DNA of 64,000 nt from NCBI GenBank assembly GCA_002049455.2, contig KV918871.1:62001-126000 (forward strand), written 5' to 3'. Positions 1 through 64,000 of the stretch are shown here, piece after piece; position 1 is the first letter of the stretch; each line of letters starts with the position of its first letter. A model generated the notes under the pieces. The model had not been told where the DNA came from. It saw only the letters and a list, made by a program, of their open reading frames with translations, and made no database searches. This DNA comes from Porphyra umbilicalis (Eukaryota > Rhodophyta > Bangiophyceae > Bangiales > Bangiaceae). The translations under genes were made by a program, and so were the position numbers.

Positions 1-1774
1 TGGGGGCTTGCTTCATCGCATACAGCGCTTGGAGGAGACGACACACCTTGTCAGGATACGTCGGATCGACAGAGCCGTCTGGCTGCTCCATGTTGACCTC
101 CTCGTTAAGGTCCCCGTTGAGGAATGCCGTCTTGACGTCCATCTGATGTAGCTCCCACCCGTTCGCCGCCGTCATCGCCAGGATGCATCGAATGGTGGTG
201 CATTTGGCCACCGGCGCGAACGTCTCGTTGAAGTCGAGCCCATTGATCTGCCTGTTCCCCATGAAGCACAGGCGCGCCTTGTGCCGCGTCGTGTTGTTCC
301 CGTTCTTTTCAACATCGTTCTTGACCTTGTAAACCCACTTGCCCTTCAGCACGCGTCGACTGGCCGGGCGATCCGTTAAGCGCCAAGTCTTGTTCTTGCG
401 GATGGCCTCCATCTCCTCGTCCATGGCAATCTGCCAATTAGCCGATTCTTGCCCTTGAACGGCTTGCACGTACGTCGTGGGCGTCTTGTGAGCAACTAGG
501 CTCACCGGGCGCCAGTACTCGACAGGTGGTCGCCGCGCTCTGCCACTTCGACGCAGCGTGTCTTGAGAGCCGCCACTACCTTGATTGTCGTCCGCGGACT
601 TGTCAGATCCATCGTCTTGCTTGTAATCCTTATCGTCATTGTCAGCATCTACGTCTTCGCCGTCGCTCGTAGAACTCAAGCCCGTCGCGACTTCGCCAAC
701 TTCGTCTTCGGGAAGCTCCTCCGCAACTTCTGCAACCTCGCTTACGTTCGTCTCGACGAACACGACGCTTCGTGCCTTGACGATCTTGCCGTCGTCGAGG
801 ATGACCTTGTACGCCTTGCTGCCGTCGGGATAGCATAAGAAGACGCCCTTCGCCGCCTTGTCGCCAAACTTGCCGTTGATGTGACTCTTGTGCAGTACCA
901 CCCAGCATGTCGACCAAGATACCCGCATGTGGCTTACGTTGGGCTTATTCCCGGTCCACAGCTCAGAAGGTGTCTTGCCGACGGGAAGCGGCCGGCTGCT
1001 GACGCGGTTCTTCATGAAGACCCTCGTCTTGATGGCATCCGCCCAAAGATCTTGATCGACGTCCTTGTGTCGCATCATGGTGCGAGCCATCTCCACGAGA
1101 ACTCGGTGGAGCCGCTCAGCAACTTCGTTCTGCTGCGGCGTGTCGAACACCGTGGTCTGGTGCTTCCTGCCGTTCTCATCGTGAAGAGCCTTGAATGCGT
1201 TCGACCCATACTCGCCGCCATTGTCGGAGCGCAGGATCTTGATCTTGGTTCCCGTGTGCAGCTGGGCCTTAGTCAGCCACTTCTTGTTCTCAGAGAGCAG
1301 ATCGCTCTTCTTCTGCAGGAAGACCACGCCGGTCCAGCGGGAGAAGTCGTCCGTGAAGGTGCCGAAGTAGAGCGCACCGCCACGCGACGGCTCCGACATT
1401 GGCCCGCCCAGGTCCGAGTGCACGAGCTGCAGGCGCTTGGTCACTCGACCTCCTCCTGCACTAGGCATAGGCGTCATAGCCGCCTTCCCAGACACGCACG
1501 GCTCGCAGCCGTCCTTGACCGCCATGGAAGAGCACTTGAGTCCATTGATGTCCTTGTTCTTGATCATCCGCTTAACGCCAGCCACTTTGACGTGCCCAAG
1601 GCGCTCATGCCAGAGCTGAAGAGTGGCCACCGCAGCAATATCCGACAGTGGGGCCATGTCCAGGTGGTAAAGCCCGTTCTTCCGCGAGCCGCACGCAGTG
1701 ACCTTGTCGCTAATTTTGATGATCGTCTTGCCGCCCTTGAATGACACTTCCGCACCATGCTCCTCCAGGGTTGA
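1..1774 (-). mobile_element. Ty1/copia retrotransposon pol fragment (integrase + start of reverse transcriptase)
   Basis: Reading the minus strand, one frame is open from an in-frame TGA (complement of 1775-1777) to the window edge. It shows, in order, a GAG-pre-integrase segment (LWHERLGHVKVAG, about 1570-1620), a CEPC zinc motif, the integrase core with its catalytic residues (HSDLGGP, RSDNGGEYG, QQNEVAERLHR), an acidic linker, and the copia reverse-transcriptase start (KWVYKVKND, ETFAPVAK, HQMDVKTAFLNGDL). I checked the frame for stops from 1 to 1020 and found none. No protease or gag lies upstream: similarity ends abruptly near 1775 where a different GC-rich sequence begins, so the 5' half is missing. 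The RT core and RNase H would lie left of the window. Assignment to copia rests on domain order (IN before RT). No LTR is visible. Confidence 0.9.
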
Positions 1775-1777
1775 TCA

Positions 1778-3850
1778 ACAGTTTGGCCTTCATAGAGCCG
1801 GCGCTCGCCGACCGACCCCGCCGCCGGCGGCTACCGCCGCCGGCCGCCCCTACAACCAGCCACTACCACCAGCCGCCCCATCCGCAATCGACGGCCTCTG
1901 ACCACCCGGGCCAAAACCCGCCACCACAAGCCGTCACCGACGACCGATACTCCAGCCGACCGCCCACGCGTAACCGCCGCTGCTGGCCAGCCTCTTAGCC
2001 AGAGCGCCCTCGCCAACATCCAAGACAAGGAGCGCCGCCGCTGCCGCACCCCCCCCTGCTTGCTGGCACCCGACGCCGGCGTCTGCGCCTCAATGCCAAG
2101 CACCGCAACCGCTAGCTGGACCCGCCAGAGACCGCCTGCCACCGGTGAGGGTCGCCCAACCCCGCAGCGAGGAGAGGCTGGAGGAAACGCGGGGAGCGGC
2201 GGGAAGATGAGAAGCGGAAGGCCGCTGCGCCGCACTCCGACGTGTCACCTGCCAGTCCTGTCACCTACCCGCCCAGCTGCCTGCCCGCTCAACCGTCCAC
2301 CCGTCGTACCTGCTGCACCCCCTACCGGCTACCCACTCATCCGACCGCCCTCCCCACTGGCCCCCTGTCCCACCGGCCCCGCACGCCGCAAGTGGCCTGT
2401 GGCGCGGCCATGCCTGCCGCCAGCGGCGCAATCCGCTGCCCACCTCCACCGCTAGCCGCACGAACCTCTGTCCGCGTCCGTGGGCAGCTGTCCCCGCCGC
2501 CGGCCACCGCCGCCGGCTGCTGGCCCCGCCGAACGAGGCGCCCACCGTCAGCCACTCATGCCGCCCCCGGCCTCTTCCTGCCGTATTCATCCGCAGCCCT
2601 CGCTGGCGACAGCCCCCACCGCTTCAAAGTGCTCCCCTCGGGTAGGGAGAGTGAAGAAGGTCGGGGGTATGCGGCAGCGTGGTGAGGGGCACGCCGCAGC
2701 CCGGCGGGGCGGGGGCCGTGCCTGCTCGTTGGCAGGCTGGGACCAGCACCCTCACGCGCTCGGCGGCACGGGGGTATGAGACCACGTGTCACCCCGGCGG
2801 ACGGAGCAACCGGGCGATAGCAAGTCGGAGGACTTGCCAACTGTCTGGTGGAGCGGCCGAGCTTCCACAAAGACACACCGGACCAACTGTCTCGCTACAG
2901 ATGAGCGAGCGGACAATGCGGTGAGCAATGGGAGGACCGCACCGCTGGGGATGAGTCATGACGCAACACGCGCATACGCGCGCTACAGATAGGTTGCATA
3001 GGAGACCTTATGGGAAGTGAGGCAAGGAGGTGACTGTGGGATCTGGGGCACCGCCCAACCGACTAAATAGACAAGGGTAACGGGGGCACCCCGTCATACC
3101 TAGACAAAGGAATGATTCCAAGGACTCCCTCGTGTTGTCGACGAGGGGACCGAGTGCGCGGCCTGCTGACTTGGTGGCGACTTTGCAACACTGCTGGCAG
3201 CGCCCTTCACCCGGAGTGCGATGGAAGGGCGCAGGGGAAGCTGGGACCAAGAATGAGGTGGAAGGTGGATGGTAGAGCAGGGGGGGGGGAAAGCGGGGAC
3301 GGCAGTCGCAGCGGCGCGGGTTGCACGGCGCGGCGCAGCGGGGAGAGGGGTGATGGCCGCCCGCACCGCCGGCCCTTCCTGGTCGGAAAGCGCCAGCGCG
3401 AGAGAGAATAGCAGAAAAGCGGGAGCGGGGGAGCAGAGGGAACCGATGGGGGGGGCAGGCGGGGGGGAGGGCCCGGCGGGGGGGGGGGCAGGCGGGTCCT
3501 GCGGTAAGTGAAACGGCCGCAGTTATGGGCATCACTGCCGATGTGGCGGTCGAAAGGCGTGGATCACAGCAGTGTGCAGGGGGGGGGCGTCGGTCGCTCT
3601 GTAGAGGGGGTGCCGCACAGCACCCTACAGGCAGGGTTGAGAGGGGATAATTACAGACTAATTGATACACCTGAAAATTTCACTGTATTAATGCAAACCA
3701 TGGATCGGCAGAATATAAAGATGCAACGTGTGCACCACGTGTTGAAAGTTGCTTTCCATATACTCCTGTAAAGTTTCGTTTCAGTACTGTAATTGACATT
3801 CAGCCCCAGCCACAACGCGCTCTGGCGACACAGCCAGTGCAGCCGCCGCT
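1778..3850. other. GC-rich intergenic stretch, no supported gene
   Basis: Several overlapping reading frames are open on both strands, as expected from base composition, but none shows recognisable domain sequence. CCGCCGGCGG-type motifs cluster at 1810-1850 and 2500-2530, and poly-G runs occur around 3280-3490. GC content drops from about 3650. I see no RNA gene. Confidence 0.6.
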
Positions 3851-3975
3851 CGCGAAACGGCTGCCTGGCATTGCCCGCAGCGCCGCCCCCCCCAGCGAAA
3901 CGGCTGCCTGGCTTTGCCTGCAGCTCCCTCCCCCCCCGCAAAACGGCTGCCTGGCATTGCCCCCAGTGCCACCGT
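3851..3975. repeat. Three-copy tandem repeat, about 43-bp unit
   Basis: The core AAACGGCTGCCTGGCNTTGC occurs three times (from about 3854, 3898 and 3941), separated by C-rich spacers of similar length. No coding evidence. Confidence 0.75.
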
Positions 3976-4219
3976 AAGCTCGCGCCATTGCCTGTGACTA
4001 GATAGATCGCCAGGCGAAACGGTCGGCAGAAAGTTTTATATATATTGGAACGTGGAACGCACAAGTCTTCCTCAAATGCTTACTTAAACTATACTGCCAG
4101 CCTTGGTCTAAAAGCGGATGAGTACACCGTAAACTTGCAACCCTGCCTACAGGGGGAGGTCGACCATTCATGTCGTTATGACCACCGACACCACACGCCA
4201 GGACATGGTATTGCACCAG

Positions 4220-4592
4220 CTAGGGTTGCACACGACGCCCCTATTTTGGGGGCGTCGGGGGCGCACGACGAATAGGACGCCTTACTGACGCCCCATTAGG
4301 CAGCCAAAACGCCCAGACGACGCCCCAAGTAGCACCCTCCATACTTATAATATGTGTCAAGTGGCACCAATACTATGCTCTCATATGTCCTGTTTGTATC
4401 AAGACTGGGTGCCTGTTCCCAACCAAGGTGCACAGCCGCCACCTGCTGAATCATGTAGACCCCCCTAAAAACTCTCTCTTCGCGACGCCTTGCTGACGCC
4501 CTTTTGCGTTGGGGCGTTAGGGGCGCACGACGCCAAAATGACGCCTTAGTGACGCTCTTAATAACGCCCTTAACGACGCCCCGGGCGTTCTG
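4220..4592. repeat. GACGCC-rich imperfect repeat block
   Basis: Two imperfect direct copies of a segment containing GGGGCGCACGACG followed by GACGCCTTA.TGACGC lie at about 4245-4290 and 4508-4555. Both flanks carry further GACGCCC / GGGCGTC motifs that can pair with each other. It looks like a small non-coding repeat, possibly a degraded miniature transposon, but no clean terminal repeat or target duplication was found. Confidence 0.45.
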
Positions 4593-5230
4593 AGAGACCC
4601 TAGCACGAGCCATGCAGTAAATGCAATGGTCAAGGCACTCCCGCGTGGCTTCTGGGCCACGTCCTCGACGCGCCAGGAGCAGCGAGCGTTCTCAGAGCTC
4701 CTCAGGGACCACCCCTGGCCAAATTTTGCATTGTGATCGGCATTAATGAATACAACATGGGCGAAACCCGCTCTGGCCGCCGCCGCAGCCGACACCCTCT
4801 CGCGGCCTCCTGCCCTTGCGGGGGCAAGCAAGCACCTCTCCAGTACCCCCGAGCACCGCGCGGTCGCCAGGCGGGCAGTCGTCCAACCCGCCACCCTTGC
4901 AATTCTCTGCAGTAGTGCCGTGTGCGAGGCTTGCCGCTTCCAGCCGAGCACCCCCGCAGGGCGTCGGCGCCTGCCCCCTAGCCGTGTGATTGCGCAACCG
5001 GCCCCCCCCCCCCCCCCCCCCGCTCCGCGACGGCGGCGGCGGCCGCGTGCGCCGCCGCCGTAGTGCCGACGCGCCCGGCCAGCCACCGCGCGCGCGCTGC
5101 ATCTTTGGCGCGCGCCGCCGCTACGTGGTTGCGCTGCTGCGTCAGCCACGCGCGGGAGCCGCGGGCGACCTCTTCCACCGACCCTTTGCGCCGCCGCCGT
5201 CGCCGGCCACCAGTCGCGACCGCCCCTGCG
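4593..5230. other. Intergenic, no supported gene
   Basis: GC-rich with an 18-base C run near 5003-5020. Open frames on both strands show only composition-driven Ala/Arg/Pro sequence. Confidence 0.5.
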
Positions 5231-5871
5231 CAGTGGTGCTTATCGTGTGTTCACGCGCAGGCGCGTTTTTCTTGAAAAAAGCTCCGAAACCCCCTCCGTA
5301 AGGCCCTCCGCAAGGGCATCGATTTGTGGGAGAACTGTGGAAGAACTGCGGAACAGGCCGCAAGAGTTGGTGGCTTTCATTTTACAGGGTGACCCAAAAA
5401 CTGGTACAGAGAAAATCTCCAGCTGTCAAGAGCGACAAGGGGCCAATCGCCATGACGGCTAAGAGTCTCCATGATCCAATCGTCAATGAATATCAACCGC
5501 ATCACCGCATGTGTGGCTGTTGTGAGCCAGCTGCACAGGATGCTGACTGGTGGGAGATTGCCAATGCCTATGGCGTAAGCGACATAGTCGTTCTACAGCT
5601 AGGCCTCCTCCGTAAGATGCTGAAGTCGCAACTATTTGCGACATGCAGGGAAGCGGTGACCGGGCTGAGGGAAGGCTATGGTCGTGCTCAGCGCCTCGAG
5701 ACGGTTCGGATGGTATAAAGTTGACAAACCGGACAACGCGCTCTTCCGCTGCGCAAATAGTTGTGGGCGAAATCGCCGTTTACGGCTACATGCAGGCCGG
5801 TCCGCAAGATTGATACCGAGCTTGTTACAAAAACTGCGCGTTTGCGCGTGAACAAATGATAAGCACCACTG
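5231..5871. mobile_element. 641-bp terminal-inverted-repeat element
   Basis: The left end begins CAGTGGTGCTTATC (5231) and the right end is its exact inverse GATAAGCACCACTG (5858-5871). The similarity continues imperfectly inward for about 40 bp through TGTTCACGCGCA and a T-rich stretch. The GC step on either side also inverts. No convincing target-site duplication is visible, so I cannot assign a superfamily; CAG termini occur in several DNA-transposon groups. The interior holds one small ORF (5452-5718). Confidence 0.6.
5452..5718 (+). CDS. Small unknown ORF inside the TIR element
   Basis: An 88-codon ORF from the ATG at 5452 to TAA. It is not recognised. The middle contains WWEIANAYGVSDIVVLQLG, whose spacing resembles a helix-turn-helix, and a CGCC cysteine cluster precedes it. 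Base composition is less GC-biased than the surroundings, which may mean it is a remnant of a transposase N-terminus. The frame is also open upstream (to about 5326) but without an ATG. Confidence 0.35.
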   Translation: MTAKSLHDPIVNEYQPHHRMCGCCEPAAQDADWWEIANAYGVSDIVVLQLGLLRKMLKSQLFATCREAVTGLREGYGRAQRLETVRMV

Positions 5872-6433
5872 CGCTGCCGCCGCCGCCGGCGGGTGGCCGC
5901 CCACCGCCACGGTACAGTCATTACAGTTAAAATGCTCTTACATGTCATTCAGTTGGCGAACAGTGTTCTACAAGTGAATGAGATCGACTGCTGAGGAGTC
6001 CAAGATACTAGATTTTTCGCTCGATCTTGATTTAGCGATTGTAGACAGACAAGCGAAAAACACAGCCGCCGACGGCGGACGACGACGGTGATTTTGCCCC
6101 GCACCCACCGTCGTCATGACCATCGTCGTCACAGCTGTCTCCCCCCCGACCCCCTCTGTCCCCCCGCCATCCTCTGGCACCCACCACTTGTCCTGACCAG
6201 AGACTCTGTGTGCGGCGGCAACTGCACACCTCCTTGCCTCTGATGGCTGCTCGAGTGCCGCGCGAGGCGCGGGCTCTCTCTGCGGCGGCGGCAGAGGCGG
6301 CGGTGCATGAGGTTCTCGATGGTCCATCTAGCGAGACGCTGCATGCGGTCTGTATTGCATCAGCGGCAGCTGCTGCCGCCACGGCGGTGCATCAGAGCGT
6401 GCCCGGCTTTTGAAACGTGCACGCGACGGGTAG
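5872..6433. other. Intergenic, no supported gene
   Basis: Mixed composition. Short Ala-rich open frames at 6210-6413 are not recognisable. The sequence just before 6434 may be the decayed start of the transposase pseudogene. Confidence 0.4.
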
Positions 6434-8527
6434 CCGGGGAACTCCACGCGTACCCGTCGGTCGAAGTTGGAGGAGATTGATGCCGCCATCAAGACCTGGT
6501 TTGATGGTATCGAGACCATGGGCGGGGCGAACCAACCAATGACGATGGCGGTGCTAGAAACAAGGGCGAGGGAGATCGCCACAGAACTCGGCGTGAAGGG
6601 GTTTTTCGGATCCCCTGGGTTCATCCAACGATGGGCCTCCCGCCACCGACTCAAGAGCGTCAAGCTGTGGGGCCAGGCGGGCTCGGCGGCCGAGGCTGTC
6701 CGCCTAGGGGAGCGGCGGATGGCAGAAATACGGGCAGATCTGGCGACCTATGACCCAGAACACATCTACAACATGGAAGAAATTGGTTTGCAATACCGGT
6801 ATCTTCCCAACCAGTCCTACATTGCGGCGGGTGGGCGAAGGCGGGCACGTGGCTCTAAGGCAATGAAGGCAAAAGATCGCGTGACCTTCGTCCTGGCATG
6901 TAATGCCACCGGCTCCCACAAGATCCCCGTCGCGATCATCGGCTCCGCCGCCGTGCCTCTGTGCTTCAAGCCCCCGCGTGCCAACTGCCCGTTACCGTAC
7001 GTTTCATAACAATCGGCTTGGATGGACGCTGTCGTGTACGAGAAGTGGTTCAACACCGTGTTTGTTCCAGAAGCACGTGCAAAAACGCGCTCGCCGGTCA
7101 TCCTGATCGTCGACAACTGTGGGGCACACACAGAACTCGAGTGCGACGGCGTCAAGATCTGCCCTGTACCACCCAACGTGACGGCTGTCCACCAACCATT
7201 GGACGCAGGCATCATTGCGTGTTTGATGCGGCGCTACAAGAAGCGTCCTATTTCACTGGTTCTGCTTCTGCGCGCATTCCCTGAAAAGCGGCGACGACGA
7301 GAAGCTGCAGCCGCCTCTGCTGCCTCAACGGCGGCGACAGCGACGGCGGCGGAGGCAGCTATTGCTGCAAGACGCCCCTCCGGACCAGAGGTCAGCACTC
7401 CTGCACCCTCATTACCAGCTCGTGGGTGCGGAGAGGCGGAACAGGGCGCGCCTGTTGGGGGTGTGGTGGCTGCCAGCGCGGTTGGTGCCGGGTTTGTGGG
7501 TGGGGCGGGGCCGATCGGTGCGACGGGCGCGCCGGGGCCGCCCGCGGTGCTCGTTTCCCCGCAGCTGGGCGCTGGTGCGACCGCCGTGGCTGTGGGCGGG
7601 GGGCCTCTGGTGAGACTGGCGGTGCCAGATACTGGCACTAGCGCGGCCAGTTCATTTGTTCGTTCTCCTATGCCGCCGGGAACTGTGTTCGGGAACTGTG
7701 CAACCATGGATTGGACGCCGTCGAGCGCTGCCCGCGCTTCATTGGCGGCTGGTGTCGGCCTTAGCGGTACGAGCTTTGGTGCCTCTTCGGCGACGAGAAT
7801 TTCCCAATCTGGGGTGCCACCCGGGACACCTTCATTGGTGGACCGACCAAGCGTACCCCGCAACCCCGCTACGACCACGCCGCCGGTGCCCCCCCCCTTC
7901 ACCCCGGTTCCCACCGCGCAAGGCGCTGCCCTGGCTTTCACGGTTCCAAGCACGGCGCCCGACTACGGGCCACCTGCCGTTGTCGGCTTGCCGGGCGCAA
8001 CGGCGGCTGACTTGGCTCTGGCAGCGAGACCCAACGTGTGGGTCGAGCAACAGCGCTCCCCCCCCCCAACCGCTTCCGGGCCGGCTCGCCGGCGCTCTCG
8101 GCGCCCCCGGCGCCACGCTGCGCCCACTCGGCCGGTCCTGGGCGTCCAGAACGGCGCAGCCGCCCATCTGCAGGACGTGGCCGAGATTGTCCGGGAGGAG
8201 TGGGACGCAGTGACGCCCGCTACGATAGCGCATTGCTGGGAAAAGGCCCGCATATTGCCATTGTCGATGGAGGCGCGCGTCATCGCAGAGCATGGAGAGT
8301 ACCGCACCTCGTCTCGCCCCGTGTCCGACGACGTGCGTGAGATTCTGGGTATGATGGGTACGTGCACAGTTGAGCAAGAGTGCTTTGGGGAGGGGGATGT
8401 TGCCGAGAAAGAGTTGGTGATAAAGGGGTGGCTGGGACTAGAAGAGGATATGCATGCCATAGAACACACTGTGGACGCGAAGTGCGCCAAGGAGCGTACA
8501 TCTGAATGCTACGATGAAGACGAATGA
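6434..8527 (+). pseudogene. Pogo/Tigger-like (CENP-B HTH + DDE_1) transposase, decayed
   Basis: The N-terminal part reads as a CENP-B/Tc5-type DNA-binding helix-turn-helix (GFFGSPGFIQRWASRHRLKS). It is followed by the DDE_1 core: YNMEEIGLQYRYLP, RVTFVLACNATGSHKIPVAI, PVILIVDNCGAH and PPNVTAVHQPLDAGI. Two in-frame stops break it, TAG at 6431-6433 (before the first usable codon; no ATG follows before the conserved part) and TAA at 7007-7009. The reading frame is the same on both sides of the second stop. The first catalytic Asp of the family (normally NMDE) is Glu here. After 7270 comes a long Pro/Ala/Gly linker, then a C-terminal segment (PATIAHCWEKARILP) typical of Tigger transposases, ending at TGA 8527. 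No matching TIRs were found. Most likely a dead copy, although two fragments could in principle be translated. Confidence 0.85.
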
Positions 8528-9252
8528 ACGGCACGTGTGCAATGGAATGAGCGTATTGGGTCGAAGCACACTTGAAATTTTGCGTAAGGTAGACAATACC
8601 AGCAAAGACGCCGTGCGAGCAGTCTATGCAACGTGGCCAGCACAAGAGACAAGGCTCGCGAACGGTCCCTCGCAACAACGAAAACGGCCTGTGAATTGGG
8701 GGTGCGTGGAAAGGTAAAAAGAAGAGTTGGACAGAGGCGCCCAGACAGAAAAACGTTGAAGACAGTCACATGGAGAAAAGACAACAAGAGGAGGCATCCA
8801 TGCCAGCCCCAAGTGGCAGCGCCATCCATACGGACACGCGCCCTCATCCCACCACAAGGGCACCCCCACTTTCCAGTGGCTGCACACCGTCGAGACTACC
8901 GGGAACGCAAGTGTATGGAAACTCGCCTCCTCCCCGACCCCCCCCGCCTCCCGCACCGACCACAGAGTCGTCGCTGGCGACAGAAAAGCTGTATTGCTTC
9001 CCGATTTTCAAATGCCGTTGTCCTCAAAAACGGTGCACTCATTAACACTCGAGCATCAAGCCCGTGTGTAGCATATCTCTGCTCCCAAATGGCAATTGGC
9101 CACAAGTAGCCTCCTTGACGGGCCAAAGCCCATGAATTCTGGGAATTGGCCTGAGGCACGCCCTTTGGGGGGATACTTTCGTATTGTTAATTTTTTATTG
9201 TTTGTCTGTTTGCCTGTCTTATCTGTCTGCCGGCACTCACTACGATCGCTTG
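8528..9252. other. Intergenic, no supported gene
   Basis: Nothing recognisable. The gypsy element's 5' LTR should lie in or just right of this stretch, but I could not find a matching copy downstream of 16535. Confidence 0.4.
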
Positions 9253-9255
9253 TGA

Positions 9256-10518
9256 TCGGACGGTCGATCGACCGGTGCCCTCGTTTGTATTAAATCACCG
9301 TGGGTCCGGGGTCGCCGACGTGATTCCGCCTCTGGGTCAAGCCCGACGTCGTCGGACGACGACTACCCCAACGCGACGGACACGTCCTCTTCGGACGATG
9401 GCCACGGGCCACCAGGCCCGCCGTCGCCCCCAAGTGGGTCCTCACCGAGCGACAGCTCGAGCGAGTCGGACGCGGCCGCGCGCAAGCGCCCCTCGACCCC
9501 CACCAAACGCAAGGAGCGACTTGAAAAAGCCGACAGGATCAAGGTGATCCGCCCGGCTAATAGCCGCTTCAAGAAACTCCTGGACTACAGGACGTACTTC
9601 CTGATCCGCCGTCAACTGACGTATACGCCTAAAGAGGCACAACGGTCGCATCGTCTCAACAAACGTTTAGACGGAGCGTTCCATGGGCAACAGCCATTCA
9701 CGGGAGCACTGTTCCTGGGCATCTTCACGTTCTTGACGACCTTTCGCCGCGCGCGCGATGCGGCTGAGCTGACGCACGGTCAAGCCCTTCCGCTCATGGT
9801 CTTTCGACTAGCCGGCAACGCCAAGATCGCCTTCTCCGGCGCGCTTAACAGCACCCTCGGACGTAAGCGTTATGCCATCCGTACATACGGAGATGCCGTC
9901 AACTGGCTTCTTTCGAAGTACGCGACACACGCAACTATGGCTAACGCCGACCAAGACATCATTACGATGAAGCAACAAGACAACGAGGCGCCCACGGCCT
10001 TTGGTCATCGCGTGGAAACGCAATGCGACCTCCTGAACGGTTTGTTCGACATCCAAGACGTTAAGGACGTCTTCATCACTGGTCTTTCGGACCTTGTGCA
10101 AGCGCACGTGCGGGTCTTGAATGATCGATTCCCGGATCGGACTCTTTCCGACACTGTTGCTACCGCCCAGATGTACTGGGACGGCACCAACAAGCTGCGC
10201 TTGCAGCTAAAGATGACCCGCCCAACGGCAATCAAAGTCGCTTACGCGACACAGGACCAGCGGACGAAGACGGAGCGACCGTTCACACCGGTCCGCACCC
10301 CGCCGCCCCCGCGGGCCGCCGTCCCTCAAGCCAATCGGGCTGACATCTCTTACAATTGTAACCAGCCGGGGCACTTCGCCGCACAGTGTGCCGAACCCTA
10401 CCGCCCTCGCGAGCGTCGCCAACCGCCTACCGGGGTTCATGACATTGCCGACGGTAACGTCGAAGAAGACGAGATCGAACATCCGGCCGACGCCGTGGAC
10501 GACTCGAAAAACGCCTAG
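9256..10518 (+). CDS. Gypsy gag-like capsid/nucleocapsid ORF
   Basis: The frame is open from 9256 to TAG 10516-10518. The N-terminal part is acidic/Ser-rich (SSDDD, SSSESD), then a capsid-type region (FTGALFLGIFTFLTTFRRA, LPLMVFRLAGNAKIAF) and a C-terminal zinc knuckle NCNQPGHFAAQC. The first cysteine of the CX2CX4HX4C knuckle is Ser (TCT), so the knuckle is probably non-functional. No in-frame ATG occurs before about 9795, so the true start is lost or lies in another exon. The pol frame overlaps its end at -1. Confidence 0.75.
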   Translation, partial: SDGRSTGALVCIKSPWVRGRRRDSASGSSPTSSDDDYPNATDTSSSDDGHGPPGPPSPPSGSSPSDSSSESDAAARKRPSTPTKRKERLEKADRIKVIRPANSRFKKLLDYRTYFLIRRQLTYTPKEAQRSHRLNKRLDGAFHGQQPFTGALFLGIFTFLTTFRRARDAAELTHGQALPLMVFRLAGNAKIAFSGALNSTLGRKRYAIRTYGDAVNWLLSKYATHATMANADQDIITMKQQDNEAPTAFGHRVETQCDLLNGLFDIQDVKDVFITGLSDLVQAHVRVLNDRFPDRTLSDTVATAQMYWDGTNKLRLQLKMTRPTAIKVAYATQDQRTKTERPFTPVRTPPPPRAAVPQANRADISYNCNQPGHFAAQCAEPYRPRERRQPPTGVHDIADGNVEEDEIEHPADAVDDSKNA

Positions 10519-12844
10519 GCCGGGTGCCCGACTTGGGGTTGCCCGGCGGAACGCGAAAGCGTACGGTAACAAGGTTTTTTCGCCGTGCCTTACGGCACTA
10601 CGAGATCGCCGCCACGCTTGGCCCGTGCATGCGTGTGATGCGGAGCTGCCGCCCTGTACTTGACACGGGCGCCGGGGTGAACAGAGTGCGAACTAGTATT
10701 CTCTCTGCGAACTGGATGGCATACGCCGAAGAGTTGACCACGCTTCCGCGCATCCGAGATGCAAACAACAATCGTCTCGTGACAAAGTATGCCATACATT
10801 TGTATGTAGACACCGGAGGTGTAAGTCTATTTGACCGATTCCTGGTTTCTGACAACTTGTCAGTCCCGTGCATCCTCGGCACCAAGTTCATTGAACAAAA
10901 CATCGAGGCGATCTTGCCGCGTTTGCGGAAGATCGTCTGGCAGGAACACGTGCGCTGCACGGAGGAGCTCCCTCGGCCAACGCCGATCTTGGCTTGTCTT
11001 AATGACAGTGCCTGGGACCGCCACTGGCAAGACAAACCCGCAAGGGTGAGAGCCTGTAAACAGGTCCGTGTCGACGGACAACAAGAGGAGTGGATCATGG
11101 CCACATGTGACACCCCTGGTATGTTTTTCATCACACCGAACGCTCGGTTATGCCGACATAAGTCAATGGCGGTCGCCCGCGGCCTGGCAATCGTCAAGCC
11201 CGACGAACCCTTTTTAGTCAAGTTATGCAACTTTGGCAAAGACCAAGTCATTGTTCGCAAGAACTCAACCTTGGGGTTTGCAGAACCCTACCAAGGGCCG
11301 ATGTTGGCCGCCGTTTTGGATGATAACCATCCAAAAGATGGTACCGATACTTCATCGGAAGACGCCAGTCGTGACCCACTCGAGGACCTCTACCTCAGTG
11401 AGGCCCCCGAGTACCTGCACAAGCAGATTCGAGACATGCTCAAGACGCATTCGTCGATGTGGGATGGAACCCTTGGCGTCATCCGTGCTACGCAGCACGC
11501 CATCGTGACTCCCCCAGACGCTCTGCCCATACGGGCCCAACCCTACCGCACCGGGCCGTTCAAACGGCAGATCATCGCTGATCAGATCAACAAGATGTTG
11601 AAGCTCAACGTCATTTCCCCTAGCCATAGTGCTTGGGCAAGCCCCGTGGTAATTGTACCAAAGAAGAACGACAAAGCCCGATTCTGTGTTGACTATCGTC
11701 GGTTATACAACATCACCAAGAAGGATGCTTATCCCTTGCATCGGATGGAGGACTGCCTCGACTCCTTCGGAGATGCCCAGGTGTTCACGTCTCTCGACTG
11801 CACCGCGGGGTACTGGCAAGTGCCCTTACGCAAGGAAGACCAAGAGAAGACGGCGTTCACAACGCATTGTGGTATATACCACTGGTTATCAATGCCTTTC
11901 GGCTTGACGAACGCGCCCGCTACCTTTCAGCGCGCGTCGGATATTATCCTTTCGGGCTTGAAGTAGCAGATATGCCTTGTCTACTTAGACGATGTCATCA
12001 TCTTCTCCGCAAACGCGGAACAACACGTCAAAGACGTTGATACGGTTCTGCCCTGTAAGGCCGCGGGTCTTACATGCACCGTCTGCGAGAAGCCGGGGTT
12101 ACCCTAAACTTGGAAAAGTGCACGTGGTTCTCCGACGAGGTCGAGTACCTCGGACACATTGTCTGCCCCGGGCAACTGCACATGCACAACAAGAACGTGG
12201 ATGCTCTGAAGCACGCCAAGTTCCCAATGACGAAGACCCAGCTGAAAAGCTTCTTTGGCATGTGCAACGTCTATCGACGTTTCGTCAAGGACTTTGCACA
12301 ACGAGCGAAGCCCCTGAACGCCCTCACTAGGGCCGAGATTCCACCGGACCTACCACCACCAACGGACATGGCCATCGCCGCATTCGAAGATCTTCGAAAC
12401 GCACTGTTGTGCCCACCGGTACTTGCCTTGCCAAAGGCCAATCGGAAGCTCGTCGTTGACGTTGACGCATGCGCCGACCAAGTTGGTTGTACCCTCCTCC
12501 AGGAGGAACCGGGCGAACTGCTTCATCCTGTCGGATATTGGAGCCGAGGACTCACTGCTGCAGAGCAAAACTCCTCCACAACGGAGCGCGATTGCCTCGG
12601 CATCGTGTGGGCTGTCCTCAAGTTGAGGAACTTCCTCGATGGGCAACGGTTCCTCATCCGAACGGATCACCAAGCACTTAGCTGGATCTACAGTACGACT
12701 GACTCAAGCGGACGCTTGATGCGATGGCGACTTCGCCTCTCCGAATACACATTCGATATGGTTTATAAACCAGGTGCATCGCACCACTTGCCCGACTTCC
12801 TGTCGCGCGCCTCTACGGTGGCGCCGCCAGAAGCAGAGGTGTGA
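10503..12844 (+). pseudogene. Gypsy pol, first part: protease, reverse transcriptase, RNase H
   Basis: The protease active site is VLDTGAG near 10660, followed by a PCILGTKFI flap-end motif. RT shows SAWASPVVIVPKKN, RFCVDYRRLY, TSLDCTAGYWQV and LSMPFGLTNAPATF. The frame then stops at TAG 11964-11966, directly before the catalytic VYLDDVIIF. A frameshift follows between about 12040 and 12074, after which RT thumb and RNase H resume (LNLEKCTWF, VDACADQVGCTLL, TERDCLGIVWAV, IRTDHQALSWI). The listed end (TGA 12842-12844) is artificial: it lies inside the inserted hAT element. The start codon is not evident, consistent with expression by frameshifting from gag. Confidence 0.85.
10506..10518 (+). 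promoter_or_regulatory. Candidate gag-pol -1 frameshift site
   Basis: Gag codons TCG AAA AAC GCC TAG end the gag frame. Sliding back one base on the GAAAAAC tract gives GAA AAA CGC CTA, which is the open pol frame. The heptamer G-AAA-AAC is close to, but not, the canonical XXXYYYZ form. Position just before the gag stop is as expected for such a signal. Confidence 0.45.
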
Positions 12845-14335
12845 TTTAAATCATTTGTGACGCCGGGTAAAGGTGATTTAAATCAACCCTTGATTTTTAT
12901 TCGTATGACGTGATTTTTATTGATTTAAATCATCGGGCATGATTTAAATCATTTAGGCTCGTTATGCATGAATATAAGTACATGTACCGCGTGATAAGGC
13001 CTGATGAGGACCACTAACGCTGGTGTTTTCCTTCGTGTCGCATGTGGTGGGCGTCACCGACTGGGCGGCCGTCGACAAGTCGGGTGGGGAAGCGAGCGGC
13101 AAGGGATGGAGATGGCGACGGGGTGCCGGGGGGGGGTCCGCCGCCGCCCTACCCGGCGATCACCGCCGCGGCGGAGGTGACCGCCGCCACCGCCGCCGCC
13201 GCCGCCGCCGCGGCGAACCTGTCGGGACCGCCCGTGACGGCGGTGTGGGTCGCCCTCGGCACCACGATAACGAGGGAGCGCGCGGGAGTTTCCGAGGCTG
13301 CCGCTGTCGACGGCGGCACCATGGCCGCGTTGCTCTGCGCTCTCGCGGCCGCCGTGGCGGGCGGCGCGTCGACGGCGGTGGTCGACGCCGTCGACCGCCT
13401 CGCTACCCTCATCGCTGTCGCGTCTGCCACTGGCGCACATGCCGCCGCCAACCCGGGGGTGCGGGCGGTCTCCCAGGGGGGGTGCTGGCACTCACCGCCG
13501 TGCTCGTCGCCCTGCCCCTGCCGCCGCCCGCCGACGGCACGGCGTCGCGCCCGCCGCCGTAGCCGCCGCCGTCGCGGCTGGTGCTCGCTGCGCCGGCAGC
13601 GGCGGCGGCCGCCCTTCGCTTCGCCACCCGTGGCAGTGAAGCCACCAAAGCCGCTGTCGACGCGCCACTCCCCGCCGACGGCGGAGGGCGGTCCGGGTTG
13701 GACGTGGTCCGGGGTACGCCGGCGGCGGCCGGCGTGGCCGCGGCGGCGGCGGGCGGCGCCGCGGCGGGCGCCCGACCCGCCGCGCTCGCCACCACCGCGA
13801 TGGTGTGGTCCCTCCTCACCGTCGACAACGCGTAGAAGGCCGTGGCGGGCGTGTTTTCCCACGCCCGCTGCTTGGCGTACGTCGCCTCCGCGGGCACTCA
13901 GCCCATCGCCGTCGGTGGCGGCGGCGGCGGGGGTGAGGGCAGGAACCCTCCCCCCCGCCCCCCCTCCTTCCCCTCCCCGTCCCGCTCGTCGCTCTCCTGC
14001 CGCCCGTCGGGACCCCCGCCTCGGATCCGCACCTGGTCTCGGCGGCGCTCGCTACGCTCCGCACGGTCGCCGTCGTTGACGCGGCGTGTGCGGCGCTCAT
14101 GCCTCCCATCCCCGCCGTCGCGGCGTTGCGCACCCCACCCCGCTCTGTCACTGTCACGCCGGCGGTCGGTGAGAGTTCAACGATGACCATGACTCTCGCA
14201 AGTCGGTGCACACCCGCAGTGTCAGGTCGCATCAGTGTAAGCAGGACAATGCCCATGTGATTTAAATCATGAGACCCTCTGAATAAATTATTTAAATCAT
14301 TAAAATCAGCATGATTTAAATCAAATAAAAATCAC
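12841..14335. repeat. Subterminal GATTTAAATC repeats of the hAT-like element
   Basis: The palindrome GATTTAAATC, or a one-base variant, occurs about four times in the first 115 bp (12841-12955) and about three times in the last 80 bp (14258-14335), with additional TGATTTTTATT copies. hAT transposases commonly bind short clustered subterminal repeats, so these are candidate binding sites. Confidence 0.7.
13042..14200 (+). other. GC-rich, Ala-rich coding-like cargo inside the hAT-like element
   Basis: The interior abruptly becomes very GC-rich. A plus-strand frame from ATG 13042 reads as Ala/Val-rich sequence (VAAGGA.., TAVWVALGTTITRERAG, MAALLCALAAAVAGG). It shifts frame at a G run near 13477 and stops at 13560, and similar sequence continues to about 13830. 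This looks like a captured and decayed piece of host coding sequence, with hydrophobic stretches that could be membrane segments. No family is recognised. Confidence 0.35.
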
Positions 14336-14355
14336 CTCCCATCTCTGGCCAGAAG

Positions 14356-16535
14356 ATATCCACGACGATATACCCTGTCTGGCATTGGCCGAGACGGCCA
14401 ACGGCTTAAGAACGGGGAGGTACACGGTTACCGATACACCGGAACCGGTGGAGTTCGACGATGTTGTCGAAGCACAACTAACAGACGACTTCTGCGTCGA
14501 GATATCCACTCGCGTGAAGCGCGGAACGGCCAAGGCCTTCTTCCGCAACGAGCATCACGCTCTGTATCGCCGGACGCCTTACGGCAACCAACTGGTTATG
14601 CCAAAATCATTACGCGAACGCGTCTTGACGCTCGAACATCACGCCACAATGGCAGCCCACCCCGGTATGAACCGGATGTACTACACCATGCGAAAGGCAC
14701 ATTACTGGCCTTCGATGGTAACGGACATCCATACCACCATCACCAAGTGCACAACTTGTGCCCAAAACCGCCTCGCCTTGCGGCGACACACCACGCCCTT
14801 GACGCTGTTCCCGGCTACTGAGCCTCTCACGGAGCTGTCCGTTGACATCTTTAGGCCCATTCCGGCCTCCAAGAAGGGCAATCGCTTCATCTTGGTTATC
14901 ACCGACCGCTTCGCCAAGCTCACCAAGTGCGTCGCCTTACGGCGAATCACGGCCATGTCCGTGGCGTCAGCCATCATCGACGCGTGGGTGTCCGCCTACG
15001 GGTCCCCGGATCGGATCCTATCGGACCAAGGGCCCCAGTTCATGTCGGACTTCTTCATCTCTGTGATGGAAATGCTTGGCATTGAAACGGTTCGCACCAC
15101 GGCGTATCATCCCCAAACCAATGGGCAAGTTGAACGGTACAACCGTACCATGGATACTCAGCGGAGACACTACGTCGCCGACGACCCATCACGATGGGAA
15201 GAGCTACTCCCGGTAATCACCATGGCATATAACAGCCAACCACACCGGTCTACGGGTATCGCTCCCTTTGAGCTCGTTATCCCAAGGCGGATCCCCAACC
15301 TCACGGTTCGCAACTTGCCCCCGGGCACTCCACTTACCAATAAGGGAACGCTCAAGGATCGGTCACCCCTAGCTCGCAAATGCGAGTTCATGGCCCGCCT
15401 GCGCAAGCAGATCCTCATCGTAGTCGAGGCCTTGCGTAAGACGCAACAACGTTACAAACGTTACTTCGACCATCGGGTTGCAACCCGCAATGCGGACGTC
15501 AAGATCGGCGACTACGAATACACGACCAACCACGACCGGCAAAACAAGCTGCAAAGCAAAGCCATTGGACCCTTCGTGGTCATCGACGCGGTCGCGGACG
15601 CCTCCACGTTTGTCATTGACATTGACGGCGAGGAAAAACGTGTCAGCAGTGACCATGTCACCCCAGCTCCTCGTCCAACGACGACGGACACGGTTCCGCA
15701 CCCCCTACTAGATGGTCTTGACCAACGCAAGCCACCCCCGGCAACTGCCGATGAGTATGTGGTTGACTAACTTCTAGGCTTACGCCAGACTGGTGACAGC
15801 TACACCGCGAAGGTGCGCTGTTTCGACTACGGGTCGAAAGACGACACCTGGGAACCCCTGGAGAATCTCCCACGCAACCTGGTGGTGCAATTTCTTCGGC
15901 AGAAGAAGAAGCATGTACCCGGGTACGAATGGCAAACGCCAACGCGACGAAGTTGCCGGCAGGCCGGGCTCACCACCGTGGCCGACATCGTCATGGACTC
16001 CACGTGGACACCCACTATCCAACATGTCCATGTTACCTGGGACGGAGTTATCCATGCCGATGTCTCGTGGATAGATTCAAATACAGCTGCCGCAATTAAG
16101 GAAGTAATTCCTGTCGCGTGGCTTAAGTCCACTCTGCCGTCCATGACGCGCAACTTTGCGTATGATGCCCAACTTGCCTTGCGGCAGTTCCCTCGGCTGA
16201 ACCGTGTTTACGGCCCGTACACATATGTGTGGCCGAAATCCGCGCAGGCGACACTGATCGGGAGCGATCCCACTGTACCAGTGCTCCCCAACGGGTTTCT
16301 GGTACCCCCGGTACAACACTTGGACTCAGTCCTTCGACGCTTGGTGACAACCACAGAGGAAGCAACCGTGGTCATACCACAATGGACCAACACCAGTTGG
16401 TACGCTACCGCCATACGCGCATGTTTCGAGTACGAAGTGCTTTTATTAGCAGATGCAAGGGATACAAATCCCACAACATGGGCCATGATGGCCTGCCACT
16501 TCCTTCATCGCTATGACGATAAACAGAAAAACTGA
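14356..16535 (+). pseudogene. Gypsy pol, second part: integrase and chromodomain
   Basis: After the insertion the same frame continues with the zinc-binding H2C2 region (LEHHATMAAHPGMNRMYYT..CTTCAQNR). The integrase core follows with its catalytic residues in LSVDIF, LSDQGPQF and NGQVERYNRT. A TAA at 15768-15770 interrupts the frame, which then continues in phase into a chromodomain-like segment (YTAKVRCFDYGSKDDTWEPLE). Beyond the chromodomain lies about 190 further residues ending at TGA 16535, including LVPPVQHLDSVLRRL and ATVVIPQWTNTSWYATAIR, a PP...VVP.W....W pattern. The chromodomain places the element among chromoviruses. Confidence 0.85.
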
Positions 16536-16640
16536 GAAGTGGATACAAACATGTCAAACCACAAACAACCGTAAGACGAAGAAATATCAACACCTTAAAA
16601 GGCGTAAGCCCCCGACATTGGCACCCCCTCCCCGCCAGGG

Positions 16641-18644
16641 TCAGCCGAGCAAGTCACTGAACAGTGAACCTCGGTACTCGTCCTCCTCATCACTACGACG
16701 CGAGTCGCGAAGACAAGTGTGGCGAGAGCCAACGCTGGCCCCCGACTCCTGCGACACACTACGCGCACGCGTATTACGCGCCGAGGGCGGAGCCCCGCCG
16801 GACGGCCCCCCGTCAGCATGGGCGCGACGCCCCAGAACGCTCTTCGCGTTGAAGCGCGTCGGCACCGCCACCTCCTCCGGCTGGATAGCCTCGAGATGCT
16901 GAGCAAAGCGCTCATAGTTGGCATCGCCATCGACGGCGCGAGCCACGGCCTGCCCAATGATGGCCAAGGCCGACTCGACCCCTTGGCCGTCCGCCCGCTC
17001 CTCAGCACGGCGCAAGCCAGCCACTTGGTCTACCCAGGCATGCGCCACCGCTGACACAGCAGCCCCACGGGGCGCGCGAAGGCGCACGTCGCGCACGCGC
17101 GCCGAGCCGAACAAGGCAACCGCGGCGGAGGAAGAGGCACGCGTCGGCCATGTGGCCTCGATGGCCCGGGGCGGCGGCGCCGACCGCGAGCGATCGCGAC
17201 GTGGCGAACGCGGGCGGTGATAACCCCCACGGTCGCCACTGACGGCATAAGCCCCTCCCGGATGGGTCTGTCGACCGCGAGGCCACACCCCGAGGTGACT
17301 CGAAGGAACCGGCGCCACATGGGCGGGCGCGTTCGGGTCAGGTGGCCAGTCGAAATCTACACACGCGTGTCGAAGGCAAAAGCCGAACTCCTTGGTGTCG
17401 TCGATCGTAACGCGCACTTGCCGCGCCTCGCCGGTGTCCCGGTCCCGACGGACCACGTCCTTGAGGACGACCCCCCAAGGGAACAAGTCCATTGCGCGGC
17501 GCATCTTGCCATATAAGGCGTATGCCACCTCGCCGTCAGGCGCCTCACGCATTTTTGACGTGTCCAAAACGTCGAAGTGACGAAGGGTCTTCTCGTCCAA
17601 TTGGACAAAGACCTTGTCCTCTTGAAGGGTGCGAACCCAAGCCGCAATCAGATTGCAATAGTACTCCGAGTACACAACCTGCCAGGCGGAGCTATATTCG
17701 TTTCGCAACGAGCCCGCCAGGTACGATACCACCACCGGGGTCGCCACCCAAAGATCGGTCTTGGGCTCCCAGTCAGGGACTGGCGGAAGCCAACGAGACA
17801 AGTCAAATGACTTCGGCGCCCGGAGGAATCCGGCTGACCACTCCGTCGGCAGCAGCCCGCGACCGCGGAAGAACCGTGTGTCCGCCGCGCGGCGGTGCTC
17901 GTTCCCGAACATCGGAACCCGAAAGGGGTTCGGTAGCTCGCTCATGCGCGGGCTTCGATCTTCATCGACCGCATCGTTCTCCTCTGCCGCCACCAGCGTA
18001 AGCTGATCCAAATACTCCGCCAACCCGGCATCATGGCCGATCGGTACCGCGAGGTCCGTGGCCACAGGGCGCGAGAGAAAGACGGCCTTAGGCCAGTTCC
18101 GCAACAGGCGGCAAAACGAGTTGGCTGCCGCCTCGAAGGTCTCGGTGCCCCGCACGGGAAACAACAATGCGTTGGTGTGTACCAAACGGTGGAAGGGGTG
18201 CAACGGCACTTGGTACCGGATGACTTCGTTGCAAAACGGCATGACCTCGTATATATGGCGCTGTGGCTCCTGGTTCTCAAAGAACGGGTCCCCATGGACG
18301 TCGGCCACGCGGTCACGCGCATGGGTAGGTGCGCCGTGTTCGGCCATCACTTCGACAAAGCCCGGCAGGGCCTCGTAGCGGCCGTGAAAACACCGAGTGT
18401 GCGCGCGAGCGCGGTTGCGAAGGCAAATCGCATGGAGACTATGGTCAGTGATGACCGGGACCCCGTCCACCACCTCGGTTGGGCCCACGTGGTCATAGAA
18501 CATGCCGCTAGGCCTGAACTTCCGAAGCACCTCCGGGTCGGTGGACCGTTCCACATTGGGTTCGTCACCCCCCGCGACGTGGGGCACGGGCGCCTCGCCA
18601 TTGGCATGGCCGCCGTCAACGGCCATTGTGGCCTGATCGGCCAT
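16641..18644 (-). CDS. Unrecognised 667-aa protein
   Basis: From the ATG at 18644 (MADQATMAVDGG) to the stop at 16641 the frame is uninterrupted. I do not recognise the family. The first 400 residues look like a folded domain rich in aromatics (FHGRYEALPGF, VIRYQVPLHPFHRLVHTN, DLSRWLPPVPDWEP, YSSAWQVVYSEYYCNLIAAW, FPWGVVLKDVVRRD). Then comes an RS/RP-rich linker (RPRSPRRDRSRSAPPP) and a C-terminal Ala-rich and acidic tail (DSRRSDEEDEYRG). The frame is also open upstream through the minisatellite but without an ATG, so I take 18644 as the start. It is tail-to-tail with the gypsy element, 105 bp apart. It could be a gag-like ORF of another retroelement or a host gene; nothing here decides. Confidence 0.55.
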   Translation of the reverse strand: MADQATMAVDGGHANGEAPVPHVAGGDEPNVERSTDPEVLRKFRPSGMFYDHVGPTEVVDGVPVITDHSLHAICLRNRARAHTRCFHGRYEALPGFVEVMAEHGAPTHARDRVADVHGDPFFENQEPQRHIYEVMPFCNEVIRYQVPLHPFHRLVHTNALLFPVRGTETFEAAANSFCRLLRNWPKAVFLSRPVATDLAVPIGHDAGLAEYLDQLTLVAAEENDAVDEDRSPRMSELPNPFRVPMFGNEHRRAADTRFFRGRGLLPTEWSAGFLRAPKSFDLSRWLPPVPDWEPKTDLWVATPVVVSYLAGSLRNEYSSAWQVVYSEYYCNLIAAWVRTLQEDKVFVQLDEKTLRHFDVLDTSKMREAPDGEVAYALYGKMRRAMDLFPWGVVLKDVVRRDRDTGEARQVRVTIDDTKEFGFCLRHACVDFDWPPDPNAPAHVAPVPSSHLGVWPRGRQTHPGGAYAVSGDRGGYHRPRSPRRDRSRSAPPPRAIEATWPTRASSSAAVALFGSARVRDVRLRAPRGAAVSAVAHAWVDQVAGLRRAEERADGQGVESALAIIGQAVARAVDGDANYERFAQHLEAIQPEEVAVPTRFNAKSVLGRRAHADGGPSGGAPPSARNTRARSVSQESGASVGSRHTCLRDSRRSDEEDEYRGSLFSDLLG

Positions 18645-18711
18645 GCTGGTACTTGGGTGCGAACCCTTACTCCTCCCCCACGTCGCCGCAAGGCAAATCA
18701 ACCGCGCCGCC

Positions 18712-19035
18712 GGGCTTTCCGCCCTTGCCGCCGTCGCTGCCGGGCTTGCCGCCCTTGCCGCCTTCGCCGCCGGGCTCGCCGCCCTTGCCGTCGCCTCCGG
18801 GCTGGCCGCCCTTGCCGCCGTCGCCGCCGGGCTTGCCGCTCTTGCCGCCGTCGCCGCCGGGCTTGCCGCCCTTGCCGCCGTCGCCACCGGGCTTGCCGCC
18901 CTTGCCGTCGTCGCCGCCGGGCTTGCCGCCCTTGCCGCCGTCGCCGCCGGGCTTGCCGCCCTTGCCGCCGTCGCCGCCGGGCTTGCCGCCCTTGCCGCCG
19001 TCGCCGCCGGGCTTGCCGCCCTTGCCGCCGTGCGC
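18712..19035. repeat. 30-bp minisatellite, about 10-11 copies
   Basis: The unit is close to CCGGGCTTGCCGCCCTTGCC plus GCCGTCGCCG. The unit length is a multiple of three, so all frames stay open and produce artificial GGKGGKPGGD or AASPAAT-type repeats. It lies just upstream of the 667-aa ORF. Confidence 0.9.
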
Positions 19036-19179
19036 GCCGCCCCCCCCACCCAGCGCAAACCCACACTCACCGGGTCCGCAACCTCGCGGTTTGCCACATC
19101 GCGGTAACGCACCCCCACTCAAGCTTGCCGTTAGGCCTCGACCTGTGCGTGAGCACGAAGACACGGGATGGCTCCGTGC

Positions 19180-19466
19180 CAACAAACACGGACCCGCGCC
19201 CCGGCTTTCGCCTCGTCGCCGAGGTAGTCAAACCCCGACGAAGTCGGCGCCACCCGGCAACGACGACGACCACCCAGCAAGCGCTGCACCACGCACACGA
19301 CCCGGTGGTAACCGGTCTCGGGGTACGTACCCCACCCCCCACTCTCGGCAACACGGATCCGCGTCCCGGCTTTCGCCGTGTCGTCGGGGTAGTCAAAACC
19401 CCGACGAAGTAGGCGCCTTTCGGCGCCGACGACGGTCACCCCAGCACGTGCTGCACGACGCACCCG
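19180..19466. repeat. Two-copy direct repeat, about 170-bp spacing
   Basis: A segment with CACGGACCCGCGCCCCGGCT, TAGTCAAACCCCGACGAAGT and CACCCAGCAAGCGCTGCA (19185-19300) recurs with small changes at 19352-19465. No coding evidence. Confidence 0.8.
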
Positions 19467-19529
19467 CGCACCGACGGGTCTTATGGAGGAAAAAAACGAA
19501 CGTCAGTACAGCTCGACTTGCATGGCGTG

Positions 19530-19690
19530 CGGATGGGGGGAGGGAGGGGGGCAAAGAATGGGGCAGATGCGGCGCGCGGGCGCAAAGAAAAGGGGAGGGC
19601 GGGGGGCAAAGAAAGGGGCGGATGCGGAGCGCGGGCCCGAAGAAGGAGCGGATGCGGCGCGCGCGTCGAAGAGAGAGCATGGCGGTGCGG
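19530..19690. repeat. Purine-rich degenerate tandem repeat
   Basis: Units around GCGGATGCGGNGCGCG followed by GGGCNNAAAGAA repeat roughly every 35-40 bp. Confidence 0.65.
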
Positions 19691-20569
19691 TGACGACGAT
19701 GGAGTGGTGGTGTGAAAGGCCCGACGGAGGGGCCAGATGACAAGATGGCGAAACGACGGAAGAGAGCGGAGAGGCAGTGCAGGCGCGCTGCTGACCATTT
19801 CTGGGCCTTGGTGTGGAGTGTATACTGTACAGTGGGGGTTCCCCGAAGGCATCTGTAAACGCTTTTGGCGGAATCTGTAATCGCTTGCGTGTGTAATCCA
19901 TCTGGACCAGAGCGATCGTGAGCCATCGAATGCTGAAACGTGGATATTCTTGATTGGGCGTGCAGTTGGGACCATCCAATCAAATGGCCTAGAGGGTGAC
20001 CATCAAATCGACTAGGGCCATCCATTCTATGCAACGTGGCTGCCTGAGCGTTGAGAACACGAATGGATCCCTACTAGAAGCTTCGCTTATATTTCAACAT
20101 TTTTTTACAAGAAAAACGCCTCGTACAGGCGTTTACGAGGGGTCGTGCAAGTTTTTGTACGAGCGATTTGGGAGAAAAACGGGCTCGCGGAGGATCCAGC
20201 AACGAGGTGCACTGCGCAGGCCGCTCCGCGCGCCGCCGCCTGGGACGGTCGGCTACGATACGTTTGGGCGCCCACCACGCGATACCGACAGGCATCGCAC
20301 AGCGCCGCATTCGTAGGGCCCAGTCGTATCCCAATAGAGCCGGGATTCGTCGCTACAGCGGCGCGCACCCAGGACGAAAACACAGACATGCGAGCATCAA
20401 TGTACAACACGCTTTCGGAGAGGCTGCTCCTAGCAACGCCTCGCCACGCAGTCGACACGCAGCCTGTCCAAAGAAAACGGAGCGCCGTCCCCGCCACTCG
20501 CACCGACCCCGCAACACGCGCTGCCAGCAATGCCCCCTGCCTTGGTCCCCGCCCCAGAGTACCGCCGGC
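19691..20569. other. Intergenic downstream of G6PD, no supported gene
   Basis: Less GC-rich up to about 20180, then GC-rich. It contains the G6PD 3' flank. Nothing else is recognised. Confidence 0.5.
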
Positions 20570-22603
20570 TTACATCTTGGCGTCGCCCTTTGCCGGCGGG
20601 TGCCACTCGTACGTCGGGTCGCGCTTGTAAAACTGCGACACAAACTCGTCGCCCTCAGCGGGCCCGCGGGAAAACGCCTTGTACTTGGTCGGCTGTTTCT
20701 TCCCCGCGTCAATATCGTGCAGCAGAGGCGTAAAGATCTTCCAAGCCGCCCGCAGCTCGTCGTCACGCACAAATGACGCTTGCTTGCCACGGAGGCAGTC
20801 GAGGATGAGGCGCGTGTAGGCCGACGGCGAGTCGGCCATCTTGTCGTCAAAGCGGGTGCGATAGGAGAGGTCCAACTCGGTGGCGACGGGGACGCCCGCC
20901 AGGCCCGGCATCTTGACGTTGGTCTTCATGTACACCGCCTCGTTGGGCTGCACTCGCAACACGAGCTCGTTGGTCGGCACCCGCACGTCGGGGAACATGC
21001 ACTCGGCGGCGACGGGGGTCTTGAACTTGATGCGCACCTCCACCTTCTTCTGGTCGAGCGCCTTGCCGGCTTTCATCACAAATGGCACGCCCGCCCAGCG
21101 AGGGTTGTTCACGTGCATGACGAGCGCGGCGTAGGTGGGCGTCACCGAATCGTCGGGCACCGTGTCGTCCTCGGTGTAGCCGGCCATGGAGCCGTCGTCC
21201 GGCGCCGTGTACTGGCCGAGGACACAGTCGTCGATGGAGATGGGCTTAATCGCGTGGAGAACCTTGACCTTTTCGTCGCGGACATAGTTGCCAAAGTTCT
21301 CCCCTGACGCGCGCACGGGGGCGTCCATGGCGATGAGCGCCAGCATCTGTGTCAGGTGATTTTGCATCACATCACGGACTGGAAACACACAAAGAGGAAA
21401 ATGGCACCACCAAAAGCAGGGGAAGAAGAGCATGCAGGAAGGACGGACGCGACCACAAGTCAAGGTGAGGTCAGTCGCCTGCAAGCGGATTAGCAGAGCA
21501 GCGGGTCCAACTGAACGCAAACGGCCACAAGAAGAGCGAGCACAACACCTCTCCACTATGCGATGCTCCAGGTGCAGCCAACGTACCGATGCCAAACGAG
21601 TCAAAGTACCCGCCGCGGCCCTCCGTCCCGATGTCCTCCTTGAAGGTGATGACCACGCTGTCAATGTAGTTGCGGTTCCACAGCGGCTCAAACATCGAGT
21701 TGGCAAAGCGCAGCACCAGCAGGTTCTGGTTCATCTCCTGTGACGAGCAAACACAGACGAACCGACGTGTGCACCCAGGCGTCACAACAGAGCAAGCATA
21801 GAGCGCCAGTCAGTACCGGGCCGACGACCATGGGCAGGTCCCGAGACCACGTTCCACAACCGCGCGGCACGAGAGCCCACACCACGCCGAGCCGCAGAGG
21901 GGGTCAAACTACACCTCCCCTCCCACCCCCCACCCACACGTACCTTGCCGAGGTAGTGGTCCACAAAGTAGGTCTGCTCCGGCGTGAAGAGCCCATTAAT
22001 GGTCTTGCTCAGCTCCTCAAACGACTCGGTGTCCTTCCCAAACGGCTTTTCCACAACCAGCCGGTTCCACCCCGTCTGGCTCAGCGCGCCCTCCTTAATG
22101 GCCGCGCCGATATCCGCAAACACCGACGGCGGAACAGCAAAGTAAAAGAGGCGGTTGGCCACCTGCTGCCCGTCGGCCTGCTCATTCTCCTCCTGCTCCT
22201 TAAACACCGCCGCGACATCCTCGGCGCTGTCGTACTGCCCCCGCCGGTAGACGACCTTGGAGAGGAAGGCGTCAATGGTCTCCTCCTCGCCCTCGTGCGC
22301 CTCGAGCAGCACCGGGCGCCACGCCTTGCGCAGCTCCTCGTCTGATTTTTCCGACCGCGCGTAGCCGACAATGGTCATCTGCTTGGGGAGGTAGTCCCGC
22401 GTAAACAGCTGGTAGAGGGCAGGGGCGGTCAGCTTTTTGGCTAGATCCCCAGACGCGCCAATGACCAGAATCGTCAGAGACTCGGCGAGGTACTTGGCGG
22501 CGGGCGCCGCCTCAGCCGGCGCCTGGACCACCTCCTCCTTGGTGGCGGGGGCGCCCTCCGCAACCTTGGCGGGGCGCTCCAGGACGGCCGTGCCGCCGGC
22601 CAT
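20570..22603 (-). CDS. Glucose-6-phosphate 1-dehydrogenase, three exons
   Basis: Oxidises glucose-6-phosphate to 6-phosphogluconolactone with NADP+, the first step of the oxidative pentose-phosphate pathway. Exons (minus strand): 22603-21944, 21737-21587 and 21378-20570; 539 codons plus stop. Donors are GTACGT in both introns, acceptors ACAG and CCAG. Nucleotide-binding GASGDLA is at residues 49-55, EKPFGKD at 185-191, and the substrate/active-site DHYLGK at 215-220, with the family's DHYLGKE completed across intron 1. RDVMQNHL begins exon 3. The upstream frame is open only through a GTG, so ATG 22603 is the start. The N-terminal about 40 residues are Ala/Glu-rich without a clear transit peptide, suggesting but not proving a cytosolic form. 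Length is normal for the family. Confidence 0.96.
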
Positions 22604-23892
22604 GGGGGCGGGCAGGGGGGGCAGCCACACGGTCGAGGGGGGCGGGCAGGCGACGCGTCAGCGGGCGGCGGGTGGCCGACGGCAACGACGAGGGGAGAGT
22701 GGAACACGCTGCGCGGCAGAGCGTCTGGCAATGGTGGTCGGCGGGGGCAGCGGCTGGCTGCTGCTGGCGTGGGCGGCCACTGCAAAAAAAAGAACACGGA
22801 GCCGCCGCGATGGCGGCCGCTGCACGAGAATCCCGCCCCAGGTGTCGTGCGCTGGACATAGCCGCCGCCCGCGGACGCAGACGTGGCAGCCCCGCCACAA
22901 GGGCGCGGCGGGGGGGGACCAATCCACTGGGTACGTGCGGATCCGACCCCCCTCCACCGGCCGCTGGGCAGCGACCAGGCGCGTGCAAATGGTGCAAACC
23001 AAGGCCGCAACACGTGACCGATCAGAGGCGATGATGGGACCCCCCAGGGCCCCCCCTCTTTCAGTCTGAATCGGAGCAAGACACCCTGCTGGGCGTGTGC
23101 GATTGGGCCAAACACGGTCAACGATTCGGGTCCATTCGCGGCTTGTCAGGGCGGGTTTTCGACGGCGCCCCGTTTCGACCGCCTGACACGCCGCTCGCCA
23201 GCGGGCCGCCACGCGTGGGTTGGCGTGGATCCGCGGCGGCCCTCCCGCTGGGGGTCGCAACGGTCTGGGCATGGGCGCGTACATTGAAGAAAAGACCGCC
23301 ACGGTGCGGCATCACCGAGAGGGCTGGGTGAACCAAATGGCCGCCTGCCGTCACGCGCGCGTCGGTCGTTGCGCGCCACGCGGCGGCGGGCACCGCGTGG
23401 GGGTCCCCACGCGCCACGCGGTGGGGTCCCCACGTGGGACGGGGCCGCCCCGCCGTCGGCCGGCGGCCGGCGCATCCTTTGCTGGCGGGGGGGCGGCGTG
23501 TCAAAGCGCGAGTGCCTCCACGCGCGGCGCTTGCGCAGCGAGAGCAGCATGCCGCTGCAAGCGCACTCACCACAGGCACAGCGTTGCAAGTAGAAGCACG
23601 TGTTAGTCCGTAGCACAACTCGCTCCACTCAGCTAAGAAGAGGGACGAAATGGGGTGCTCGCTGCGCACGATAGAGACAACGGCACGCGCAGTCACGACC
23701 TGCATCAACAGTGACCGTGTCCTCCCAATGTGCAGTACATTCCAATGTAGGAATGCTACGGAGTGGGGTCCGCGAACATGATCACTGCCGACCTGGCATA
23801 GGAGCTGGGCGCACGTTTTGTATTATTACGCAACGTCCGCCCCAACCCATAGCGACGCCGCCAACCGCCGGCGTGCGCCGCCACCGCGCCCA
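22604..23892. other. G6PD upstream region, no supported gene
   Basis: GC-rich 5' flank of G6PD. Open frames on both strands are composition-driven. No TATA box is obvious. Confidence 0.5.
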
Positions 23893-24315
23893 TCAAAACG
23901 CAAACGACACTGTGCGCCCCCCCGGCGGCGGTGCCTCCGCCCCCGCCCTCCCCTCTGCGAGCCACACCGCCCCGGCGCGGCGGCGGCGCGCGGGAAGACG
24001 TCCCCCCCCACCCCCCCCCCCACCACGCACGCTGGCGGCGCGCGGGCGGGGCCCCTCGCGGCCCGCCACGTCGGCCCAATCGTCCCACTCGAGCAGCCGA
24101 TCCGCTTCGGCGCGGGAGTCATAAACGACGGCCGAGGCGGCAAACAGCTCCTGCAGCCGCAGGTGCGTCGAGACGCTCGCCGAGTCGGCCGCGTTAACCG
24201 CCGTATTGGCGGCCGTCGCCGCGTCAAAGAGCGCCCACGAGTCGGGCGGGAGCACCGCCGCCACGTCGACCGCGTCGTCGACGTCGGCGACGAGCACCGA
24301 CAGGGTGGTGCCCAT
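23893..24315 (-). CDS. Small unknown protein with possible N-myristoylation start
   Basis: The ATG at 24315 sits in a CCCCACCATGG context like other starts in this window. The first about 80 residues look like real protein (MGTTLSVLVADVDDAVDVA, LLEWDDWADVAGREGP), with a helical acidic/Ala character. MGTTLS fits a myristoylation signal (Gly2, Ser6). The tail after about residue 90 is Gly/Arg-rich low complexity, and a GTGCGTGG resembling a splice donor occurs there, so the 3' end may be spliced differently. No family is recognised. Confidence 0.4.
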   Translation of the reverse strand: MGTTLSVLVADVDDAVDVAAVLPPDSWALFDAATAANTAVNAADSASVSTHLRLQELFAASAVVYDSRAEADRLLEWDDWADVAGREGPRPRAASVRGGGGGGGGRLPARRRRAGAVWLAEGRAGAEAPPPGGRTVSFAF

Positions 24316-24839
24316 GGTGGGGGGAGCGGCGTTGAGAGGACAAGGGGAGGGGGGTGACGGGGGCCGGGGGGGCGGTGTGAGGGAGGTTGGATATGGAGGA
24401 GGCAAAGAGGGGGTGAAGCAGCCACAGGCAGGCGGTACCAAGATGCGGGCAATGAGTGTGTCGGCCCAAGAGGAGGTTGGATGTGTGCAGAGGGGTGGCG
24501 GATAGGGAACCACAGCAAGCAGAGGGGACGGGGTGAAGGGCTGCAAAACACGTCGCAAACGCGGGTGCATGGCGGCGGCCGGCGCCTCTACAAATACGCG
24601 CCGGCGGGTCTGGCGCGCCCACCCCCGCGCCGCGCCGTGGGCGCCCTCGGCGGGTGCCCCGCCGCCGCTGTCGACGCGGGCCCGCGCCGCCCCCGTGCAC
24701 GCGCAGCCACCCATCCCCCCCCCCCGGCCGCTCGTCGCGCCGTCGGGCGCCGCCGACGCGCCGACGGCGGCCGGCCACCGGCGGCGCCGCCCTCGCGGCC
24801 GCCCCCCGCCCACCGCGTACGGCGGCCGAGGCGTGCCGC

Positions 24840-24902
24840 CGGCCGGCGGGCGGGCGGGCGGACGGGCGGGCGGGCGGGCGGGCGGGCGGGCGGGCGGGCG
24901 AC
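24840..24902. repeat. (GGGC)n microsatellite
   Basis: About fourteen near-perfect GGGC units, interrupted once by GGAC. Runs of three Gs at four-base spacing make it a strong G-quadruplex candidate on the plus strand. Confidence 0.9.
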
Positions 24903-25573
24903 CCGTCCCGGTCGCCCGTCGCTGCGGCCTGCATCGGGCGACGACGGACCCGCCACCGCCGCCGCTGCGGGTCGGGGCCGACCCGGAAGCAGGGGCGGGG
25001 GCGGCACGAAAAATGCACGCGTCGGCCGCCCGGTCGCGCGTCCCCGCGGGCCACCGCCCACCGCCCGCCGCGTCGGCGGCGGGGCAGCGCGCGTCGACGG
25101 GCGGGCGCCTGCAGGGTGCCGCCACCGCCGCGGCGGCAGGGACCGCCGCCGTCGACGCGGCAGCGGGACGCGGGGGGGGGCCCCGCGCGCGCCGCCCGCC
25201 CGCGTCGTCGCGTCCGCCGCCACCGCGGCCGCCGTCGCCGCCGCCGCCGCCGCCGCGGGTGTCGGGCCCGGAGCGCCGCCGTCCCGGTCGCCATCGACCG
25301 CCGACGCCGTGGCGCTCATGGGCCCGGCGGCGCGGCCGAGTGCACGCCCGCCGGCCGCCGACGGCGGTGGGTCGGCGCGCCGCGGCGGCGGCGCGCCCGA
25401 GCGCCCTCGGGCCGGCGGACCGCCGGCGGGGGGGGGCGTGCGTTTGGCGGTGCCCGCGGGGTGGGGGGGTGGGGTGGGGGGGGGGGGCTCGCAAGGTGTC
25501 GGCACGGCCCGCCCGCTCTGCATCCGCGGCCGGCTGCTCGTGCGGGCGCACGCTTCACTGGCGGGACCGATAA

Positions 25574-25652
25574 TTCGACTGAAAGCGCGTTCGCGAAAAC
25601 ACCCTGGACTTGCAAAACGATAGAACTGTTTTCACACGACGAAAGATACATA
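25574..25652 (+). repeat. Dispersed repeat copy (ACTGAAAGCGCGTTCGCG type)
   Basis: Shares its first half (CTGAAARCGCGTTCGCG then CACCCTGGACTTG) with 37446, 41170 and 61824. It shares its second half (CTGTTTTCACACGACGAAAG) with the copy at 61868-61895. Confidence 0.7.
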
Positions 25653-26847
25653 GGCAAGTCGAGCACCGCCTCCCGGGTGAGCGTCACCTGCGCGACCGGC
25701 TCCGCTTGGGAGCGCACGTACGAGCGGGAGATCAGAAAAAAGGAGATGAGGAAGGCGGCCATGGCGGCGGTGGTGGTGGTCGCCGACGTGACCACCGCTT
25801 GCTGGCGTAGGGGGCGCTCCGCCCACCGCCGCCGCGGCGTCCACCGCGGCCCGCACGAGCGGCAGCTGCTGCCGTCGGGGGGGTACCCGCCCACTGGTGG
25901 TTAGCGGCCGCCCGCATGCTCCTCGACGACCAGCGCTTTGTCTTCGTCCGAGGGGGGTAGGTGATCGCCGCGAGGGGCTCCTGCCGCACCCACCGGAGGG
26001 TCAGCAGCGGCCGCCACCGCCGTGGCGGGCGGCGGCTGCCACCGAGGTACGGCCGCCACCATCCGAGAAACCACCGGCAGACGCTGGCTGGGTACTCGTC
26101 GCTTGCCGCAGCGCAGACTCGAGGCCGAGCTGCGCGATGCGCACGTGCGCGGCGGCGACGCGGTGGATGGGGAGGGGGGGTATGTGGGGCCACAGAGGGG
26201 GAGGGGGGGGAAGAAGCCGTCGATGGCACGGGGGGCGGGCGGCGGGGTGGAGCGAGAAAATAGCAGGGGCGCCACGCCGCCGCCGCCGCCGCCGCCGGCA
26301 CCGCCGCGGCCGCGGCCGCCGCGGCCGCGGGCGCCACTCGCTGCCGTGTGCGGGCGCGCGTCGTGCGCACGGTCGTCCACTACTCACCGCCGCGTCGGCG
26401 GCAGGCGCGGCGGCAACACCGCCAGCGGCGGTGGCCGCCGCCCCCACCCGCCGCGCGCGGGTGTTGCGGGAAGGGACGCGACCACGCAGGCCGCAGTGCA
26501 TTCAGCGCCGACACGACCCCCTGTTTGAAAAATCAAAACCGACCTCTCCCACAGGGCCCGCAGAGCCCGATTCTGGCCAACTACCGCGGAATTGCGACAT
26601 CATGGCCGTTCGTCGCCGCGTTCACCTGCCCCCACGACTCCGTAAACGCCGCACCTGCCCTCACGCACCTTTTTAACCACGATTCCGCTTCCGCGGACCG
26701 TACGGGCGATGAAGACGTCGCCACCTCTAGCAACTTCACAGAACGATGCGGGCAGCCCCGGCGCATGTTCCCATAGTCAAGAAAGCGCCGGGGGACGTCC
26801 TCCAACGGCGTAGGGAGCCAAACGGACCGCCAAAAACGTTTCTTTAA

Positions 26848-26935
26848 GTACTCCCGCAACGTGCACTAGAAAAAAGGACTTTTTTTTCGACGTGTGGGTG
26901 TGAGAAAGCACCCTAGACTAAAGTCCAGGGAATTG
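26848..26935. repeat. Dispersed repeat copy (AGTACTCCCGC...AGTCCAGGG type)
   Basis: AAGTACTCCCGC, GTGCACT, an A-rich run and CCCTAGACTAAAGTCCAGGG occur in the same order as at 42437-42557. The last motif is an imperfect palindrome. Confidence 0.65.
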
Positions 26936-27372
26936 CATGTAACTACACAAAGCGGCGGTCGCGACGGCGTTTTCGCGCCACGCGTCCGCGTCGCCGCTTT
27001 GAACGCCGTCGTGCCCGTTTTCCCGCGCTTTGCATGACGCACGCCGGCGCGAGCCGGTCGATGGCCGCCGCCGCCGCCTCGGCTTTGAGCGCACCCCCCC
27101 CGGTGGCCCGACCCGCGGCGGTGGGGAGGCGCGCAGTCCCCGTCGCTGCGTTCCGACTGCGTGCACCTGCGTCGCGGCGACCCGGTGGCACGACCGTGTA
27201 CGACCGACCGACCGACCCGCGTGCCCCGACCCGCGTCGCCCGCGTCGCCCGCGACGCCTCCCCTCCGCCCCTCTGCCGCTGGTGCCCGCCTCTGCCACCC
27301 TCGTCCCTCCCCCAACCCCCATCGCCCGTCGTCGCCGACCGCGCCCCCCCCCCCCCCCCCCCCCCCCTCACC

Positions 27373-29407
27373 ATGGAGGACGCCGGTCCCGCCCCCACGT
27401 GGGCGACGGCGCCCCTGGCGCTCCTCCACTCCCGCTTCCCCGCCGCCGTCGCCGCCGCGTCGGGGCCGACGGGGGCCCCCCCCCCACCCCCGCCCCCGTC
27501 CTCGCCGCCCTCACCGCCGACGTGCCCGCAACGGCGACGCTGCCGCCCCTCTCCCCGACGACCCCCGACGGCACCCTCGTGCGCGTCACGGGCATGGTGC
27601 AAGACGTGGCCGACCCGGAGCTGTGGGTGTGGCGCTACGGGGGGGGGCCCGGCGGCGGCGCCCCACGGACGACGTTTGGGGTGGAGGCCCCAGACGCAGC
27701 GTCGGCGGCGGCGCTCGCCACCGTGGCGGAGGGGGGGGGGGGGACGCCCTCGCCCAGCGCGTCGGCGTGTGGCTCGTGACGCCCCCGGGGCTGACCCCGT
27801 GGGCGCGCGCCGCGTGGGGGGGGGGGGGGGGACGACGACCGCCGACGGGGGCCCCCCCCCCGTGGCCGCAACCGCGGGCGGGCGTGGGGGGAAACGCAAA
27901 CTCGGCGCCGACGGTGACGCCGACGGGGCGGCCATGGACGCCGACGGGGCGGCCGCGGACGGGGCGCCGCCGTCGGCTGGCGCGGGCGGGGCGGATAAGC
28001 GGCTCCGCGACGAGGGGGGGGCGGCACCCCCCCCCCGACCAGCGGCGGCATCCCCCCCCCCTTCCTCCCCGCCATTGCCGGCGACGCGGACGAGGCGGCG
28101 GCGGCGGCGGCGACGCTCGGCCTCAACCTGCCCGTCGCGGCCGACGCGGCCGCCGGCGGCGGGGCGACGCTCCTCAAGCTCTACGAGCCCGACGCGTGTC
28201 CGGGCGCGACGCGCCTCCACGGCCTCCTGTCCGTCGCCGGCATTGTCATGACCGGCGGCGGGTGCCGCGTCGTGCACGCGCTCCGCGTCGAGGCGGCGTC
28301 GGTGGCGTCCATCCACCCGGCGTTGCCGTCCCCCCCCCCCCCGCGGCCACCCTCAAAGCGCAGGCGGCGACGCCCGCCGCCGCCGCCGCGCGGCGCCGCG
28401 TCGTCGAGCACCTCGCGTCCGCCCTCGGCGGCGACGCCGTTGCCGCCACCTACCTCGCCGCCGCCCTCACCGCCCGCGTCGGCGGGCGCACGGGGGCGGC
28501 GGTCCTCGGCAAGCTGTCCCTCAACTTGGTGCTCCCCGCCGCCGCCACCGCCGCCGCCCCCACCCCCATCACGTATGCGGGCATTGCCGACGCGGTCGCG
28601 GCGGTCGTCCCCCGCCTCGTCCGCCTCGCCGCGGACATCCCCCACCTCAACGCGGCGCCGCTGTTTGCGGTCAAGGATTACGCGGCGGAGCGGCTGCGGG
28701 CGGCGCCGCTGCAGGCGGCGCCGGGGGGCGTCCTCGCCGTCGACGCAACCGCGCTCGCGGCGGGCACCCTCAACGCCGTCGGCGTGCGCAACGTGGCGGC
28801 GCTCGGCGAGGTGGCCGCCGCCGCAACGGTGCCCGTCGCGTTTGATTTTTATACCGCCAAGGTCGACGCGGACGCGCCGCTGGTGGTTGTGTCGCGGGGC
28901 GGCAAGGCCCTGTTTCCGACCGACGTTGTCGTGCACGTGCGCCCGACGGGGGGGGTTGGGGGGGGGGGGGGGGGGGGGGGCTCACCGCCGACGAGCTCCC
29001 GCCCGCGCGCGCCGCCGTTGCTGCTGCGGCGGCGGGGGAGTGGGCGTTTGCCATCCCGGCCGACGTGGCCGCCACCGTCGAACGCACCTTTGTCGACGCG
29101 CGCGCGGCGGCGGCGGCGGGTGCGGGCGCGGGTGCGGGTGCGGGGGCGGCGGCGGGGGGCCGCCCCGCCGCCGCCGCCGCCGAGCCCGTCGACGCGGACA
29201 CGCTCGGGCGGTGGCTCGCCGTGGCGCGGGCGCTCGGGCGGTGGCGGGGCGTCGACGCGCTCGACGGGGCGCTGTGGGCAGACGCGGTCGGGCTCGAGCG
29301 GGAGCGCGTGCGGCGGGGGCGTGGGGGGGGGGGGGGGGGTGGGGGGGGGAACCCCGCCGCGGGCCGTGTCCGCGCCGCTGCCGCGGGCGGCGGCGGGGGC
29401 GTTGTGA
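27373..29407 (+). CDS. Mini-chromosome maintenance complex-binding protein (MCMBP) homologue, apparent frameshifts
   Basis: MCMBP binds MCM proteins and in animals and plants influences MCM loading/unloading and sister-chromatid cohesion in the nucleus. Family features are spread over three frames but in the right order: the early GTLVRVTGMVQDVADPELWV; GATRLHGLLSVAGIVMTGGG; VVEHLASALGGDAVAATYLA; VLGKLSLNLVLP; the hallmark NAAPLFAVKDYAAERLRAAP; NAVGVRNVAALGEV; GGKALFPTDVVVHVRP; and the C-terminal LGRWLAVARALGRW. Start ATG 27373 has a CTCACCATGG context; the stop is TGA 29405-29407. Frame changes occur near 27480, 27735, 27820, 28040, 28335, 28960 and 29335, each inside a G or C run of about nine or more. 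The simplest reading is indels in homopolymers (sequencing or real) rather than seven introns. The strand and span are firm; the exact protein is not. Confidence 0.85.
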
Positions 29408-30496
29408 GTGGTGGGGGGAGAGCGGGCGGGGGGGGGAGGAGTGGCTATGGGAGGAGGGCAGTGACGCGCGGCGCGTGGCCACGCGTGCGGGGTTGGTGTT
29501 GCCAAGACGACGGGCCGTGCCGCCGTATCCACTGTGCTTGCGGGGGGTCGGGCGCCGCCCCGCGTGGGCGCCGCCGCCCCCGCGCCGGGCGGCGGGCGGC
29601 GGGGCGGGGGCGCGCGCGCGCGCGCGGCCGCGGCGCGGCGCCGCAGACGGCGGCGGCACGGGGCGGCGCCGCGTCTAGCGCCGCCGCGCCGCCCGTCGGT
29701 CCGCCGCGCCCCCGGCGCCGCCGGGGTGGTGTGCGCAGGCGGGCTCCCCCCCCGGGGGGCGGCCGCCCCCGCGCCGCCCGCCGCCGGGGCGGGCCGTCGG
29801 GGCGGGGCGGCGCCCGGCAACGGGCGGGCGCGGCGCGGCGCGGCCGCGCGCGGCGCCGCAGCGCGGCGCGCGGGGCGGGGTGTTGTGGGGCACGGCGCCG
29901 CGCGCTGGCGACCGGTCGGCGGGCTGGCAACAGAGGGGCACCGCGGCTGCCGCTGCGCACGCGCACGTGTACGTACTGTATAATACGTGTAGTCGACTAC
30001 GTAGGGTCCTCCACCATTGTGGTCAGACCCGTTTCCTCTGCCTGGCGCTCTTGTGCTTGCGTCGGCAGTCCACGAAATCGACCGCTGGGGCGCAGTGTCT
30101 CTCGCGACCGTCCCGCCGTACGTCTGGCCGTGCAAGGCTCTTATTTATGTCCGTCCATACTCATGGAGCGCGCGACGTCTGTCCGTTCCGCCGCGCGCCT
30201 GCACGCCGTGCGCGCGCGCGTCGAGGGCCACGTTGCGCGACGGCGGTGCGCGCAGCCGCCCGCCGCCGACGCGCTCATCATCCCCCCCCCGACCCGCACC
30301 GCAAGCAGCCGTCGCCCCCGTGTGCGCCGCGCTCCCCACCGCGCCCTCCGGTCCGCCCCCGACCGACGCGCGTGCCGCCCCCCGCCCCCGCGCCGCCCGT
30401 CACCCCCAGCCCGCGTCCCGTCACGGTGCGCGACGGGCGTCGACCCCCCCTCGCCCCCCCCCTCCCACCTCCCCCTCCCCCCCCCCCCCCCCCACC
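29408..30496. other. Intergenic, no supported gene
   Basis: GC-rich to about 29950, then an AT-richer patch with GTATAATACGTG (29978) and CTTATTTATG (30138) that could serve the downstream ORF as promoter sequence. Confidence 0.4.
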
Positions 30497-30861
30497 ATGA
30501 GCGCCCCCCCCTCCCCCACCCCCGCCGCCGCCGCGCGCGCGGCGGTCACCGCCGCCCAAGCGGCGCTCGCGCTCTCCCGCGCCACCGCCGCCGCCGACGC
30601 AGAGGCGGCGACCGCCGCCGCCGCTGCCGACGACGCGGCGGCCGCCGCTGCCGCCGCGGCGGCGGCGGCGGCGGCGATGCGGCGGGAGTTGGTGGCCGCC
30701 CTGGCGGCCGTGCCGGCGGTGGCGGGGGTGGACGTGGCCGCCGCCGCGGGGGGGACGCCGCCGCGGCGGCGGCGCTGCGGGGGCCATGGCCGCCGCGCTC
30801 GACGGGTGGACCGCCGCGGGGGGGGGGGGGGGGGGGGTCGGTCACGGTGGCGGCGCCGTGA
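30497..30861 (+). CDS. Small Ala-rich helical protein, uncertain
   Basis: The ATG at 30497 follows CCCCCACC, matching other starts here. The first about 75 residues are an Ala-rich helix with regular Asp/Arg/Glu (AAVTAAQAALALSRATAAAD, MRRELVAALAAVPAVAGVDV). After a G run near 30750 the best continuation is in another frame (AAAAALRG), so the 3' end is uncertain; 30861 is the stop of that frame. No family is recognised. Confidence 0.3.
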
Positions 30862-32242
30862 GGGGGCGCGGTGGGGGGGGGGGGGGGGGGTGCCGTGCTC
30901 ACCACGGTCCGCAACGGTGACGGTCGGTGGCCCCATGGCGGAGCGCTGGTGGTGGCACCCCGTGCCCGCGAGTCGGTCGGTTGCAGTGGGGGCAGGCCGC
31001 CCCGCCGGCGGTGGGGCGGGCGTGCTCGCCGTGGGCTCGTGATGGATGCGACTCTCTCTTCCGCGCTCGTGGCGCTTGTATCGGTTTTGCTCGCTGGGTG
31101 GCCGGTAGGGGGCACCCGCGATTGCCTTGTTTCCGGCTTGCCGACCCCGCCGCCGCCCGACCGGCCGCCACGCCCGCGTCGACGACCGCGCCGGCTGACG
31201 GCCGGCGGCTGTCGCGCGCCTCCAGCCTCGCGCCTCCCCCGACGGTCGGTGCTCTAGAGCGGCGTAGCCGCCGCGCCTCGCCACCACCCCAGCCGGTCGT
31301 CCGTGCGCCCGCGTCTGGCGCTGGGCCCCGCGCGACGGTGCCGCCTCCACGGTACGGCGACCGCGGTCGTGACGGGCCAAACCACCAGCGCGGCGGATGT
31401 GGGGGCCCTTGCCACACCGGTGGCCACCGCGTACACGGCGTCCCTGCAAGGGTAGAGGGGGGGGGGGTCGTAGTGGCGACTATGGCTTCCCATACGCCGT
31501 ACAGAGGTGCTCCACCCGTAACGGCGGGGGCGCGGCGTCCCCCATTGCCCCGCCGGTGGTCGCTGGCCAGGGGCGCCGACTGGCCTCGCGTGTGACGCAT
31601 CTGCAGAGGGGTGCGGTGCGACGCAGCTCGTGACGACCGGCCGGCCCGCACTGCGGGTCGCGCCGCACACACGCGCGCGCGCACGTGTGCCGTCAACCTG
31701 CCGGATGTGGCGGGTTACCCGAGTCTGAGAAGTGCAGTCCTGTGTGTGCGTCTCACGGAGAGGGGTACGCAAGCATGAGCACAGCCGACTTGGCTTTGGG
31801 CTTGGGCGCTTGTTTTGACGTCTCACATGGTAGCACCAGATGCTTCATGTTTGGTACTCTCCCAGAGGCAGACGCGTAGGGTGGGATGTATCGGTTTCGT
31901 CCGCGCCTTGGAAGACAAAGACAGAATGGACGCATCTTCATCGGTGCGGCCGGCGGCGGTGCATCGGATAAATGGAGCCACTCGGAGGGCATACGATGCT
32001 GCGCACCCTTGCTCCGCAATACTGACACGTGCTCTGCTTCGCATGCACCGAGCGAAGCGGCGAGCGCGAGGCAGAAAGATTGTCTTGGCACTGCAGAAGC
32101 ACAAGAGCGAATGGCCCACATCTTGTGGTCGACACCTCTGTCAACCTCACTGACGTCATTCCCTGCATGTGCCGGCATGATGTCGTTGTCGTCCAGTCGA
32201 GCACTCGTCACGTGACGGCATATCGAAGAAACGGCTGTAGAC
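30862..32242. other. Intergenic, no supported gene
   Basis: GC-rich to about 31700, then ordinary composition. Nothing is recognised on either strand. Confidence 0.5.
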
Positions 32243-32246
32243 AAAA
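32243..32246 (-). terminator. Pol III terminator of tRNA-Gly
   Basis: A TTTT run on the minus strand begins a few bases after the tRNA 3' end, as expected for RNA polymerase III termination. Confidence 0.7.
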
Positions 32247-32249
32247 TAT

Positions 32250-32349
32250 TGCGCTTGCCGGGATTTACGTGTCGGGAATCGAACCCGGAGCCCTAGCGGG
32301 TTTTGGGGGATATGGAAAGCTAGAATGTTCACCATTACACTACAAGCGC
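32250..32349 (-). tRNA. tRNA-Gly(UCC) with two 14-nt introns
   Basis: Minus strand, 100 nt. After removing two inserts, all stems pair: acceptor GCGCTTG/CAAGCGC plus discriminator A, D arm GTGT/ACAT, anticodon arm CTAGC/GCTAG with loop TTTCCAC (anticodon UCC), and T arm CCGGG-TTCGATT-CCCGG. The first intron (32299-32312) is at the canonical 37/38 position. The second (32263-32276, or a boundary shifted by up to four bases because CCCG is repeated) sits at the T-loop/T-stem border. Without its removal the acceptor stem cannot form. Mature length is 72 nt before CCA. Such ectopic introns are known from red-algal nuclear tRNAs, for example Cyanidioschyzon. Confidence 0.93.
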
Positions 32350-32520
32350 TTGTTCGGTTGCCTGGCAGCGATTTTTGAACTAATTTATACCTAGCCATGT
32401 TCTGTACGGGCGGTACTCTGATAGTCGCTCATACAGATGCACCACATCCTGCTCGAGCCTGCTGCACGTACAGACACACACAAAAATACACAAAGAGCAC
32501 AATGATAGCGGACGAAAACC

Positions 32521-32603
32521 CAACTCAATGTTGTCTTGCCAACCCAGCTCAATGTTGTCTTCCTGCTGCACGCACTCAATGTTGTCTTCCTGCCGCACGC
32601 ACA
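32521..32603. repeat. Three-copy short tandem repeat (CTCAATGTTGTCTTCCTGC)
   Basis: CTCAATGTTGTCTT occurs three times at about 25-30-bp spacing in the bZIP-like gene's 3' flank. Confidence 0.8.
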
Positions 32604-32747
32604 CTCTGCTCGTCTCCGCCTTCCCCCACAACATTTTCAGCACCAAAAAACCGGGAAACGACAAGGGAACTCAGCATGCCTCGGTAATAGCCAACAGAAG
32701 AACAATGAGACGAGTTTCATGCACACAGGACAGCAATGACCACCCCT

Positions 32748-34325
32748 TCATGCTGGGTTTGGTTGCGCCGTCATCCCCGGAGATGTCGTCGTCGGCTTGA
32801 TCATCGGCGGTGGGGGCGACGCTGGGTTCGATGCGCTGCTCGTCCCGGCCCCATGTGCCCGCTCCGCGCGCGCCCGCGCCGACGCCTCGGCGCGCGCCGC
32901 CGCGCGCCGTGCGTTGGACCGCGTTGCCGCTTCACGGTTGCGGAGGATGCGCGCGCGCACGCGCTCACTTTGCACCGTCTCCAGCTCAATGCGCGACCGG
33001 CGGCAGCCCGTCCGCCGGGGCACCGCGGGCGTCCGCGGCGCGGCGACGGCGGCGGCAGCGAATAGGCCCGCTAGCCCCGCGTCCACGCCGTCGTCGGCTC
33101 GCTCGTCACTCGACGGTCGGTCCGCCGCCGCCGTCAGCCGCAGCGGCTGCGTCGTGGAGACGCCGAAAAACGCGTTGCTGCTCCGCGCCGGTGGCGGGAG
33201 GCGGAGCCCCCGCGGGTGCACACCCGGTGACGAGAGCGCGAGGCTGCGGAGCCGCGCAACGACCGAGCCGCTCGCCAACTCGGTTTTCATGATGGCGGTG
33301 GAGACGGCCGCCGGGTCGTCTGGGCGCGCGGTGCTTGAGCCGACGCCAACAAACGAGGAGAGCGACGGGGCCGTCAGTGCCAGCGCCGTCGCCGCGCCGT
33401 ACGTGCCGACTTCGGCGGCGAAGAAGCGCTGCGCGGCAACGAGTGCCGACGGGGGCGAATCCGCCGCGGCCACGACGCCGTGGGTGCCCCCCGCCCCGCC
33501 GCCATCGCCATCGACTCGCTGGGAGAGCGTCGACACGCGGCTGACGAGGACGGGGCTCCCGCCCGGCGCCACCGGCCGCCGCACCACCGCCATGACATAC
33601 AAATTGTCGGCTGGGCGGTACTCGGCAAACGCCACATGCGTGCCGTCGTCGGTGGCTGTGGCGACGACAAGCACATCCTCAGCGGGAAAGAAGGCCCACC
33701 GGCCGATGCCGTCGACGGTGCCGGGCGTGCAAAAGTTGCCCGCCCCCTCTGGCACGACGTGCTCGTTGACCTGCATGCCGAGTACCGCGTCGCCTTCCGG
33801 GGTGATGGCCGTGGGCAGGTACAACTCGGACTTGATTACCACGGGGGCGCCGAGGTCCGAGCCCTCCACCCCGCCGTCGGCGCCGCCGGCCGTCGGCCAT
33901 GCGCTGCCACCCCCGGCCGCGCTGCGGTTGCGGATGAAGCTCGCTAGCCCCCGATTGGCGGCGATGCCCCCCTCCCAATCCTCCCACTTTGGCCAAATGG
34001 AGCAGTCGACGGTCACCGCATGGCGCATCGCCGGGAGCACCTCGGCGATGGGGAGGCTCCCCGAGCCCGCAGACAGCCCCGCCGCCGCCGTCACGGTGGG
34101 TGCGTAGGGAGCGCCCCAGGCGACGACCGCCGCCGAGGATGTCCAACGGGAAACTTCGGGGAGAGCGAGCAGCGCGGTGGCGGGCAGCGGCAGCGGCTGC
34201 ATCGCCAGAATCGGGCACGGGTTGCCGAGGGGGATGGGTTCCCCGTGTGGCGGCCCGTGTGCGATCGGCGAGCCGACGCCAGGGGGCTCATCGGGCGCCC
34301 TCACGCCGACAAACGGCGCCGCCAT
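32748..34325 (-). CDS. bZIP-like basic-region protein without a clear leucine zipper
   Basis: An intronless 525-codon ORF from ATG 34325 (the further upstream start is only a GTG) to TGA 32748. Near the C-terminus, residues about 456-475 read VRARILRNREAATRSNARRA, which matches the bZIP DNA-contact pattern N..AA..S. The usually invariant Arg after that Ser is Asn, and the following sequence is Ala/Arg-rich with no heptad leucines before the protein ends 50 residues later. The centre (about residues 165-280, GIGRWAFFPAEDVLVVATAT, VAFAEYRPADNLYVMAVVRR) looks like a compact beta-rich domain that I cannot name. A nuclear transcription-factor role is inference. The gene is divergent from CSN7, with a shared upstream region of about 690 bp. 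Confidence 0.6.
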   Translation of the reverse strand: MAAPFVGVRAPDEPPGVGSPIAHGPPHGEPIPLGNPCPILAMQPLPLPATALLALPEVSRWTSSAAVVAWGAPYAPTVTAAAGLSAGSGSLPIAEVLPAMRHAVTVDCSIWPKWEDWEGGIAANRGLASFIRNRSAAGGGSAWPTAGGADGGVEGSDLGAPVVIKSELYLPTAITPEGDAVLGMQVNEHVVPEGAGNFCTPGTVDGIGRWAFFPAEDVLVVATATDDGTHVAFAEYRPADNLYVMAVVRRPVAPGGSPVLVSRVSTLSQRVDGDGGGAGGTHGVVAAADSPPSALVAAQRFFAAEVGTYGAATALALTAPSLSSFVGVGSSTARPDDPAAVSTAIMKTELASGSVVARLRSLALSSPGVHPRGLRLPPPARSSNAFFGVSTTQPLRLTAAADRPSSDERADDGVDAGLAGLFAAAAVAAPRTPAVPRRTGCRRSRIELETVQSERVRARILRNREAATRSNARRAAARAEASARARAERAHGAGTSSASNPASPPPPMIKPTTTSPGMTAQPNPA

Positions 34326-35011
34326 GGGGAGAGGGGAGGGACAGAAGCGCAACAGCGGGGAAGGGTCGGTCGACACCGGGCGAGTAGAGAACGAGAGGGC
34401 GTGCAGAGAAACACGAGAGTGCGACGGTGCGTCTCAGGCTCCATAATGTGTGCAGGCAGCTAGCGCTCGCATCGAGAGCCGACGCGTGGTGCGCCTGCCG
34501 GAGACGCTGGTGTTTTCGGCCCGCGCCAGCACGTCGTCTAGACGACGGCCCGTCTGGGCCGGACTGGACGCCCCGCAGCAGAGCGCTGGGATTGGTCGAT
34601 TCAGCCTGACACGTTGTTGGCTTGCTCAGATCCGATGGCGGGACGAGTGGACGCACAGTCCTGGAACTCTGGAGTTCCGTCGACTTGCCATGTGCACGAA
34701 TGTGGCTTCTGGAATTAGGAGTCCCCGTCACTGGTAACTGCCCGTGGTGGGCGCTTACCTCTGTCTCTGTGCCGCGACCCCTTCTCGCAGCCGAGCTGCT
34801 GGTCACTCGCGCCCTCCCACCCCTTCCCATTGTGACATTTCGACGTTCACGGCTGAGCCTGTCTTTCCAGATCGCTCCACCTGGACGTATTGGTTTTCCC
34901 ATTGTCGCAGCTTGCAACGCGACATCGACACGTCACTCCCTTGGTCGCTCGCATCCCCCCTTGCACCCCCGCCCCAGCCCATCCTCCCCCCCTCCACCCC
35001 CCCGGGGCACT
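34326..35011. promoter_or_regulatory. Shared upstream region of the bZIP-like gene and CSN7
   Basis: A 686-bp spacer between divergent start codons, less GC-rich than either gene. It must hold both 5' UTRs and promoters. No TATA box is convincing. The last about 60 bp before CSN7 are C-rich. Confidence 0.5.
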
Positions 35012-35869
35012 ATGTCCGAAGCAGAAGTCATTGCGGGCTACTGCTCCGCCGCCGCCACCTCCACCCCCCCCACCATCGCGGCTATCATTGCCGACGCGAC
35101 CGCCCACCCCCACTTGTACACGTACGCGGCGCTGCTCGCCGTTCCCGCCGTCCGCGCGCTCGACGGCACCGCCCACGCATCGTCGCTGGCCCTCCTCCGC
35201 GTCTTTGCGTACGGTACCTACGCCGACGTGGTGGGGCGTGGGGGAGACGACGGCGACGGCGGCGGCAGCGGTGCCGCCAATGGCGAGGCGGCCAGCCCGA
35301 GCATCCCGACGCTCAACCCCGCGCAGACGCTCAAGCTCCGCCGCCTGACGCTCATGTCCCTCGCGCGCGGCGTCTCACGCCTACCCTACGCAACAATTGC
35401 GGTGGCGCTCGACTTGCCGTCGACGCGGGCGGTGGAGGACCTGGTCATTGGCGCCGTCTACGAGGGCCTCCTCGCCGGGGGGCGGCTCAACCCGCGGGCG
35501 GGCGTCGTCGAAGTCACCGGCTGCCGCGGCCGCGACTTGACCCCCGCCGACGTGGCGGGCCTCGGGCGGGGGTTGGCCGCGTGGCGCACCCGCGCGGGGG
35601 GGGTCCTCGGCGTCCTCGGTGGGGAAGTCGACCGCGCGCGGGCGGTCGGGCGGGCGGTGGCGTCCAAGCGGGAAGAGGCGGCCGAGGCGGCAGCGTCGGT
35701 CGCGGCGGCGGCGGGGGCGGTTGGGGGCGGCGGCGGCGGGGGGATGGTGTCGGCACTGGGCGCGCCCGTGGGGAGGCCCGACCGGGGGGGGGGGCGCCGC
35801 GGCCGCGGTCGCCGGATGATGGGGGAGGACGACGGGGGGGGGGACGGGATGTATGTGGATATGGCCTGA
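35012..35869 (+). CDS. CSN7: COP9 signalosome subunit 7 (PCI domain)
   Basis: A 285-aa intronless protein. CSN7 is a PCI-domain scaffold subunit of the COP9 signalosome, which removes NEDD8 from cullin-RING ubiquitin ligases in nucleus and cytosol. Family landmarks are LLRVFAYGTYADV, LNPAQTLKLRRLTLMSLARG, LPYATIAVALDLPSTRAVED and LVIGAVYEGLLAGGRLNPRA, the PCI/winged-helix core at about residues 60-175. This is followed by a helical region (RARAVGRAVASKREEAAEAA) and a Gly/Arg-rich tail ending in an acidic GEDDGGG. The start (GCACTATGTC) is the first ATG before the conserved region. Subunit 7 is preferred over eIF3m or proteasome PCI proteins because of the YGTYADV and EDLVIGAVYEGLL segments. 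Confidence 0.9.
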   Translation: MSEAEVIAGYCSAAATSTPPTIAAIIADATAHPHLYTYAALLAVPAVRALDGTAHASSLALLRVFAYGTYADVVGRGGDDGDGGGSGAANGEAASPSIPTLNPAQTLKLRRLTLMSLARGVSRLPYATIAVALDLPSTRAVEDLVIGAVYEGLLAGGRLNPRAGVVEVTGCRGRDLTPADVAGLGRGLAAWRTRAGGVLGVLGGEVDRARAVGRAVASKREEAAEAAASVAAAAGAVGGGGGGGMVSALGAPVGRPDRGGGRRGRGRRMMGEDDGGGDGMYVDMA

Positions 35870-36322
35870 GCGGCGTGCGGGGCGCATTGCGTCGCGGCGT
35901 GGCGGCGGGCGCGATGCGAGGCGGCAGCCGACCGCCTCGGCGTCGGTGGGCAGACGTGCCGTGTGTTGATGGCGAGTGTGCGTACGCTCCATCCATTGTG
36001 GCGGCGGTCCGTGCGGGTCTGGCAACCACAGGTTGCGGCGCTTCAGGCTCGGCACTCGGTGTTTCTGCACCTCGGCTTGATGTCGCTTCCTCCCGTGTCG
36101 CCCTTGACCACGCTGCGGGTGCGACACAGGTGCGGTCGGCATAGTCCGACCAGAAGCGACGAGCAAGACATGGCCGCATCCCCCCTAAACAATACACACG
36201 AATGACATACGCAGCACAGCAGGCTGTCGAATGATCCTAGACACCCCATGCCGCCATCCTCCTTCCTGCGATACCACACCCACCCGCTATCGTCCTTTCT
36301 GCACTCCCGCACTCACCCCACC

Positions 36323-37165
36323 TCACGCCCGCTTCTTGGCACCCGCCGCCCCGCTCCGCACCTTGGCCTTGCCCTTGTTCTTGACCAGGAAGTTGAGGAA
36401 AAGCACGATGAGCGTGAGCATGTACCAGAGCAACCCGCGGGAGAGCACGTCCGGAAAGTCGCAGACGGCCTCGGTCTTGTGGTATCCGACGTAGAGGCTC
36501 TGTCCCGCAAATGACACAAACTGCAGGATCTGGCAGTAGGTGATGTAGTACTTCCACCATGGGGTGATGTTGAAGCTCGCCAGCAGGTAGTACGAGTACA
36601 TGAGCACGTGGATGAACGAATTGCCGGCGAGCGAGAAGTAGGCGTCCGAGCCAGGAGCAATCCAGAGGATTGCAAACCAGTAGGAGAGGATGCTCAAGTG
36701 ATGGTACACGTGGAGGAAGCTCAGCTGGCGCCAGCGCCCCTCAAACACCATGAAAACCGAGTCGAGGAACTCAATGACTTTGGAGTAGGTAAAGATCCAG
36801 GTGAGGGTGGCCATCCGCCGCCCGGCCTCGCCCGACGCGAGCGGCACGCACCAGACCGTGTCATTGGATTGGCGGGCGAGGAGAATGGACATGCCGCACA
36901 TATAGGCAGACAAGGCAACCATAAAAACGTTGTACAAGCGCATGACGGGCTTGAGCTTGATGGAGAAGCCGACGGCCTTGAAGAGGGGAGGGACCAGCGC
37001 GACAAACGCGAGGTAAGCAAGGCCAAAGCTGGCAGCGGTGCTCGGCCGCATCAAGGGGAAGTCCGCCGATAGGGGGTGGATGGGGCCAAAGATAGACGCC
37101 CACTTGGCGTCCACGGTGGTAGCCGCATGCATGACCAGGTCGCGGGCCTGGTCCACATACTCCAT
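36323..37165 (-). CDS. ELO-family very-long-chain/polyunsaturated fatty acid elongase
   Basis: A 280-aa, intronless, multi-span ER membrane protein. It is the condensing enzyme (3-ketoacyl-CoA synthase) of the microsomal elongation cycle, adding malonyl-CoA carbons to acyl-CoA. All ELO signatures are present: KVIEFLD (129-135), the catalytic histidine box HVYHH (152-156), NSFIHVLMYSYYLL (182-195) and TYCQILQF (209-216). The C-terminal KKRA is a dilysine ER-retrieval signal. MYSYY after the His box is more like animal/algal PUFA-type ELOs than yeast-type ones, so a polyunsaturated substrate is a reasonable inference. ATG 37165 is the first start; the frame is open upstream to 37243 only through a GTG. 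Tail-to-tail with CSN7, 453 bp apart. Confidence 0.95.
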   Translation of the reverse strand: MEYVDQARDLVMHAATTVDAKWASIFGPIHPLSADFPLMRPSTAASFGLAYLAFVALVPPLFKAVGFSIKLKPVMRLYNVFMVALSAYMCGMSILLARQSNDTVWCVPLASGEAGRRMATLTWIFTYSKVIEFLDSVFMVFEGRWRQLSFLHVYHHLSILSYWFAILWIAPGSDAYFSLAGNSFIHVLMYSYYLLASFNITPWWKYYITYCQILQFVSFAGQSLYVGYHKTEAVCDFPDVLSRGLLWYMLTLIVLFLNFLVKNKGKAKVRSGAAGAKKRA

Positions 37166-37445
37166 GATGGACAAAGGGACGGGGACGCCACAGACAAAAA
37201 AGAGAAGAGGATGAACCAACGTGGCGACAAGGGCGAGAGCCACACGATGAGAAGGGTAGTCGACGTGGGAATGCGCCGAAAGGGGCCGACACCGGCGACC
37301 AACGACAAGGGCGTGTGGGCGGTACGGTTGGCGGCACGGTCGCGCAGTGAGTGCGCGATGTGCCGAGGTCCGACAGATCGGACCAATGGATCAACCGGCA
37401 GCCAATGTGCGGTGCGCACGCGTTCCTAATATGAAGGAAGTTACA

Positions 37446-39061
37446 ACTGAAAACGCGTTCGCGGAAATACCCTGAACTTGTTCACAGCATACGAAGCAGC
37501 CCGACGACGAGCCCACGCGACCGACCCCTCTCGAGCGGCCGCGCGTTTACGGCAAACAAGCCACCGCCAACAAGCACCGCCACCGCCGCCGCCCGCGCCG
37601 CCGCCGTCACCGCCGCGCCTCCCCCCCCCAGCCACAAGCAGACGAATACCCTGGCACCTCCAGGCCAGGCGTGCACAGTATTCATGCCGCCTCCGACGTT
37701 TTGGCTCGCCGCCTGCAAGCACCTCCAGTACGTGTTGGGGAAAAAACAGAACGGATGGGCCACACAAGCAAGGCACACACGAGCGCAACACGAGAAAGCT
37801 TTGGAAGAAAAGAAACGGGCAGGTCAGTCTCGCCCCGCACCGACTTTGACGCCGCGCGCCCCAAGCCCGTCAACATCGACCGCCGCGGCAGCCAGTGCGA
37901 CCTGAGGTAACTCCCCAACCCGCGCCAACCGGCTGGGGGCGCGCCCCGCCCGTCACGTACACTGGTCTCGTACAGCAGCGACCCACGGTCAGCCATCACA
38001 CTGACACCAAGTCTGAACGGGGTATCCCCTTCGGCTGCCGCCCCAGCCGCTGCCGCATCTGGGCCGCCGCCGCCGCCGCCGTCTCCCCCCGCCCCCCTTC
38101 CCCCCAGACCGTCTTCGCGGCCGTCGCTGTCGGCCCGCCGCTCCCCCGCACCGCCGTCCCCGGCCGACGCCGCCGGCCCGCCGTCGCACCCGTCCCGGTC
38201 GCCACGGCCGCAGCCGTTGCGCACCGCCGCCGCCGCCGCATGTGGCCCGTCGCCGAGCGCCGCGCCGCCGTCCCCCGCCGGCGCGTCGGCGGCGGTGCGC
38301 ACGCCCGCCAGCGGCGGCAGCGGCGACGGTGGGGACATGGACCACAGCCGGCCGCCACCGCCGCCACCGGCGCAGCCACCACCCGTCGAAGTTGCGGCGA
38401 TGGCGGGCGCGACGGCGGCGGCAGCCACGGCAGGGGAGTCGGCGGCGGCACTGACGGCGCCGTTCCCCGCTCCCAACGGCGGCGGAGCTCGTCCCCCGTC
38501 AGACAGTGGCGGGGGCGAGGAGTGAGGGGGCGCCTCAGCGGGCGGGGCCGCCGTCAACGCTGCCGCCGCGTCGGCGCGGGGGGGGACGGCGGCACCTCGG
38601 ACCACGCCATATCGGGCGTGACGGGCGGTGCGGCGGCCGGCGGGGCGGGGCGTCGGGCGCCACGGTCCGTGCAGGTGACGTGGAGGAGGACGGGCGCCAC
38701 GGTGGTCACGGCGGGGACACCTACACGCGCGCGCGCGGGGGTGGGTGGGTCTGGTCGCCTCGTCGGCGCGGCGGCCGACCGCGCGCCGGCTGTGTTGGTC
38801 GCGGGCGGTCGCGCACCGACGCGCGCGCGGGGGGTGTGTCGGGCGTGTGCGGCCGCCGCGTTGGTGACCCCGACGACAGCGGTGGTGCGGCCGTCGGCTG
38901 TTCCCGCCGGTCGTCCGGGAGCTCTCTCCTCCAGAACGATGGGTCGCGAGCGTCTGCTTGAAAATTCGAACAGAATGTGCCTTGGTTGTCCCGTGGAGCG
39001 CCATCGCCGGACTTAACCACAAAATACAGTCGACGCGTCTGACCAGATCGACGTTTCCGGG
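37446..39061. repeat. Repeat A, copy 1 (long copy)
   Basis: Begins ACTGAAAACGCGTTCGCGG and ends GATCGACGTTTCCGG. Both ends and most of the interior match 41173-42216, where the unit is shorter by internal deletions. The interior is GC-rich with open frames on both strands (for example plus 38217-38525, ending GGGARPPSDSGGGEE). The two copies differ in ways that do not clearly favour one coding frame, so I make no gene call. Confidence 0.8.
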
Positions 39062-40882
39062 CACAGCGCGTTGATGAAATCTCGTGTCAGGTTCCAAGGT
39101 ATCTGCAACAAGGCCGAACCGTATTGCTGCTCGACCCCTTTGCGTTCAGAGAGAGATCGAAAATGAGTACATAACTCCTCTTTGCCCAATCTTTAAGGAG
39201 AAGTTCACATCCTTCGAGACATATGTTGCGAGACTCGCCGCAATGATCCCTCGGAGGTCTCGGGGAAGAAGTGGAGCAAGACCCTGACGGAGGAAAGGAT
39301 GTGACACCGGCCAGCATTGAGGATACATGCCAAAGATGCATTGAAAGACACGGTCGCTTTATTGTTGCTCGGCGCGGGCACGGGTGGCAGAGCAGACACG
39401 AAATCGATAAGAAAGCCACGGTGTGCTACAGAGTCACGCAGACATGTAGCTAACTGCACACAGCCGCAAACTCTGACAGAGCTACAGGCCACCGGACAAC
39501 AGCAAGCTCACCATGTCAGCGACTCGCGGACACCACGCATGCATGTGCGTATGACACAAGTTACTCGACTTCGATGTCAGCAACACCCATTGGTTTGCAA
39601 AGAAACAGAAGCCAAGAAAGAGGAAGCCATCGCACATATGCATGGTAAGGATACATGGGGGACGGGCGAGCGAACACGAAAAAGAAGTACGTGGTCAGTT
39701 CATCCAACCCATCCACCACCCACCCACCGCGCGCGTCACACTATCCACACTGCGCCAGTGTGGATCCCCACCCAATCGCCACCACCACTAGTCCAGCGAC
39801 TGCAAACGTCGTCCGGCCCGTCGTAGAGTGACTCCCCCCCGCCCCCGTGCGAGCTGGAGAGAATGCGTGGGATGGAGGGGATGCAGATAAGAATACGACA
39901 GGAACGAGGGCGGTCGGCAGGAGGGTGGGCGGGGCGATCGAACAGAGGGTGGCCGGGGCTTCCGGCCAGGAGGGTGGGTGGGGCGGTCGACCAGAGGGTG
40001 GGCGGGGCGGTCCGCCAGGAGGGTGGGCCGAGCGGTCGGCCAGGAGAGCGAGCGGGGATGTTGGCAGCACTTGTGCACTTGGGCGGCAGCCAGGAGCGGG
40101 GCTGGGGGCAGCATGGCAGTCACCTGCACACATGCCGAGGGCGCGCATTGGCGCCGCCCAGCACTTCGAATTATTATTAATCGCCCCGCTATCCCCAAGC
40201 ACAAGGCTTGACGTTTTCCAGCCCGCTGGTTGGCTGCCCGGTTGACCGGGGGCGCATCCTGGGTCCCCATTGGTAGCAGACTATCATGCCAACAGGTACT
40301 GAACAAAGTCTGGCTGACACAAGCTACGACGGTGAGGCGTCCGAGCAGAGGTCTCCATGTGCCCGCAAGAATGCATACTGTGTACGCCAAGTCTGCCTTG
40401 AACTGGGTGTGAAGGGTGCCGTTTGATCGCGCAAGGAGGACCTGCCCCATGACCCTGCCAGAGCTCTGCACGGCAATGCCAGCAGCCGTCCCACTCTAGC
40501 GACACCGTTTGCGCCCCCATCCTCCCCGACCCCCTCGGCATGTATGTGCAGCCCCCCTCGCCCCCCCCCCCCTGCCAGCAGGAGAAAGGAGTGGGAGAGG
40601 ACAGGAAAGGAGGCAAGCACAAGTGTCCGTGGTTGGGCGGTGCCCGCAGCTATTGGGAGTAGACGAGTACGCACATGGGTAGGGGTGACCAGGTGGGTGG
40701 GGTAAGAAGGTCTCTGGGGGTGTCAGAAAGCCTTCTCAGACAGAGCCTTTTAGAGATCGACACAGCGACATTTGCGAGGATGGTGTCACGAGGTTTGCTG
40801 CATGGAAAAACATTTCTCTCACGACCTCTCACGGTTCGCATATATTTTAAGTTCTCCGTGACCCAATTTGACAACGTGCTGT
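39062..40882. other. Intergenic, no supported gene
   Basis: Ordinary to GC-rich composition. Apart from the degenerate tandem repeat at 39911-40060, nothing is recognised. Confidence 0.5.
39911..40060. repeat. Degenerate tandem repeat, about 22-bp unit
   Basis: Units resemble GGTCGNCCAGAGGGTGGGCG, with about six recognisable copies. Confidence 0.7.
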
Positions 40883-41172
40883 GGGGGTCTGAACGCACCA
40901 CCCTCATTCTGAGGCAACTGACCCGGACATCCTACGAAAAGCGACGTACGGCGTCCGTATGACCGCGGCTGACATGCTACAAACGAGAAAAGCTACAGAA
41001 AGTGCTGGACGCAGGTTGCGCACCGAACCATACGCAAACGACCCGCTGCAGTGATCGATACACTGCGTACCGCCTGAAAAGGTGTGCACACGGGGCAAAC
41101 CGCAAGTACTCCCGCGCGTGCACTGGGGAAAAAAAAAAAGTTATGTGTGTGACCCCATGCGCATGTTGATAA
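40883..41172. repeat. Repeat B, copy 1 (290 bp)
   Basis: Nearly identical to 42217-42506 (for example GGGGCAAACC versus GGGGCCAACC). The two copies flank repeat A copy 2 as direct repeats. Confidence 0.92.
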
Positions 41173-42216
41173 CTGAAAACGCGTTCGCGGAAATACCCTG
41201 GACTTGTTTACAACGTGCGAAGCAGCCGCCGACGACCAGCCCACGCGAACCACCCCCCTCGCGCGCCCGCGCATCCTCGGCGAACAAGCCACCGCCAACA
41301 AGCACCGCCGCCGCCGCCGCCCACGCCGCCGCCGTCACCGCCGCGCCTCCCCCCCCAGAGACAAGCAGACGAATATCCCCGCACCTCCAGACGTGCACAC
41401 CGCCGCCGGCCTACCGTCGCACCCGTCCCGGTCGCCACGGCCGCGGCAGTTGGGCGCCGCCGCCGCTGCCGGAGTCAGGCCGCCGTCAAACTCCGCGCCG
41501 CCGTCCGCCGCCGGCGCGTCGGTGGCGGTGCGCACGCCCGCTAGCGGCGGCAGCGGCGACGGTGGGGCCATCGACAACAGCCCGCCGCCGCCGCCGCCGC
41601 CGTCGCAGCCACCACCCGTCGCAGTCGCGGCGATGGCGGGCGCGACAGCGGCGGAAGCCGCGGCAGGGGCGGCGGCGGTGGCGCTGCCGGCGCCCTTCCC
41701 CGCTCCCAACGGCGGCGGAGCTCGTCCCCCGTCAGACAGTGGCGGGGGCGAGGAGTGAGGGGGCACCGCAACGGGCGGGGCCGCCGTCAACGCTGCCGCC
41801 GCGTCGGGGCGGGGGCGGCAGCGCCTCGAACCATGCCATACTGCGCGCGACGGGCGGTGCGGCCGCCGGCGGGGACACCGAAACGCGCGCGCGGGAGGGT
41901 GGGTGGGTCTGGTCGCCTCGTCGGCGCGGCGGCCGACCGCGCGCCGGCTGTGTTGGTCGCGGGCGGTCGCGCACCGACGCGCGCGCGGGGGGTGTGTCGG
42001 GCGTGTGCGGCCGCCGCGTTGGTGACCCCGACGACAGCGGTGGTGCGGCCGTCGGCAGCTCCTGCCGGCCGTCCGGGAGCCCTCTCCTCCAGGACGATGG
42101 GTCGCGAGCGTCTGCTTGAAAATTCGAACAGAATGTGCCTTGGTTGTCCCGTGGAGCGCCATTGCCGGACTTAACCACAAAATACAGTCGACGCGTCTGA
42201 CCAGATCGACGTTTCC
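41173..42216. repeat. Repeat A, copy 2 (1,044 bp)
   Basis: Starts with the same ACTGAAAACGCGTTCGCGG (the preceding TTGATA belongs to repeat B) and ends GATCGACGTTTCCGG, as in copy 1. Enclosed by the two B copies. Confidence 0.85.
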
Positions 42217-42506
42217 GGGGGTCTGAACGCACCACCCTCATTCTGAGGCAACTGACCCGGACATCCTACGAAAAGCGACGTACGGCGTCCGTATGACCGC
42301 GGCTGACATGCTACAAACGAGAAAAGCTACAGAAAGTGCTGGACGCAGGTTGCGCACCGAACCATACGCAAACGACCCGCTGCAGTGATCGATACACTGC
42401 GTACCGCCTGAAAAGGTGTGCACACGGGGCCAACCGCAAGTACTCCCGCGCGTGCACTGGGGAAAAAAAAAAAGTTATGTGTGTGACCCCATGCGCATGT
42501 TGATAA
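42217..42506. repeat. Repeat B, copy 2 (290 bp)
   Basis: Second direct copy of 40883-41172, followed directly by tandem AGTCCAGG palindromes. Confidence 0.92.
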
Positions 42507-42557
42507 GTACCCTAGACTAAAGTCCAGGAAAATACCCTAGACTAAAGTCCAGGGAAT
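42507..42557. repeat. Tandem imperfect palindromes CCCTAGACTAAAGTCCAGG
   Basis: TACCCTAGACTAAAGTCCAG occurs twice in succession (from about 42506 and 42533). A third copy is at 26908. Confidence 0.85.
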
Positions 42558-43580
42558 TTGTTTGTGATAGGCATACAACTCTAGCGCTTTAAATGCGTGT
42601 AGTTGTAGACTCTCGAGTAGAAGGAATATGCGCCGTAGTGCTGGCCAGGTCACACCATTGTGTCTTATCCGCCACCCACATGGGCGCGTGGAGCCAACAG
42701 CAAAAGTATCTACCCGACCGACCAGAACTACGGGTAGCGCGCCTGCTACGTGCAAAGAGTGGCAATCTGACGCCAAGACGACTGGCGCAAAGCGGCTGAT
42801 TGGTTCAAGCGCTTCCAGAACGAAGATATGGCGCCAAGCCGGCTTTAGGTTGCACGAGGTTCGTCTTGGTCAATCGCTTCGAGCAAGGCAGTGCCTCTCG
42901 CAACGCGCTATTGTCGTTCCGCCAAAAAGTGGAGAGTCCAGGCCTGTCAAAGAGGCGCTTTTGTGCGTTTGATTGGCCCAAACGTCGATCCGCCTGTCTG
43001 GGACTGTCCAGCTTTTGGCGCAACGACCATACCAGGAATAATGACTTGAGCGAGGGGGCTCGCGCAGACGACATGTGGCTTGGCCCAGCCCCAAGGTGGA
43101 GGCGTCTGGGCAGCACCTGCTGGGTGGCCATTTCGGGCCACCGCCAATCATTTCCCGTGCACGGCGTCTGCACCACTCTCGTTTGTTGTATGCACATGGA
43201 CTAGAGAGATGCGGCGCGGCGGTGAGTCAAGCGGTTTTAATAGGCACTCTGGCCTGGCCTCGGCGCTGTCAAAACTCATTTCCTCCCCAGCCTACCATGC
43301 GGACGGCTCAGTATCTTGTGTCTCTCGGGTGTAGCGGGCAGTTGATGATACTCGGCGGAACCTGCACATGTGTGCTCGACAGCTACCGTGCGAACGGTTG
43401 TGGCGTGTCTTGGTCTGGCACGAATCCCTTGGAATGGGCCGCGATAGGCGGCAGCAGTTTCGGCCGCTGCAGTCTGGCAGGATTGTTGCGTGCGGCCGTA
43501 GACGGGACCTTGTGGACGTGTCTGGTGAGCTGGCCGTCTTTGCGGTGCAGCGGCGGGGGGTTGCTCTGACCTCGGGTGGG
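42558..43580. promoter_or_regulatory. Upstream region of the CxC peptide gene
   Basis: Less GC-rich than most of the window. It holds inverted CCAAT boxes (GATTGG near 42797 and 42971) and a forward one (CCAAT near 43146). It also has a 27-bp inverted repeat with four mismatches (42913-42939 and 43001-43027), whose arms contain CGCCAAAA / TTTTGGCGC, the latter matching an E2F-type site. No ORF is convincing. Confidence 0.4.
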
Positions 43581-43590
43581 CATAAATAGG
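43581..43590 (+). promoter_or_regulatory. TATA-like box
   Basis: CATAAATAGG lies 159 bp before the ATG of the CxC peptide gene in a GC-rich surrounding, at a plausible distance for a 5' UTR of about 130 nt. Confidence 0.5.
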
Positions 43591-43748
43591 GCGTCACGGT
43601 TGCGTCTCGGACGGCTGATCATTTTTCTCCTCAGACCACGGACGCCACACCCACCAAGCAAGCCCACCGTCTCCTCTCATCACCACCCCCGCGTTCGCGC
43701 TTGTGTCCCTCACTACCTTCGCCTCCCTTCTTTCACCGCCTCTTCGAG

Positions 43749-44019
43749 ATGAAGTTCGCCCTCGACGGCTGCCCGTGCGGGGAGAAGGAGGAGTGCGACT
43801 GCGGCGGTACCAAGACTGTATGTTCCTTCTTGCAGACGGGGTCTGGTTGACGTGTGCGGTGCTTCATGGGTATAGTAGCGAAGACGATGGGCTTGGCTGC
43901 ATCCGCTTGGTGTGTTCATGGTTCTCTTGTTCTCACACACGGCCTTTCCTTTCTTCATGCTTCTCTCTATTGCTCCTTCGCTCCTTTTCTCTTCCCTTTG
44001 ACGCGTGCAGGAGAAGTGA
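43749..44019 (+). CDS. 25-aa metallothionein-like CxC peptide, two exons
   Basis: Exon 1 is 43749-43817, exon 2 is 44011-44019. The intron starts GTATGT and ends with a strong pyrimidine tract and GTGCAG. The predicted peptide has four cysteines as two pairs, CPC (residues 8-10) and CDC (16-18), with Lys/Glu between them and TEK at the end. CxC pairs are the metal-thiolate motif of metallothioneins, so metal binding or buffering in the cytosol is a reasonable inference. Four cysteines is few for that family, and homology is not established. A TATA-like box and C/T-rich 5' UTR support a real, perhaps strongly expressed, transcript. If exon 2 is wrong, the peptide would have a different tail. 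Confidence 0.5.
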
Positions 44020-44458
44020 TGCCGTCCTGAACAACCGCGCCCGGCGACACTGAATGTTGGTGCCCAGGTGGGCGCCGCGACAGCTGGTACCTGGGACGCG
44101 GTAAAGGCAGCCGGGGGACGATTGACGTCGATGCCCATCTGGGAGTCCATGGCGTGAACGCCATGCCCTGCTCTTGTGTTGTTCTTCGTATCTCTGGTCG
44201 CATATTCTTTTTCCCTCTGCATGGCAGAAGGTTGAGGCGTTTGCTGGGTGTTGTTTTCTTGCCATTGCTGGGAGGGTCCTTGAACGGGGCTGAGCTTGGT
44301 GATGATGAGTCTGTTTTGTGGGGGATAGTTCTTCACAAATAATCGGTTTGTCAGCCCTCTGCTCTCCCCCGCGACTGCAGTGAAAGAGCAGGTGTGCGCG
44401 CGGAGAATGTGATCCGTGCTATGTGATTTGACCTGCTCGCGGCCCTCATTTGCCTGTT

Positions 44459-44592
44459 ACAGCCGTTCTCCCAAAAATCCCGCACTCCAACTGTTGCAAG
44501 AGAGTTCCCAATCGGTCTCTACGATCCCGTAGAGGCCGATTTGGAACTCTTTGGAGACAATCGCAGTGACGGATTTTTCAGAGAACGGCTGT
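44459..44592. repeat. 134-bp long inverted repeat / hairpin
   Basis: ACAGCCGTTCTC (44459-44470) is the exact inverse of 44581-44592. The arms continue to pair with mismatches through AAAAATCC/GGATTTTT, GAGTTCCCAATCGG / CCGATTTGGAACTC and TCTCTACG/CGTAGAG, leaving a loop of a few bases near 44525. No target duplication is obvious. It could be a miniature inverted-repeat transposon or a small-RNA precursor. Confidence 0.8.
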
Positions 44593-45465
44593 AGAGGCCT
44601 GGCTGTTGGCATGTGCGCACCGCTCTCGTCTCCTATTCGACGATGACCGCGTTCACCATGCTCAGCTGAGCAGGGAGTCAACACATGTGGTGTGAGGAGT
44701 GTGTCCACGAGAAACAGCACAGCGGTGGTCCCCTGCGTGCACGAGCAACGGATTCGTGACATACCGCATGTCGACAGGGAGCAGGATGCACTGCTCTTGG
44801 AGACGCCAACGCCGCTAGAAAGCGACACACGCACGCAGGACCGGTGCACCCAGCTGGTCAGCCACACGGGCCACGCTGACACGGTGGCCACAGAAAGTGC
44901 ACTTCTATGCGTCTGGTACGGCAAAAAGAGTCGCCGCATTCGGCATAGCTCGCCGAGCGCTTATCTCTGGCTCAGAGAGGGCACTCTGCACCCATACGAA
45001 AAGACCGCGCTACTCCAGTGCGAAGAGCACTCGTCGCGCCCACCGAGGCTCTGACACGTGATCGCACTGGATGTAATGGTCCGAACAGGTCCTCTGGAGA
45101 GTCGCTATCTCACTGATGGCGGCCAAGAGTGTGAAGCGGTCCCGCGTGGGGCAGCAAGAGGGGCACAGCAGTCGCTCTTTTCCGATGCTTCTTGGCACCG
45201 GTACTGTACTGTACGTACACAAGTGGTCCCCAAATTCTTCGCACAGATCCGGTGTGGATTCAATAAGAACCTGCCAAGCACTCATCTGTCGACAACTGCA
45301 TGAACACAATTCTAGTCCTTTTCCAATACCGCATTGCGTTTACGTTGGGCATGGCTCGACGACTCTTCCACAGCATCAAGTCAGGCCGCCTCGCAACTGA
45401 GTCTTTTCTGCCGACCCCCGCAGGCCGCCTCTCGCCTCTGTTCTGCCACCTGGCTGCTCGCCGTC
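44593..45465. other. Intergenic, no supported gene
   Basis: Ordinary composition and nothing recognised. It contains the sterol methyl oxidase 5' flank. Confidence 0.5.
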
Positions 45466-46729
45466 ATGATTACGGAGCTAACAGTTCTAGTGCTGGCCGC
45501 TTCGTCGCCATGGGCCCATCGCTGGTGGTACGGCTGTGTCTTTTTTGTTCTTTCTCGTTTTCTCGTGGGTTTGCTGTCGGTGTTTCTTGATGCTGTCACC
45601 ATTTTCCTCCAGGCCATTCCCGTTTAGCTCTTCTTTAATGCCTGGAGTCGATGACGTCTGGTCGGCCAACTGACGAGACTGTCTTCTCTACCTTCGCATT
45701 GCTCGTGTTGCACTCTGTGATGCTCTCTTGACACAGGGTGGGCCTATGTGACCGGTACACCGAGTCCCAGATGATTATCGGCGGGACCTTCATTTCCCTT
45801 GTAGCTGGCTACGCACTCGGCTGTGTGCCTTACGTCCTTTTCGACTGGTTCAGGTGGCAACCCGTCGCCGTCTACAAGGTGCAGCCGAAGCGCTACGTGT
45901 CGTGGCGTGTACGTTTCCCCATCTGCTGCCACCGCGGCCTACATGTGCAGCCGCTTTGCAACAGAATGTCGTGGGACTGAGAACCTTGGCGACGACATGG
46001 TACTGACCACTGTGTGCCGCTTGACGGCGTGTTGACCGAATCTGCGGCACCATGCTCAGGGCGTGGTTGCTTATGTACTCCCTCTCTCTGCACGGTTGCT
46101 TCTCCCCCCATGTGCAGGTAGCCGTTGAGACCTCCGCCTACGTCCTCTCCCTTTTTGTGTTTGTGATGCTCCCGCTTATAGTAGTTGGCTCGGGCGCCCT
46201 CTTTCTCCTTGGCGTCACACTGGATCCCGCCCGCATCCCCTCTGCCACCACCATCGCCATGCAGACGGTCTTCTTCTTCCTCGTGGAAGATTTTGGCAAC
46301 TACTGGCTGCACCGCGCGCTTCACACCCCGTGGCTCTACCAAAATGTGCACCGGGTGCATCACGAACACGACGCGCCTTTCGCACTCGCCGCCACGTACG
46401 CACACCCCATCGAGGTGATTGTCCTCGGCCTGCCGACATTTGCGGGCCCGCTGCTGGTCGGCCCTCACCTGCTGACGCTGTGGGTGTGGGTGCTGCTGCG
46501 CAACTACGAAGCGATTGACATCCACTCGGGGTACGAGCTTCCGTACAACCTCAACCGATTTCTACCGTGGATTGCGGGAGCGGAGCACCACGATTACCAC
46601 CACGCGCACTACTCGGGTAACTTTGCGTCCGTGTTTGTGTGGTGCGACCAGGTGTACGGGACAAGCCTTGGGTTTGATGCGCTGCAGGAGCGAAAATCTG
46701 CGGCTGCCAAACTTGGCAAGATGGCCTAG
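45466..46729 (+). CDS. C-4 sterol methyl oxidase (fatty-acid-hydroxylase superfamily), three exons
   Basis: ER membrane di-iron enzyme that oxidises the C-4 methyl group of sterol precursors during demethylation. Exons: 45466-45527, 45737-45908 and 46118-46729, giving 281 aa. Donors are GTACGG and GTACGT, acceptors ACACAG and GTGCAG. Exon 1 was chosen because its two leftover bases plus the first base of exon 2 restore a Trp codon and give the short hydrophobic N-terminus usual for the family. The three histidine boxes are H143-x3-H147, H156-x2-HH160 and H236-x2-HH240, with a conserved His214 in DIHSGYE. AAtYAHPIEV, GPLLVGPH and SGNFASVF match SMO/MSMO1 rather than sterol C-5 desaturase. There is no dilysine tail at the C-terminus (GKMA). 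Confidence 0.93.
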
Positions 46730-47253
46730 TGTAGTGTTGGGTGAGAGGAGGTACGGCGAGATTGGCCGGGGGTCGCTTTGCCCCGCGTGCCTCAGTGACT
46801 GAACAGACAAGTTTCGGCCTACCTGTACCAATAGACATTGTGCTTTTCTTGTACCACCTGACGCGTGTCGTCCTCAGTGGAACATCAGTTAAGCACACGT
46901 ACACTTCGCTGGTACTGTAGGCGGCTGCTTACTATCCCTTGTCCTGGCACCGCTGTGTTTTTCTAAAGACTGTCTGTGTTGCCGTATCTATGCGATGGAA
47001 CTGAAGACGTGGGCGGCTACCATCACGCCGATGCTGCTTTAGGCCTTGCAGCAAGAGTGAGACGGGAAGGTTGGCAAAGTGAGCAACACGGGACTGAACC
47101 AGAGAGTGAACCGTAAGAAGAGAGAGGAAAGAACACATGACCGGCCGCACGAAAGGCGTACACCGATCAAACACAAGGAAGAATACAAAAAAAAAATAGA
47201 AGAGAGCAGAGCGCTACCCTTACACGCCCCCATCTCCATCCCCGCCGTCGCAC
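46730..47253. other. 3' flanks of sterol oxidase and MAP kinase
   Basis: A convergent-gene spacer of ordinary composition. No additional gene is seen. Confidence 0.6.
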
Positions 47254-50029
47254 CTAGGTGGTGTGGTGGTAGCCATGGTGTTGTACTCCGTACCCGCCCT
47301 TTCGGCTCGGGGCGGTCGGAAACAGCTCCCCGTTGAGCCCGTCATAGGTCCCCCCCCCGACGGGCGGAACCACTGGCACAGGGGGCCACGGCGCGCCCAT
47401 GCCATCAGCAAAAGCCTGTGTTGCGCTGTTGTCAAGCAGATCCATGGCGGTGAATGTTGAGTAGGGTACGCCACCGCCCATCGGATTCATCGACACCGAC
47501 GCCGGCGGGTGCGAGGCGGCGGCACCCGCCGCCGCCGCTGCCGCTGCCGCGGCTGCCGCGGCTGCTGCTGCCGCCGCCGCTGCCGCCGCCGTGTGGTGCC
47601 GCGGGAGCGGGAATGTAGGGGACTCCATCATGAGGCTATCAACAGCGGCGGGCACGTGAACCATGTCGGCGGCGGTGCGGGTGTCCAGCGCCGGCGGGGC
47701 CTCATTGCTGCGGCCGACGCTGGCTGCGGCAGGGACCCTTTTGCTCTGACCTGCCCTGCCAACGCGACTGCTACCGCCGCCGCCGCCATGTCCGGCACCA
47801 ACCCCGCCGCCGCCGCCACCGCCGGCCCGGCTGATGCGGCCGCCGCCGCTGCCGCCACTGCCGCCACCGCCGCTCCTGTCGCCATCATTGCCCAGTCCTC
47901 TGGACGACTTGTAGCCCTCGCTGAAACGCTGCATCTTGGTCTTGGGCATGGAGTTGGTTTTGCGCTGCGCAATCCCCTTCTCCATGGCCTGCATCGAGCG
48001 CGCGAAGGCCTCAGACTGGGAGAGCACCTCGTAGTTGGAGCCGCCCACGCCCGCGGCCTGCTGGCCAGGCGCTGCAGCGGCTGCCTCCCGCCGGTCTGCT
48101 TCATCCAACCGCTCACGCAGGTCTGGGTGGTAGAGGGCAATCTCCTCAAGGAACAGGCGCCGCATGCTCTCAGGCGTCTGTTGGGTGTTCTCAAACGCAA
48201 ACTCGCTCCTGTCGATGACCGGCGCGACGGGTTCGGCAGTCGGACCCTCCCCCGCCTCGTAGCACTCGTAAAAGTAGGGGTGGTTGAGCGCCTCAAAGGC
48301 CGACAAGCGCAAGGTGGGGTTAAAGTCGAGGAGCTTGGCGAGCAGGTCCAGCGCGTCGGGCTCCACACCGGGGAAGCGATTGGAAAGGGGCGGCGCGTTG
48401 GTGTGTGGCAGGCTGGCAAAGTGGTGTCGCGCCGCATCCGACTGCACCGTGTTCAACGCCTCGGGGGTGGGGGAGCCGAGCAAGCCGATCATCAGTGTCA
48501 ACTGGTGGTACCCGTCTTTGCCGGGGAAGAGGGGTGTACCCTTGCCAAGCATCTCGGCAAAGATGCAACCGACGGACCAGATGTCGATGGCCGTCGAGTA
48601 GGGGGTGAAGTGGGTGAGGATAAGCTCTGGGGCGCGGTACCACCGGGTGGCCACATAGTCGGTCCACAGGTTCACATCCGCACCCTCCCAGTGCGCGCGT
48701 GCCAAGCCTGTGGTGGTGTTGCATAGAAACAAGCAGGCATCACGGTAAAGAATGCATAGGTGAGGCAACGAGCGCCACTTGGCAAAAGCAGAGCGTTAGA
48801 TGTCACCGGCGTTGGTGCATTCCAGACCACGGCAGCGCCGGGGCAAGGCGAACCAAAAAGCCCCCCTAGCGGGACTAAGCGCTCCTCGTCACGCGGCGCC
48901 GCCGGTGCACAGCACCTCGTCACCGCCAACGGCCCGCCACGCTAAACGTACCGAGGTCGCAGATGCGGAGCTCGCACGACTTGTTCACCAGAATGTTGCC
49001 CGGCTTGATATCTCGATGAAACACCCCCGCCGAATGCAGGTAGTACATGCCCCGCAGCAGCTGGTACATAAAGCACTTGATGTGCAGCGGCGATAGCTCC
49101 ATCGTCCGGAGGACATTGGACAGGTCGGCTGGGAGCAGCTCAAATACCGCAAACACCTCCTTGTTCTCATGCAGCAGCGGCGGCACGAGGATGTTGTGGA
49201 GCTCCACAATGTTCTCGTGGCCCCGCAGGAGGCGGAGGAACTTGAGTTCGCGGAGGATGCGTTTGGCCATTTCGGGCTTGTCGAGCCCCTTTTGCATGCG
49301 CTTCACCGCTACCTTGCGCTGCGTCTTGTGGTCGAGCGCCGAGCAGACGACGCCCGCGGCGCCCTCCCCAATAATCTGCTCGACCGAGTACTCGTTGCTC
49401 TTGCACGCGTTGGAAAAAAAGGAGCGTAGCCGCCGCAGACGGTCCTTGCGCGCCCGCTCCGCGGGCGTGCACGAAGATGAGCCGCCCGTGGAGGCTGGTG
49501 CAGCGGTGGCGGGGGCGGCGGCTCCCCTATTGGCAACCGCCCGTCGCGGCTGCGACTGCGACGGCAGGGCACCCGCGGCGGCCGCCGTGCCGTGAGTGTG
49601 GCCGCCGTCTTTGGCAGCGCCGCGAGCAGTCGAGGCGGGGGCACCATGAAGCTGCGCGCCACCGTCTCCGTCGGCGCTCCCGCGGCTACCGGCGGGCCCG
49701 CCGTCCGACATGGGGGCCGCTTGTGGGGCGGCGGCGGACCCGCCGTGGGCCCCGTGTGGCCGCCCCGTGGCCGCCCTGCGGTCGGGTGCGGCGCGTCCGT
49801 CGCCGGCGGCTGCCACGCACGCACCGCGGGTGTCCCGGCCCTCCCACTTGCCGGCGCCATTGGCCGTCGGGGGGGGTGCGGCGGTCGGCGGCGGCCTCTG
49901 CGTCGGGGCGGCAGTGGTGTCCGCGGCGGCCGCCTGTGCAATCCCCTGCTGCCGGAGGTACTCCTCGTGTATCGCCTGCTGCTGGTTCATCTGCTGCGCG
50001 CGCAGCGACGGCTGCCGTACCCGCTTCAT
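47254..50029 (-). CDS. MAP kinase with TDY activation motif and long N- and C-terminal extensions, two exons
   Basis: Exons (minus): 50029-48952 and 48707-47254; donor GTACGT, acceptor CACAG; 843 aa. Residues 1-213 are Gln/Ala/Gly/Pro low complexity. The kinase domain runs from about 214: Gly-loop IGEGAAGVV, VAVKRM lysine (about 243), HRDIKPGNIL (about 338-347), CDLGLA at 357-362 (Leu instead of the usual Phe in DFG), and the activation lip T375-D-Y377 followed by VATRWYRAPEL. The MAPK insert GLLGSPTPEALN and the C-lobe end FNPTLRLSAFEALNHPYF follow. The remaining about 310 residues are Gly/Ala-rich with a long poly-Ala run. A TDY lip with a long C-tail resembles plant group D MAPKs and ERK7/8-type kinases. 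Cytosolic/nuclear signalling role; the upstream kinase is unknown. Confidence 0.93.
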
Positions 50030-51885
50030 GGTGTCAGAGCCAAAGGCGTGGTGGCAAGGGCGGTGGCAAGGGCGGTGGCACAGGTCCAGTCGCCGCGTCG
50101 GAAACCCGTGCGGGTGTCCGCTTGGGGGGGTTGAGGTCGGGGGGCGGGGGGGGGAGGGTGGGGGGGGGGTGCGCGAGGGGGGGGTGTGGGGGGGTGCGCG
50201 AGGGGGGGGGGGGGGGGGGGGATAAAGTGCAGCGCGCAGGCTAGTGGCAGCGGGGAGAAAGGGGAGCCCAGGGGGCAGCACGTAGCACACGAGGGGAGGG
50301 GAGAAAAAAACAATATTGGGAAACGGGGACAGTGCCAGCGAGGGACCCGTCGTGGACGCGCGAGAGACTTGGTGCCAACGTGGCGGCACCCAACGACCGC
50401 TGTGGGGCCGACGGCTGTCGACAGATTCAGGGGCGACCCCCCCGCGGTGCGCACACGCTCGGTCCCTGACGGTCCGACCGGTCCCGGCAGGTGGCCGCGC
50501 GTGGCGAGCCCCTCCTTCCGGCCGGGGGCAGTTATGTAGGCACCGGCGCGGGGGTCCACCGCCCCCTCGCGCACACCGCGTCTGCTGCCGCGCGCAGCGC
50601 GCAGTCCATCCACCGGGGGCGTGCCCCGGTCGCCCAGCCCCTCACCCCCCCCCCCCCCCCCCCCCTCTCTCTCTCTCTCTATCTCTCTCCCTCCTTCCGC
50701 GGCCGCACACCTTGGTATGGCCAGCGCCGCCACCGCCACCGACTGCCACCGCGTCGCACCGCCGCCCTCACCGGTGCCGACGGCGGTGGCAGTACCCGTG
50801 TGGCGCCGCACACCGGGTACGGCCACGGGGGGAGGCGCCCCGCCGGCCGCGCGCGCGCGCGTGCGAGCGCGCGCGGGGGCGCGCGGTCGCCCGCAGCGGA
50901 CGGTCGGGTGGTGGCGGCTGCAAGTCCCACGCCTGGGGCGGAGCCGCCGCGGCCGCCGGCGCCACCACCTGGGCGGGGGGGGGGGGGGGGGGGGGGGGCA
51001 CGCCTGTCCCTGGCGTCAAGTGTGGAGGGGGGGGGGGGGGGGAGTCCCAACGCCCCGCCCGGGGACACTCCTCGTCCGCGGCCCGGCGGAGCTCGGTGGG
51101 ACAGCGCGGCCGGGGCACCCCCCAGCGGTGGGCGCGTCGGTGGGCCCCCCCCCCCGCCCGCCGCGGCGGCGGGGGGGCGTGCCGCCAGCCCGCGGCCCGC
51201 GGCCACGGGCGGGACGGGCCTGTGGCGGGTGGCGGCGCCCTCCAACAGCGCTGGCAACGCGCGGCGCCGGCGGGCGAGGGCGTGGCGGCGCGCCGCGGGT
51301 TTTTCTTTTGTTGCCCGCCGCATCGTCCCGGGCCCCCAAGGTCCGTGACGTAAATGCGGCTTACGGGGCTGCCTAGGCCCCTCGACACGCGGGCGCCCCC
51401 CGCCCGTGCAACCGCCGCCGCCTGAGCCCGACGGCGGGTGTAGCGCGCGGCCCTGCCGCCGCCGCCGTGTCCGGCTCTGCCCGGCGGGCCTGGAAGCGCC
51501 ACTGGTGCGCTCGTAGCGTTTACGTATGTGTGGCTGCTGTGTGGTCCTGGGTGGGGCCCTGTGTGGCTCTATGTATTCCGACAAGCGCAAAAAAAAACAG
51601 CGACCCGGTCAAGGAGTGGTTTGAGACGCAACCCCATGCGGCGGCGGCCCGGGCTTGACAGCGTCGGGCCAATCAGGGGCGCCCAAGCATCAGTCGGCTG
51701 CCGACGCTGCGAGGTCCCGTTGCCGCCCGTCTGGTGGCGTGGAGAAACGGCACCGGCCAGGATCCAGACGGCCGCGACGGTCGCGAGCGCGGCGCGCGCG
51801 TCTCCGCCCCGCGCTTTGAGGCGCGCGGGTACTCGGTGAAACACTCCAACACTCTTCAGGCATTTCCAGCGTCTGGGGGCAGGGC
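50030..51885. other. GC-rich intergenic, no supported gene
   Basis: Contains poly-G/C runs (50202-50221, 50645-50664, 50978-50998, 51027-51041). A plus-strand ATG at 50716 follows a CT-rich leader, and a GTACGG donor-like site lies about 100 bp further on. The encoded sequence is unrecognisable, so no gene is called. Confidence 0.45.
50645..50692. repeat. Poly-C / (CT)n microsatellite
   Basis: About 20 Cs followed by about 12 CT units with one CTAT interruption. Confidence 0.9.
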
Positions 51886-51919
51886 TAAGAGCACACCCAA
51901 CAACGTCTCCCCCAAGTTC

Positions 51920-53373
51920 TGAAACCCCAAACGGAATATGCCACGTTTGCTTACGTGGAGGGCGGTGAGCGGCCCCCCATTTTTCTCATCCAAGAGGGCC
52001 CTCTGCCCTCCTGGAGTTACCGGAAACGAGGGCTACATGATCACCAGATGGGGAAAGTAAGATGGGGGATGCGCGCCCAGCAACGTTCGTCCCCAAGTGG
52101 TCCAAATTCGTGCATATCGTGAAGCAGTCTCGATGGCAAGACACACCGGACGAAAAGGCTGCCGTGCGGCAGAGATCGTCAGACAAAGTGTCTATGATCC
52201 TAGTGGAACCTTCCAAATCGCGGCAATAAAATACACTTTTGGCACACACGTCTGAAATAGAGAGACACGAATCGTGAACATCGGACGAAGTGGTCGCACC
52301 ACGCGTCCAGAGTCAGCATGGCGGGAGAAACTTGGCACACTTGGCTCAAACCCGAGTCTCACGGGACACAACAGAGGTATTGGCGTTGGTCGAGGTTCCC
52401 TCAACGGGTGCGTGATGCGATGCGCTGTCGCGACAAGCCCGAGTCGTGGACCGCGCGGTCCGTCCCGAAGCGCCATTCGGGTGCTTCCAGAAGCAACGGT
52501 GGCCGACGCCGTTCGTTGGACCAGGCGTTGGCAGTCCCTGGAGGTGGGCTGGTGCAAAAATCCATTGGGGCAGTATCGCTGGTCCGACGCCAGAAAACTG
52601 GTCCGATCCCGCAACCAGTCTCACGATTTGTTTGCTTGACATGGGGAAATATTGAAAAGGTTGTAGTCGTATGGAGCCTTGTCATTGGCTCGCGGAATTG
52701 TTTAGAAAAACTCAGATGGGAGGCGGATTCGATGCGGCGAGGGGTCAGCCGGCCCGTGATCAGATTGTGTTGTTTCCTGTGTCCTGTGTGCCCCCCTTCC
52801 GCCCAACCGGTCATTTGGGGCCACCCCGTGACCACTGCGGATTGGGCGGGGGTGCGTGGAGGGCGCGCGGGTCACCGCGCATTGCGGCTGGGGAGGCGTC
52901 ACCCGGGGTTCGTGTCCACCTCGGGCGCTCCGAAGACACCTCGTGTGTTTTGGGCCCGCTGCGGGCCTGCGCCCCGCCCCGCCCCCTCGTCCAGCGCGCA
53001 CGAGGGGTCCCGCCCCCTCGTCCAGCGCGCACGAGGGGTCCCGGGGGCACGGTCGAGCACTGGTGCAGCTTGCGGGGGCGCGCCGCCCTCCCGCCCTCTG
53101 GCCCAACGACCGCCTGCGCGACACCGATCACGTGCTTGCCGCCGGCGTGCCTGAGCCGAAGACGCCGGCGGCTCCTGCCCCTCCTCCCCCTACCCCACTC
53201 GTGCTGATTCTCTCCTTCTTGCCTCCCGCGCGCGCCTGTTGCAACCGACACGCCGCCGGTGTACCGCGAGCTCCGGCGGCGCGCCCATGTGCTCTGGTCA
53301 CCGCTCCCCCCTTGTCCCCGTCTCCACCTCCGGCCTTCAAAAGCCGGCCTTCTTCCCCCCCCCCTTTCCGATC
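51920..53373. other. Harbinger left subterminal region
   Basis: About 1.4 kb of mixed composition with no recognised gene. A TIR-like motif (CCCAGCAACGTTCGTCCCCAAGT) recurs at 52077. A 32-bp direct duplication (CCCCCTCGTCCAGCGCGCAC...) lies at about 52980-53043. It presumably holds the promoter of the plus-strand genes. Confidence 0.55.
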
Positions 53374-55878
53374 ATGACCCGTAAGCCGGACCGGGAGCGC
53401 GACACGGAGCGTCGCCGTGACCAGCGTCGTCGCCATCAAGAGCGGCTCGCGGTGCTCGCGCGGTGCACGTGCTCCTGCCACGTCGCGGGCTGCCCACCTT
53501 GCTCAACGTCGGCCCCAGCACGCGGGGGGCCCGCGCTTCCTGTCTCTGGTAGCTGTGCGCAGCCGGCTGGCCAAGGACCGCCGGTAGCTGGCGGCGCGTG
53601 GGTGCCGCCGCCCAACGCTACACCGAACCAGGGCGGCGGCAATTGGGCCGGGGGGGCGGGACGGTCGTCACTGCCGGCGCGCGGCAGCTGGGGACCGGGA
53701 CCAAGGTTTGATCCCAACCAAGGTGGCGGACATTTGGGAGGGGGAGCGGGACGGGCGTCGCTGCCGCCGCGTGACGAGTGGGTGCCGCCGGCTCCTTGGA
53801 AGGGCAATCAAGCCGGCGGCCGTTGGGAGCAACCGCCCGACGGCAACGGCGGACACGTCGGTCGGGGGTGGGATACGGGCGGCCGTCGAGTGTCTCCTCG
53901 CCGCTGTGGCTGGGCGTCGCCGGCTGGTCGGTCTTCTCAAGCCGGCGGCCACTGGGAGCCGTCGTTCCAACCGGACCACGACTACGGCGGCCGGGGACGG
54001 GACTCGCGGGACAGGGACGGATCTCCCCGCCGCGACGTGTGGGCGCCGCCGGGCTCTCAAGGTCAAGGAGATCAACAGCCCGGTGGCCACGGCGGCGGTG
54101 GCTTCCATCCCAATCGCCAGCCTTCGCCAAGGCGGAACTGGGTGCCGCCGGGCGGGCAGCGTCCCCATCAGCCCGGCGGCTTTGGGCCACTGAGCGAGGA
54201 TTGGTGGCCGCCGGGTGGCCAAGAAAGTCGTCAAGCCGGCGGCCACACTGCACGCCACGACAACTGGGGGCCGCCGGGTGTTCAAGCAAGTCGTCAATCC
54301 GGCGGCCACGCGACGCGCCAAGACAACTGGGGGCCGCCGGGAGGTCACGCAAGTCGTCAAGCCGCCGGCCACGCGGGACCCTACAACAACTGGGGGCCGC
54401 CCGGTGGAGGACCCCCCGAGACCGGCGCCTTTGAGCCGATCCGCGACAATTGGCAGCCGCCGGTCGGTGGCAGACTTCCGGACGCCGGCGGCTACGGTGC
54501 GCGTCGGGGGCCCTTCGACGACGGTCCAGCGCCGCCGGCTGCTGCCCAATCGCCGCTAGCCGGCGGCGGCGCGTCACCGGCCGCCGGTACCGGCGGCGAC
54601 GCGCGCCGCACAGACGGACAAGTGCCGCCGGCTGTTGCCTCGTCCCCGCTCGCCGGCGGCGGCGGATCGCCTCGAGCCGGCGGCGGCGCGTCACCGGCCG
54701 CCGGTACGGGGGGCGACGCGCCCCGCGTGAACGGACAAGTGCCGCCGGCTGTTGCCCAACCACCGCTTGCCGGCGGCGGCGCGTTACCGGCCGCCGGTAC
54801 CGGCGGCGACGCGCCCCGCACCGACGGACAAGTGCCGCCGGCTGTTGCTCCGTCCCCGCTCGCCGGCGGCGGCGGATCGCCTCGATCCGGCGGCGGCGCA
54901 TCACCGGCCGCCGGTACGGGGGGCGACGCGCCCCGTGTAAACGGAGAATTGCCGCCGGCTGTTGCCCAACCACCGCTTGCCGGCGGCGGCTCGTCACCGG
55001 CCGCCGGTACCGGTGGCAGCGCATCACCGGCCGGCGGCACGGGCGGCGACGCGGCCCGCGCGAACGGACAAGTGCCGCCGGCTGCTGCCCAATCGCCGCT
55101 AGCCGGCGGCGGCGCATCACCGGCCGCCTGTACCGGCGGCGTCGCGCCCCGCCCCGACGGGCAAGTGCCGCCGGCCCGTGCCCCATCCCCACTCGCCGGC
55201 GGCGGCGGATCGCTTCGAGCCGGCGGCGGCGCATCGCCGGCCGCCTGTACCGGCGGCGACGCGCGCCGCACCGACGGACAGGTGCCGCCGGCTGCTGCCC
55301 CGTCCCCGAATGCCGGCGGCGGCTCATCAGCGGTCGCCGGTACCGGCGGCGACGCGCCCCGCACCGACGGACAAGTGCCGCCGGCTCGTGCTCCAATCCC
55401 ACTTGCCGGCGGCGGCGGAGCGCCTCGCGCCGGCGGCGGCGCATCACCGGCCGCCGGTACGGGGGGCGACGCGCCCCGCGTGAACGGACAAGTGCCGCCG
55501 GCTGTTGCCCAACTACCGCTTGCCGGCGGCGGCGCGTCACCGACCGCCGGTACCGGCGGCGGCGCATCACCGGCCGCCGGCACGGGCGGCGACGCGCCCC
55601 GCGCGAACGGACAAGTGCCGCCGGCTGCTTCCCAAGCAACGCTTGCCGGCGGCGGCGCATCAACGGCTGCCGGTACCGGCGGGGACGCGCGCCGTACCGA
55701 CGGACAAGTGCCGCCGGCTGCTGCTCCGTCCCCGCCCGCCGGCGGCCGCTCATCACCGGCCGCCGGTACCGGCGGCGACGCGCTTCGCACGAACGTGCAG
55801 GTGCCGCCGGCTGCTGCGCGACCACCGCCAGCCGGCGGCGGCGCATCACCTGCCGGCGGCTGTGGCACGTCCGTCTAG
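53374..55878 (+). CDS. Long repetitive Gly/Pro/Ala ORF inside the Harbinger element
   Basis: 834 codons from ATG 53374. The N-terminus is strongly basic (RKPDRERDTERRRDQRRRH) with a cysteine cluster CTCSCHVAGCPPC. Residues about 70-370 are about a dozen W-x-PPG repeats (DNWGPPGG), and residues about 385-830 are about fifteen units like GGGASPAAGTGGDAPR plus DGQVPPA. Sequence is not recognised. The repeat unit is a multiple of three, so the antisense frame is open over nearly the same span, which weakens the case for translation. It ends only 23 bp before the Myb-like ORF, in a different frame. It could be a separate protein, the 5' part of a spliced Myb-like gene, or non-coding repeat DNA. 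Confidence 0.45.
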   Translation: MTRKPDRERDTERRRDQRRRHQERLAVLARCTCSCHVAGCPPCSTSAPARGGPALPVSGSCAQPAGQGPPVAGGAWVPPPNATPNQGGGNWAGGAGRSSLPARGSWGPGPRFDPNQGGGHLGGGAGRASLPPRDEWVPPAPWKGNQAGGRWEQPPDGNGGHVGRGWDTGGRRVSPRRCGWASPAGRSSQAGGHWEPSFQPDHDYGGRGRDSRDRDGSPRRDVWAPPGSQGQGDQQPGGHGGGGFHPNRQPSPRRNWVPPGGQRPHQPGGFGPLSEDWWPPGGQESRQAGGHTARHDNWGPPGVQASRQSGGHATRQDNWGPPGGHASRQAAGHAGPYNNWGPPGGGPPETGAFEPIRDNWQPPVGGRLPDAGGYGARRGPFDDGPAPPAAAQSPLAGGGASPAAGTGGDARRTDGQVPPAVASSPLAGGGGSPRAGGGASPAAGTGGDAPRVNGQVPPAVAQPPLAGGGALPAAGTGGDAPRTDGQVPPAVAPSPLAGGGGSPRSGGGASPAAGTGGDAPRVNGELPPAVAQPPLAGGGSSPAAGTGGSASPAGGTGGDAARANGQVPPAAAQSPLAGGGASPAACTGGVAPRPDGQVPPARAPSPLAGGGGSLRAGGGASPAACTGGDARRTDGQVPPAAAPSPNAGGGSSAVAGTGGDAPRTDGQVPPARAPIPLAGGGGAPRAGGGASPAAGTGGDAPRVNGQVPPAVAQLPLAGGGASPTAGTGGGASPAAGTGGDAPRANGQVPPAASQATLAGGGASTAAGTGGDARRTDGQVPPAAAPSPPAGGRSSPAAGTGGDALRTNVQVPPAAARPPPAGGGASPAGGCGTSV

Positions 55879-55901
55879 GCGGTCGCCGGGGCGGGCGGTT
55901 C

Positions 55902-57320
55902 ATGCCCCCTTCCCCACCTGTGGGTGGCGGCGGGGGCGCCGACCTGCTTGCCGCCACCTACGCGCCGGCTGCCATGGGGACTGGGCCTGGCTGGACGGAC
56001 GAGGAGCGGGTGGCCCTCAGCCGGGCCTATCTGTCTACATCATTGGACGCTGTGAAGGGGTCGGACCAGACTGGGACAACCTTTTGGGCGGAGGTGGTCG
56101 GGGAGTGGAAGCGCCTATTGGCCGGTCGCCCTGGCGCTCGACGGCGCACCGAGCGCGGTGTCGGGGGGGTGCAGAAGCAGTGGGACAAGATCCGGAGAGG
56201 GGTGAGCGAGTTTGGCTCGCACTACTTGGCCGTTAAGCGGCTGTCGCTGACAGGCAACCCGAGCGACGAGGATTTGATCAGCGCTGCTGTGGCGCGCTTC
56301 TGCGGGCTCAACATTTACGAGGCGATGCGGAAGGACCGGGCATCTGACAAGGCGAAGGGCAAGACAACGAAGCGGAAGGCGAAGCAGACGACCTGCCCGT
56401 GGGTGTCGTGTTGGCCGGTGTTACGTCACGTCGACAAGTTTAGCGGCGCCGCCGGGGCCGCCGCCGCAGACGGCGGCGCTGGCGGCGCCGGCTCCTCAAG
56501 CGTGTCTGCCGGCGGCCGTGCCTCCCCAAGCGACTCGGACGAGGAGGAGAACGGGCCGCCGGCGGCGGGTGCCTTCCAGTCACGTCCGCGCGGTTCCAAG
56601 GCGGCCAAGCGGGAGATGAGTGAGGACATCCGCGCGTCGCGGACACTCAAGGACAGCTCGGACGCTCTGCTGGCGCTGGCGCGGGCAACGACGGAGCGGA
56701 CAACTGTGGCGTTCTTCAACACCGCGGAGATGCGCGACACCCCTGAGGCGATTGCCTTCCGCAAGATGCACGCGCGCAAGCTGATGGCGGCGGCTGGCAT
56801 GGACTTGTCCTCGTCCCCGCCGGCGCCGTCGTCGGGCCCGGCGGGGACGGCCGCCGCCTTGGCGACGGACGCGGGATCGTCGACCGCACCGGCGGCCGTG
56901 TCCGAGGTGCATCCGCCGCCGCCGGTCGGCAACAATCCGGCGGCAGTCGAGTCCGAGGAGCACGCGAGGTCGTCGACCGCACCGGCGGACGTGTCGGAGG
57001 TGCATCCGCCGCCGCCGGCCGGCAACAAGCCGGCGGCAGTCGAGTCCGAGGTGCAATCGCCGCCGGCGTCTGGGCACAACACGCCGGCGGCGCCTGCGAC
57101 GACAGATCCTGTTCCCAAGTCGACCGGCCGAGGCAGGCCGAGCCGTGGCGCTCGGTCCCAGGTGACGAAGCAGGCGAAGGCGGCGGCGGCACTTGCTGCC
57201 GCGTCGACTACTTTGGATCACGACGATGAGGTGTACTTGGTGCCCATGCACCACGACAAGGCGGCGTACGACGCCGACTGTGCTGTTCAAGAGGCCAGTG
57301 GGGACGATGACCATTCCTAG
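55902..57320 (+). CDS. PIF/Harbinger Myb/SANT-like DNA-binding protein
   Basis: A 472-aa second protein of PIF/Harbinger elements, which in characterised relatives binds the transposon ends and carries the transposase into the nucleus. The Myb/SANT-like trihelix begins at Trp31 (GWTDEERVALSRAYLSTSLDA, GTTFWAEVVGEW, VQKQWDKIRRGVSEF) and ends with FCGLNIYEAMRKD. Then comes a basic KAKGKTTKRKAKQTT stretch (candidate nuclear localisation signal) and CPWVSCWPVLRHVDKF, the conserved motif seen after the trihelix in plant relatives. The C-terminal half has an acidic patch (DSDEEE), a helical segment (SDALLALARATTERTTVAFF) and a Pro/Ala repeat tail. It sits head-to-tail behind the repetitive ORF and converges on the transposase. 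Confidence 0.88.
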   Translation: MPPSPPVGGGGGADLLAATYAPAAMGTGPGWTDEERVALSRAYLSTSLDAVKGSDQTGTTFWAEVVGEWKRLLAGRPGARRRTERGVGGVQKQWDKIRRGVSEFGSHYLAVKRLSLTGNPSDEDLISAAVARFCGLNIYEAMRKDRASDKAKGKTTKRKAKQTTCPWVSCWPVLRHVDKFSGAAGAAAADGGAGGAGSSSVSAGGRASPSDSDEEENGPPAAGAFQSRPRGSKAAKREMSEDIRASRTLKDSSDALLALARATTERTTVAFFNTAEMRDTPEAIAFRKMHARKLMAAAGMDLSSSPPAPSSGPAGTAAALATDAGSSTAPAAVSEVHPPPPVGNNPAAVESEEHARSSTAPADVSEVHPPPPAGNKPAAVESEVQSPPASGHNTPAAPATTDPVPKSTGRGRPSRGARSQVTKQAKAAAALAAASTTLDHDDEVYLVPMHHDKAAYDADCAVQEASGDDDHS

Positions 57321-57589
57321 TCCCTGTAGTGTTTGATGTGTATGTGCTTTGTTCTTTAGCGTGCCAAAGGTTTTTTTTCCCCGTTGGGCAGGGGTTTTTT
57401 TCCTACTTCTGTGCACCGCGCATCCTACCACGAATGCGCAACACCCCTCGTGGATCCCCTGCATTCCCTGCCACTGAAGATTACCTCACACAAACACTGG
57501 CGACGGGCGCTACACCCCCCACACATGTCGGCGCACGGACGCCGGCGGCAACATGCCCGGTCCCTTCCGCGCTCCAAACACCCGCCGCC

Positions 57590-58490
57590 GGTCTTGTCAA
57601 CGCCGGCGGCGGAGCAGTCCCACGTGGACGTCTCCCTTCCCCGCCCCCCCCCCCGTACACGCAGAGCCGCCGCCGGCCATACCGACACCAGCGGCGACAC
57701 ACCAGCACCCCTCTGTGCCCGACACGCCCGCCGCCGGTCTTGCCAACGCCGGCGGCGGAGAACTCACACGTGGACGCCCCCCGTGCCCGCCCCCCCCCAA
57801 CACGCAGAGCCGCCGCCGGCAATACCGACGCCGGCGGCGACACACCAGCACCCCTCCCCGCCTGACACGCCCGCCGCCAGTCTTGCAAACGCCGGCGGCG
57901 GAGAACTCACACGTGGACGCCCCCCGTGCCCGCCCCCCCCCCAACACGCAGAGCCGCCGCCGGCAATACCGACGCCGGCGGCGACACACCAGCACCCCTC
58001 CCCGCCTGACACGCCCGCCGCCAGTCTTGCACACGCCGGCGGCGGAGAACTCACACGTGGACGCCCCCCGTGCCCGCCCCCCCCCCAACACGCAGAGCCG
58101 CCGCCGGCAATACCGACGCCGGCGGCGACACACCAGCACCCCTCCCCGCCTGACACGCCCGCCGCCAGTCTTGCAAACGCCGGCGGCGGAGAACCCACAC
58201 GTGGACGCCCCCCGTGCCCGCCCCCCCCCAACACGCAGAGCCGCCGCCGGCAGTACCGACGCCGGCGGCGACACACCAGCACCCCTCCCCGCCTGACACG
58301 CCCGCCGCCAGTCTTGCAAACGCCGGCGGCGGACCAGTCACAAGTGGACGCCCCCCATGCCCACCCCCCCCCCAACACGCAGAGCCGCCGCCGACAATAC
58401 CGACGCCGGCGGCAATCCGCCCCCTTCCATGCCCGCCGCACACGTGCGCCGCCCGTCTCGCCAACTCCAGCGGCGGGGCAGTCACATGCA
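57590..58490. repeat. Tandem array, about 143-bp unit, 6-7 copies
   Basis: The unit contains ACGCCGGCGGCGGAGAACTC, ACACGTGGACGCCCCCCGTG, a C run, AACACGCAGAGCCGCCGCCG and CACACCAGCACCCCTCCCCG. Central copies (57745-58320) are nearly identical and outer ones diverge. It occupies the space between the converging Myb-like and transposase genes and carries the same GCCGGCGG motif as the coding regions. Confidence 0.93.
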
Positions 58491-58588
58491 GACGTCGACC
58501 CTGTCCGCCGCCCCCCCAAAAGATCATCTCCTGACGACGTTATCGAAGGAAAAAAAAACCCTGCGCAGCAGGGAAAAAAAAAAACCTT

Positions 58589-60619
58589 TTATACCCCCAC
58601 GTAGGGCGCAAGAAGCGTGCTTCTCTCCACCCACACGTGTTCAGCAAGGTCATGCCTCAGGCGTTCGTGCTCCTCCTCGTCCCGTGCCTCCGCCCAAGCG
58701 TTCAGCGCGTGGCCAAAACTTCCGGCAGGAAGCGTGCCGGCCGGCGCGATGACAGGGGCGGCCACACCCGCTGGCGGGCCGTCGCTGCTCCCAGGACTGT
58801 TCGCATTGCTCTGTGGACTGCCTCCAGCCGCACCGCCGCCGGCGGCGTGGCTGCCTCCGCCTCCCGTCGGATCCGTCCCACCGCCCCCACCACCAGCGGC
58901 CCCGCCGCCGGCAGCGCCAACACCGGCGGCTTGGCTGCCACCATCAGCTATCATACCCGTCCCACCGCCCCCACCCCCACCAGCCGCGCCGCCGGCTGCG
59001 CCAACACCGGCGGCGGGAGCACCACCATCAGCCATCATACCCGTCCCACCACCGCCACCCCCACCAGCCCCGCCGCCGGCTGCGCCAACACCGGCGGCGG
59101 GAGCACCACCATCAGGACCCAAACCTGTCTCACCACCGCCACCCCCACCAGCCCCACCGCCGGCTGCGCCAACACCGGCGGCGGGAGCACCACCATCAGG
59201 ACCCAAACCTGTCTCACCACCGCCACCCCCACCAGCCCCGCCGCCGGCTGCGCCAACACCGGCGGCGGGAGCACCACCATCAGGACCCAAACCCGTCCCA
59301 CCACCGCCACCCCCACCAACCCCGTCGCCGGCCGCAGCACCGGCCGCACTACCGGCCGCGGCCGGGATCTCAGCAGCCCCGTTCCCCACGCCCTCGGCTC
59401 CGCCACCGACTGCGCCTCCGCCGCCGCTACCGCCGGCCGCCGCCTGGGCAGCGGCGGCCATTCGAGAGCGTGACACGTACCCATCGCGTCGCTTCTCCGT
59501 CACCATATTGTGTAAGATGGCCACCGCCTTCGCGACGGTGACCATTGACTCGACGGTGACATGCCGTGCGGGGTGTAAAGCGATGTGGAAGCGTGCAGTT
59601 AGAACGGCATATAGCCGTTCCACATCTTTCCTCAAAGCTTCTTGGAGCCGGTTGAATGTCGTCTCAACTTCTGTGGTGGGGTCGGGGAACGGAGACACGA
59701 AAAATGCAAAGGGAGGGTAAATTCCATCAACCAGATAATACAAGAGCGTGCGGGTGGTGCCGTTAGCTGTGTATGAAAACGTACGAGGCGGCCACTCGCC
59801 TCCCGTCACAGACAAATACAGAGGGGAAGCATGCATAACATTGAGGTCATTCTGAGAACCAGGGCAACCAACAAACAAATGCCATATCCATAGGTCCTCA
59901 TCGCAAACAGTTTCCATTACCACAGAGCGTTTGCCGTGCCGATTCTGATACATGCCGGCAAACGCCTTGGGGCAGTTCGCCCACTCCCAATGGCTGCAGT
60001 CCAGCGATCCCATACACCCAGGCAAACCCCGTTGCGCATTGCGCTCCAGGATACGCTCCAGCTCGGCCGGAGTGGGGGGACGCAAATAAGCCGGACCCAA
60101 CTCATCCACAATGAAACGTAGAAGCTCTCGAACAGACATAGCTATGGTCGATGCGGACAAACGAACGTATTCATCAGTTCGATCGGGCGCCTCTCCGTAC
60201 GCAATCACTCGGAAAGCAGCCACCACCTTTTGCAAGGGGTGTGCCTGCGGTCTGCCCGTCGCGTTAATACGTTGCGCAAAGAAGGGGCGACCCTTCACGG
60301 CGTGGTAGATACGCAAAAACACTGACCTGGGCACACGGAACCGTCTCTCAAAGTCCGCCTCGTCGTATACGGGAGGGGAGCCGTCCAATCCAAAATAGTC
60401 CCTCAAAATAGCTCGCAAACCTGATCGAAAATCACGGTTCTTGTTCGGCCGGCGACCAGGCACAGACCCAATATACCGCCGCCGGCCGAGCCGCGACCGG
60501 CGGATGCGACGACGATAGCGCCACAGCGCCTGCATGTGGGCCGCCACCGCGGTGGCAACTTCGCCGTCCATGGGGTCCGCCAGCATCGCATCCGCAGAAA
60601 CGTCGAGTGGATCGTCCAT
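58589..60619 (-). CDS. PIF/Harbinger transposase (DDE_Tnp_4)
   Basis: A 676-aa intronless nuclease that cuts and joins Harbinger ends. The helix-rich N-terminus (FERRFRVPRSVFLRIYHAV, QKVVAAFRVIAYG) precedes the catalytic core. Catalytic residues by family alignment are Asp207 (GSLDCSHWEW), Asp258 (GCPGSQNDLNVMHASPL) and Glu334 (RKDVERLYAVLTARF). NCPKAFAGMY, LWIWHLFVG and YYLVDGIYPPFAFFV are also characteristic of plant-type PIF transposases, and AILHNMV closes the domain near residue 372. The remaining about 300 residues are a Gly/Ala low-complexity tail with about five copies of a repeat including TGLGPDGGAPAAGVGAAGGG, unusual for this family, where proteins usually end soon after HNM. Start ATG 60619. 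Intact and probably functional. Confidence 0.95.
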   Translation of the reverse strand: MDDPLDVSADAMLADPMDGEVATAVAAHMQALWRYRRRIRRSRLGRRRYIGSVPGRRPNKNRDFRSGLRAILRDYFGLDGSPPVYDEADFERRFRVPRSVFLRIYHAVKGRPFFAQRINATGRPQAHPLQKVVAAFRVIAYGEAPDRTDEYVRLSASTIAMSVRELLRFIVDELGPAYLRPPTPAELERILERNAQRGLPGCMGSLDCSHWEWANCPKAFAGMYQNRHGKRSVVMETVCDEDLWIWHLFVGCPGSQNDLNVMHASPLYLSVTGGEWPPRTFSYTANGTTRTLLYYLVDGIYPPFAFFVSPFPDPTTEVETTFNRLQEALRKDVERLYAVLTARFHIALHPARHVTVESMVTVAKAVAILHNMVTEKRRDGYVSRSRMAAAAQAAAGGSGGGGAVGGGAEGVGNGAAEIPAAAGSAAGAAAGDGVGGGGGGGTGLGPDGGAPAAGVGAAGGGAGGGGGGETGLGPDGGAPAAGVGAAGGGAGGGGGGETGLGPDGGAPAAGVGAAGGGAGGGGGGGTGMMADGGAPAAGVGAAGGAAGGGGGGGTGMIADGGSQAAGVGAAGGGAAGGGGGGTDPTGGGGSHAAGGGAAGGSPQSNANSPGSSDGPPAGVAAPVIAPAGTLPAGSFGHALNAWAEARDEEEHERLRHDLAEHVWVERSTLLAPYVGV

Positions 60620-61361
60620 CGTGGGAAGAAGACGGTGTCGTCGACGGTGACGTCGTCCGTGGACACGGGCGTCGCGACGCGCCTGTCGCCGTCACACAAT
60701 CACGCCGCGGGGCGCCAAAAGGACCTCGTCCCACTGCCCCCTCCGACAGGCCCACAAGTTTATCCCATCTCCCAGCCTCCAATGTCCCCAACCCCCCGCC
60801 GCGAGCACGGACAGAATAGATCTCGCGAGGCTGCGGAAACCAGTGCCTGGGGATACCGCCGCCGTGCCCTGATTCACGCTGTGCGCGCCACCGAGAGCGG
60901 CAGCGGAGCGACCCACCGCACCCCCAACGTGCGTCGAATGGGGGGTCCTGAAACGGTCAGACTCGTTCAGGCTTTTCTGGGTCTCGATAGTGATCGCCGA
61001 GATCGTAGACGGCCCCGGAAAGCGCCAGTATCGGGCCGTAAGATTTCAAATCTGATCATGCCACGCGAGCTCGTTTTCCGAAAGGAACTGAATCTGCAAC
61101 AGCCAATGGCACGCCAGGAAAAAATGGGGAGGAGCAGCGGGTCCCCCCAAATCGGTGAGAAAATGGGGGACGGGGGCGCCTCCCCCCATTTCTCACGCAT
61201 GAATGTCCGAGGACTTGTCCGATTCAGATTAACTGTATTCAAGTTCTATCTGAGCGTTTTGGGGTGCCTGACGTTGCTGTGGGACCCTCCCCATCCCCAA
61301 GAGCTGAAATTAAGGCACGTGGCACATTTATGAGACACGTTTCTGACACGTCAGCATATTT
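60620..61361. other. Harbinger right subterminal region
   Basis: Holds the transposase promoter side and subterminal sequence. AAAATGGGG / CCCCATTT inverted motifs occur at 61120-61195. No gene is seen. Confidence 0.5.
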
Positions 61362-61392
61362 GAACTTGGGGAAGACGTTGTTGGGTGTGCTC

Positions 61393-61482
61393 TAAGGCAC
61401 AGCCACACCGGGCTTCCTTGGCCCTACCAGAGCTGTCTAAGGCACAGCCACACCAGGCTTCCTTGGCCCTACCACAGCTCTT
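61393..61482. repeat. Two-copy 45-bp tandem repeat at the insertion flank
   Basis: TAAGGCACAGCCACACC, then GGCTTCCTTGGCCCTACCA, occurs at 61393 and again at 61438. It overlaps the right TAA target duplication. Confidence 0.85.
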
Positions 61483-62138
61483 AGACCTCTACGTGAATCC
61501 GGGCGGAGAGGGGCTGTGAGGGCTGTCTCGCGCCCGACACGTGCTCTACTGCTGACCAATCGTTGGATCCTTGTTGGTCGTCGGTTTTTGGGGGAGCCCC
61601 GACGAGTCTATTGGTTGTTCCGCCACCAGACTCGGCCGGATCGAGGTCGCCTGGTGCCTTGGAGAGCACGCTTTGTCGCAGGTACTGTAGTTGCGTCATT
61701 CGAACAATTAATCCCTCTATTAGAGACCTTTGGCATGTCAAATGTGGGTCGACGGCGTGGGTCGGGGACACGTTTCACGCAATGTTAAGCCTTGGACCCA
61801 CATTTCCATCCCGTACAGTACTGGAAGCGCGCTCGCCAAAATACACTGGACTTGGATTAACGACAAAACCGTTTTCATACGACGAAAGATAGACCAGAGA
61901 GTCACGTGCATTTGTTAAGGGTGTGCTCTGACAAGTGGGCAACGCCGCTCAGACACAAGGCCACCTACACCTCGCCACTGTCTCGCCACACCAAAAGAGC
62001 CCCCTTGCAGTTTTGTCCACCCCTTTCTCACCCACACCACAGGGCGGCCACCATGGGAGCCCCGTACAATCGCCCGTACGCCATCTCCGCCGCGCAGACC
62101 ACGTGCGTGGACGGCGGACCAGCGGGGCGACCGCACTA
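61483..62138. other. Intergenic, no supported gene
   Basis: Ordinary composition. Contains a dispersed repeat copy at 61824-61900. Short open frames are not recognised. Confidence 0.5.
61824..61900 (+). repeat. Dispersed repeat copy related to 25574-25652
   Basis: GGAAGCGCGCTCGCCAAAAT, then CACTGGACTTG, and further on CCGTTTTCATACGACGAAAG, in the same order and spacing as at 25574. Confidence 0.65.
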
Positions 62139-63442
62139 CGGGAAAAATTTCCTGGATATCCAGCCGGCTCAAAACGCTTCAGTTTGACAGCCACAGGTGA
62201 TGTGTTGGGGCTGTATCATTCAAGTTTGTCCGCTGCGTTTCGGTCGTGAGGGCACATCGCTGGCTCAAGATCCAGGAAAAAAGTTGGATCAGATGGGACT
62301 TGATTGGTTCACAACACTCCTCACGTCACTGTAAGCCCCGTTACGATTAGACGACAGTTCTCCATAAAGCATACGCTTACAGCTTCTTTACCGTAATCGC
62401 GTTTATTCATCCTATTAATAATAGCGACATGAAGGGCGATCGAGTGCCACCAAGCAGGCAAAACAAACGCAAACGTATGGTACGGCGCGACATCCGCGAG
62501 CTCCCCCTCTCCCCCTTCCAGCTGAACAACTGACAGACACAAGCACTAGAAGAAGCAAAACATGAAGCTCATGACCAGACCAGAGAACAGTAACAGTGCT
62601 CAGAAAATCACGAGGCAAACATAAAGCTCATAGCTGTCAATGAACAGTCTTCATTGTCCGGTAATGGTGCTCGTCAATCACTCATCCCTCCAACGAGAGA
62701 TCCAGTCACCGACGTCATCATAGGAAGGACTGAAGGCAGCTGGCAGTGCGGTCAGCGGCCGTGATCATGACCAGCGGGATGAAACAGCGGGGTGAGAGTT
62801 GGCGGCCACAGCGGGAGGCAACGCGATGATGAGAGGCATGCTCGCGGCGGCACACGGCGATGATCCCTCCATAACTGGGCAAGCAAAAAAAGCCACTTAC
62901 CAGCGCAAAGAACATCGACGTCTGCAGGGGGAATGGTGGCGCAGGAGCAGGCGTCCAGGTGCATCGAAAGATGGGGGGGGAGGGGGGGGGAGAGGGGGGG
63001 GGGGGCTGCCGGGGGGGATGAGGGGTTGGTCGATGGTAGGCTAGGGGGTGGTCGCGAGCTCCCGTGCAGCATGCAACACCACAGGAGTTGTCGTGCGGCC
63101 GATCTTGTCCGGGCGAGCTTATGTGGTGGTGCGCTGGGTGACAACCCCGCAACCCGGGCTCCTGATAGGGGGAGGGGGCTTCCCAAGACCCAGCGATCTG
63201 GGCCGCACACCGACCGCTTCCTGGGTGATGGGGTGGAGGATCGTATCTCGAGAAGCGCGCGGCCGCCCAAGATCCTGGATTGCCTGCCGGAGGTTGCGAA
63301 TGCTGGTTGCATTCTGCCCAGGCGCCGGAGATCGCAAAATCGGCACTGTTTCCTGTCGAAATCGACGCGAAGGCATCAAGATCCGGGTTTTTCCCGGATC
63401 TTAGGGTTAAAAAACCTGGTTATCCAGGAAAGTTTTCCCGTA
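62137..63442. mobile_element. TA-flanked TIR element (Tc1/mariner-like, non-autonomous)
   Basis: TACGGGAAAAATTTCCTGGA (62137) and its inverse (63423-63442) form about 25-27-bp terminal repeats with two mismatches, ending CCAG inside. If TA is the target duplication, the element is 62139-63440 (1,302 bp). The interior has no transposase; it holds G runs (62970-63005) and a perfect GATCCGGG...CCCGGATC hairpin near 63380-63400. Superfamily assignment rests only on the TA flanks. Confidence 0.65.
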
Positions 63443-64000
63443 GGGCCGCGGCGGGCGTCGCCCCCCCCCCATCCCGTCTTCACTCCTTCCCACCCACGTG
63501 GTGCGAGAAGTAAGCCTTGCCTCCCCCGCGTCGACGTGGCGCTCGGCGCCGGCACCCGCCGTGCCGCCGCGCCCCGACTGAGCCGCCGTCGGCGGCGCGT
63601 CCGCGCGTGCGCGGCGGCGGCGACGCGCCGCTACCGCGACGCCGGCGCACACACGCGCGGCACCTCGGTGTGGGGGGCGGCTTGGGGCGCCCCCGACCGG
63701 GGGCCCCTGCCCCATCGGCTGACGGGGCGGCCGCCGCGTACCGGCCGCTGCTGCCACGCGGGGTGGGAGGGGGGCCGACGCTGCGGCGCCGGCGACCACG
63801 GAGGGGCCGCCACAAGCCGTCCCCCCGCGCGCATACGCACAGCGTCGACGGGGGGCACCCGTTGGCGAGGCCGAGGATCAGCGGCGGCGGGGGGCAGGGT
63901 CGGGCGTGCCCCAATCCCGGCCGGACCCCTCGCCGTTGGGGGGGGGGGCGAAGCCAGCTCCGCTGCTGCCGTGCGTGGTCCTACACTGCCCCGCCGCGGG
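63443..64000. other. GC-rich window end, no supported gene
   Basis: Open frames on both strands are composition-driven; nothing is recognised. Confidence 0.5.

Follow-up and report, generated by a model that had tools for sequence, protein, structure and literature searches.

The window analyzed here, a 64,000-nt stretch of DNA, carries on its minus strand (32250..32349) a sequence that reads as a tRNA-Gly(UCC) gene with one canonical intron and a second insertion in the T arm, which raises the question of whether it is a working gene spliced at two sites or a tRNA gene that has been broken. From its sequence and from comparison with other tRNA genes of the same genome, we consider it very likely that this is a functional nuclear tRNA-Gly(UCC) gene, probably the only one that its red-algal host has, and that both introns would be spliced out by an endonuclease following a local bulge-helix-bulge (BHB) rule, with RtcB the probable ligase. 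It belongs to a set of such genes spread through the genome, and that set, together with its apparent cutting rule, is what we report here.

Structure and detection of the tRNA-Gly(UCC) gene

Direct reading, Rfam, a covariance model, and a cloverleaf script all identify the unspliced gene, which runs from position 1 to the discriminator base A73. Read on the minus strand from 32349 to 32250, its 5′ part is GCGCTTG TA GTGT AATGGTGA ACAT T CTAGC TTTCCA [tatcccccaaaacc] (outer brackets, intron 1) and its 3′ part is C GCTAG GGCT CCGGG TTCGAT [tcccgacacgtaaa] T CCCGG CAAGCGC A (outer brackets, intron 2). Exon 1 (positions 1 to 37; 32313..32349), defined by the script and by direct reading, contains the anticodon TCC at 32314-32316 and is followed by a 14-nt intron, TATCCCCCAAAACC, which the cloverleaf search placed at the canonical 37/38 site (32299..32312). 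The script then gives exon 2 (positions 38 to 59; 32278..32298) and exon 3 (positions 60 to 73; 32250..32263), separated by a second 14-nt intron, TCCCGACACGTAAA, which we place in the T loop at 59/60 (32264..32277). Reading and script agree with the preliminary description in that a cloverleaf forms only when both 14-nt introns are removed, the first of them at 37/38, and that the stems then pair completely: acceptor 7/7, D 4/4 (one G-U), anticodon 5/5, and T 5/5. The unconstrained minimum-energy fold of the 72-nt spliced product is a cloverleaf (−27.0 kcal/mol) plus one extra anticodon-stem pair, and the product has the hallmarks of tRNA-Gly(UCC): a UCC anticodon, U33, A73, and no encoded CCA. 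When removals of 0 to 59 nt from the T arm were compared, only a length of 14 reached 12/12 T-stem and acceptor pairs, the runner-up reaching 10/12; this length can be removed in six equivalent registers, 59/60 to 64/65.

Judged solely against the familiar consensus, internal Pol III promoter elements and a terminator are all present: an A box, TAGTGTAATGG (32332..32342); a B box, GGTTCGATTCC (32275..32285), whose last three bases (TCC) come from the start of intron 2; and a terminator-like TTTT (32243..32246) starting 4 nt past the gene end. Such a TTTT lies within 30 nt downstream of all eight T-loop-intron genes described below, compared with 5.1% of 18,276 segments of 30 nt sampled from the window, whose G+C content is 66% (mean of 32 rows). 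A consensus B box spanning the border of exon and intron 2 also occurs in Val(UAC) L135 (GGTTCAATTCC) and is absent from the other six T-loop-intron genes. Upstream of the gene (32350-32389) are a TATAAA about 35 to 40 nt away and a CAA immediately 5′, an arrangement reminiscent of plant tRNA promoters; several other T-loop-intron genes are likewise preceded by CA-rich sequence. A 12-bp palindrome, ACAAGCGCTTGT, spans the 5′ end of the gene (32342-32353), and a 27-bp tandem repeat (2.0 copies) lies at 32548-32602.

Standard tools recover the gene in part. The Rfam tRNA model scores 31.7 bits at the locus, which is the only match in the window above a gathering score, and the match ends at 32266, within the T-arm insert; ARAGORN, run on the window, called no tRNA there. 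Searches with models that admit noncanonical introns, which the preliminary description had proposed, do find it. A custom cloverleaf search with optional introns scored the gene at 19.3, against a best score of 15.4 among 2,055 shuffled sequences (second best, 12.8). A covariance model trained on five of the T-loop-intron tRNAs but not on the window gene had this gene as its sole match at E ≤ 10 in the 64 kb (25.3 bits; E = 9.1e-5); neither a seven-gene MAFFT alignment, in which Val and Pro were misplaced, nor an alignment with a shifted D arm for the window gene was used to build it. On 93 fetched loci the model gave 63 matches at E ≤ 1, some of them intron-less tRNAs, so that it supports a tRNA with an insert-tolerant T arm and not, by itself, an intron.

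Other disrupted tRNA genes in the genome

The cloverleaf search was extended to 411 anchors in fetched loci, plastid included, allowing introns in the D loop, at 37/38, and in the T loop of genes in normal order. At a cutoff of 14 it returned 41 nonplastid rows representing 40 distinct sequences (L162 position 271 was a double reading). Twelve of these were intron-less, 28 had at least one intron, and 18 had an ectopic intron, proportions that are not genome-wide rates because loci were sampled with bias, identical copies were collapsed, and the intron-less rows include at least two organelle-like tRNAs (L069 and L084). Six Gly(GCC) rows scored 14.3 to 14.8, under the best shuffle, and were counted for their 37/38 introns alone; false T-arm calls in these rows, also uncounted, arise from an A3-C70 mismatch. 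An Ala tRNA (L131) and an intron-less Gly(GCC) (L132) look real, lie beyond the limits of the search, and are absent from the 40.

T-loop introns were found in 7 of the 40 sequences: the window gene, Asn(GUU) L138, Cys(GCA) L134, Thr(CGU) L161 and L162, Val(UAC) L135, and Pro(CGG) L062. A separate search for Thr(CGU) added L167, bringing the total to eight genes of six isotypes. Introns in the D loop were present in 11 of the 40: four Tyr(GUA), two Leu(CAA), and one each of Arg(UCG), Arg(CCG), Ser(CGA), Gly(CCC), and Asn(GUU); those of three Arg(ACG) genes (L057, L100, and L155) were read by eye and stand outside the D-loop test below. Ectopic introns in the D and T arms of many nuclear tRNA genes, a trait of the Cyanidioschyzon-type disrupted tRNA set, are present in this genome.

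Sister copies differ in which introns they have. Thr(CGU) L016 lacks the T-loop intron and is otherwise identical to the exons of L162 and L167, differing from L161 at two bases; the three Thr T-loop introns may share a common ancestry. Gly(CCC) L094 differs from the intron-less L040 and L111 only by a 31-nt insert in its D loop. Of the Asn(GUU) genes, L138 has its intron in the T loop and L129 in the D loop.

Several further observations concern individual families. In Cys(GCA) L134 (270-359), a second T-arm-like stretch, GGGTTCAACACCC, runs across the T-loop intron and the next exon, as if the intron had been born from a partial duplication of the T arm. The A3-C70 acceptor mismatch is common to Gly(GCC) L041, L042, L045, L048 to L053, L122, and L132; these copies have 37/38 introns of 11 to 13 nt that differ in sequence, except for L132, which has none, and six Gly(GCC) copies lie on both strands within 227 to 241 kb of contig C27. 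Organelle-like tRNAs in nuclear contigs (L069, L074, L084, L136, L137, L139, and L140) are probably inserted plastid or mitochondrial DNA. L063, L121, and L151 are likely further disrupted tRNAs, and L160 (346-433) is a Lys(CUU)-like sequence that has lost its 3′ acceptor end, apparently a real pseudogene.

Intron site and pairing rule

For the seven placed T-loop introns, stem pairing alone leaves 58/59 and 59/60 as the sole joint fits. All seven genes fit 59/60; five fit 60/61, two fit 61/62 and 62/63, and one fits 63/64 and 64/65. At 59/60, loop positions 54 to 57 pair with positions i-3 to i-6 at the 3′ end of the intron in 22 of 28 possible cases, which none of 20,000 shuffles of the intron letters equaled (2 of 5,000 in a recheck); nine T-loop registers were tried, and the other eight (56 to 58 and 60 to 64) gave shuffle fractions of 0.17 to 0.99. 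L167, found after the rule had been stated, forms 4/4 pairs and raises the sum to 26/32 (0 of 200,000 shuffles as good), and with one gene per isotype the value is 19/24 (23 of 200,000). Position i-3 is A in all eight introns (12 of 200,000 shuffles), and the U54-A(i-3) pair corresponds to the anticodon-intron pair known from canonical introns.

The same geometry holds for introns at 37/38, where positions 32 to 35 form 46 of 64 pairs with i-3 to i-6 over 16 rows (0 of 20,000 shuffles), 14/20 with one gene per isotype (108 of 20,000), and 23/40 with Gly(GCC) excluded (168 of 20,000). The anticodon and T arms are alike, each with a 5-bp stem, a 7-nt loop, and a site before the last loop base; because their dimensions are equal, one enzyme could apply one local rule in both. 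From these pairing counts, T-loop and anticodon-loop introns appear to follow a single rule, with a cut before the last loop base and the intron 3′ end paired to the start of the loop.

In the D loop, the 20/21 site gave the best of 28 registers tried (34/44 pairs in 11 genes; 0 of 3,000 shuffles), with a neighboring register at 30/44 (1 of 3,000); for Gly(CCC) L094 the site is fixed at 20/21 by its intron-less sister copy. With one gene per isotype the result is 20/28 (166 of 20,000 shuffles), which is weak after 28 registers, so the extension of the rule to D loops is suggestive.

These comparisons revise the placement of the insert in the window gene. The preliminary description put it at 32263-32276, on the border of T loop and T stem; that span is one of the six equivalent registers (60/61), and we replaced it with 59/60 (32264-32277) after the seven-gene comparison, since gene comparison and pairing favor a position inside the T loop. 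A true intron that is cut elsewhere among these registers (60/61 to 64/65), such as within the T stem, is improbable. The spliced product is identical for all six, which is what gives this reading its standing; yet 60/61 fits 5 of 7 genes, 61/62 and 62/63 fit 2 of 7, and 63/64 and 64/65 fit 1 of 7, against 7 of 7 for 59/60, and pairing at registers 60 to 64 is at shuffle level (fractions 0.18 to 0.99).

With the introns placed at 37/38 and 59/60, the anticodon and T arms of the window gene can each form a relaxed BHB with a central helix of 3/4 pairs: positions 32 to 35 (32315-32318) with i-3 to i-6 (32301-32304) in the anticodon arm (32301..32318), and positions 54 to 57 (32280-32283) with i-3 to i-6 (32266-32269) in the T arm (32266..32283). 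The lack of an endonuclease-compatible fold at the T-arm junctions, which the preliminary description had named as evidence against splicing, was not seen: compatible pairing occurs at both junctions and is weak in energy. The precursor cloverleaf alone has a predicted energy of −23.9 kcal/mol, and −21.4 or −21.7 kcal/mol with either central helix, a cost of 2.2 to 2.5 kcal/mol. Unconstrained folding of the window precursor gave no BHB; its minimum (−26.6 kcal/mol) has a core that is not a cloverleaf, and CCCG of the T-loop intron can substitute for the exon CCCG to build a rival T stem. Of 200 shuffles, 30 fold at least as well as the precursor (z = −1.10), so its stability does not clearly exceed theirs; six other precursors were folded, and z was near 0 for two of them.

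Copy number, function, and splicing

Neither the unspliced nor the spliced gene, used as a query, found a second Gly(UCC) copy in the 83.8-Mb assembly (665 contigs). A like search with Thr(CGU) recovered four copies, intron-bearing and intron-less, so close Gly(UCC) sisters should have shown up; the other intact tRNA-Gly(UCC) gene that the preliminary description had considered as a counterargument was not found in the assembly at this sensitivity. The genome contains 133 matches to the B-box pattern GGTTCGANTCC, compared with 59 to a reversed control; split by the free base, the counts are 90 versus 7 for A or T and 43 versus 52 for G or C. Fifteen of the 133 are on the plastid contig C665, and the remaining 118 were all run through the cloverleaf search. 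The UCC readings among these loci were the window gene, plastid L002 (24.5), and L151 (11.8, under the shuffle ceiling of 15.4), with no others. In an Rfam survey of the genome, 63 of 1,261 candidates were scored. A divergent Gly(UCC) copy without a GGTTCGANTCC B box may exist elsewhere in the genome; at the sensitivity of the searches run, the nuclear gene is probably single copy. Under the wobble rules, Gly(GCC) and Gly(CCC) tRNAs are unable to read GGA, so the copies of these that we saw could not replace Gly(UCC), and the gene is probably essential.

These results bear on whether the locus is a pseudogene, that is, a Gly(UCC) gene that has its intron at 37/38 and was broken by a 14-bp insertion in the T arm or by a duplication of TCCCG. 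The insert and the following exon both start TCCCG, as a duplication would leave them, and decayed tRNA copies such as the Lys-like L160 do occur in the genome. Moreover, according to PMC4090602, D- and T-arm insertions in eukaryotic tRNA genes mostly affect a single gene out of many synonymous ones and are regarded as pseudogenes. Here, in contrast, the searches of the assembly turned up no synonymous copy, all stems pair without sign of decay, the insert matches seven other T-loop introns in site and pairing, and a terminator-like TTTT is in place. We therefore regard a pseudogene as unlikely, to about the same degree as a cut at another register.

Much less probable is that the T-loop insert is retained, giving a mature tRNA with an enlarged T loop. 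In its predicted fold the unspliced RNA does keep the acceptor stem closed, but the sister Thr(CGU) L016 exists without an insert, and a T loop of 21 nt would be unable to contact the D loop in the usual way. The genome does contain repeat families whose B boxes are tRNA-like, yet a tRNA-derived repeat (SINE head) is hardly credible here, since those families share long flanks and have no full cloverleaf above the shuffle ceiling, whereas the Gly(UCC) locus is the opposite and its 100-bp unit was found once. The SINE-like families with conserved flanks comprise L035, L058, L065, L070, L071, and L098; L056, L077, L078, L117, and L147; and L061 and L104.

For a functional gene with two spliced introns, the pathway we propose is as follows. 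Pol III would transcribe the gene with both introns, whose 3′ ends would pair with the first loop bases (32 to 35 in the anticodon arm, 54 to 57 in the T arm) to form a relaxed BHB of a five-bp stem, a three-nt bulge, a short central helix, and a three-nt bulge. A Sen2/Sen34/Sen54 endonuclease would cut at 37/38 and 59/60, just ahead of the final nucleotide of each loop, and the exons would be joined by a ligase, for which RtcB is the probable candidate. The predicted excised products are two 14-nt RNAs, UAUCCCCCAAAACC and UCCCGACACGUAAA.

Components for such a pathway are encoded in the genome. A Sen2-like gene lies on contig C7 and a Sen34-like gene on C104 (matches to PDB Sen2 and Sen34 chains at E = 1.2e-10 and 1.7e-16), a Sen54 N-terminal domain on C25, and RtcB on C294. 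No Sen15 match to PF09631 was obtained at E ≤ 10, which is weak evidence of absence, since the family is small, an intron-split gene could escape, and the named controls include no eukaryote.

Red-algal host and comparison with known systems

The 185-kb contig C665 represents a plastid genome: its RbcS strongly matches PDB Rubisco small-subunit chains, the top one being 8bdb, which we take to be a red-algal form-ID enzyme, and it also encodes a phycobilisome protein, a phycobilisome linker, and genes that by eye resemble argB and ilvB. These plastid genes identify the host as a red alga. The plastid content, the assembly size, and the G+C of the window agree with Bangiales such as Porphyra or Pyropia, which makes the host a probable bangiophyte; the earlier suggestion that disrupted tRNA genes extend to a further red-algal lineage is supported to that extent.

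Cyanidioschyzon merolae resembles the host in being a red alga with several introns per tRNA, with introns in the D, anticodon, and T arms, and with BHB motifs. Its sites are scattered over the cloverleaf, and PMC3978253 and PMC9602550 call its combination of ectopic introns, multiple introns, and permuted tRNAs unique. As in the host, Sen2, Sen34, and Sen54 were found in C. merolae, in which no Sen15 is recognizable (PMC3978253). The two algae differ in that C. merolae is described there as having scattered sites (12/13, 14/15, 53/54, 55/56), various BHB types, and 11 permuted genes, whereas the T-loop introns of the host fit 59/60 and its scored D-loop introns fit 20/21, in a search that covered D-loop, 37/38, and T-loop introns only. 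The same paper gives 20/21, 37/38, and 59/60 as the junctions of C. merolae permuted types I, II, and IV (PMC3978253), the very sites that fit the host introns. In contrast to the permuted genes of C. merolae, the genes found in the host have normal order.

The nucleomorph of Guillardia theta is of red-algal origin. It also has introns in the D and T arms and multiple introns, and their excision was confirmed there by reverse transcription-PCR, as given in PMC4090602 and PMC3978253; it differs in that its insertions span 3 to 24 nt, many without a defined BHB, and in being a nucleomorph and not a free-living nucleus. Archaea, too, have BHB introns outside 37/38, and permuted tRNAs of Thermofilum pendens join at 59/60 according to PMC3978253. 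The archaeal endonuclease is symmetric, whereas the host has the eukaryotic Sen2/Sen34/Sen54 set.

The statement that ectopic nuclear tRNA introns are best known from Cyanidioschyzon-type red algae accords with the cited literature, which yields C. merolae and the Guillardia nucleomorph. Among the matches listed in a search of open-licence literature, with most subscription papers outside it, no title or abstract opening reported ectopic introns in tRNA genes of Bangiophyceae or of any other seaweed. Since such introns are already known from Cyanidioschyzon and a cryptophyte nucleomorph, what is new is the lineage and the cutting rule.

Eukaryotic splicing endonucleases are described in PMC3978253 as setting their cuts by a ruler from the tRNA body, which favors 37/38. 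A T-loop intron in a single-copy Gly(UCC) gene, and six isotypes sharing one site, argue that in some eukaryotes the enzyme recognizes nothing beyond the hairpin. More broadly, one local hairpin rule in all three loops might place introns at 20/21, 37/38, and 59/60, with the eukaryotic "ruler" relaxed or absent, as an old red-algal trait (Cyanidiophyceae, probably Bangiophyceae, and the cryptophyte nucleomorph); we put this forward tentatively, at slightly short of an even chance.

Red-algal tRNA gene counts, Porphyra umbilicalis included, were obtained with tRNAscan-SE at default settings in PMC10496412, and that program is described in PMC3978253 as finding tRNA genes that are intron-less or have 37/38 introns. 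Given this scope, default counts may miss genes such as those described here, which suggests that red-seaweed counts from standard finders may be incomplete. The host offers a second red-algal system for disrupted tRNAs, with a simpler pattern of sites than that of C. merolae.
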